Of a stretch of 36,849 bases of DNA, positions 1-36,849 are shown in pieces (the first letter of the stretch is position 1; every line of letters begins with the position of its first letter). The position numbers and the translations under genes were made by a program. The DNA is taken from contig JAFXXN010000104.1 in NCBI GenBank assembly GCA_017542245.1, forward strand, positions 1 to 36,849. Reading direction: 5' to 3'. The notes under the pieces are model-generated. The model worked only from the letters and a program-made list of their open reading frames with translations. It had not been told where the DNA came from and made no database searches. The stretch comes from Lachnospiraceae bacterium. Its GTDB lineage: Bacteria; Bacillota; Clostridia; Lachnospirales; Lachnospiraceae.

Positions 1-133
1 AGGCACTTTGAAAAGACTATGACATTACGTCGTTCCCACCGTTATTTCAATGTCGTTCCTATAAAAGTGTGTCGTTCATCATGCAGTAGTAGCCAAAATA
101 ATCTTGTCGTCAGCGCCGCTCAGAATTCGTCGC
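1..133. other. Left-edge non-coding stretch with short repeats
   Basis: No convincing gene is seen here. The 7-mer GTCGTTC occurs three times in direct orientation, starting at 29, 52 and 71, with related GTCGTC/CGTCGC steps following up to the stop codon of the NUDIX gene. No hairpin with a T-run that would terminate the minus-strand surE/NUDIX operon was found. The stretch continues beyond the window, so it could be the 3' flank of that operon or part of an upstream neighbour. Confidence 0.4.
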
Positions 134-1381
134 TTAACACCCGGGCACAAGGTTTTTTTCAGCATTTGCTTTTTTGTTCAATAACTGCATCCTTTTTTCC
201 GGGTCTGTTTCTTTCTCAAGCTGTTTTGCTATTTCACCTTTCCTATACTCTTTTAATGTTTCTTCTACTTTCGAATAATCACGTTCAAAGAGTATCTCGC
301 TAACCTGTTTTCTTAAGGTCTCCTCCGGGATTATATCCGGGATCAGTTCCAAGATTTTATCTGCCGCATGCACTCTGCTTAAGTTTTTATACTTCGGCAT
401 CCGGTTCCATTCCTGTATTTGTGCCAGTTCAGGGCGCCATAACAGCTCAAGTTTTCTTTTCCATTTCATCTTAGGATTAGGCTGAGGCCTTCTTAAAGTA
501 TAAAAATCAAACGTTCCATCTATAATCTCTACTGTAATGATCCCCCAGTAATCCGGTACATGTTCCGCAATGTGTTCTCCGTGGGTGCTTCCTGCTACTA
601 CTATGTTGTAGTCAAAATACTTATCATAGTCTTTTATCTGGCTTTCAAGTCTTGTGTATGTATCTGCGTCACTTTTTATCTCTATACCAAAAAGTGCATC
701 TGTGGTTACCATAAGTATATCGGCCCTTGATTTTCCTACCGTTTTTTCTTCCAGAATCCTTACTTTGCCATACGTGTCTTCAAGAAAATTAAATAACGGT
801 TCACGTATATCTTTATCTTTTAACAGGTTCTTTTCTTTTGAAGCCTGTTTTTCAGATTGCAGTCCAGATTGTTGTTCAAGGTTTTCTTCAGATACTTTTT
901 TCTTTCTTTTTTTTATCAGCTCTTTCCCGTCAAGTACAGCACTTACCAGTTTGTCATCGGGAGTATATACTAATTTTAGCGAAAAGAAAGGAGCATCTTC
1001 GCTTAAGAGCTTTAGGAATATCCGGTCGCCTTCCCAAAGATTCAGGTCCATAATATCTTTCTTGTCGACCCATACCAGATCTCCTTCATTACATTCAATA
1101 AGTTTTCCCTGAAATCTGTCTGCCGTATAAAGGTGCATGTATTCTACCGTATCTTCACCATATATAAAGGTAACAATCCCCCTGGCGTGATAGCTTAACA
1201 GTTTAAGCCCCGTCTCTTCTTTTACTTCCCTTTTAAGGCAATCGTCCGGACTTTCACCATGTTCGAGATGTCCTCCCACACCTATGTATTTCCCTTTATT
1301 AATATCCTTTTTTTTCTTTATCCTGTGAAGCATCAGGTATTTCCCGTCTTTTTCTATGTAACAGAGTGTGGTAAGTTCCAT
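134..1381 (-). CDS. NUDIX hydrolase fused to sce7726-like PD-(D/E)XK nuclease domain
   Basis: Predicted two-domain protein of 415 residues. The N-terminal part (about 1-160) is a MutT/8-oxo-dGTP diphosphatase-like NUDIX domain with a complete Nudix box at residues 37-59 (G-x5-E-x7-REVKEETGL), followed by the LNLWEGDRIFL segment typical of clostridial MutT proteins. A charged linker (KKRKKK and following, about 160-195) leads to a second domain resembling the sce7726 family: IREPL, then SRADI and GIEIKS, which read as the D and E-x-K of a PD-(D/E)XK nuclease fold, then a glutamine-containing helix. The C-terminus is a charged helical tail. The ATG at 1381 was preferred over the GTG at 1399 because AAAGGA lies about 9 nt upstream of it. 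It lies 31 bp after surE, so the two are probably co-transcribed. The NUDIX call is firm; nuclease activity and substrate are inference. Confidence 0.85.
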   Translation of the reverse strand: MELTTLCYIEKDGKYLMLHRIKKKKDINKGKYIGVGGHLEHGESPDDCLKREVKEETGLKLLSYHARGIVTFIYGEDTVEYMHLYTADRFQGKLIECNEGDLVWVDKKDIMDLNLWEGDRIFLKLLSEDAPFFSLKLVYTPDDKLVSAVLDGKELIKKRKKKVSEENLEQQSGLQSEKQASKEKNLLKDKDIREPLFNFLEDTYGKVRILEEKTVGKSRADILMVTTDALFGIEIKSDADTYTRLESQIKDYDKYFDYNIVVAGSTHGEHIAEHVPDYWGIITVEIIDGTFDFYTLRRPQPNPKMKWKRKLELLWRPELAQIQEWNRMPKYKNLSRVHAADKILELIPDIIPEETLRKQVSEILFERDYSKVEETLKEYRKGEIAKQLEKETDPEKRMQLLNKKANAEKNLVPGC

Positions 1382-1412
1382 AACCGGCTTTCCTTTCACT
1401 TGCTTTAACCTT

Positions 1413-2150
1413 TTAACTTATGTTATTTACTATTCCTATAGATATATATCCATCAAGTATTGCTTTAAGATCCGTCCCTTCACAGGCATGATCCCTGTCA
1501 GTCCATATGAGGGCGTATCGCGTACCTCCGTTCGGAAGTTTTGATTCTTCTCTGTAATTGTCTATATATGGAGTATCCATACCGACTTTCCTGTCCTTAA
1601 GAATCCCTTTAAACTCTTCCGGAGAGCAGTCGGGGAAGTTCACATTTACAACTGTTCCGGGTTTTATACCTGAATCAAGAAGCTCACGCATTACTTTTTC
1701 CAAATACATATCTGTTATAGTGTGTCCGAAAAGTTTTTCTCTTTCGTCACCTCTGAATCCTTCAGAGAAAGCTATTACCGGGTAGCCGCAAAGTGCAGCG
1801 TCAAGAGCAGCTCCTACTGTTGCCGAGTACTGGATATCGGTTCCTACGTTAAATCCGTTATTTATTCCTGAAAATATTATATCCGGTTTTTCGGGCATAA
1901 TGCATTTACTCCCAATCCGAAGGCAATCGGTCGGATGGCCGGAACATGCGTAGACGTTTACTCCTTCAACAGGAAAAACATGCTGCCAGACGTCTATAAA
2001 ACTGTCTATCGTCAAACTGTGGGACGTAGCACTGCGTTGTTTTTCAGGTGCCACTATCCATACTTCACCGAATTTCTTTGCCGTCTTAGCAAGTCTTACA
2101 ATACCTTCAGCTTCTATACCGTCATCATTGGTTATCAGGATTTTTCTCAT
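1413..2150 (-). CDS. surE: 5'/3'-nucleotidase SurE
   Basis: SurE-family survival protein that dephosphorylates nucleoside monophosphates with a divalent metal. The N-terminus carries the diagnostic KILITNDDG motif with the metal-binding aspartate pair (D9, D10). It is followed by the VAPEKQRSATSHSLT segment with the metal-site serine and by the SGINNGFNVGTD motif with the conserved asparagines. Length (245 residues) fits the family. The ATG at 2150 is preferred over the TTG at 2156 because an AGGAAGGAAG Shine-Dalgarno sequence precedes it. It heads a two-gene operon with the NUDIX-nuclease fusion; both proteins act on nucleotides, consistent with a nucleotide clean-up role, though that link is inference. 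Confidence 0.95.
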   Translation of the reverse strand: MRKILITNDDGIEAEGIVRLAKTAKKFGEVWIVAPEKQRSATSHSLTIDSFIDVWQHVFPVEGVNVYACSGHPTDCLRIGSKCIMPEKPDIIFSGINNGFNVGTDIQYSATVGAALDAALCGYPVIAFSEGFRGDEREKLFGHTITDMYLEKVMRELLDSGIKPGTVVNVNFPDCSPEEFKGILKDRKVGMDTPYIDNYREESKLPNGGTRYALIWTDRDHACEGTDLKAILDGYISIGIVNNIS

Positions 2151-2200
2151 GTACAACTTCCTTCCTATAAATTCATAATTCGGAAACTTTTCTATAATCT

Positions 2201-2229
2201 ATTCTATCCTAAAGCTGCTTATTTGGAAA
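2201..2229 (-). promoter_or_regulatory. Candidate sigma-A promoter for surE
   Basis: On the minus strand TTTCCA (-35, 2224-2229) is separated by 17 nt from TAGAAT (-10, 2201-2206), about 45 nt upstream of the surE start. The -35 matches only four of six consensus bases, so the call is moderate. Confidence 0.4.
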
Positions 2230-2312
2230 GACTTTTTTATCTTTGAATACTTAATTTTGTTCACTCACCCCTCATTTTACCTGTGGGCCTGCACTTAATT
2301 TATTCTTTTTTC

Positions 2313-2347
2313 ACGAAAAAAAGAGGTTCCCTTTCGGAAACCTCTTT
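2313..2347 (-). terminator. Intrinsic terminator of the 899-residue secreted protein gene
   Basis: In the minus-strand direction an AAAGAGGTTTCC / GGGAACCTCTTT stem with a GAAA-type loop (2320-2347) is followed by a run of seven T. It begins about 25 nt after the stop codon of the large secreted protein, insulating it from surE. Confidence 0.9.
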
Positions 2348-2371
2348 ATTGTTACTCGTCAGTCAGCTTAA

Positions 2372-5071
2372 TCAGCCTTTCTTAACAAGAGTATCAATTG
2401 CAACGTTGATAGTGAAGTTACCTACAACATCGTTAAGAATTGTTACATCTACGCTTGAAACGTAAGCGGTTGAACCGGTTCCGTCTACAGTGTAGTTGAA
2501 CTTCTTAATGATACCATCGCCTGAACCATTGAAGGTTACATTGAATGCCTTGTCAATGTTGTAATCATCAAGGATAGGAAGCTTCTCAGCGTTAGCATTC
2601 TTTGTAACTACAGGCTTAACCTGATTGTCTTCAACAACGAAGTTGCTCTGTCCAACTACTGAAACGATTCTGTTAGTTCCATTAGTTGTGTCAACCTTGT
2701 ATGCTGTTACGGTATAAGTACCAGCTGCAAACTTAACTGCTGCACCTGAAGCACCGCTATCGGTAACTGCATAAATTCTGTCTACGAAAGGATCGAAGTT
2801 AGGACCAAGGTCAGCTGCCTTCTTTACAGCGCCGTCCTTAGAAATTGTGTATACATAGTATACTTCTGCTGCTTCACCAGAAACGATAGGAGCAGTCTTA
2901 GGAGTTTCCTCTGTGAACCAGATAACTTCGCCTTCTGCTACATAACCAGACTGTGATCTACCTTCAAGGAAGATCTCGATACCTGTGTACTGAGTATCCT
3001 GCTTAATAGCGGTATCAATAGTCTGGCTTCCGTTAGCCCAGTTCTGAACCTTAAGAACCTGAGTCTTAGCTTCAGACTCATTACCACAGTTGATGTAAAC
3101 TGTCTGTGAAAGGTTGCCGCAAGTAAACTTAAGATTCATAACACCGGTCTTGGTGTGAACTTCGTCACCCCAAACAGTGAACTTGTTACCAGTTGTCTCA
3201 TATGCTACATAACCATCAGCTACGTAGATAGGATCACCAGATGCCTTAGAAACTGCGTATGTAACACCCTTCATTTCCTCATCATACTGGTCTTTAAGTA
3301 CTACTGTGAAGTCGATGCAGTCAGCATAGTAACCCTCATTAAGAGTGTTCTTGCTAGGAGTTACAGTGAAGGTCTTAGCCTCTCTCTTAGCCTTAACTTC
3401 TACAGGTACTGCACCGATAGCTACCTTGTTACCATCAGCTGTTACACCGTAGATAACGATGGTTGAAGTACCGGGCTTATTAGCAATAAGGTTCCACTTC
3501 TGTCCGTTAGGAAGTAAAGTAGCGAGCATAACTACTGTCTCGTCTGAACTCTTTGCTGAATATGAGCTATAAATAACACCGCCGTTTGTAGCGAATGTCT
3601 CTGTCTTCTTATCTGAGTTCTTTGTATAAGGAACTGCGATCTGAAGAGCTGCGCCTGAAACTGCCTCATCCATGGTCCAGTTAAGAGCCTTAACGTTAGT
3701 ATTGATGCTTCCGTCGCCGTTTACATAATCTGCTGCGTTCTGAGCAGTAACGATACCAGTTACGGTTCCGATCTGCCAAGCTGCAGGAGCAACTGATGCA
3801 ACACTACCGGTACCTTCAGCTGTCTTTGTATCGCCCTGGCTGTTGATCCAGCTGTAAGTAGCCTTTACGGTATACTGCTTGTTAGCTGTTCCGATGTAGA
3901 TGATAGGAGCACTTCCTGAAGTGATGTAGGTATCAATGTCAGCGGGCTCTAATACGAATGAAAGAACACCGTTAAGTGTTGAACCAAGGAGATCCTTGAT
4001 ATCGATTCCATCTGCGTTAAGGAGCTTGTACTGAAGCTTCTGATCCTGAACACCTGCTTCGAATGTCTGTGTAGGAATTTCAATAGCTACAACTGAATCA
4101 GCAGTGATAACAGCTGCCTTGAAGCTTCCTACTAAAGTTCCGTCATACTCTACGTAGTACTCTGTACCACCGATGAAGTTTGAAAGGAACTCTACTGTAG
4201 CAACGTTCTCATTGCAAGTTACCTTGTTAACGTTTGAAGGATAAATCTTTGTCTCGCCAATAAGGTAATATGCCTTGAATGCGTCTGCGGGAAGACCTGT
4301 AACTGCGGTCTCAAATGTTACGTCAGCAGAAGCAAGTCCGCTCTGCTTAACAGCAACTGCATCATAACCAGCCTTAACTTTGATGTCCTCTGAAATAATA
4401 TCGCCATTAAAAATAGCACTCTGGTATGTTGATGCCTTAAGTGTGAACTCACCAGCCTTAGTAAAGGTTACTGTGAACTTCTTTGAGTAATCCTTTTCTT
4501 TCTCGATAGAAACTGCTGCGTCATCACAAACGAGCTTACGGTAGTCAGTATCAAGTACTGTTCCGTCAGCGGTCTTACGTGAGAATGTAAATGTGTAAGG
4601 AACATTTACACCAAGCTTGGTGTCAAGGTCAACGATCTCGCCGTTAATATCCTTTACTGTAAAGCCACCAAGTAAATCTGTAGCATTCTTCTTAACCTGA
4701 ACTACGGTCTTGAAGTTGTCAAGAAGCTTACCGGTCTCTTTGTCGTAAATGTAGATAGTTACGTTAGTCTTACCGATGTTTCTTGCATAAACTTTGTCTT
4801 TCTTGTTGCTAATACCAACGATGGTATTATCATCCTGTCTAAGCTTGATATCCATTGTCTCGGAATCGAAGCCAGCAACAAGCTTTGACATTCTGAAACG
4901 ATCCCTGGCTGTTGCCTTGGTACCGTCCTCTTTCACACCCTGTGCATTACCAATGTAAATGATCTTCTTAGCCTTGAGAAGCTCAAAGCTTGAAGCTGCG
5001 GATACCGGAATGGTTCCGATTACTAAAGTAAGTGCAAGGATAAGAGAAAGAGCTTTGAAGAACTTCTTCAT
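2372..5071 (-). CDS. Secreted surface protein with Ig-like repeats, probably abundant
   Basis: 899-residue protein with a textbook Gram-positive signal peptide (MKKFF, hydrophobic core to about residue 21, cleavage near VSA-ASS at 25-26). The mature part is almost all beta-prone, threonine/valine-rich sequence that reads like tandem Ig-like (BIG2-type) modules; for example residues 30-130 resemble a bacterial Ig repeat. No LPXTG motif, SLH domain, membrane anchor or catalytic motif was seen. Codon use is strikingly biased to AAG, AAC, TAC and similar codons compared with its neighbours, a mark of very high expression. It has its own consensus promoter, an AAGGAGG ribosome binding site 10 nt before the ATG, and a strong terminator. 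An S-layer-like or major exoprotein role is inferred, not shown; I do not recognise a named family. Confidence 0.8.
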   Translation of the reverse strand: MKKFFKALSLILALTLVIGTIPVSAASSFELLKAKKIIYIGNAQGVKEDGTKATARDRFRMSKLVAGFDSETMDIKLRQDDNTIVGISNKKDKVYARNIGKTNVTIYIYDKETGKLLDNFKTVVQVKKNATDLLGGFTVKDINGEIVDLDTKLGVNVPYTFTFSRKTADGTVLDTDYRKLVCDDAAVSIEKEKDYSKKFTVTFTKAGEFTLKASTYQSAIFNGDIISEDIKVKAGYDAVAVKQSGLASADVTFETAVTGLPADAFKAYYLIGETKIYPSNVNKVTCNENVATVEFLSNFIGGTEYYVEYDGTLVGSFKAAVITADSVVAIEIPTQTFEAGVQDQKLQYKLLNADGIDIKDLLGSTLNGVLSFVLEPADIDTYITSGSAPIIYIGTANKQYTVKATYSWINSQGDTKTAEGTGSVASVAPAAWQIGTVTGIVTAQNAADYVNGDGSINTNVKALNWTMDEAVSGAALQIAVPYTKNSDKKTETFATNGGVIYSSYSAKSSDETVVMLATLLPNGQKWNLIANKPGTSTIVIYGVTADGNKVAIGAVPVEVKAKREAKTFTVTPSKNTLNEGYYADCIDFTVVLKDQYDEEMKGVTYAVSKASGDPIYVADGYVAYETTGNKFTVWGDEVHTKTGVMNLKFTCGNLSQTVYINCGNESEAKTQVLKVQNWANGSQTIDTAIKQDTQYTGIEIFLEGRSQSGYVAEGEVIWFTEETPKTAPIVSGEAAEVYYVYTISKDGAVKKAADLGPNFDPFVDRIYAVTDSGASGAAVKFAAGTYTVTAYKVDTTNGTNRIVSVVGQSNFVVEDNQVKPVVTKNANAEKLPILDDYNIDKAFNVTFNGSGDGIIKKFNYTVDGTGSTAYVSSVDVTILNDVVGNFTINVAIDTLVKKG

Positions 5072-5140
5072 GGGTCTTTTTCCTCCTTAAATAATTTGAT
5101 GGTTTTTGACTCGCATCGGGCTGCATACTCACTCTCTGCA

Positions 5141-5164
5141 AATCAATCCAATAACGGGTTGATT
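5141..5164 (-). promoter_or_regulatory. Dyad overlapping the -10 and start of the secreted-protein promoter
   Basis: AATCAATCC (5141-5149) and GGGTTGATT (5156-5164) form a 9-bp inverted repeat with one mismatch and a 6-nt spacer. It overlaps the -10 hexamer (5162-5167) and the expected transcription start near 5155, the position of a repressor operator. No known operator consensus is recognised. Confidence 0.35.
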
Positions 5165-5190
5165 GTACCACAAACCTAAGAAAAGTTCAA
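5162..5190 (-). promoter_or_regulatory. Sigma-A promoter of the 899-residue secreted protein gene
   Basis: On the minus strand TTGAAC (-35, 5185-5190) and TACAAT (-10, 5162-5167) are spaced exactly 17 nt. The expected start near 5155 gives a leader of about 85 nt ending in an AAGGAGG ribosome binding site. The strength fits the codon bias of the gene. Confidence 0.78.
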
Positions 5191-5323
5191 GTACTTTTTC
5201 CCCCCTAAATAATACCCCAAAGCCTTTTCACTCCCGTAAAAAAGCTTTGAAGCCATTAAAACATCTGTATTTGTCACATTTTAGTCAGCTTTGTGAAATT
5301 TTTGTGACATTTATCATTTTCCC

Positions 5324-6784
5324 TTAAATTTTGTAAATTTTTACCACTTCAGCCTCAAGGCCGTCCTTTGCGCATACTTTTGTGTGAAGTACTTTTGCAT
5401 CGATTATGTCTTTGATCGCATCCGGTATATCTACTCCGGAAAGCTTATTCAGTTCTTCAAAAAGTTCAAAATCATCTTTTTTATCATAAGCTTCATCTAT
5501 GGAATTCAAAACCGCCCGGGTAAATTTATAGGGGCTTGCCGTTGAAGCGATCACCGTGCAGGTATCATCCTTTGTTTCCTCTCTGTACTTATTATATACA
5601 GCAGCTGCAACAGCCGTATGAGTATCAATTATATAGTTTTCTTTCCTATATAAATCAGCTATTGCTTTTGACATCTCGTCGTCCTCTGCATATCCGCCCT
5701 TAAAAAGATCAAGTTTATCCTTCATTTCAGAGGTTATCTCATATTTTCCTTTATTCTTCAGATCGCTCATAAGTGAAGCTGTTTCATCTCCGGCTATCTC
5801 GTATATAAGCCTTTCAAGATTACTTGAAATAAGTATATCCATACTTGGAGATGAAGTAAGATAAAATTCACGGTTTTTGTCGTATACGCCTGTTTCAAAG
5901 AAATCCGTAAGGACTTTATTCCTGTTTGACGCACATATGAGTTTGTTAACCGGAACTCCCATTTTGAATGCATAATAAGCAGCAAGAATATTTCCGAAAT
6001 TTCCCGTTGGAACAACAAAGTTGATCTGTTTGGGCATTAATCTCGAGTATGCATATACATAATATGCAACCTGAGGAATAAGTCTTCCGATATTTATGGA
6101 ATTTGCTGAAGAAAAACGGTATCCGCCCGCCTTCATTCTTTTAGCAAGATTTTCATCGGTAAACATTGCCTTTACGGCACTTTGGGCATCATCAAAGTTT
6201 CCTTCTATTCCTATAACATTAACATTTTTTCCGCGCTGAGTTACCATCTGTTTTTCCTGAACACGGCTTACTCCGTGCTTAGGATAAAATACTACTATGC
6301 TGGTTCCCGGCACATCGGCAAATCCGGCAAGAGCTGCTTTTCCCGTATCTCCGGATGTCGCAGTAAGTATTACTATCTCCTCCGAAGCCCCGCATTTACG
6401 TGCCGCAGTTGTCATAAGATAAGGAAGTATAGATAACGCCATATCTTTAAATGCAATCGTTCTTCCGTGGAAAAGTTCCAGAAAATATGCTCCATCTGCT
6501 TCAACAAGCTTTGTTATATCATCTGTATCGAACTTTTCGGAATTATATGCTCCCTTTATGCAGTTCATAAGTTCTTCTTCCGTAAAGTCCGTAAAAAACA
6601 GCTTCATAACCTCATAAGCTACATGGGCATAATCCATCTTTGCCAGTGCCTCAAAGCCGGTCTTTAACTTCGGTATCTGTTCGGGAACATAAAGCCCGCC
6701 GTCAGGAGCAATTCCTTTAAGTATGGCTTCGGATGCGGTAGCTTTAATATTTTTGTCTCTGGTGCTGTGATACATTATCTTCAT
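5324..6784 (-). CDS. thrC: Threonine synthase
   Basis: PLP-dependent enzyme converting O-phosphohomoserine to threonine, the last step of threonine synthesis. The protein (486 residues) begins with the family's MYHSTRD segment. It has the lysine that binds PLP in HGRTIAFKDMAL (K113) and the phosphate-binding TATSGDTGKAALAGF loop. Its length fits the long, fungal-like/ThrC-2 subclass. The first ATG (6784) is chosen because AGGAGA sits 5-6 nt upstream. A sigma-A promoter lies at 6833-6861, and the leader can pair AGGCT with AGCCT just before the ribosome binding site. It appears to be a single-gene unit; no clear intrinsic terminator was seen after the stop. Confidence 0.96.
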   Translation of the reverse strand: MKIMYHSTRDKNIKATASEAILKGIAPDGGLYVPEQIPKLKTGFEALAKMDYAHVAYEVMKLFFTDFTEEELMNCIKGAYNSEKFDTDDITKLVEADGAYFLELFHGRTIAFKDMALSILPYLMTTAARKCGASEEIVILTATSGDTGKAALAGFADVPGTSIVVFYPKHGVSRVQEKQMVTQRGKNVNVIGIEGNFDDAQSAVKAMFTDENLAKRMKAGGYRFSSANSINIGRLIPQVAYYVYAYSRLMPKQINFVVPTGNFGNILAAYYAFKMGVPVNKLICASNRNKVLTDFFETGVYDKNREFYLTSSPSMDILISSNLERLIYEIAGDETASLMSDLKNKGKYEITSEMKDKLDLFKGGYAEDDEMSKAIADLYRKENYIIDTHTAVAAAVYNKYREETKDDTCTVIASTASPYKFTRAVLNSIDEAYDKKDDFELFEELNKLSGVDIPDAIKDIIDAKVLHTKVCAKDGLEAEVVKIYKI

Positions 6785-6832
6785 ATATATCTCCTCTCTA
6801 TAGGCTTTTGTAATTAATCAGTAATCGAGCCT

Positions 6833-6861
6833 ATGATACCACGTCTTTCTTAAAAATGCAA
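6833..6861 (-). promoter_or_regulatory. Sigma-A promoter of thrC
   Basis: TTGCAT (-35, 6856-6861) and TATCAT (-10, 6833-6838) on the minus strand are separated by 17 nt, giving a leader of roughly 40 nt before the thrC start. Confidence 0.7.
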
Positions 6862-6918
6862 TTTACTTTTTTATATTTCCAAATCCATGCAATGAAACGG
6901 AGTTACCGTTTATAAAAT

Positions 6919-6945
6919 AAAAAAATGACCCTCAAAGCGAGGGCC
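6919..6945 (-). terminator. Intrinsic terminator of the cell-wall hydrolase gene
   Basis: In the minus direction GGCCCTC-GCTTT-GAGGGTC (6927-6945) forms a 7-bp stem (one G-T pair) followed by ATTTTTTTATTTT. It lies 45 nt past the stop codon. Confidence 0.88.
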
Positions 6946-6956
6946 GGCATTAGAAA

Positions 6957-6983
6957 GGCGACAGAGAACCATCCCCTGTCGCC
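6957..6983 (-). terminator. Second stem-loop before the terminator
   Basis: GGCGACAG (6957-6964) pairs perfectly with CTGTCGCC (6976-6983) across an 11-nt loop, immediately after the stop codon of the SleB-like gene. It is followed by only a weak T-rich stretch, so it may aid termination or protect the 3' end in tandem with the next hairpin. Confidence 0.6.
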
Positions 6984-6989
6984 AAAATA

Positions 6990-7781
6990 TCAATATTTAA
7001 AGAATTCATGACAACCATACTTGCATATAAAACGAAGGCTGTCAAACCAGGATGCTGCACTCTTGGAAGTTCCTGATCTCATGAAAAAGTAAAGAGCTCC
7101 GTCAGAATAATCTTCTCCCTGAAGGGCACGGTCAACTGCTTCTCTTGTTATATCATCGACTTTAACTTTGTAATATGCACCGTTTGATATAGGAGAGAAC
7201 TGGTTCTTCTCAAAAACAACACCCTCTATGTCATTAGGGAATTCCTTTTTATAATTTACGCGGTTCAGGATAACATTTGCTACAAGTATTCTTCCGTATA
7301 CATCCTGATCCCCTGCTTCTGCTTCAATTATACGGCAAAGGATATCATACTCTCTGTCGGTTACGTTTTTTACCATATCGGGATTATATTTATAAGTAAG
7401 TACATCCGGACGTTTCTCGTCGCTTGTATGTGTGCCGGAGCTGACGGTAATTTTCACGGAGTCGGCTCCGGTCTTAGATGATTTACTGAGTTCATCAAGA
7501 TACTTTGCAAAAATATCAAATGATAAAGAAAGTGATTCGCTGCTAAGTGCAAGTGAGATAGACATGGTCCCAAGGCTTACTTTCTTTCCTGACTCTTCAA
7601 GTGCCTTTAGAAGAGAACTGCTTATCTCCTTTTCCGCTGTCTCGGTTACTGCTTCTGCAGATTCTTCAATCCCACTTGATACCAAATCGATTTCTTCTGC
7701 CTTAACCTTTAAGGAAGAAACGCTACCGGAAACAATGACAACTGCAAGTGCTGCACAAATCAGCTTCTTAAAATTTTTCAT
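6990..7781 (-). CDS. Secreted SleB-like cell wall hydrolase
   Basis: 263-residue exported protein. A signal peptide (hydrophobic core 8-20, probable cleavage near residue 28, KVKAEE) is followed by a serine/glutamate-rich low-complexity spacer. The C-terminal domain from about residue 140 matches the Hydrolase_2/SleB family: REYDILCRIIEAEAGDQD, which contains the catalytic glutamate position, then GRILVANVILNRV and the FSPISNG segment. Family members are lytic transglycosylase-type enzymes acting on peptidoglycan, including spore cortex. There is no peptidoglycan-binding domain, so a vegetative wall-remodelling role is as likely as germination. A GAGG ribosome binding site precedes the ATG by about 10 nt. 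It has its own promoter (7867-7895) and two downstream hairpins, so it is a monocistronic unit. Confidence 0.88.
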   Translation of the reverse strand: MKNFKKLICAALAVVIVSGSVSSLKVKAEEIDLVSSGIEESAEAVTETAEKEISSSLLKALEESGKKVSLGTMSISLALSSESLSLSFDIFAKYLDELSKSSKTGADSVKITVSSGTHTSDEKRPDVLTYKYNPDMVKNVTDREYDILCRIIEAEAGDQDVYGRILVANVILNRVNYKKEFPNDIEGVVFEKNQFSPISNGAYYKVKVDDITREAVDRALQGEDYSDGALYFFMRSGTSKSAASWFDSLRFICKYGCHEFFKY

Positions 7782-7866
7782 ACTGTGTTTTCCTCACTAA
7801 AAATTTTTATAATTCAAATTTTGAAAATGAATGAATTACAGACATCATTTTTTATCGTGCCAACAC

Positions 7867-7895
7867 AGTATACTACGTTTATTACAATTTTGCAA
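7867..7895 (-). promoter_or_regulatory. Sigma-A promoter of the SleB-like hydrolase
   Basis: TTGCAA (-35, 7890-7895) and TATACT (-10, 7867-7872) on the minus strand have the ideal 17-nt spacing. The leader is about 80 nt and AT-rich. Confidence 0.8.
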
Positions 7896-7913
7896 GTGTT
7901 TTTTACAAAAATA

Positions 7914-8951
7914 TTACATTTTAACCAAATATTTCTTAAAACTTTTTGAGAATTTTATCTTTTCATATATATCAATATACTCTCTTTGGGTGATATTTTC
8001 TATATAATTTCTATGCCATTTTCGATATCTTTTCAGGTGTTTTTTCGTCTCTTTCTTATGGTCGTGCGAAACAGAAAGCCTTATATTCTCGGCATCTTGG
8101 CAATGCTCATTTTTTCTACTCATGTCGTCTGACTTGGTTTGGGACACTTCTTCATGAAACATACAATTAGTATCCTCAGACTTTTCATTCCCCAATATCT
8201 TGTTTTCTATGTCTGTAGAATTTATATTAAGAATATCCACTCTTTTTCTTCTCCTTACACCCTCTTCCAGACAGTCTGCCGCTTTATTATATGCCACAGC
8301 CGCTTCTACTTCACTAGAATAACTTCCAACCGATACAGTTCCGGCCACATGTATCTTGACCTCATATTTTTTCCTGCCATGTATATCTTTTTCATATACA
8401 CCGTAATATTTATTTATCACTAAAAGATTTCCGAATCTGAAATCTTTATTGTCTCCGTTCTTAAAAATATAATCCCTGCCTTCTACAGAAAAGCTTCTGA
8501 CACCGTATCGGGCAAGCAGGCTGCACTGCATACCGAAATCCGTATAAAAAAGATGTCCCCCTCGTTTCTGGATTTTATGATTTCTAAAAAAAAACAGTTC
8601 GTCGGCATCAAACTTTAATTCAATGTTCCTGTCAAGATAGTAGACAAAATACTTTCCAAACAGATATATGGGGTTTTTGCAATACATTCCTGTTTTTCGC
8701 AAAGTCAGTAACATTATCCATTTGTCAAATCCAAGGGGTTCTTTTTCTGTCAGTGTACACTTTTCGTAGTCTTCAGGGCAGTATTCCACAGCTCCGCGAA
8801 GAATCCTGTCAGCCAGAGCATAAGCAGCCCCGGCAGATTCTTTTGTTTTGAAACTGCCGAGGCTGATATGTTTTTCTTTATAAGTGACAGATGCCCGGAA
8901 ATAATCGGATCCGTCTTTCTTTTTTGCCAAAAAAACTCCGGTGGTATTCAT
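7914..8951 (-). CDS. AP2-HNH(degenerate)-AP2 domain protein
   Basis: 345-residue protein. Residues 4-58 match an AP2/ERF DNA-binding domain: GVF, YFRASV, then HISLGSFKTKESAGAAYALAD. Residues 183-235 match a second copy: YYGVYEKD, KYEVKI, VGSYSSEVEAAVAYNKAAD. Between them, about 120-182, a segment ending YIFKNGDNKDFRFGNLLVI lines up with the C-terminal half of HNH homing endonucleases (HHxNGD..DNR..NL). However, the catalytic histidine pair is replaced by I/F, so it is probably inactive. A basic, lysine-rich C-terminus (about 295-345) follows. The ATG at 8951 is chosen over the TTG at 8963 because GAGG lies 6 nt before it. The gene starts 41 nt after the end of rnpB with no terminator between. 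A DNA-binding or RNA-binding regulator derived from a homing endonuclease is inferred; the target is unknown. Confidence 0.7.
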   Translation of the reverse strand: MNTTGVFLAKKKDGSDYFRASVTYKEKHISLGSFKTKESAGAAYALADRILRGAVEYCPEDYEKCTLTEKEPLGFDKWIMLLTLRKTGMYCKNPIYLFGKYFVYYLDRNIELKFDADELFFFRNHKIQKRGGHLFYTDFGMQCSLLARYGVRSFSVEGRDYIFKNGDNKDFRFGNLLVINKYYGVYEKDIHGRKKYEVKIHVAGTVSVGSYSSEVEAAVAYNKAADCLEEGVRRRKRVDILNINSTDIENKILGNEKSEDTNCMFHEEVSQTKSDDMSRKNEHCQDAENIRLSVSHDHKKETKKHLKRYRKWHRNYIENITQREYIDIYEKIKFSKSFKKYLVKM

Positions 8952-8991
8952 CTTTAACCTCAAGATAAGGACTACATATATGCTAAACTTT

Positions 8992-9350
8992 GAGCAGCAC
9001 TGTAAGCCGGGTTATGTAATAGATGGTCATCTATCTTGACTGTCCGTCGCCGGACAGCTCCTCCGGTCCGTTTCCGGGCCGGAACGCAACCTACCCGAGA
9101 GCACGACGGGCCGCCGTATGGCTCTCTGTTTGGTCTTGCTTCGAGTGGGGTTTGCACAGCATTTCCCGTTACCGGAAAACCGGTGGTCTCTTACACCGCC
9201 ATTCCACCCTTACCGTCCGAAGACGGCGGTATCATTTCTGTTGCACTTTCCTGGGAGTCACCTCCACCGGACGTTATCCGGCACCCTGCCCTTTGAAGCC
9301 CGGACTTTCCTCTTTAAGGCTAAGCTTAAAGCGACCATCCGTGCTGCTCG
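8992..9350 (-). ncRNA. rnpB: RNase P RNA, bacterial type A
   Basis: The catalytic RNA of ribonuclease P, which matures tRNA 5' ends. Read on the minus strand, the terminal P1 helix is formed by GAGCAGCAC (9341-9349) and GTGCTGCTC (8992-9000). The conserved 5' core GAGGAAAGTCCGGGC lies near 9315-9301 on the plus scale. The ACAGAAA and GTAAGAGACCACC blocks follow, as does the conserved 3' block containing AACCCGGCTTA just before P1. Length (about 359 nt) and helix order fit type A, the usual form in Clostridia. The 5' end abuts the T-run after the upstream kinase gene, and no independent promoter could be confidently recognised. No intrinsic terminator is seen at the 3' end. Confidence 0.96.
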
Positions 9351-9375
9351 AAAAAATAAATCGGTTTTTAAACCG
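9351..9375 (-). terminator. Possible terminator of the TGS kinase gene, abutting rnpB
   Basis: CGGTT-TAAA-AACCG (9362-9375 on the plus scale) forms a short 5-bp stem that contains the kinase stop codon. It is followed in the minus direction by ATTTATTTTTT ending exactly where rnpB begins. The stem is short, so read-through into rnpB is possible. Confidence 0.5.
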
Positions 9376-11029
9376 GGAACACACTTCCGCCTACAAATTC
9401 CCTTACTATCGAATTGTGTGGTATTCCTTCGCTGGATATTCCGAGGAAATACTTTAAGAACTTCAGAAGCTTATTCGCTTCCTGATACTCCGGCTCATCC
9501 TCGCCTATTCCAAACAGAAGCGGCTCAGCATACTGTTTAAGGATTGAAAGTTCATATACAAGAGCCGAATTAAACATACAGTCAGCCTGTTCCTGGAACG
9601 GGAAAATATTTTCTTCCTCTCCTCGTCTTACCGAATACCACATAGCTATGGTACCCTTTGCAGATGTTCCTCTGGTTCTTGCATCCCTTACTATACGTCT
9701 TATAAGTCTCGTGGTTGTAGTCGGGATCCTGTTATGCTCATCAATATTGAGCTGTGTCAAAGCACTGATATAGATTTTAAACTTACTTTCCTTCGGAAGC
9801 GAATATGAAAGAGCATCATTAAGTCCGTGAATACCCTCTATAACAAGGATATCGCCTTTTTTCAGCTGCATGGTATTCCCTTTATACTCACGCTTTCCTA
9901 CTTTGAAGTTAAATGTCGGCATCTGAACTTCTTCACCGTTAAGAAGCTGCAGCATATCCCTGTTAAAACCTTCCACATCTATTGCTTCAAGACATTCAAA
10001 ATTATAATTTCCGTTCTCGTCCTTAGGAGTATCCTCACGGTTCTTAAAATAGTTATCAAGAGCCACGGGATGAGGATTAAATCCCAGAGTTCTGAGCTGA
10101 ACCGAAAGACGGTGCGAGAATGTAGTTTTTCCGGAAGACGAAGGACCGGCTATCATAACAAATTTAACTCCGCCGCGATCCTTTATCTGTTGTGCAATAT
10201 CGCCTATTCTCTTTTCCTGCAGTGCCTCCTGAACCAGCAGCATATCCTCAACGTTACCGTTGCATATCTGTTCATTCAGATCTCCGACACACTCAAGCCC
10301 CATTATCTTTCCCCATTCATTTGCTTCATGCTGTGTTTTAAAAAGCATGGGTCTGTCGATCATCTCACAGATTTCCCTGGGATTTGAAGGATCGGGAGTA
10401 AGGATTATAAATCCGTCAGAATATGGTCTGATGTCAAAATACTTTAACATACCGGTTGACGGAGGCATATATCCGTAAAAATAATCTACATATCCGTCAA
10501 GCTCGTAATAATTTGTTGTTGACGCACTTCTGTATTTAAATAACTTTACCTTGTCATACATTCCCAAATCCTTAAACATCTTGATCACTTTCGATGTTTT
10601 GTCGGAATGTTTTATAATAGGAAGATTCTCTGCAACGAGTGCTTTCATCTCTTCCTTTACCTTTTGCAAAAGCTTTGCATCAAGAGCGGTATCCCCTTCA
10701 TAATCACAGTAAACAGCTCTGCCTAAAGTATGTTCTACAGAGATTTTTTTGTTCTTTTCCTTTCCGAGCACATTCTCAAAAGCTTTCAGCATAAGGAATA
10801 TAATACCCCTGCAATAGGTTTCATTGCCTATTGTTTCACCCGTTGTTATAAAAGCTACTTCACAATCCTCTTCAATCTTTTTGTTCAGTTCCTTCAGCTT
10901 ACCATCGGCAAAGCACAGGATAATGTCTCCTTTTACCTTATCCCTGTAATCATCAGCAACCTCTGAAAAAGCTGCGCCTTTTTCATATTCTACAGTAACC
11001 CCGTTTACAGTAACTTTACAATTCCCCAT
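9368..11029 (-). CDS. TGS-domain uridine kinase-like nucleoside kinase
   Basis: 553-residue, three-part protein. The N-terminus (about 1-65, CKVTVNGVTVEY) is a TGS domain. The middle resembles the second additional domain of threonyl-tRNA synthetase (HTLGRAV near residue 95). The C-terminal half is a phosphoribulokinase/uridine-kinase P-loop domain, with Walker A GPSSSGKTT around residues 293-301, the DNYF segment, and EGIHGLND. Proteins of this build are annotated as nucleoside kinases in Clostridia; the phosphorylated substrate is not established. The ATG at 11029 is used because AAGGAGA lies 6-7 nt upstream; the longer frame runs through a dispersed repeat at 11053-11105. It follows trmK by 75 bp. 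The stop codon lies inside a small hairpin directly before rnpB. Confidence 0.9.
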   Translation of the reverse strand: MGNCKVTVNGVTVEYEKGAAFSEVADDYRDKVKGDIILCFADGKLKELNKKIEEDCEVAFITTGETIGNETYCRGIIFLMLKAFENVLGKEKNKKISVEHTLGRAVYCDYEGDTALDAKLLQKVKEEMKALVAENLPIIKHSDKTSKVIKMFKDLGMYDKVKLFKYRSASTTNYYELDGYVDYFYGYMPPSTGMLKYFDIRPYSDGFIILTPDPSNPREICEMIDRPMLFKTQHEANEWGKIMGLECVGDLNEQICNGNVEDMLLVQEALQEKRIGDIAQQIKDRGGVKFVMIAGPSSSGKTTFSHRLSVQLRTLGFNPHPVALDNYFKNREDTPKDENGNYNFECLEAIDVEGFNRDMLQLLNGEEVQMPTFNFKVGKREYKGNTMQLKKGDILVIEGIHGLNDALSYSLPKESKFKIYISALTQLNIDEHNRIPTTTTRLIRRIVRDARTRGTSAKGTIAMWYSVRRGEEENIFPFQEQADCMFNSALVYELSILKQYAEPLLFGIGEDEPEYQEANKLLKFLKYFLGISSEGIPHNSIVREFVGGSVFPV

Positions 11030-11052
11030 TAATCTTCTCCTTCTTATCAGTG

Positions 11053-11105
11053 TCAATATCACCTCGAAAACGTCTTCCTCGTTTCCTCGGTAATAAAACA
11101 ATGCT
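11053..11105 (-). repeat. Dispersed hairpin repeat, copy 1
   Basis: Shares with the copies at 22715-22783 and 25148-25195 the core ACCGAGGAAA....AAG.CGTTTTCGA (minus strand), and with copy 2 also the flanks GAGCAT and GGTGAYATTGA. The core can fold as GGAAACG/CGTTTTC around a short loop. It lies between trmK and the TGS kinase, ending 23 nt before the kinase start, in the same orientation to the downstream gene as the other copies. The second hairpin seen in the other copies is not preserved here. Confidence 0.75.
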
Positions 11106-11827
11106 CAGAAAAACCCCATCGCCTTTTTAGTCAGTACTAAATAATTTTCAAAGAATTCTTTTTTATCGGTACTTCCTTCAGAACCTTCATCCATAATCTT
11201 TTTTATTACCCTTTCGGTCTTTTTCATCATAACCTGAAGATACTGCCTGCAGATCGGATGGTGTTCTTTCAAAAGTTTTTCTCCAAATTCGTCATAAACC
11301 TCTATAAGCTGATTGTCTTCTCTTTTCTTATTTCCACAAGCCTGAACAGCTTTTATAGAATTATAAAACTTACCGGACTCAATACACATATCCTCATCAA
11401 CGATCACGAATCCGTTCTTGCGTAAAAAACATCTTACCATACCTATATCCGACTGCGGCTGAAGGATAAGTTCCTTTGCAGCCGCAGCCTTTTCAATCCC
11501 ATTTTCTAAGATCTGTACGGTAAGAGTCCCGCCCATCCCCGTAATAATGATCGAATCGGTTTCTCCTGCTTCCAATGAAGCGAGTCCGTCCGAAAGCCTG
11601 ATGCTTATTTTCTTTTCGTACCCATACAGTTTTATATTTGCATCTGCATGAGCAAGAGGTCCCTTTCGCACATCCATGGCAATCGCGCGCGGCGATATCC
11701 CCTCCTTGATCAGGTAAATACAGGTATGAGCGTGATCACATCCTATATCGGCAACAGTATTACCGGTTGTAACCATCCGTACCGACATCATAAGCCTGTT
11801 GCTGAGTTTTATATTGTCTCTTATCAT
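11105..11827 (-). CDS. trmK: tRNA (adenine(22)-N1)-methyltransferase
   Basis: COG2384/TrmK-family SAM-dependent enzyme that methylates A22 of tRNA. The 240-residue protein begins KLSNRLMMSVRMV and has the SAM-binding motif VADIGCDHAHTCIYL. It also has the family-specific ITGMGGTLTVQIL and LILQPQSD segments. Length and position directly after rpoD are typical of Firmicutes. Its ATG overlaps the rpoD stop by one base (TAATG, 11825-11829) and no Shine-Dalgarno sequence is visible, so translation is probably coupled to rpoD. Confidence 0.95.
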   Translation of the reverse strand: MIRDNIKLSNRLMMSVRMVTTGNTVADIGCDHAHTCIYLIKEGISPRAIAMDVRKGPLAHADANIKLYGYEKKISIRLSDGLASLEAGETDSIIITGMGGTLTVQILENGIEKAAAAKELILQPQSDIGMVRCFLRKNGFVIVDEDMCIESGKFYNSIKAVQACGNKKREDNQLIEVYDEFGEKLLKEHHPICRQYLQVMMKKTERVIKKIMDEGSEGSTDKKEFFENYLVLTKKAMGFF

Positions 11828-13092
11828 TACTGCTCTAAGAAGTCCCGTAACTTTCTGCTCCTGCTCGGATGTCTGAGTTTTCTTAAAGCCTTTGCCTCTA
11901 TCTGGCGGATACGCTCTCTGGTAACATCAAACTCTTTGCCGACTTCTTCGAGAGTCTTTGCTCTTCCGTCATCAAGTCCGAATCTGAGACGTAATACCTT
12001 CTGCTCTCTGTCGGTCAGAGTCCCAAGTACCTCAAGTAACTGTTCCTTAAGCAGAGTATAAGCCGCAGCATCGGCAGGCATCGGAACATTATCATCCTGG
12101 ATAAAGTCACCAAGGTGGCTGTCTTCCTCTTCGCCGATAGGTGTTTCCAGTGAAACAGGTTCCTGTGAAATCTTCTGTATTTCAGCAACTCTTTCCACCG
12201 GCATCTTCATCTCACGGGCAACCTCTTCCTGGGTTGGTTCACGCCCAAGTTCCTGAAGAAGCGTTCTCTGGGTACGCATAAGCCTGTTAATGGTCTCTAC
12301 CATATGAACAGGTATTCTGATAGTACGTGCCTGATCTGCTATAGCTCTGGTGATAGCCTGGCGGATCCACCATGTAGCATATGTGCTGAACTTGTATCCT
12401 TTGTTATAATCAAACTTTTCTACTGCCTTAATAAGACCGAGATTTCCTTCCTGAATAAGATCCAGAAATTGCATACCTCTTCCTACATATCTCTTTGCAA
12501 TAGAAACCACAAGTCTTAAATTAGCTTCAGCGAGGCGTTTTTTTGCTGCTTCGCCGGCATCAATTTTCTTTTTGCCGTCTTTCTTTAATGCCTCAAGCTT
12601 CTTAGTAAGCTCCTCCTTTACTTCCGGGTTTTCCGGTTTACGAAGTTTCTTTTCAAGCTCATGGCAGCGCTGTTTAATCTCAAATCCGTCTTCAATAACC
12701 TTTGCGAGATGGATTTCCTCATCAGCGCTTAACAGCTGGACTTTTCCTATTTCCTTTAGGTACATCCTGACAGGATCCTCGATACTGACACCTTCCGGAA
12801 CCGAAAGATCGATGTTTTCAATATCGATATCTTCCTCATCATCCGTGATCAGATCGATATTATCCAAGATGTCATCCTCATCAGAGACTGATTCCCTCAA
12901 CACATCGATACCGTTGTTATCAAGGAAATCATAGATATGGTTGATCTGATCCTCCGTCAGTTCCATATCACTGAAGAAATCATTAACCTCCTGATACTCG
13001 AGAACGTTCTTTTTCTTTTTTGCCATACTCAGAAGTTCCTTTAATTTTTCCTGGAACTTCTGTTGTACCTGCTGATCCATAATCTTTCGCAT
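11827..13092 (-). CDS. rpoD: RNA polymerase primary sigma factor (RpoD/SigA)
   Basis: Housekeeping sigma factor. The 421-residue protein has region 1.1 at the N-terminus, an acidic stretch around 75-95, and region 1.2 ([17 protein letters not shown]). Region 2 is near-invariant ([36 protein letters not shown] and [18 protein letters not shown]), and region 3 follows. Region 4.2 has the helix-turn-helix ([20 protein letters not shown]). The ATG at 13092 lies 2 nt after the dnaG stop; an in-frame ATG at 13080 (MDQQV) is an equally plausible start with a weak GAAAG ribosome binding site. It sits in the classical dgt-dnaG-rpoD arrangement and is probably translationally coupled to dnaG. Confidence 0.98.
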
Positions 13093-13094
13093 TG

Positions 13095-14897
13095 CTAAAA
13101 CAGTTTTTTACTCAGCAGCTCTTTCTTAAGTTTTTCGAGGCTGTCTTCTTCGGCTATCAAAACTTTCAGCTTCTCACCGTCTCCTTTGCTCATCGCTTCC
13201 CCGATCTTACGTTCAATCGCTGCTCTTTTTACAACTGTTATATAATCAGCAAATGCTTTCCTCCTTTCATCCCCGCTTGTATCTTCAAAATCCCCGGATG
13301 TCATCAGTATGTCCGCCACTTTTTTCTGCTCTTCTGCATTTTCAAATTTTTCTATTATTCTGGCGCCTACCGTCACTCCGGTTCTTTTGTAATCACTCTC
13401 TAAATACTCAAAAATCTTCTTTTCGGTTTCATCCGAAAAATCATCTTCGTTCAGATAATCTTTTACACCGAAATATATTTCTTTATACTGAACCAAGAGA
13501 TTTAACAATATATACTCTGTCTTTCTCTTTGCGGTTTCAGGATTATTTTCTCTGTTCTTTTTCTGATCCGCCTGAACTTTTTCGTTGTTTTCCTTAACCT
13601 TTAAAGCAGCTCCTATCCTGTTTACAAGTCTTTTGAGCTCTGTAGCATCAATATTGTATTTTTTCGATGCTGCATTTATATGATTGTCCCGTGCCAAAGG
13701 ATCGTCAATAAGGGCAATCGTTTCTGCTATACTGTGGTCAAACTGGGTCTTCGAATCGGGATCTTCAAGATTATGGGCTTCTTCCAGCAATCCGACTTCA
13801 AAATCGAATCCGTTTACCGCCTGTTCAATCCTTTTTCTGTATTCTTCAGCTCCGAGAGCATTTATCAGTTCATCGGGATCCTTATAAGGAACCATGTTCA
13901 GAACCTTAACCGTCAGTCCGACATTTTTTAATATCGGGATAGCACGCTTTGCCGCTTTTTTACCCGGATCGTCACTGTCATAAGTAATGATCACATTATC
14001 AGTATATCCCTTAATTTTCTTTGCCTGACGTTCGGTAAGCGATGTTCCCAAAGAAGCCACAGCATTGCTGAAGCCTGCCTGATGCAGTGCTATAACATCC
14101 ATATATCCTTCACATAGCAGGAAAAACTTTTCCTTTGTCTTCTTTGCTATGTGAAGACCGTAAAGATTTTCACTTTTATTAAAAAGTTCCGTCTCCGGAG
14201 AATTAAGATATTTGGGAGCATTCTCCGCCTTGCTCATAATACGCCCGCCGAAGGCAATAACTCTTCCTTTCGGATCCATTATCGGGAAAATTACTCTGTT
14301 CCAGAATTTATCATATATTCCTTTTTCACTCACCGAAAAAAGACCGCTGATTGCGAGTTCTTCGTCGGTATGGCCTTTTTCTTTCAGATAATTATACAGA
14401 CCGTTAGAATAATTTCCTGCATAACCAAGACCAAAATTCTTCATGGTATCGTCTGACAGGCCTCGGTTTTTCAGATAATTATATGCTATTTCTCCCCCCG
14501 GACGCCTCAGCATCATATAATAATATGTAGCTGCTTCCTTATTAATGGCCGCAATACTTTCTTTAATGCTCCGCTTCCGGTTATATTCCGGATCCCTGTT
14601 ATCTTTTTGAGGAAGTGTGATCCCGGCACGCTGAGCCAGAAATTCAACAGCTTCAGCAAACCCTATGTTTTCAATTCTCTCTACAAATCCGAACACATTT
14701 CCGCTCACACCGCAGCCGAAACATTTGAATATCTGCATATTCCGGTTAACAGAAAAAGAAGGCGTCTTCTCATTATGAAACGGGCATAACCCAATTTGAT
14801 TTGCCCCGCGTCTCTTTAGCTGTACATAACTTGATACCACATCAACAATGTCATTCGAGGAGCGAACCTGTTCAATTATGTCATCATCATAGTACAT
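13095..14897 (-). CDS. dnaG: DNA primase
   Basis: Synthesises RNA primers for replication. The 600-residue protein carries the N-terminal CHC2 zinc finger (C38-P-F-H41 and C59-F-G-C62). This is followed by the primase catalytic core with the TOPRIM motifs [16 protein letters not shown] and [16 protein letters not shown], and a C-terminal helicase-binding region. The ATG at 14897 was chosen over an upstream start because GGGAGG lies 6 nt before it and [10 protein letters not shown] matches family N-termini. It lies 22 bp after dgt and 2 bp before rpoD, the macromolecular synthesis order of Clostridia. Confidence 0.97.
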
Positions 14898-14919
14898 GGT
14901 GCTCCTCCCTTCTTTAAGC

Positions 14920-15927
14920 TTAATATACCTGCCATCCGATCGGTACCATAAGCTCATTATACTTTGATACCGCATACCGGTCGGTCATTCCGGCAATATA
15001 ATCAGCCACGGCTCTTTCTTTTCCCTCGGTCGCTTCCCGGTGTTCCTCCGGAATGGCCTCCATATGTTCGAGATAATATTCATACATGTCTATCAGCATC
15101 TTTTCAGCTTTCTTTTCCTGACCCTTAGCAACAGGATTTGTATAGACATTTTCAAACATGAACTTTCTCAACGCCTGCATGGTGTTATAAATCTCTTCCG
15201 ACATTATTATGTCATTTTTATTTTCGCTGTTAGACACTATATCATGGATCATGGTGTTTAAGCGTTCGCTTAAAGAATTTCCAAGAATATCGGTATATTC
15301 CTTGGGTATATCGGATTCTTCAATAATATGTCCGCGTACTGCATCATCTATATCATGATTTACATAAGCTATCTTATCCGAAAGCCTTACTATTTTTCCT
15401 TCAAGAGTCTCAGGTTTTCCTTCAGTCTGATGGTTTAGGATACCGTCCTTAACTTCCCATGAAAGATTCATGGGCTTTCCGTTCTTTTTTTCCAAAAACT
15501 CCACTATCCGGATACTCTGGATATGATGTTCAAAACCTCCGGGGCATACACTGTTTAAAGCCCTTTCTCCCGCATGTCCGAAAGGTGTGTGTCCCAAATC
15601 GTGCCCGAGAGCGATAGCCTCCGTAAGATCCTCATTCAGCCTTAAAGCTTTTGCGATAGTCCTTGCTATCTGAGATACCTCAAGAGTATGTGTCATTCTA
15701 GTCCTGTAATGGTCTCCCTGCGGCGTAAGAAATACCTGGGTTTTTCCGTTAAGCCTTCTAAATGCCTTGGAGTGGATTATCCTGTCCCTGTCCCGCTCAT
15801 AGCAGGTACGTATATCGCAGGGCTTTTCTTCCAGTAAACGACCTTTTGACCTATCACTAAAAGAAGCATAAGGACTAAGATATTCATGCTCTCGTTTCTC
15901 CTGCATTTCCCTGACAGTAATCTCCAT
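14920..15927 (-). CDS. dgt: Deoxyguanosinetriphosphate triphosphohydrolase-like protein
   Basis: HD-superfamily dNTP triphosphohydrolase of the short, Gram-positive type (335 residues). The motifs RDRDRIIHSKAFRRL, FLTPQGDHYRTRMTHTLEV (H80) and ALGHDLGHTPFGHAGE (H109, D110) are the metal-binding HD signature. The enzyme releases triphosphate from dNTPs and helps set pool balance; substrate preference cannot be told from sequence. GGGAGG is 6 nt before the ATG. It is placed 22 bp before dnaG, a very common arrangement in Clostridia linking nucleotide supply and primer synthesis. Confidence 0.95.
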   Translation of the reverse strand: MEITVREMQEKREHEYLSPYASFSDRSKGRLLEEKPCDIRTCYERDRDRIIHSKAFRRLNGKTQVFLTPQGDHYRTRMTHTLEVSQIARTIAKALRLNEDLTEAIALGHDLGHTPFGHAGERALNSVCPGGFEHHIQSIRIVEFLEKKNGKPMNLSWEVKDGILNHQTEGKPETLEGKIVRLSDKIAYVNHDIDDAVRGHIIEESDIPKEYTDILGNSLSERLNTMIHDIVSNSENKNDIIMSEEIYNTMQALRKFMFENVYTNPVAKGQEKKAEKMLIDMYEYYLEHMEAIPEEHREATEGKERAVADYIAGMTDRYAVSKYNELMVPIGWQVY

Positions 15928-15943
15928 TCAGACCTCCCGTATA

Positions 15944-16567
15944 TCATCTGTTTTGTACGGACTTTGAAAATTCACATCCGCAGTAGTTCTGCCGGTAAAG
16001 ACCGTACTCGTGCGATAATTCTATTGAACGCTGATATCCGCCGTTTTTCTTAAAGTCGGAAGCAAGGTATTTTACTCCATATTCTTCACCAAGCTTTATG
16101 CCGAGCCGGTTTAATACCTGAGCATCCTTTAACGGACTTATACTTAAGGTTGTTGTGAAATAATCACACCCTAACCTTTTTGCCTCTTCGGCAGTCTTTT
16201 TTAGTCTCAATTCATAGCACAAAATGCATCTTCTGCCACGTTCAGGCTCATTTTCCAATCCCCGGGCTTTATCTAGAAATATTTCAGGTTCATAAGGCCC
16301 CTTAAGCAGTCCGGCCTTATTCCTCATAGGCATTTCATCTATCAGTCTTTCCAGTTCATTTATTCTTTTTTCGTATTCATTTTTATCTGTAATATTCGGA
16401 TTATAATAATATGCTGTGATCCGGCAGAACGGATTAAGGAATTCCATACAATAGCTGCTGCACGGTGCACAGCAGCAATGCAAAAGTATGGTCGGGCATA
16501 CTTTCAGCTCCGACCATTTTTTTATCTCCTTTTCCAATTCTTTCTGATAGTTTATTTTGTTTTCCAT
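15944..16567 (-). CDS. queH: Epoxyqueuosine reductase QueH
   Basis: DUF208/QueH family, the non-cobalamin epoxyqueuosine reductase of the last step in queuosine tRNA modification. The 207-residue protein has the family cysteine clusters: HCCCAPCSSYC (C31-C33, C36, C40), RRCILCYELRL, and NYCGCEFS near the C-terminus. These hold an iron-sulfur cluster and metal. The TTLSISPLKD segment is also characteristic. No clear Shine-Dalgarno sequence precedes the ATG; it lies 34 bp after hisC and 16 bp before dgt, suggesting the same transcript. Confidence 0.94.
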   Translation of the reverse strand: MENKINYQKELEKEIKKWSELKVCPTILLHCCCAPCSSYCMEFLNPFCRITAYYYNPNITDKNEYEKRINELERLIDEMPMRNKAGLLKGPYEPEIFLDKARGLENEPERGRRCILCYELRLKKTAEEAKRLGCDYFTTTLSISPLKDAQVLNRLGIKLGEEYGVKYLASDFKKNGGYQRSIELSHEYGLYRQNYCGCEFSKSVQNR

Positions 16568-16601
16568 TTTTATAATTCGATTACTTAAACGGCTTATATT
16601 T

Positions 16602-17657
16602 TTATCCGAGGATCTCCTTCAGCGCTTCATACAGCTTTCTCATCTGCGCATCGGTTCCGACGGTTACCCTGAGATAATTATCTATACGCGGCTTATCCCA
16701 ATGACGGACGAAAATCCCTCTTTTCTTTAAATCGGCAAAAATGTCTTTAGCCTTAACCCCTTTATGAGAAATAAATAAAAAATTTGTTTTTGAATCAAGA
16801 ACACTGAATCCAAGTTTAGTCAGTTCTTTCTTGGCCTTCTCCCGGGTCTTTATTATCTTGGCTATGGTAGCCTTATAGTATTCCTCGTCCTCTATGGCAG
16901 CAACGCCCATTTCCACTGCAGGATAATTCATAGTATAAGAATTGATCGAGAACTTTACATCGTTCATGGCCCCGATTATCTTATCACCCGCAAACGCATA
17001 TCCGATCCTCATTCCGGCCATGGATCTTGATTTTGAAAATGTCTGTACCACCATCAGATTCTCATATTTCTTTAAAAGCGGCAGTGCACTTTCTCCGCCA
17101 AAATCCACATATGCTTCATCAACAATAACAACGACATCCGGATTATTCTTAATAATGAATTCTACTTCATCGAGTGGCATTGATATAGATGTGGGAGCGT
17201 TCGGATTAGCTATTACTATTCCTCCGTTCTTCTGAAGATAATCTTCTTTTACTATCTTAAAGTTATCATCTAAAGGAATCTGTTTATAGGGAATCTTATA
17301 AAGCTCAGCCCACACATCGTAGAATGAATATGTAACATCCGGAAACAGAATGGGCTCGGAAGAATTAAAACATGTAAGGAATGCCGTAGCAAGGACATCG
17401 TCCGAACCTACTCCGACAAATATATTTTTCATGTCCATCCCGTAATAGCCGGCAATAGCCTTTGCAAGCTTTCCCGCATCTGTAGGAGGATAAAGACGCA
17501 TATCCTTATCTTTCAGGTTGCAGGCAATCTCCTCGGCTTTCGGGGCTGCGGGGTATGGATTTTCGTTCGTGTTCAGCTTTATTACCTTATTTATGTTTCG
17601 TGGCTGTTCTCCGGGAACATAAGGTGCTATTTTTCGTAAATTAGCTTCGAATCCCAT
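16602..17657 (-). CDS. hisC: Histidinol-phosphate aminotransferase
   Basis: Fold-type I PLP aminotransferase of the HisC family, 351 residues. It has KLNTNENPYPAAP near the N-terminus, VDEAYVDFGGES, and the lysine that binds PLP in QTFSKSRSMAGMRIGYA (K209). HisC transfers the amino group to imidazole acetol-phosphate in histidine synthesis; close relatives also act on aromatic amino acids. There are no other his genes in the window, so it may be a broad-specificity paralogue. It starts 19 bp after a second aminotransferase gene, a tandem pair. Confidence 0.88.
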   Translation of the reverse strand: MGFEANLRKIAPYVPGEQPRNINKVIKLNTNENPYPAAPKAEEIACNLKDKDMRLYPPTDAGKLAKAIAGYYGMDMKNIFVGVGSDDVLATAFLTCFNSSEPILFPDVTYSFYDVWAELYKIPYKQIPLDDNFKIVKEDYLQKNGGIVIANPNAPTSISMPLDEVEFIIKNNPDVVVIVDEAYVDFGGESALPLLKKYENLMVVQTFSKSRSMAGMRIGYAFAGDKIIGAMNDVKFSINSYTMNYPAVEMGVAAIEDEEYYKATIAKIIKTREKAKKELTKLGFSVLDSKTNFLFISHKGVKAKDIFADLKKRGIFVRHWDKPRIDNYLRVTVGTDAQMRKLYEALKEILG

Positions 17658-17676
17658 ATCCGTTTCTCCATAGATA

Positions 17677-18870
17677 TTATTTTTTTGCTCCGTACTCCTC
17701 TGCTAAAGCTTTAAATGCAGGAAGTGCTCTCTGTATCATGTTATAATCAACACAGTATGCTATACGTACATATCCGGCACATCCGAAAGTCGATCCCGGA
17801 ACTATGAGAAGCCTGTGCTCCTTTGCTTTCGCTACAAAAGCTTTATCATCGGCCTCAAAAGCTTTGACAAACAGATAAAATGCACCCTCAGGCTTTACGC
17901 AGTCATATCCGTACTCCAATAAAGCATTATAAAGCAGTTCTCTGTTTCTGTTATATATTTCAACATCCACTTTTGCGTCAAGACACTTTGAAACAACAAG
18001 CTGAGCAAGCGAAGGTGCATTAACAAAGCCAAGTATTCTGGTTGCGACACCTGCTGCTGATATTATATTCGCGGAATCATCTGCCTCATCGGGAATCACA
18101 AGATATCCGATACGGTCTCCGGGAAGTGAAAGAGATTTACTGAAGGAATATCCCACTATGGTATTATTGTAATATTTTGTAAGATAAGGAACTTCTACTC
18201 CGTCAAATGCCAGCTCACGATAAGGTTCATCCGAAAGCAGATAGATCGATGTTCCGAATTCTTTCTGCTTCTTTTCGAGGATTGCTGCGATTTTCTTTAT
18301 AGTATCCTCAGAATAAACAACACCTGTAGGATTATTCGGTGAATTTACTATAACTATTCTTGTTCTGTCTGTAATCTTAGCTTCGAATTCATCCAGTTTG
18401 GGCTGGAAGGTTGCAGTATCCGGCGAAATCTCAACGAGCTTTGCATCAAAATTTGAAGTATAGCTGCGGTACTCTCCAAAATAAGGAGAGAAAACAATCA
18501 CTTCATCTTCTGGATTTAAAAGCGACTTCATGATCACATTCATTCCGCCCGCTGCACCAACGGTCATTACAATATTTTTTGCTGTAAAGCCTGTCCCAAA
18601 TCTTAAGTTTATGGAGTCGGCTATCTTTTTCCTAACCTCTTCATATCCGGGATTGAGCATATATCCATGTATATAATTGGGGCTGTATTCTTTAATAACC
18701 GTCTCGATTGCCTCTGTTATTTCCTTCGGGGGTTCAACCGAAGGATTTCCGAGAGAAAAATCATACACATTCTCAGCGCCGTACTTATCGGCCATTTTCT
18801 TTCCTTCTTCGAACATTGCCCTTATTGCGGAACCGTTCTTTACCATGTTTTCCATCTTTTTTGAGATCAT
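17677..18870 (-). CDS. Pyridoxal phosphate-dependent aminotransferase (AspC-like)
   Basis: 397-residue class I/II aminotransferase. It shows DFSLGNPSVEPP, the substrate loop NYIHGYMLNPGYEEVR, NSPNNPTG (178-184), SDEPYREL, and the PLP lysine in YSFSKSLSLPGDRIGYL (K245). Proteins of this exact N-terminus (MISKKMENMVKNGSAIRAMFE) are annotated as aspartate-type aminotransferases in Lachnospiraceae; substrate cannot be assigned. AAAGGA is about 8 nt before the ATG. It is followed after 19 bp by hisC. Confidence 0.9.
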   Translation of the reverse strand: MISKKMENMVKNGSAIRAMFEEGKKMADKYGAENVYDFSLGNPSVEPPKEITEAIETVIKEYSPNYIHGYMLNPGYEEVRKKIADSINLRFGTGFTAKNIVMTVGAAGGMNVIMKSLLNPEDEVIVFSPYFGEYRSYTSNFDAKLVEISPDTATFQPKLDEFEAKITDRTRIVIVNSPNNPTGVVYSEDTIKKIAAILEKKQKEFGTSIYLLSDEPYRELAFDGVEVPYLTKYYNNTIVGYSFSKSLSLPGDRIGYLVIPDEADDSANIISAAGVATRILGFVNAPSLAQLVVSKCLDAKVDVEIYNRNRELLYNALLEYGYDCVKPEGAFYLFVKAFEADDKAFVAKAKEHRLLIVPGSTFGCAGYVRIAYCVDYNMIQRALPAFKALAEEYGAKK

Positions 18871-18901
18871 TTTTTCTGTCCTTTCATCTGAATTATAATG
18901 A

Positions 18902-19429
18902 TTATTCTTTTACCGGTTTAATCAGTTCTCCGTTTGTAAGGCTGTAACCTGTAGTTATACCGAAAAGCCCGTGATTTCCTTCCCATGTATCATAAAACAT
19001 AAGAATTTCATAATCTCCGTTTTTTTCCAGCTGTGATTCTTTTATAACAGCTGAAAAACCGCTGTATTTATAGTCCGTTTTTGACGGAAACATGTCATTA
19101 AGTTCCGGGCGCATCTGTCTGTCCGTAGTAAGCTGGATGATATCTCTCTCATCATTTTTGTTCTTAAGAAGCAGTGCGACTTTTATTTTCTGATTAAAAT
19201 CAAACGGATGTTCATTTGGTCTAAAACACCAGCCTTTGAACAGTATTTCTCCGTCCTTTTTCTCAAAAGAATCAATTTCAATATTGTACTCACCGTTATT
19301 CTGGCGTACTTCAAAATTGTCTATAGTGTTCTTATTGATAAAAAGGTTCACTATCAGGAATCCGATTACGATTATCACAACAAGTGATACAGTAACCAAT
19401 GCTTTGTTTTTCAAAAACTTTTCCATCAT
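18902..19429 (-). CDS. Single-span membrane protein with extracytoplasmic domain, unknown function
   Basis: About 175 residues. After a short basic start (MMEKFLKNK) there is one hydrophobic helix (about residues 8-30 of the chosen start, ALVTVSLVVIIVIGFLIVN). An extracytoplasmic beta-rich domain follows with the pattern EILFKGWCF ... YSGFSAVI ... LEKNGDYEILMF. That pattern recalls a domain seen in clostridial polysaccharide-biosynthesis proteins, but I cannot name a family. The start is uncertain: TTG 19453, ATG 19438, 19429 and 19426 are all in frame; 19429 is chosen for a GGG about 9 nt upstream. It is the first gene after the strong promoter at 19470-19498 and 31 bp before the aminotransferase, so it heads the long operon. 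Confidence 0.65.
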   Translation of the reverse strand: MMEKFLKNKALVTVSLVVIIVIGFLIVNLFINKNTIDNFEVRQNNGEYNIEIDSFEKKDGEILFKGWCFRPNEHPFDFNQKIKVALLLKNKNDERDIIQLTTDRQMRPELNDMFPSKTDYKYSGFSAVIKESQLEKNGDYEILMFYDTWEGNHGLFGITTGYSLTNGELIKPVKE

Positions 19430-19469
19430 ACATTTCATCCCATTTCGAAACAATTATTCACAATTGTAT

Positions 19470-19498
19470 AGTATAACGCCAAATCCGTGTAAAGTCAA
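19470..19498 (-). promoter_or_regulatory. Strong sigma-A promoter heading the aminotransferase-dnaG-rpoD run
   Basis: TTGACT (-35, 19493-19498) and TATACT (-10, 19470-19475) on the minus strand with 17-nt spacing. It starts 13 bp after the PfkB kinase stop, with no intrinsic terminator between, and probably drives genes from the membrane protein down through queH, dgt, dnaG and rpoD. Confidence 0.82.
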
Positions 19499-19511
19499 TA
19501 CTTCTCCCCAA

Positions 19512-20486
19512 TCATTTACTCAAGGATTCTTCTATCTCATCAAGATAAGGAAGTGCGGGAATTCCTCCGAAACGGGTAACACATATACCTCCGGATGCTG
19601 CTCCGTACCTGCCGGCATTTTCAAGAACAGCCGGGGTTAGTTCCTCTTTACTTCTTATATTCTGCCTCAGAAGATATGAAAGGAACCCTCCCCAGTACGC
19701 GTCTCCGGCGCCGGTCGTATCAATCGCATCTACTTTGACGGAGGGTATATTAAGCTTTTTAACCACATCTTCATTTTCGCTTATATCCGTGCCGTCTTTC
19801 AGGTAATATATATCTGCTCCGTCCTTTCCCTTAGTCAAAACAACTACCGATATTCCGTGTTTTTTCATGAATTGGGGGATATTTTCGGTACCGCCTGCAA
19901 AATCTGCCTCTTCATCGGAAATTTTTAGCAGATCTACATAATCTATAAGCTTTTCTACTTCTTTTAAACATTCCTCCCTGGTCCATATGGCTCCGCGGTA
20001 ATTTATATCAAAGCTGATTAACTTCCCTAACTCTTTAGCTTTCTTTATCGCCCAGAGTACAGCATCCCCTTCCGGGCTTCCGGACTGGCTGACCGAGCCC
20101 GCGTGGATCATATCCCATTCCGAAAAATCAATTTTCTCCATATCCGATATATCAAGCAGCATATCGGCGCCGGGCTTTCTTGCAAAGGTAAAAGACCTGT
20201 CTCCATTTTCATTTAACGTAACAAACGCCAATGTAGTCGTTGCTTCATCAGTAAGCTCGGGCACCAGAATTTCAACTTTATCCTTTTTTAAGGTTGCTTC
20301 AAGCATTTTTCCAAAATCATCATTTCCGAGTTTTCCCGTAAAACCCGCTCTGATACCGTTTCTGGCCGCTGATACGGCTACATTTGCCGGGGCTCCTCCC
20401 GGATTTGCGGTATAAGAACCCGTCATCCCGGATATCGGTGTAAAATCAATCAGCATTTCTCCTATACACAGCAATCCACCTGTCAT
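19512..20486 (-). CDS. PfkB-family carbohydrate kinase (fructokinase-like)
   Basis: 324-residue ribokinase/PfkB sugar kinase. The N-terminal motif NPGGAPANVAVSAARNG and the C-terminal DTTGAGDAYWGGFLSYL (catalytic base D262) are both intact. The FDINYRGAIW segment and the overall sequence resemble fructokinases of gut Firmicutes; the sugar is inferred. The ATG at 20486 is used because GGAGG lies 10 nt upstream, after a long inverted repeat. It follows the GH31 glycosidase gene and may phosphorylate a sugar that enzyme releases. Confidence 0.92.
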   Translation of the reverse strand: MTGGLLCIGEMLIDFTPISGMTGSYTANPGGAPANVAVSAARNGIRAGFTGKLGNDDFGKMLEATLKKDKVEILVPELTDEATTTLAFVTLNENGDRSFTFARKPGADMLLDISDMEKIDFSEWDMIHAGSVSQSGSPEGDAVLWAIKKAKELGKLISFDINYRGAIWTREECLKEVEKLIDYVDLLKISDEEADFAGGTENIPQFMKKHGISVVVLTKGKDGADIYYLKDGTDISENEDVVKKLNIPSVKVDAIDTTGAGDAYWGGFLSYLLRQNIRSKEELTPAVLENAGRYGAASGGICVTRFGGIPALPYLDEIEESLSK

Positions 20487-20510
20487 AAGCTTTATTCCTC
20501 CATAATCCCG

Positions 20511-20590
20511 ACAAAACACACTCCTGATCATCTTTTCGGCTTCACAGAAACCTGCCAAAACCGCAGCCTATGATCATTCGTGTGTTTTGT
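20511..20590 (-). repeat. Long inverted repeat in the leader of the PfkB kinase gene
   Basis: ACAAAACACAC (20511-20521) pairs with GTGTGTTTTGT (20580-20590), 11 bp. After a symmetric 3-nt internal loop, TGATCAT (20525-20531) pairs with ATGATCA (20570-20576), 7 bp. The 38-nt apical part can add GGCT/AGCC and CAG-GTTT-CTG pairing. It sits 24 nt before the kinase start and 36 nt after the GH31 stop, with no T-run in the minus direction, so it is not a plain terminator. A structured leader RNA or an intercistronic stability/processing element is inferred. Confidence 0.75.
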
Positions 20591-20626
20591 CCTTCCTTTA
20601 CAATATATTATTTCTCTAAAAAGCGA

Positions 20627-22648
20627 TCAGATTTTTTCAAATACGGGCATATACTCAATAGGTGCATCAACACAGACTGTCTTGCCGCCTGTATATACTT
20701 CGCCCGTCGATGTAAGCTTCCATGAACCCTGAGGCAGATAAACCTCACGCTTATACTCATTAAGATGAAGTATCGGTGCTACCAGATACTTTGCTCCGAA
20801 CATATACTGATCCTGAATATCCCAGCATTTCTCATCCGAAGGAAATTCGTAGAACATGGTTCTGATAAGCGGCGAACCATTCTCGTGAGCTTCTTCGTAA
20901 AGAGATTTTATATAATCATGCATCGCGATCCTTATATCGTAGTATTTCTTCATGATCGCATAATTTTCAGGCCCGTAACTCCAAAGTTCATTCGGCTGGC
21001 CGGTATGGAGATATCCGCCTCCCCAGTCTCTTGTATCAAGAGGAGGAATATTGTAAGGTCCCCTGTCTCCGTGCATTCTGAGTACTGCAGAATATACCGC
21101 AAACTGATACCATCTTATAAGGAGCTGTCTGAAATCCGGGTCTGCCACATCATCGGTCATAAAGCCACCGATATCCGTAGTCCACCACGGAATTCCCGCA
21201 AGACCCATATTAAGACCGCACTGTATCTGATCCCTGAATGCTTCAAATGTTGAAGGAACATCACCCGACCATACCACATTTCCATATTTCTGAGATCCTG
21301 CCCATGCACAGCGTAAAAGATTTACTACAGGTTTGCCTTCCTTTATCATCTCATCATAAAATACACGGCTGTACATCTGAGGATACATATTGCTGATCGA
21401 CAGAGCAGGTCCGTCGCAGTAGCGATAATTCTCAAAATCGTATACTCCGTAATCGGGCTCGGAGTTATCCAGCCAAAATGCATCTATTCCGAAATCGTAA
21501 TAATTCTTTTTACATACTTCCCAGACGTATTTTCTTGTCTCAGGATTAAACGGATCGATTTCGACACAATCTCCCTGGTAATCATAGGTCTGTGCTGCGC
21601 CACGTTCTGTCTTTATTAAGAGTCCTTTTTCCATCATGGGATAGAAGTTCTCACTCTTCCTGTCGACAGAAGGCCATACCGAAACAATGACCTTTATCCC
21701 CATGGAATGAAGTTCATCAACCATAGCTTTGGGATCGGGCCAGTAAGTTTTGTCAAATTTCCAATCACCCTGGACTGTCCAGTGGAAGAAATCGATAACT
21801 ATCTGGTCTATTTTGATTCCTTCAGCTTTATATTTTCTTGCCACTTCAAGAACTTCATCCTGTGTTCTGTATCTTAATTTGCACTGCCACAATCCCATAA
21901 GATCTTCGGGGAACATATCTGCACGGCCTGTAACTCCCGTATAATTCTCAAGAATTTTCTTCGGAGTATCTGCTACGGTTATCCAGTAGTCCATTTCCTT
22001 TGTGGCTCTTGCTATCCATTCAGTATAATTCTTTCCGAACGACACCCTGCCTACCGCCGGATTATTCCAAAGGAAACCGTAACCTAAAGAAGATACCGCA
22101 AAAGGAACCGATATCTGTGAATTACGCTGAGCAAGCTCTAATACACAGCCTTTAAGCTCCATACACTCCTGCTGGTACTGGCCCATTCCGAAAATCTTTT
22201 CGCCGTTATTGCTTTCAAATTTAAGATTGAGCGAGTATTCGCTTCCGCCTATGATCCCTTTCCATTCACGGTTGACTATCTTAAGACATCTGCTTTCTTT
22301 TGAAAGTGTTCCTCCGTAAGAACGGAAATACTCTCTTAATATCAGTTTATCATCCCTGTAAAATGAAATAACTCCGGCAAAATTAACAACTGCTTTTATT
22401 CTCCCGTTTGTAACAGAAGCTGTAGGTTGTTTGGATATAGTTCCGTCGCCTACCCAAAAATCTTCTTCTCCGATAACAACCTGTGCTCCTTCTGCATTTA
22501 CCTTTTCCGTCAGTGCCCAGTCTTTTCCGGTAAAACCATTCTGCATAGTTGCCCTGACTCTTAAGGAATCTTCACCCCATGCCCTGATCTCAAGCATTTC
22601 TCCGCTCCTGTAACAAACAAGAGCTCCGTTGTTGTTTTCAAATCTCAA
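20627..22648 (-). CDS. Glycoside hydrolase family 31 (alpha-glucosidase/alpha-xylosidase type)
   Basis: 673-residue cytoplasmic GH31 enzyme (no signal peptide). Barrel motifs are clear: KIDQIVIDFFHWTVQGDWKFD, GIKVIVSVWP, FWLDNSEPDYG with the likely nucleophile D394, WSGDVPSTFEAF with the likely acid/base D463, and GIPWWTTDIGGF. An N-terminal beta-sandwich (about 1-235) precedes the barrel. The sugar specificity cannot be fixed; YicI-like alpha-xylosidases and alpha-glucosidases share these motifs. The start is a TTG (22646-22648) with AGGAGGG 8 nt upstream and no closer ATG. It is followed by the PfkB kinase, and preceded by copy 2 of the dispersed hairpin repeat. Confidence 0.93.
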   Translation of the reverse strand: MRFENNNGALVCYRSGEMLEIRAWGEDSLRVRATMQNGFTGKDWALTEKVNAEGAQVVIGEEDFWVGDGTISKQPTASVTNGRIKAVVNFAGVISFYRDDKLILREYFRSYGGTLSKESRCLKIVNREWKGIIGGSEYSLNLKFESNNGEKIFGMGQYQQECMELKGCVLELAQRNSQISVPFAVSSLGYGFLWNNPAVGRVSFGKNYTEWIARATKEMDYWITVADTPKKILENYTGVTGRADMFPEDLMGLWQCKLRYRTQDEVLEVARKYKAEGIKIDQIVIDFFHWTVQGDWKFDKTYWPDPKAMVDELHSMGIKVIVSVWPSVDRKSENFYPMMEKGLLIKTERGAAQTYDYQGDCVEIDPFNPETRKYVWEVCKKNYYDFGIDAFWLDNSEPDYGVYDFENYRYCDGPALSISNMYPQMYSRVFYDEMIKEGKPVVNLLRCAWAGSQKYGNVVWSGDVPSTFEAFRDQIQCGLNMGLAGIPWWTTDIGGFMTDDVADPDFRQLLIRWYQFAVYSAVLRMHGDRGPYNIPPLDTRDWGGGYLHTGQPNELWSYGPENYAIMKKYYDIRIAMHDYIKSLYEEAHENGSPLIRTMFYEFPSDEKCWDIQDQYMFGAKYLVAPILHLNEYKREVYLPQGSWKLTSTGEVYTGGKTVCVDAPIEYMPVFEKI

Positions 22649-22714
22649 TTAGTAAACCCTCCTGTCTTTTTTCTTTATCACTCAGGAAAAACCTGTGTAA
22701 CACCTAAATAATAA

Positions 22715-22783
22715 TCAATGTCACCTCGAAAACGCCTTCTGCTTTTTCCTCGGTAACAAAATGATGCTCCGTATCATTTTGTT
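22715..22783 (-). repeat. Dispersed hairpin repeat, copy 2
   Basis: The most complete copy. On the minus strand it holds a perfect 11-bp stem with a 7-nt loop (AACAAAATGAT / ATCATTTTGTT, 22755-22783). This is followed by the shared core ACCGAGGAAAAAGCAGAAGG and CGTTTTCGAGGTGACATTGA, itself foldable. It begins 3 nt after the histidine kinase stop codon and ends 66 nt before the GH31 start. No T-run follows either stem, so it is not a standard terminator. Confidence 0.8.
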
Positions 22784-22786
22784 ATG

Positions 22787-23791
22787 TTATACGACATTTT
22801 TATAAAATCTTATAACAAACTGCGCTCCTACGTCCGGAGCATTTTCTGCTTTTATTGTTCCGTCCAATCCGGTGATGATTGTACGGCAAAGTGCCAATCC
22901 TATGCCAACACTCTCGGATCCCGAATTTTTGCCTTTATAAAAACGTTCGAATAAATGCTGGATATCTCCCTTTTCAAACCCACTGCCCGTATCTTTTATT
23001 ACAAGTTCCGTATATATAGCGTTTTCAAATTCCTTTATGGTTATACATCCGTTCTCGGGTGTATGTTCCATACAATTCTTTACTATGTTTCCTACTGCTT
23101 CGGCAAGCCAGTCCATATCTCCGGTAATCGCAGCATTTTCAGTTTCTGTTTTAAGGCTGATATTTCTCAGTTCCAAAGGAATCAAAAAAGGTTCACAGGC
23201 TTTTGAAACAAGCTCATTCGCTGCGATCTTTTCCCTTTTAAACTTAACCGTTCCCGCTTCTATTTTTGACATCTTAAGCAGCGTTTCTACCAGCCATTGC
23301 ATCCGCTCAAGCTGTTTTTTTATTCCTCGTACATAACGGATCCTGTCCTCATAACTTAATTCTTCTTCCGAAAGCATCGAGCAGGTCAGTCTCAAAGAAG
23401 TAAGAGGGGTTCTTAACTGGTGAAATATATCCGCTATGGCATCCGTAAGAATCTGCTTTTCACCTGTAAGATTTGAAGCCTGCTCCTTAAGTCTTGTAGT
23501 CATCTTCCTGATGGAACTTGAAAGGATGGCAAGTTCACCTTCTTCACATTCGGTTATAAAGTTCCGGCTGTCATCATGCAGTATTGCGTCAAGTTCAATA
23601 CTGAGCCTTTCCATATCAGCATATCTTTTTTTTGCATCAAACAATAAAAGGATCAAGATGATTATTCCTGCAGCCGCTACCGCAATTCCGCCTATAATTG
23701 TCTGCGTCAGGACAAAAACCATGGTAACCAGAAATATCACAGCGGATATTAAAAATATCCTGAAAAACCTTTTATTTCTGAAAATGTCCAT
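22787..23791 (-). CDS. Sensor histidine kinase with short extracytoplasmic loop
   Basis: 334-residue kinase. Two membrane helices (about 11-29 and 34-52) are joined by only a few residues, the layout of intramembrane-sensing kinases. HisKA follows with the phospho-acceptor in DIFHQLRTPLTSL (H124). The ATP-binding domain has the N box NIVKNCMEHTPEN, G1 DTGSGF, F box HLFERFYKG and G2 GIGLALCRTII, all intact. The ATG at 23791 is preferred to 23803 because GGAG lies 6 nt before it. It follows its response regulator by 40 bp. There is no adjacent ABC transporter, which many short-loop kinases work with, so the stimulus is unknown. Confidence 0.92.
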   Translation of the reverse strand: MDIFRNKRFFRIFLISAVIFLVTMVFVLTQTIIGGIAVAAAGIIILILLLFDAKKRYADMERLSIELDAILHDDSRNFITECEEGELAILSSSIRKMTTRLKEQASNLTGEKQILTDAIADIFHQLRTPLTSLRLTCSMLSEEELSYEDRIRYVRGIKKQLERMQWLVETLLKMSKIEAGTVKFKREKIAANELVSKACEPFLIPLELRNISLKTETENAAITGDMDWLAEAVGNIVKNCMEHTPENGCITIKEFENAIYTELVIKDTGSGFEKGDIQHLFERFYKGKNSGSESVGIGLALCRTIITGLDGTIKAENAPDVGAQFVIRFYKNVV

Positions 23792-23831
23792 CTTATTCTC
23801 CATTGCCTTAAGAATCTGTTTTCTCCTTATC

Positions 23832-24500
23832 CTAATCCATGCGGTATCCCAATCCGCGCATGGTTTTGATTATCTGAGGATTCTGCGGATTCTGTTCAAT
23901 TTTTTCTCTAATCCTTTTTATATAAACCGTAAGTGTATTATCATTTACAAAATCCCCACCGATATCCCAGATATCTTCGAGAAGCTTGTTCCTCGACAGA
24001 AGGATGCCTTTGTTATTGATAAACACAGTGAGCAGTCTGTATTCAAGTGCCGAAAGTTCGACCGGCTCTCCATCCTTGGTCACCTGTCCTTTTTCAAGGT
24101 CTACGATCACATGCTGTCCTAAAGAAAGCATTTTAGATGTATTCTCATATTGACGCAGAACTCTTCGTATTCTTGAGATCAGTTCCCTGGGTCTGAAAGG
24201 CTTTGCTATATAATCATCAGCGCCCATGTCCAGCCCTTTTACAACGCTCATCTCATCTCCGGAAGCAGTAAGGAAAATAACCGGGATGTTTCTTTTTTTT
24301 GCCGCTTCACAGACACCGTATCCGTCTCCGTCTTCTAGCGAAAGATCCACCAGGCAGATCTGCGGGCTGTGTCCCGACAGCACCTGCTCTGCCTCTTTTT
24401 GCCCGGATGCCGTATATGTTTCAAAATCTTCACTCTTCAGATATTTCTGTAATGCCTCAATAATAGCCTTATCATCTTCTACCAATAAAATCTGATTCAT
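23832..24500 (-). CDS. OmpR/PhoB-family response regulator
   Basis: 222 residues. The receiver domain has the acidic pair VEDD, the phosphorylation site D52 (LVDLSLED), FLTA and the conserved lysine in IAKPF. It is followed by a winged-helix Trans_reg_C domain with SALEYRLLTVF, LEDIWD, NTLTVYIKRIREKI and TMRGLGYRMD. The ATG at 24500 has GGAGA 5 nt upstream and overlaps the phosphoesterase stop by four bases (ATGA), indicating translational coupling. It is the partner of the histidine kinase downstream. Confidence 0.95.
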   Translation of the reverse strand: MNQILLVEDDKAIIEALQKYLKSEDFETYTASGQKEAEQVLSGHSPQICLVDLSLEDGDGYGVCEAAKKRNIPVIFLTASGDEMSVVKGLDMGADDYIAKPFRPRELISRIRRVLRQYENTSKMLSLGQHVIVDLEKGQVTKDGEPVELSALEYRLLTVFINNKGILLSRNKLLEDIWDIGGDFVNDNTLTVYIKRIREKIEQNPQNPQIIKTMRGLGYRMD

Positions 24501-25126
24501 ATCTTCTCCAGTTTTTCTCTCCTTTTTCCGTCCAGTTCTATCCACTCATCAAGAGTAAGCGGTGTATAGTCGCTGAACATACAGAAACAGTTTATCATAC
24601 AGCAGGGGATACTCCGGTATTCCTCTTCTCCCGTAAGCTTTACCTTCCTTTTTCCTGTTTCTTCCATAAAACTGTTGATAAGCAATTCATCATAAGTATT
24701 ATGTACATGCCCATACAGCATATATGTTTTCGGTTTTCCGTCCTTTAAAAGACGATACTGTCCGTTGTAACAGAAAATCGGATAATGTGACAGAACAACT
24801 TTTCTTTTATTATCCTTTACTTCCTCATACGGACGTATCCATCTGAAAAGCTTCTGATCAAACTTCCTGTCATCTATAAATTTATCATGATTTCCGATAA
24901 TAAGATATTTAGTGCCGTTCAATCTCTTAAGTATCTCGTTTGTCTCCTCTCCCTTTCCTACCGAAAAGTCTCCGAGAACAACAGTTTCATCATTTTTCCT
25001 TACCCTAAGATTCCACTGTTTTATCATATATTCATTCATGGCTTCAACACTTCCAAAGCCGCGTTCATCCATATGTTCATTCAGTCCGGCATGAAAAAAG
25101 TGGAGATCAGCTATATAATAACGCAT
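24497..25126 (-). CDS. Calcineurin-like metallophosphoesterase
   Basis: 209-residue cytoplasmic phosphoesterase. All metal-binding blocks of the calcineurin-like superfamily are visible: ADLHFFH, VLGDFS, IIGNHDK, LSHYP and YGHVHNT. It resembles the COG4186-type small phosphoesterases, whose substrates are not established. The ATG at 25126 is used. The longer frame upstream is an arginine-rich translation of the dispersed repeat and is rejected; GGAGAGG lies about 11 nt before the ATG. It is the first gene of a three-gene operon with a response regulator (4-base overlap) and histidine kinase, which suggests a role tied to that signalling pair. Confidence 0.9.
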   Translation of the reverse strand: MRYYIADLHFFHAGLNEHMDERGFGSVEAMNEYMIKQWNLRVRKNDETVVLGDFSVGKGEETNEILKRLNGTKYLIIGNHDKFIDDRKFDQKLFRWIRPYEEVKDNKRKVVLSHYPIFCYNGQYRLLKDGKPKTYMLYGHVHNTYDELLINSFMEETGKRKVKLTGEEEYRSIPCCMINCFCMFSDYTPLTLDEWIELDGKRREKLEKI

Positions 25127-25147
25127 CTGTTCTTTACCTCTCCGGAA

Positions 25148-25195
25148 TCGAAAACGCCTTCTGCGTTTCCTCGGTAACAAAAATTAATATTTGTT
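25148..25195 (-). repeat. Dispersed hairpin repeat, copy 3
   Basis: On the minus strand AACAAA..TTTGTT (25176-25195), an imperfect hairpin equivalent in position to that of copy 2, is followed by the core ACCGAGGAAACGCAGAAGG and CGTTTTCGA. That core folds as GAAACGC/GCGTTTTC. It begins at the expected transcription start of the phosphoesterase operon (promoter 25198-25226) and ends about 20 nt before the start codon, so it forms the mRNA leader. Confidence 0.8.
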
Positions 25196-25197
25196 AT

Positions 25198-25226
25198 ATT
25201 ATATCCGTTATTTCTGTTTATGTAAA
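25198..25226 (-). promoter_or_regulatory. Sigma-A promoter of the phosphoesterase/two-component operon
   Basis: TTTACA (-35, 25221-25226) and a perfect TATAAT (-10, 25198-25203) on the minus strand, spaced 17 nt. It is divergent from the alpha/beta hydrolase promoter. Confidence 0.82.
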
Positions 25227-25268
25227 GTAATGAACACTATGAAATTTTTCTAAATTTTGATTTTTCTA

Positions 25269-25297
25269 TTGAATCATTATCATACTTATGATACTCT
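25269..25297 (+). promoter_or_regulatory. Candidate sigma-A promoter of the alpha/beta hydrolase
   Basis: TTGAAT (25269-25274), 17 nt, TACTCT (25292-25297) on the plus strand, about 50 nt before the start codon. The -10 is a moderate match; other AT-rich options exist nearby. Confidence 0.5.
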
Positions 25298-25352
25298 ACA
25301 GATAAGTTTTTTATCTTGTATAAAATCTGACTACAGATTGGAGAGACTGCTT

Positions 25353-26156
25353 ATGATCAACATAGAGACTGTTACGGCTAATGGTATTTCCATGGACTAT
25401 TTTCAGTTCGGAAACGGACCGAAAACCTGTGTCATAATTCCCGGTCTCAGTATTCAGAGCGTTATGGACGCGGCCGATTCTATTTCTGATGGATACGATA
25501 TACTGTCCAAAGATTTTACAGTCTATGTTTTGGATAGAAGGAAAAATCTTCCTAATACATATACTATATATGAAATGGCTAAAGATACGGTATATGCTAT
25601 TAAAGAGCTCGGTTTAAAAAACATATATCTTTTCGGAGCTTCACAGGGCGGTATGATCGCTATGACCATAGCAGTTAAGCATCCGGCTTTAGTTAAAAAA
25701 CTTGTTCTGGGTTCCACATCTTCGCATGTTACTCCGGCTCAGCTTGAAGCTCTTAATAAGTGGATTGCTCTCGCCGAAAACGGTGACAGGGAAGGTCTTT
25801 ACTTAAATTTCGGAGAAATGCTTTATCCACCCCAGGTCTATGAGCAAAACAAAGAGTATTTCATTAATGCCAGCAGATATGTGACCGATGAAGATCTTCG
25901 CAGGTTTATTATCTTAGCTTCCGGAACCAAAGGATTTCATATTACGGAAGTCCTTAAAGCTATTACCTGCCCGGTTCTTGCCATAGGTGTTTACGAGGAT
26001 AAAGTTCTTGATTCGGACGCTACAATGGAACTTGCCGAACAGATGGACTGGAACAAAAATTTTAATCTCTATATGTATATCGGTTTCGGACATGCCGCAT
26101 TTGACACGGCTCCGGACTACCGTAAAAGAATATATGATTTCTTTATGAAGGACTGA
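25353..26156 (+). CDS. Alpha/beta-fold hydrolase
   Basis: 267-residue cytoplasmic hydrolase, the only plus-strand gene in the window. The nucleophile elbow is FGASQGGM (S98). The acid is probably in VYEDKVLDSD, and the histidine in GFGHAAFD near the C-terminus, completing a serine-hydrolase triad. The substrate cannot be deduced; an esterase or peptidase of the AB hydrolase_1 type fits. The ATG at 25353 is chosen because GGAGAG lies 8-9 nt upstream and family similarity starts there. It is transcribed divergently from the phosphoesterase operon and converges on loaP with a shared terminator. Confidence 0.88.
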   Translation: MINIETVTANGISMDYFQFGNGPKTCVIIPGLSIQSVMDAADSISDGYDILSKDFTVYVLDRRKNLPNTYTIYEMAKDTVYAIKELGLKNIYLFGASQGGMIAMTIAVKHPALVKKLVLGSTSSHVTPAQLEALNKWIALAENGDREGLYLNFGEMLYPPQVYEQNKEYFINASRYVTDEDLRRFIILASGTKGFHITEVLKAITCPVLAIGVYEDKVLDSDATMELAEQMDWNKNFNLYMYIGFGHAAFDTAPDYRKRIYDFFMKD

Positions 26157-26172
26157 TGTCTTTTATACCTCT

Positions 26173-26208
26173 AAAAAACGAGCAGGAAATTTTCCTACTC
26201 GTTTTTTT
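26173..26208. terminator. Bidirectional intrinsic terminator
   Basis: ACGAGCAGGAAA / TTTCCTACTCGT (26178-26202), about 10 bp with one mismatch, is flanked by an A-run on the left and a T-run on the right, so it works for both converging genes. The stop codon of loaP (26195-26197) lies inside the stem. Confidence 0.92.
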
Positions 26209-26782
26209 CTGTTGATATTTCTTCTTTGGGCTGAGTTTTCATAACCCAGTCTATTCCAAGATACATGACCGTCTTGCGCCCCATAAATGATTCCATTTCA
26301 ACCTCCGCTATTCTTTTGTGGCGGTTGATCCTTTTTATATGTCCCACCAGATCCTTTAGAGGACCCGAAAGAACTATAACCTCATCATTTTCCCCAAACT
26401 CTACACTGGAAACCCCGGCTGTGGCATTTTCTTCAATATCCTCATCTTCCGGAGTACCGACCAGCTTCTTAAGCCATATCACTTCTTCATTATTAAGTTC
26501 ATAGAATCCAAGGCTCTGATTTTCAAAACTTCTTCCCAAAATATTCAGATACTTTGGATTTTTCCTTACTTCTTTGTAAAAAGCATCTATATTGTTGCAC
26601 TGAAGAAATATGTATCCGGGAACTAAGGCATCATAACAGTCTTTCCATACCCCGCCGAATTTCTTTTTTATGCACCTTGACGGATGAAAACATTTGATAT
26701 ACAGATCGGCAGGGATCATAGTTCTAATATAATTTTCTGTTTTTTCCTCCATGCCGGCACTTGTGTATATTACATAGTACAT
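26195..26782 (-). CDS. loaP: NusG-paralogue antiterminator LoaP
   Basis: 195-residue NusG-family protein of the LoaP clade. The NGN domain (about 1-105) includes MYYVIYTSAGMEEKTE and the PGYIFLQCNN segment. A KOW domain (DEVIVLSGPLKDLVGHIKRINRHKR) follows at about 130-160. LoaP proteins are known to promote read-through of terminators in long polysaccharide or secondary-metabolite operons via a leader hairpin. Here it is the last gene of a cell-surface cluster: its ATG is 1 nt after the stop of the beta-helix lipoprotein gene, with GGGGAAA upstream, and the stop lies inside a bidirectional terminator. The operon it acts on is not obvious from the window and might lie elsewhere. Confidence 0.88.
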   Translation of the reverse strand: MYYVIYTSAGMEEKTENYIRTMIPADLYIKCFHPSRCIKKKFGGVWKDCYDALVPGYIFLQCNNIDAFYKEVRKNPKYLNILGRSFENQSLGFYELNNEEVIWLKKLVGTPEDEDIEENATAGVSSVEFGENDEVIVLSGPLKDLVGHIKRINRHKRIAEVEMESFMGRKTVMYLGIDWVMKTQPKEEISTEKNE

Positions 26783-26783
26783 A

Positions 26784-27971
26784 TTATTTTCCCCGTACTT
26801 TGACAGTTCCCTCGTCTATGATAAGTCCTGAAACAGCCTTGATATCTTTTTCGGAATTTACGATAACGGTTGCATTCTCTATATATACTATCTTATCGGA
26901 TTTAATAGCGTTTGCCTTTTTCCCGTCTGCATTGATATCAATATTGCCTCCGGTTATCTGAACATTGCCGGTAGCCTGAATACCTTCTGATTCGGTTTCT
27001 ATCTTAATATTTCCGCCCTGAATCACGATATATCCCAAAACATCTTCGTCATCTATAGTAGTTCTGATCGCATCCGCTGCGGAATTGATGTTAATATCGG
27101 CAGCTTTTATAATGACGAATTCCTTACCCCTGATAGCTCTGTCTCCCGAGTCGATATTTATCGTTCCTGAAATAAGCTTAACAGAATCTGTACTGTGGAT
27201 ACCTTCGGCACTTTCCGTTTTAATGTTGAGTATACCGTTTCCGTTTATTACCAGATCGTCCTTTGCAAATATACATGCATCGGGATTTTTCTTTTCTACA
27301 TCTTCATAAACAAAATCTTTTGTTCCACGGAGAGTATTTTCAGTTCCTCCGACAGTCGTAACAAGAAGTTTATCGCACTGTCTCTCATATATCGCTGCTG
27401 AATCTGGACATGTAAGGTCAAGACCGTTAAGTATCAGCCTTACATCCTTGTCCTTATCCGCATTAACTATTATCTGCCCGTTAGAACATGTTCCGGAAAT
27501 AAGGTATTTCCCCTTCTGAGTAATGGTTACCGTCTGTCTTCCTTCGATATCCGTCACTCTGACTTCTTTCTTTCCGCTTACGGTTACATTATCATCGGAA
27601 AAGAATATCTTAGTAATATCCGACATATCAAATGTAGACTCAAGATCCTTTGTCTTATATTCAACGTTTATCATTGTATAATCAGACTTTGACAGAATAG
27701 GTGACTCCGGAGAATCCGTAACTGCCGGATCTTCAGCAGGAGTTGTCACTTCCGGCTCGGATGTTACTGTACCTGCATCAGATGTAGGTGCCGGAGTAGC
27801 CTCTTCGGTTCCTGTAGTCTTTTGTCCGTTTTCTGTTTCTGTAACCGCTGCAGTAGGACTTGTAGTTGTATTGTTGTTTGACGATTCCTTTGAAGAACAA
27901 GCTGTAAGCAGTGAAAGGCTTATTATAACAGCTGCTGCCCTTGCCATAGAATTACTTATATTCTTTCTCAT
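26784..27971 (-). CDS. Cthe_2159-type beta-helix carbohydrate-binding lipoprotein
   Basis: 395-residue exported lipoprotein. A signal peptide ends in the lipobox LLTAC (C25). A Ser/Thr/Pro/Glu-rich linker of about 65 residues follows, and then a domain of repeated short beta-strands (GNGILNIKTESAEGIHS, SGTINIDSGDRAIRG, GGNIKIETESEGIQA, GGNIDINADGKKANA) characteristic of the Cthe_2159/DUF4353 family. The founding member is a pectate-lyase-like beta-helix reported to bind cellulose and acidic sugars. It probably sits on the outer face of the membrane or wall. It lies 51 bp after the DUF4956 gene and immediately before loaP. These families often sit together with VTC-domain and CotH-type proteins; joint function is inferred. 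Confidence 0.88.
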   Translation of the reverse strand: MRKNISNSMARAAAVIISLSLLTACSSKESSNNNTTTSPTAAVTETENGQKTTGTEEATPAPTSDAGTVTSEPEVTTPAEDPAVTDSPESPILSKSDYTMINVEYKTKDLESTFDMSDITKIFFSDDNVTVSGKKEVRVTDIEGRQTVTITQKGKYLISGTCSNGQIIVNADKDKDVRLILNGLDLTCPDSAAIYERQCDKLLVTTVGGTENTLRGTKDFVYEDVEKKNPDACIFAKDDLVINGNGILNIKTESAEGIHSTDSVKLISGTINIDSGDRAIRGKEFVIIKAADININSAADAIRTTIDDEDVLGYIVIQGGNIKIETESEGIQATGNVQITGGNIDINADGKKANAIKSDKIVYIENATVIVNSEKDIKAVSGLIIDEGTVKVRGK

Positions 27972-28022
27972 TTCATTTTCCTCTTTTCATCCGGTAATGA
28001 TCTTTTGATACGAACATGCAGA

Positions 28023-28694
28023 TTACAGATCATCTCTTGGAGTTATCGGACGACCGCACATAATAGTAAGGTTTCCGTTCCTGCATCTTAATTCATCAAT
28101 GAAAGACTTTTCACTGACATCCTTCTTTAAAGCAATCTCATAAGTTATCTCATAGAGGCTTCCCATATTTGTGGTCCTGCATCTGATAAGCTCGCTCTTT
28201 GTTGTATACTTATCAAATAAATCGTCAAATATACCTTCGTAATCAAGATCTTCGGGAATTGTAATTTTTAAAGTTCTGTCCCCGTTCTTTTTTACTCCGA
28301 AATCAACCGTGGTAAGAACTATTATCACTATACCTACAAGTACAAGAACAAATATCGCTATTCCTATATATCCGAGTGACATTGCAAGACCTATGGTAAG
28401 TGCATAGAAAATGCTCATGATCTCCTTGGCATTTCCCTGTGCCGACCTAAACCTCACAAGACTGAAGGCACCCATTACCGCTATACCGGCTCCAATGCTT
28501 CCGTTAACCAGCATCAGCATTGTCTGAACTACATAAGGAAGAACTACCAGAGTAATAATGATATTCTTCGAATATGTATTCTTGTACATATGTACCAGAG
28601 CCACTATAAAACCGAGTACCAGCGATACTCCGGAACATATAAGATATTCCATGCCTGTCACGGAGCCTGCTGTTTTAATAATACTGTCGAACAT
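28023..28694 (-). CDS. DUF4956 membrane protein
   Basis: 223 residues. Four hydrophobic helices occupy about residues 15-135, with the conserved loop GSIGAGIAVMGAFSLVRFRSAQGNAKE that marks the DUF4956 family. A soluble cytoplasmic alpha/beta domain of about 85 residues follows. Function is unknown; family members are recurrently next to VTC-domain proteins, as here (8 bp downstream of one), suggesting they form a membrane complex. AGGAGG stands 4 nt before the ATG. Confidence 0.88.
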   Translation of the reverse strand: MFDSIIKTAGSVTGMEYLICSGVSLVLGFIVALVHMYKNTYSKNIIITLVVLPYVVQTMLMLVNGSIGAGIAVMGAFSLVRFRSAQGNAKEIMSIFYALTIGLAMSLGYIGIAIFVLVLVGIVIIVLTTVDFGVKKNGDRTLKITIPEDLDYEGIFDDLFDKYTTKSELIRCRTTNMGSLYEITYEIALKKDVSEKSFIDELRCRNGNLTIMCGRPITPRDDL

Positions 28695-28702
28695 GATTCC
28701 TC

Positions 28703-29515
28703 CTATTTTCTGCGTCTGCCGGAGCCCTTACTTTTCTCCGGTTTTGTCGTCAGAAGCTGTTCTTTTTTATCTTTCCGGATTTCTCCGGTCTTAGGCAAAG
28801 CCTTACCTGTCATAGACAGATATAACTGCGGAGTAGTTTTATAATATGTCCCGTACTTTGAAAACGATGCGGGGAATATTTTTAAATTTGAAAGAATCTC
28901 ACTCATCCAAAGAGGCATGATTCCGGGAATCTTTATCTCCAAAAGGGAAATCCCCTCTTCAAGGATTTTATCTCCGAAAACTCCGTCCGTGAGGTGAAGA
29001 GAATCATACCTGCAGGTTATGTCCCTGTCTATCGTCATACGGAAATCTGCATTTTCAGCCCCGTAAAATGCACGGCGCACATAAGTAAGAACTACCTTTG
29101 GTTTTAGCGGTGCATGTGCTTTGGCAAACCAGTCTATCTCCCTTAATATCTGAGAGTCTTTCTTCGGACGGACACCGTCATAAAGATATGCCTCTGCCTC
29201 TTTTAGCTTTAACGGTATCCTTCTTTTATAAACCACTCCGTCAAACTTCTTTTTTATCTCAACAAATGCCTGATGGTCACCGTCCTGGGGAACTCCGTAT
29301 GTGCGCAGCCGAAGTTTTTCCTTGTACATCGGCTTATCAAGAGATTCCCTTATAAGCGTGAACTGATCATCATCAAAGTAAATATTACAGATGGTGTGTT
29401 CCCCGTATTTGTCCATGATCATCTTGCCTTCAATAGCTTTTAAGAATTCCTGCTCCTGAAGTGAAGTCAGTATGTATTTTTTTTCATATCTTTTAAATAC
29501 CTGCTGAACCGCCAT
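28703..29515 (-). CDS. VTC-domain (polyphosphate polymerase-like) protein
   Basis: 270-residue soluble protein of the VTC/triphosphate-tunnel superfamily. The tunnel residues expected from yeast Vtc4-type polymerases are recognisable: RYEKKY at the N-terminus, EKLRLRTYG, EIKKKFDGVVYKRR, an arginine in TYVRRAFYG, RMTIDRD, the acidic metal ligands around LLEIKIPG, and FSKYG. The C-terminus is a basic tail (KGSGRRRK). In eukaryotes this domain makes polyphosphate from ATP; in bacteria the product has not been firmly shown. First gene of the VTC-DUF4956-lipoprotein-LoaP cluster, 100 bp after cdd. A weak TAGTGT-N16-TATAAA promoter may lie in that gap. Confidence 0.88.
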   Translation of the reverse strand: MAVQQVFKRYEKKYILTSLQEQEFLKAIEGKMIMDKYGEHTICNIYFDDDQFTLIRESLDKPMYKEKLRLRTYGVPQDGDHQAFVEIKKKFDGVVYKRRIPLKLKEAEAYLYDGVRPKKDSQILREIDWFAKAHAPLKPKVVLTYVRRAFYGAENADFRMTIDRDITCRYDSLHLTDGVFGDKILEEGISLLEIKIPGIMPLWMSEILSNLKIFPASFSKYGTYYKTTPQLYLSMTGKALPKTGEIRKDKKEQLLTTKPEKSKGSGRRRK

Positions 29516-29615
29516 CTATACCACCAGCCTTGCCCTTTATACATTCTAAAAGAGAATACACTATTTATTCTTCTATTTCTACTAAATATATTGCGAAATT
29601 GTGGGCAATTATTGT

Positions 29616-30038
29616 TTATTTTAAATTTTTTGAAGAGAAACCTAACGGCAAAAGTTCTTTTAAACTGTACTTTATATATTCATCCGAACTTTTAGCCAAA
29701 ATTATCATAAACTCATCCGGATCACAGAATTCAGCCATAACCTGACGGCATACTCCGCACGGAGCACAAAAATCTTTCACTCCGTCTTCCGATCCTCCGA
29801 CTATGGCAATAGCCGCAAACTCACGTTCTCCTTCACTGACAGCCTTAAAAAAAGCTGTTCTTTCAGCACAATTTGAAGGCCCGTAAGCTGCATTTTCTAT
29901 ATTGCATCCCCCATAGACAGTCCCTTTTTTCGTAAGAAGAGCCGCTCCGACTTTAAAATTGGAATACGGAGTATATGAGAAAGCCCTCATTTCAAAAGCC
30001 TTTTCTATAAGCATCGGAATAAATTCTTCAATATTCAT
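29616..30038 (-). CDS. cdd: Cytidine deaminase
   Basis: 140-residue zinc enzyme that deaminates cytidine and deoxycytidine to uridine forms. It has the zinc-binding CAE (C57, E59) in GPSNCAERTAFF, the PCGVC pair (C94, C97), and substrate residues FKVGAAL and NIENAAYG. Length fits the homotetrameric class. The ATG at 30038 is chosen because GGAGAT lies 9 nt upstream; the longer frame overlaps deoC. It follows deoC by 22 bp, a common nucleoside-salvage pairing. Confidence 0.97.
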   Translation of the reverse strand: MNIEEFIPMLIEKAFEMRAFSYTPYSNFKVGAALLTKKGTVYGGCNIENAAYGPSNCAERTAFFKAVSEGEREFAAIAIVGGSEDGVKDFCAPCGVCRQVMAEFCDPDEFMIILAKSSDEYIKYSLKELLPLGFSSKNLK

Positions 30039-30060
30039 ATACGTAATCTCCATAAAAATA

Positions 30061-30756
30061 TTATGATTCAGCCTTAGCAATCTTTACAAGCCTGCTTGTT
30101 CCGAGCCTGCTTGCTCCGAGTGCAATAAACTTCTCGGCATCCTCAAAAGATGATATACCTCCCGCTGCCTTTATCTTTACATTCTCTCCAACATTATCCT
30201 TAAACAGTTTTACATCTTCAAAGGTGACCCCTCCTCCGGCAAACCCGGTAGAAGTTTTGATAAAATCCGCCCCTGAAGCTGTTACAATCTTACACATAGC
30301 TATCTTTTCATGTTCTTCGAGCAGGCAGGTTTCTATGATTACCTTTAAAATGTTTTTCCCACACGCTGCTTTTATTTCCCTGATCTCATCTTCAACCTGT
30401 TTATAAAGTCCGTCTTTTACCCAGCCGATATTTATTACCATATCTATCTCATCGGCACCGTTCTGTATAGCGTCTTTAGTTTCATAAACCTTAGATGCAG
30501 TCGTGGAATACCCGTTCGGGAAGCCTATGACCGTACAGGTTTTAAGCCTGTATCCGTCCCCGCCTTTTTCCAAAGAGCAGCCTCCCTGAAGAACACTTAA
30601 ATACTCGGATACCTTCTTTACATAGGCTGCAGGTATGCAGACACTTGCAGTCTTATACTTTAATCCGTCATTGCATACGGTTCTGATCTGCTCCCAGGTT
30701 GCTCCTTGTGCCAACAGTGTATGATCAACCATGGAAAGTATTTCTTCTCTGTTCAT
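30061..30756 (-). CDS. deoC: Deoxyribose-phosphate aldolase
   Basis: 231-residue class I aldolase splitting deoxyribose 5-phosphate to glyceraldehyde 3-phosphate and acetaldehyde. The active residues are present: D105 in EIDMVIN, the Schiff-base lysine K167 in DFIKTSTGF, and K196 in [20 protein letters not shown] is the family N-terminus. The ATG at 30756 is used for the GGAGG 8-9 nt upstream. With cdd next to it, the pair supports deoxynucleoside catabolism. Confidence 0.97.
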
Positions 30757-30796
30757 ATTACTTTCCTCCACTTTAAGATAATTTCTGACCTCTAAG

Positions 30797-31492
30797 TTAT
30801 GCCTTTAATTCCCTCTTATCATTCGCTTTCTTGATCTTTTTTCCTATCAGCTTAAATATCCACTCTACGAGTATTGTGGCAAGTATATAAAGGATTCCTG
30901 CAAATGCTATGGAGAAAAACGGATACATGGTCCTGTGTCCTATCCCATACATCACTTCCGTCAGATCGTTCACCGAAATATAACCGGCAACGGTAGTCCA
31001 CTGTAAAAGGATAACCGCAAGTCTTTTTACATGAAAGATAGAATCTTCAAGTGCCTGAGGTACCACTATACGGAAATATACCTTCTCCAGCCTGTTTTTT
31101 ACATTACCTTTCATTCTTTCCTGTGTCTTCTTAACGTTTTCGGAAATAAGCTCGGCAAGGTGTCCGGCCCCATAGAGGCCTATTGATATCCCTGCAGTGA
31201 TCATACCGCTTAAAGTACTGCTCCCAAATATACAGTAATGAAGAAGCCACATAGAAAGAAGCACCGGAACACTTCTGAAAATAAAGCAGATCCCTCGTCC
31301 GATACGCGATACCGCTTTTTTTTCATAACTCATCAGATAGCTTACAGCTATACCGACAAGCCCGGCGATTACCCATGCCATAACAGCAATCACAACCGTT
31401 ACGACAACTGCTTTTGCGATCAGATAATAAGCTCCTCCGGAAATGAGGTTATCCGATATTGCATTAAATATATTGTTAATAAAGTTTTTCAT
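30797..31492 (-). CDS. Polar-amino-acid-type ABC permease, divergent
   Basis: 231 residues with about five hydrophobic helices, related to the HisM/GlnP permease family. The [15 protein letters not shown] segment matches the FRGtPlLvQ motif, and [41 protein letters not shown] aligns with the family C-terminal part. The cytoplasmic EAA loop is eroded: where family members have EAA..LG, this protein reads [16 protein letters not shown]. No ATPase gene is nearby. It lies 32 bp after the substrate-binding-like protein gene and is probably its partner. Confidence 0.82.
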
Positions 31493-31524
31493 GTATTTTT
31501 CTCTCCCGCGCCTGTTCCTATCGG

Positions 31525-32424
31525 CTATTTTCTCTTCAGAAATCTATATTTCTGCATACTCAGATATCCATCCGTCATTATATAGGAAGCCTTGTTTTCA
31601 GTAGTCTTTCTCCCCGTTCCGTAACAGAAGATCATATCCACTCTTCCGCTCATAAGTGAAGTAAAAGCTGTTTCGTTATCAAGAACCACAAATTTAATCC
31701 TTCTGTTTAACCGGCTCCCTATCTCATCCATAAGTGCTACACAGAATCCGTATGGTTCATCATTCCTGTCAAGCAGTTCTATGGGACTGACCGCTCCCGA
31801 TATACCTACATAAATAGTGTCCTTCCTGTTATCCTGAACCATGCGTGAAGGATAATACCTGGTTTCTTCCGAACCTGTCTCCTGCAACGGAGCATTTTTA
31901 ATGTAAGCCGAAGTCAGGGTATCAAGACATCCGTCCTGTTTCATATCTGACAGAACTTTATTGATCTCATCGCGAAGCTTAACCGATTCCGGGGTATCTT
32001 TCAGTGCCATGCCGAATTCAAAACGTGAAGCCTCGGTTTTCTGGATATCCGATTCCGTATCAGGCTCAAAAATTTCAAGATCGTCATTTACCGCTACCAG
32101 ATAATCCGCAGTTACATCACATGCCCAAACTGCATCGATCTCTCCCGATCTTAAAGCACAAAGGGTTTCATCCATATTTTTGTATGCTTCATACCGTGAA
32201 AGGCTTTGTCCAATCGTGCTTCCGAAAAATACAGCCGCACTGTTCTCCGGCATTCTGCTTTTTATTCCGCCAAGGCTTTTTATTTTTACTGCCTTGGTAT
32301 CCGAAGCTGCCTGAGTACTGTTTCCGCTTTCCGCCGGCTTCGGTTTAAATGCCCCGAATCCTGCTAAAACAAGCAGAAGCAGTAATACGGTAAGAACAGT
32401 GATCAATTTATTCTTTAATTCCAT
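31525..32424 (-). CDS. SBP_bac_3-like substrate-binding protein with swapped lobes
   Basis: 299 residues. A hydrophobic N-terminal segment (8-25) lacks a lipobox cysteine, so it may stay as an anchor. Residues 47-176 read like the second lobe and C-terminus of an amino-acid binding protein: a LGGIKSRMPENSAAVFFGSTIG stretch (given here in parts), ALRSGEIDAVWACDVTADYLV, and the terminal pattern LRDEINKVLSDMKQDGCLDTL. Residues 203-296 read like the first lobe: TIYVGISGAVSPIELLDRN, GFCVALMDEIGSRL, FTSLMSGRVDMIFCYGTGRKT. The order is the reverse of the usual one, suggesting circular permutation. It is 12 bp after the beta-propeller gene, and the divergent permease follows. Confidence 0.75.
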   Translation of the reverse strand: MELKNKLITVLTVLLLLLVLAGFGAFKPKPAESGNSTQAASDTKAVKIKSLGGIKSRMPENSAAVFFGSTIGQSLSRYEAYKNMDETLCALRSGEIDAVWACDVTADYLVAVNDDLEIFEPDTESDIQKTEASRFEFGMALKDTPESVKLRDEINKVLSDMKQDGCLDTLTSAYIKNAPLQETGSEETRYYPSRMVQDNRKDTIYVGISGAVSPIELLDRNDEPYGFCVALMDEIGSRLNRRIKFVVLDNETAFTSLMSGRVDMIFCYGTGRKTTENKASYIMTDGYLSMQKYRFLKRK

Positions 32425-32436
32425 ATATAACCTCTT

Positions 32437-34167
32437 TTATTCAATCCTGACTCCGAATATTTTCTCACTTCGGGTTGCAAGAATAAGATGATTACCGTAC
32501 AGAGCAGGAGTTGCTTCTATTCCCGAACCGAAATTAAGCTTATCTATAATGTTTCCTGTTTTTGCATCTATAAGCAGCAGATCACCGTTCTGGCACCCCT
32601 GGATAAGGTAGCTTTTTCCTTCTTCGGAAGTAAAGAATATCGTCGAACTCCAGGAATACATATCAACATGGGTCTGCCATACCTCATTTCCCGTTGCCTT
32701 ATCAAGAGCGACTATGTAACCGCCTTCAAGTTCAGGAGTTTTGGATACCGAATAAAAGATATAATCCGATACCTGTCCCGTACCGGGAACGCCTGTAGAA
32801 AGTACTCCTCCGGCATATCCTTTTACAGTATGTACCTCATAAGGCTTTTTCCAGATGATCTCTCCGGTTATAGCATTAAACTTATAAATTGCTGCTGTAC
32901 CCATGTTATGTGAATTATATCCGTATTTAAGGGTAGTCGCAACATAAAGATAATGATTACCGCCGTCAGTCTCAAATATCAGTGAAGAATTTATATCCTC
33001 ACTTATGTCGTTGATCCAGACCATTTTCATAGTATTTAGATCGAGACAATAAACAGAGCCTCCGTTATCACCGATAAACAAATATCCGTTCCATACTGAA
33101 GCACTGCACTCACTTCCCCAGAGAGTTCCGCCTTCACTGTACTTTTCAGGGATATCGAATGAAAATTTCACGGAATCCGAAGGCGAGATGCTCAGTTTTC
33201 CCGTTTCTTCATCATATATGGTATTAAGTTTCAAAGTATATATCACACCGTTTTCTCCGGGATATATAAGAGTATCCGAATTAGGATCTATTATCGGTGA
33301 ACTGTCATATGCATGCCATATACGAGGTGCAAATTCATCATTAAATCCACCCTCGTAAAGAAGGCTTCCGTCAATCAGGCTGTAAATGTAAAAACGCTGC
33401 GATACATTTTCTCCGAAAGGTCCTGTCTGAGCGTCACCGCTGCCGCAAAAAAGAAGGGGGGTTTTGCCGTCTGGATAAAGCGAGGCCGTTCCCTTAAAAG
33501 TCATTCCCACATGGATAGCCGGTCTTGTTTCCTCTCCGGTCTCAGCATCAAGGAAATGAATGCTTCCGTCCATTCCGGGATATATAACCTCTATCAGACC
33601 TTCCTTGGCCTTTGCCGCATCAGTCATATTCATGTTGGCCCGTGTCTTTCCCGACCATTTTGCGATCAGCGGCTGCCCGGTCCAGCCGTTTCCGGACCAA
33701 TAGTCAACACCGTTGCTCTTTAGTATCTTTCCGGTATTATAACTCCATTTTTGGGTAAACTTCTCCTTCGTTACCTGAGTAGTTCCCGCAGAAGATTTAG
33801 ATCTTGAGTAATTTCCCCTAAAGGTAATGAGTCCCGGAGCTTCCGAAATGCTTTTTAAAACTTCATCCGTAAACTCTATCCTGTCTTTTCTTTCATAGGA
33901 ATCTACTTCTTGTCCGTCAACCTCTATCTTCTGAATAACTCCTTTTAGATCAGGATCGGTGTTTTCGGTGGGTTTTGCCTTCGTATCATCGGCTCTGGTC
34001 ATATTCGACTTGGTTGTCTCAGTCTGAAGGCTCCCCTTTGTATTATGAAGATAATTATAAAAATACTTCGGATTTCCTACTTTTACCAGCAGTTTAAATC
34101 CTATAAATAATATTATCAGAACTGCCACGATCAACGCAGCAATGATAATGTTCCTCTTTTTTATCAT
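32437..34167 (-). CDS. Membrane-anchored PQQ-type beta-propeller protein
   Basis: 576 residues. One N-terminal membrane helix (about 7-27) and a Thr/Lys-rich stalk lead to a PQQ-like beta-propeller (about 100-576). Repeats are recognisable as GSIHFLDAETGEE, GSVYCLDLNTMKMVW, AIYKFNAITGEIIWKKP, GYIVALDKATGNEVWQT and GDLLLIDAKTGNIID. The domain faces outside. No catalytic PQQ-dehydrogenase residues could be recognised, so it is more likely a scaffold or ligand-binding protein. GAGG is 6 nt before the ATG. It lies 46 bp after radA and 12 bp before the substrate-binding-like gene, suggesting an extracytoplasmic complex. Confidence 0.85.
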   Translation of the reverse strand: MIKKRNIIIAALIVAVLIILFIGFKLLVKVGNPKYFYNYLHNTKGSLQTETTKSNMTRADDTKAKPTENTDPDLKGVIQKIEVDGQEVDSYERKDRIEFTDEVLKSISEAPGLITFRGNYSRSKSSAGTTQVTKEKFTQKWSYNTGKILKSNGVDYWSGNGWTGQPLIAKWSGKTRANMNMTDAAKAKEGLIEVIYPGMDGSIHFLDAETGEETRPAIHVGMTFKGTASLYPDGKTPLLFCGSGDAQTGPFGENVSQRFYIYSLIDGSLLYEGGFNDEFAPRIWHAYDSSPIIDPNSDTLIYPGENGVIYTLKLNTIYDEETGKLSISPSDSVKFSFDIPEKYSEGGTLWGSECSASVWNGYLFIGDNGGSVYCLDLNTMKMVWINDISEDINSSLIFETDGGNHYLYVATTLKYGYNSHNMGTAAIYKFNAITGEIIWKKPYEVHTVKGYAGGVLSTGVPGTGQVSDYIFYSVSKTPELEGGYIVALDKATGNEVWQTHVDMYSWSSTIFFTSEEGKSYLIQGCQNGDLLLIDAKTGNIIDKLNFGSGIEATPALYGNHLILATRSEKIFGVRIE

Positions 34168-34213
34168 AATGTCCTCGTATGAGTTTTTCTTTCCCGGATA
34201 ATAATCTCTAAGG

Positions 34214-35575
34214 TTATAACAAACGCATCAATTCAGTAACGTGACCTACTCCCGTAAGCTTTAGTCCACAGTCCTTTACAGCCTTTAAGTTCACTTTCGG
34301 AAGAATAATGTGTTCAAATCCTAGCTGCTTTGCTTCTGCCGCTCTCTGTTCCGACTGAGAAACTCCTCTTATCTCTCCGGTAAGTCCGACTTCGCCGAAG
34401 CATATTGTCTTTTCACCCAATGGTTTATTGGTATAACTTGAAAGTATGGCCATAACTATAGCCAGATCCAAAGCCGGTTCATTAACTTTCATTCCTCCGG
34501 CCACATTTACATAGGCGTCACAGAAAGAAAGCTTTAACCCCATCTTTTTTTCGAGTACCGCCATAAGAAGATTCACTCTGTTAAAATCTATTCCCACAGC
34601 AGTACGTCTGGGGATATTGAGTGCCGTCTGACAGCAAAGCGCCTGTATCTCGAGCATTATCGGACGGGTTCCTTCTATGGTAGCGGTTATCACCGATCCC
34701 GGTTCTCCGATCGGGGTTCCTGCAAGCATATATTCCGAAGGATTTTTTACTTCCCTCAGTCCATCCTGCCTCATTTCAAAAACACCGACCTCGTTGGTCG
34801 AACCAAATCTGTTCTTTACCGCACGGAGAACCCTGTAATCCGATGAGTTATCCCCTTCAAAATACAGCACCGTATCTACCATATGCTCTAATACTCTCGG
34901 CCCCGCCACTACACCTTCCTTAGTTACATGTCCGACTATAAATACAGTTACTCCGTAACCTTTGGCAAGTCTTAAAAGTGACCCTGTAGTCTCTCTGACC
35001 TGGCTGACACTTCCCGGTGAAGCGGCTATGTCCTCCCTGAACATGGTCTGTATCGAATCTATGACTATCACCCTGGGTCTTTTTTCTATTACTATCTCTT
35101 CTATGTTATCCAGACTGTTCTCGGAAAGAAGTTCAAGATCTCCGTCAAATTTTCCCAGCCTGTCGGCTCTCATCTTTATCTGCCGTACGCTTTCCTCTCC
35201 GGAAATATAAAGGACATCCACCTTCATCCCGATAAGTATACGGCATACCTGAAGCAGAAGGGTTGACTTTCCGATACCCGGATCACCGCCTACAAGCACA
35301 AGTGACGAATCAACTATCCCGCCGCCCAAAACGCGGTCAAACTCTTCTATGCCCGTAACAATCCTGATATCTTCATGAGTCTTGATCTCGGATAACTTTT
35401 CCGGAACCGCTTTGACTCTGTTTCCCGCTGCCGGCAGTTTTATTCCTTTCGCCTTCGGAGCCACAGGTTCTTCAACCATGCTGTCCCAAGCTTTACATGA
35501 CGGGCATTGTCCTACCCATTTTGCCGATTCGGCACCGCATTCCTTACAAAAAAAAACGCTTTTTGCCTTTGCCAT
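34214..35575 (-). CDS. radA: DNA repair protein RadA (Sms)
   Basis: 453-residue RecA-like ATPase that processes recombination intermediates by driving branch migration. The N-terminal zinc finger is C10-x2-C13 and C24-x2-C27. Walker A is GGDPGIGKST (96-105). The RadA-specific KNRFGST motif follows, as does a Lon-protease-like C-terminal domain without an active site. Length is typical. AGGAAGGA precedes the ATG by about 7 nt. The upstream 110 bp hold a GGCTGC/GCAGCT hairpin near 35625-35650 without a T-run. Confidence 0.97.
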   Translation of the reverse strand: MAKAKSVFFCKECGAESAKWVGQCPSCKAWDSMVEEPVAPKAKGIKLPAAGNRVKAVPEKLSEIKTHEDIRIVTGIEEFDRVLGGGIVDSSLVLVGGDPGIGKSTLLLQVCRILIGMKVDVLYISGEESVRQIKMRADRLGKFDGDLELLSENSLDNIEEIVIEKRPRVIVIDSIQTMFREDIAASPGSVSQVRETTGSLLRLAKGYGVTVFIVGHVTKEGVVAGPRVLEHMVDTVLYFEGDNSSDYRVLRAVKNRFGSTNEVGVFEMRQDGLREVKNPSEYMLAGTPIGEPGSVITATIEGTRPIMLEIQALCCQTALNIPRRTAVGIDFNRVNLLMAVLEKKMGLKLSFCDAYVNVAGGMKVNEPALDLAIVMAILSSYTNKPLGEKTICFGEVGLTGEIRGVSQSEQRAAEAKQLGFEHIILPKVNLKAVKDCGLKLTGVGHVTELMRLL

Positions 35576-35685
35576 CCGTAGTCCTTCCTGTTCAAATAAA
35601 TACTGTTCTTATAAACATAGCTATAGCCATGCAGCTGCTTTTAACGGCAGCCACACGGCCTTAATCGCTTAAATATTCAGTTAAA

Positions 35686-36099
35686 TTACTTCGCGGATAT
35701 CTTTACTTCACGCTTTGTTTCCTCATTGGTTTCAACGCTGAATGTAAGTTTTCCGCCCAGATTAGTCTTAATCACTCCCAGGCTTCCACCGTCCACGGAT
35801 ACTTCATATTCTTTCTCGGCCTCAAGTTCTAAGGTTATCTGTGCATCACCCTTACCTGTGACCTTAAAGTTTATTTCTTTGTCGGTAACTCTTAAACCGA
35901 ACACTGAAGTTCCGGGAACCGATTCGTAAACAAATGCTCCGTTTTTTTCAAGTCTTGTAATCTCATAGAAAGACTTAACCTTATACAGGTCACCTTCATG
36001 TTTGAAGTCTGACTTCTTCTGTTTTTCCTTCTGTGAAAAATCCCCAAAACTGAGTGTCCCATCCTGCTCGCCCTGAATTAAAGACTTTACGACTTCCAT
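35686..36099 (-). CDS. Small conserved Lachnospiraceae protein, function unknown
   Basis: 137 residues, soluble, beta-rich, no signal peptide, no cysteine. The start (VKSLIQGEQDGTLSFGDF) and the centre (YEITRLEKNGAFVYESVPGTSVFGL) look like a protein family common in Lachnospiraceae that some annotations label endosialidase. Nothing here supports a glycosidase: there are no catalytic motifs and the size is far too small. The C-terminal half (about 70-137) is a likely single beta-sandwich. AGGAGG stands 5 nt before the ATG. It lies between clpC and radA; a weak promoter (TTTAGT-N16-TATATT) may lie in the 149-bp gap before it, and the leader holds GAAGAT-TATT-ATCTTC. Confidence 0.75.
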   Translation of the reverse strand: MEVVKSLIQGEQDGTLSFGDFSQKEKQKKSDFKHEGDLYKVKSFYEITRLEKNGAFVYESVPGTSVFGLRVTDKEINFKVTGKGDAQITLELEAEKEYEVSVDGGSLGVIKTNLGGKLTFSVETNEETKREVKISAK

Positions 36100-36248
36100 A
36101 ATTTCCTCCTGAAATCACTATTAACGGCTATGAAGATAATAATCTTCCGCCACGTCTGCTCTGTGAGGAGTTTATCCGTTATTTCATCCTCAAATATACT
36201 ATAGCAGAAAAATCACTAAATTTCTACCCAAATTTTTATAAAATATTT

Positions 36249-36849
36249 TTATTTCTGTTTCTTTCCGGCTCTGCGCTTAAAAGTAGTGTTTTTTGTATTT
36301 TCATCATATCCTATGGTTACCGTATCGCCCTCTTTAATGGTTCCCATAAGTATTTCTTCGCTCATACGGTCTTCCACTTCGTTTTGGATGGCACGCCTTA
36401 AAGGTCTTGCACCGTATTTTTCATCAAATCCCTTTTCTGCTATATGCTTTACGAATTCTTCCGTACACTTCAGTTTAATCCCAAGTTCTTCAAGTGCACG
36501 TTTAGCTATCCTTCCAAACATAATTGAAACAATCTCTTTTATGTTTTCACGGGTAAGTGAATGGAATACGATAATCTCATCTATTCTGTTTAAGAATTCC
36601 GGTTTGAATATGCGTCTCACTTCCTCCATAACGCCGTCTTTCATGCGGTTATAATCTGCTTTTGCGTCATTTTCGCTTGAAAAACCCAATGTTTTGGGGG
36701 ATATGATATTCTGCGCTCCGGCATTTGATGTCATGATGATGATTGTGTTCTTGAAGCTGACCTTTCTTCCCTGCGCATCAGTTATATGCCCGTCATCAAG
36801 CACCTGCAGAAGTATATTGAAAACATCCGGATGCGCCTTCTCTATCTCA
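36249..36849 (-). CDS. clpC: ATP-dependent Clp protease ATP-binding subunit ClpC, 3' part
   Basis: The C-terminal 199 or so residues of a ClpC-type AAA+ unfoldase; the gene continues past the right edge. The reading frame opens at the edge with the D2 Walker B region (EIEKAHPDVFNILLQVLDDG). It continues with sensor 1 (IIIMTSNAGA), the arginine finger region (FKPEFLNRIDEIIVFH), and the D2-small domain with sensor 2 (YGARPLRRAIQ). It ends in a basic tail (KRRAGKKQK). ClpC works with ClpP in regulated proteolysis. No strong terminator was seen after the stop; AAATTT-GGGTAG-AAATTT is a weak candidate at about 36217-36235. Confidence 0.93.
   Translation of the reverse strand, partial: EIEKAHPDVFNILLQVLDDGHITDAQGRKVSFKNTIIIMTSNAGAQNIISPKTLGFSSENDAKADYNRMKDGVMEEVRRIFKPEFLNRIDEIIVFHSLTRENIKEIVSIMFGRIAKRALEELGIKLKCTEEFVKHIAEKGFDEKYGARPLRRAIQNEVEDRMSEEILMGTIKEGDTVTIGYDENTKNTTFKRRAGKKQK

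Follow-up and report, generated by a model that had tools for sequence, protein, structure and literature searches.

A Lachnospiraceae protein with two AP2 domains around an inactivated HNH domain, probably a domesticated homing endonuclease turned regulator

The gene on the minus strand at positions 7914 to 8951 (stop codon included) of the window, by which we mean the whole 36,849-nucleotide stretch of DNA analysed, encodes a protein of 345 residues that is best read as an HNH-AP2 homing endonuclease domesticated into a regulator, perhaps one of motility, that binds DNA bivalently, a reading to which we assign a probability of about 0.6. Its architecture, in which a degenerate HNH domain lies between two AP2 domains, is confirmed and stands well beyond chance. 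The open reading frame begins with ATG, an alternative TTG start giving 349 residues, and the AlphaFold model of the whole protein has a mean pLDDT of 83. The span from 7914 to 9350 comprises two minus-strand genes, this frame and rnpB, the gene for a class A RNase P RNA (8987 to 9350; 285.6 bits, E = 1.5e-92). The 35-nucleotide gap between the 3′ end of rnpB and the start codon (8952 to 8986, minus strand) carries a GAGG Shine-Dalgarno-like site. Since a search of this gap found no terminator-like site, and such a site is located just upstream of rnpB (9362 to 9375), the gene and rnpB may share one transcript in this genome. Also on the minus strand are two conserved neighbours, a cell wall hydrolase (Hydrolase_2, PF07486; 6990 to 7781), here called cwlJ for short, and threonine synthase, thrC (5324 to 6784), together with three genes shared with relatives, namely that of a uridine kinase family protein, here udk (9368 to 11101), trmK upstream of it (11105 to 11827) and, upstream of trmK, rpoD for a sigma-70 factor (11827 to 13092).

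The initial annotation had proposed AP2 domains at residues 4-58 and 183-235, and both profiles and modelling bear these out at about residues 5-52 (8796 to 8939) and 183-232 (8256 to 8405), each encoded on the minus strand. In the AlphaFold model both flanks of the middle domain adopt the AP2 fold, a three-stranded sheet packed on a helix, and a Foldseek search of the PDB with the whole model ranked WRI1 and the TEM1 AP2 domain first, at E values of 2.4e-3 and above. A Pfam search with the window's protein alone gave no AP2 match, yet an alignment of 29 family members that includes it (A1) brings the relationship out: Pfam AP2 (PF00847) matches 11 of the 29 members (best E = 1.9e-8), and the A1 profile recovers the plant double-AP2 factor WRI1 from the PDB at E = 3.6e-8. 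Residues 4-69 of the window's protein match PHROG_99, an HNH endonuclease family, at E = 3.1e-10. When aligned by hhalign with the AP2 domain of ten HNH-AP2 proteins, the N-terminal domain gave E = 4.6e-10 and the C-terminal domain E = 7.3e-9, while the two domains aligned with one another at E = 4.9e-12; the scores of 46 to 55 compare with best scores of 13 to 21 in 20 column shuffles each. By fold and by sequence profile alike, the two belong to the AP2/ERF domain family (PF00847). K11, R19, K27 and H28, on the strands of the N-terminal AP2 domain, are nearly invariant, and both domains are predicted to bind DNA specifically. In one family of the order a third AP2 domain lies on the C-terminal side, confirmed by Pfam in L119 (genome G037) and L120 (G121), and in nine of the ten genomes of that family that bear the gene another AP2-type match follows downstream.

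Beyond the second AP2 domain the protein continues into a disordered linker (residues 262-306; 8034 to 8168, minus strand; pLDDT under 50), which is long in nine of the 29 aligned members (L002 to L010), and closes with a conserved helical segment (residues 307-345; 7917 to 8033, minus strand), delimited by the AlphaFold model and A1, in which N315, Y325 and Y329 are invariant in all 29 rows. Just ahead of the linker, the window's sub-clade carries the motif T-x-V/I-E-N-x-I/M-L-G (residues 245-254; 8190 to 8219), retained also in L003, L004, L005, L007 and L008 and possibly a protein-binding motif.

The middle domain (residues 72-182; 8406 to 8738, minus strand) appears to be an HNH domain, an identity that rests on the modelled fold and is clearer there than by sequence. 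Modelled alone, residues 68-187 reached a pLDDT of 90, and Foldseek matched this model to 13 viral structures with E < 0.001, probability 1.00 and TMq of 0.47 to 0.57, of which six are named as HNH or homing endonucleases, one as an AP2/ERF protein and two as uncharacterised, four carrying no name; the TM-scores of these HNH fold matches are moderate, with rmsd values from 3 to 10. No HNH protein was found among the 50 matches listed when the whole model was compared with the PDB by Foldseek. The sequence resemblance to HNH is weak, with an hhalign score of 20.0 (probability 6%), where the highest of 20 column shuffles reached 17.2, and weak matches to HNH_3 (PF13392) in ten of the 29 members of A1 (best E = 0.013). 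The weak hhalign alignment runs in register with HNH proteins, including an intact relative from a genome of the same order (L117:3011-3691, genome G077), which carries the LHR, DH and NL residues as well as an AP2 domain and which matches HNH_3 above the curated cut-off.

The catalytic residues were followed in an alignment of 103 rows (112 before duplicates were removed), picked by two short motifs that lie outside the catalytic positions; it includes the window's protein, omits some loci and contains two partial rows. HNH enzymes, I-HmuI among them, require a D-H pair for cutting. At residues 162-163 (I-F in the window's protein; 8463 to 8468, minus strand), where intact HNH-AP2 proteins such as L117 have this pair, it is present in none of the 103 rows, and position 163 is never histidine and always phenylalanine. 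The histidine of the LHR motif, at residue 147 (alanine here; 8511 to 8513, minus strand), is likewise absent from every row, the adjoining R148 being retained in all 103. Only the asparagine, N175, remains of the HNH catalytic residues, again in all rows, and together with Q142, R148, D160 and F163 it is invariant both here and throughout A1. The claim that an HNH module had lost its histidines therefore holds, and a search for an intact HNH active site in the family found none in the 103 aligned rows. The inactivated domain is nevertheless the best conserved part of the protein, with a mean conservation of 0.70, where the AP2 domains average 0.67 and 0.60.

Of 61 relatives, 32 carry the gene. 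It occurs in 63 of the 196 genomes sampled from the order Lachnospirales, after setting aside G077, whose intact HNH-AP2 protein is not a family member, and in 102 of the 264 sampled from Lachnospiraceae, where nearly every genus is represented by a single genome, after setting aside G1077 for a weak match with five stops. A draw of 398 genomes from the whole phylum, with the order sparsely represented, gave five strong matches, all Lachnospiraceae, and three weak ones over AP2-sized stretches. As a rule there is one locus per genome, the exception being G962 with two overlapping matches on different contigs. In G234 (L126; two contigs, flhA present) the gene lies in two frames, either as a disrupted copy or through a sequencing error. 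Distances between the proteins encoded by the gene follow those of its neighbours, with correlations of 0.45 for thrC (59 loci), 0.52 for cwlJ (50), 0.83 for udk (14) and 0.68 for rpoD (12), none of which was reached in 2000 permutations; thrC and cwlJ correlate with each other at 0.46. In 25 pairs with finite dS, drawn from 32 close pairs, dN/dS was at most 0.25. Judged by these sequence comparisons, the gene is under purifying selection and is vertically inherited in Lachnospiraceae and related families.

A search of plasmids recovered no copy of the gene, and viral contigs yielded two relatives among 85 pattern matches, one of them with leuC and leuD as neighbours, as in chromosomes. Synteny, the vertical signal and the lack of a plasmid or convincing phage copy rule out a mobile element or recent insertion, and the family does not behave as a homing endonuclease gene; a single short viral-contig match (L130, 45 residues) is left without explanation. 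The two records labelled Bacteriophage sp. (MT836856.1 and MT837267.1; L127 and L128) look like chromosome of a Roseburia type, both having leucine-synthesis neighbours and one also thrC, and MT836856.1 shares 99.1% identity with locus L077 of R. inulinivorans DSM 16841 along 7,380 bases.

Gene order was compared across 80 loci, the top-ranked among at least 555 relatives; nine of the 80 repeat DNA already represented in the first set of 61 relatives. The gene usually sits between the row dnaG-rpoD-trmK-udk-rnpB and the pair formed by the cell wall hydrolase and thrC. Within 6 kb, thrC was found in 61 of the 80 loci, the hydrolase in 51 and one or both in 69, the commonest layout placing the gene divergent from the hydrolase (adjacent and divergent in 38 loci, adjacent and co-directional in six). 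By comparison rnpB falls inside that distance in 19 loci. A single-domain response regulator (receiver) paired with a weakly CheX-like gene was seen beyond thrC in ten of the 80 loci (L045, L051, L074, L076, L077, L078, L090, L097, L103 and L106), a faint hint.

The suggestion that the gene has become fixed beside rnpB is borne out in part, mostly within the window's genus. Among the 22 gene-bearing genomes of that genus, rnpB is directly upstream on the same strand in 15, convergent in two and on another contig in five, whereas the same arrangement occurs in just six of the 80 loci, five of which duplicate loci already counted for the window's genus. A protein that binds the RNase P RNA, or is regulated together with rnpB, would fit the gap of 21-35 nucleotides by which the gene trails rnpB in the window and in L003, L005, L008 and L009, and would fit the window's gap in having no terminator-like site. 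Against this, the order, strand and distance of rnpB vary: the gene precedes rnpB in L039, L044, L050, L068 and L096 and is convergent with it in L015, and in other loci rnpB follows the gene, is separated from it by several genes or tens of kilobases, or sits on another contig. This variation rules out a general link to RNase P, and since the hydrolase and thrC are the more constant neighbours, a functional tie is improbable; we consider an RNase P-bound regulator highly unlikely, and the adjacency most likely reflects local gene order. Comparison with other loci suggests that rnpB and the gene were turned around separately, each at its own position, within an otherwise co-directional row (8952-9350 in the window; L039, L044, L050); L040, with rnpB turned and the gene unturned, looks like an intermediate.

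Neither a target DNA nor a regulon of the AP2 protein emerged from a dyad scan of 69 upstream regions and a whole-genome scan. The upstream regions did contain a strong dyad, TTCTAC-N5-TAGTAYG, in ten loci of one group, scoring 17.7 against maxima of 6.8 to 7.3 in the eight of 20 shuffles listed. The whole-genome scan returned 17 sites in ten genomes, compared with two for the reversed pattern; nine were at the known locus, and two of the other eight just precede a Penicillinase_R (BlaI/MecI-type) repressor gene. The core TTCTAC-N5-TAGTA presumably resembles BlaI operators, and the dyad was rejected as the site of the AP2 protein, being better read as the operator of another regulator. In ten loci (L050, L053, L057, L059, L064, L085, L089, L092, L093 and L096) a conserved intergenic block between the gene and the hydrolase holds the dyad and direct repeats spaced by 11 bases, which in some of these loci read TTAACA-N5-TTAAGA-N5-TTAATT, a pattern that we take to resemble a Pho box; a histidine kinase or response regulator adjoins several of the loci.

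The most useful new lead comes from the company that the gene keeps with the flagellum. In the order sample of 196 genomes, FlhA was present in all 63 gene-bearing genomes compared with 74 of the 133 gene-less ones, and in Lachnospiraceae in 100 of 102 gene-bearing compared with 33 of 162 gene-less genomes, so that two gene-bearing and 129 gene-less genomes have no FlhA (the short FHIPEP match of G1099 being counted as none). Fisher p values of 1e-40 (family) and 5e-13 (order) ignore relatedness and are not evidence by themselves. A link to sporulation was not supported, SpoIVA occurring in 33 of the 63 gene-bearing and 114 of the 133 gene-less genomes of the order sample, with a sub-cut-off match in G207 scored as absent.

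These counts are controlled for phylogeny only in part. In an FlhA tree of 80 rows, comprising all 33 gene-less FlhA-bearing Lachnospiraceae genomes and chosen others, 25 of the 33 branch apart in a deep clade that also contains a genome from another family, and the remaining eight, of the native FlhA lineage, are scattered among gene-bearing rows. The association may owe much to a few old splits. It is close to an even chance that motility is not involved at all and that one or two losses of the gene merely coincided with lineages losing or replacing their flagella: the 25 genomes in one deep clade may represent a single split, and several other families of the order retain native-type flagella without the gene. 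The frameshifted copy in flhA-bearing G234 also speaks against a tie to motility. Such an account sits less easily with the fact that merely two of 102 gene-bearing genomes are without FlhA, and with the placement of those that have neither. A species tree from rpoD alone was unresolved, with long doubtful rows, and was replaced by one of four concatenated genes, which placed only three gene-less Lachnospiraceae genomes. On this tree G026, without gene and FlhA, nests among gene-bearing genomes, grouping with G029 (bootstrap 98) and G027 (100), and G030 and G035, which also have neither, form a second group (99); because of these placements there are at least two groups that are without both. 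A link between the gene and motility is in our view a serious but tentative proposition, somewhat short of even odds.

We propose the following course of events. The ancestor would have been a homing endonuclease of the HNH-AP2 type, whose nuclease active site was probably lost in the common ancestor of the family. The two AP2 sheets may now read two half-sites on DNA, and the inactivated HNH domain could fix their spacing or offer a new binding surface formed by Q142, R148, D160, F163 and N175. The origin in a domesticated homing endonuclease, as first suggested in the initial annotation, is well supported by the HNH-AP2 fold, the loss of catalytic residues, the nearly always single copy, vertical inheritance, purifying selection and the conserved region, and we think it very likely that the present protein binds DNA and does not cut it. 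Since the gene is found mostly in flagellated species, has retained two AP2 domains and descends vertically, the protein is probably a regulator, and would act on transcription. With less confidence, and because in the sampled genomes the gene occurs almost only where a flagellum is present, we infer that its regulon could concern motility by flagella or some associated trait.

Two further accounts leave the domestication untouched and differ in what the protein does. It might be an architectural or genome-maintenance protein, serving chromosome organisation, replication or repair by bridging DNA through its AP2 domains, instead of a transcription factor. Two AP2 domains held on a rigid dead nuclease suit such bridging, the gene is often near the dnaG-rpoD row and the operator search gave no regulatory target; most core maintenance genes, however, are not limited to a single order and patchy within it as this gene is, and the flagellum correlation would be left without explanation. 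We regard this account as unlikely. Alternatively, a dead endonuclease with its DNA-binding domains retained might occupy homing sites and so guard the chromosome against active phage HNH-AP2 endonucleases. Intact HNH-AP2 proteins do exist around it, as L117 and its relatives in the class and the 1298 phage records that match L117 attest, but the divergence of the family follows that of its neighbours with no arms-race change (dN/dS at most 0.25), and here too the flagellum correlation goes unexplained, which makes a shielding role very unlikely.

In its fullest form, this reading would make the family a distinct class of bacterial transcription factor, AP2 - pseudo-HNH - AP2, derived from an inactivated HNH-AP2 homing endonuclease, controlling flagellar motility in gut and rumen Lachnospiraceae and giving bacteria a counterpart to the endonuclease origin proposed for plant AP2/ERF factors; taken as a whole, we put this forward as a speculative proposal that is more doubtful than its parts. 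Were the flagellum link true, the protein would be an uncharacterised candidate regulator of motility in common gut and rumen bacteria. Plant AP2 domains are held to derive from a bacterial endonuclease domain (PMC4501334, citing Magnani 2004), and those of apicomplexans and their kin are probably of bacterial origin (PMC4501334). A living bacterial lineage with an inactivated HNH-AP2 endonuclease kept by selection makes the step from endonuclease to AP2 factor testable in the laboratory.

Among known systems, the HNH-AP2 homing endonucleases of the PHROG_99 type, such as L117, share with the window's family an HNH core followed by an AP2 domain and a common register, FD..(D/E)...H..x..G..., L-x-R and NG(D)..D.R..N(L/I). 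The family differs from them in having neither the D-H pair nor the LHR histidine, in an extra AP2 domain ahead of the HNH core, and in its vertical inheritance with no mobile copy established. Plant WRINKLED1 (PDB 7wq5), the top PDB match by profile and by Foldseek, likewise carries two AP2 domains in one protein. The AP2 repeats of plant double-AP2 factors are consecutive and joined by a short linker, whereas an inactivated HNH domain of about 110 residues intervenes here, which sets the family apart from plant AP2/ERF transcription factors with their two adjacent repeats; to our knowledge, regulatory function has been tested only in the plant double-AP2 proteins. The AP2 proteins of bacterial and phage anti-CRISPR loci, 159 and 196 residues long, have been proposed as Aca regulators rather than nucleases, and the text of that paper does not mention HNH (PMC10732046); unlike them, the window's family resides on the chromosome and includes a degenerate HNH domain. 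No account of an AP2 - degenerate HNH - AP2 family was found among the matches listed in a search of open-licence papers.

The closest precedent in kind, from an unrelated endonuclease fold, is WhiA (DUF199), a transcription factor whose degenerate LAGLIDADG domain is described as lacking metal-binding and catalytic residues (PMC3781837). In both cases a degenerate homing-endonuclease domain stands beside a DNA-binding domain in Gram-positive bacteria (PMC3781837). WhiA combines LAGLIDADG with a helix-turn-helix, whereas the window's family combines HNH with AP2 and so falls outside the WhiA family, with no common nuclease origin implied. The window's family would represent a second route, besides WhiA, by which a selfish endonuclease has become a host factor in Gram-positive bacteria.
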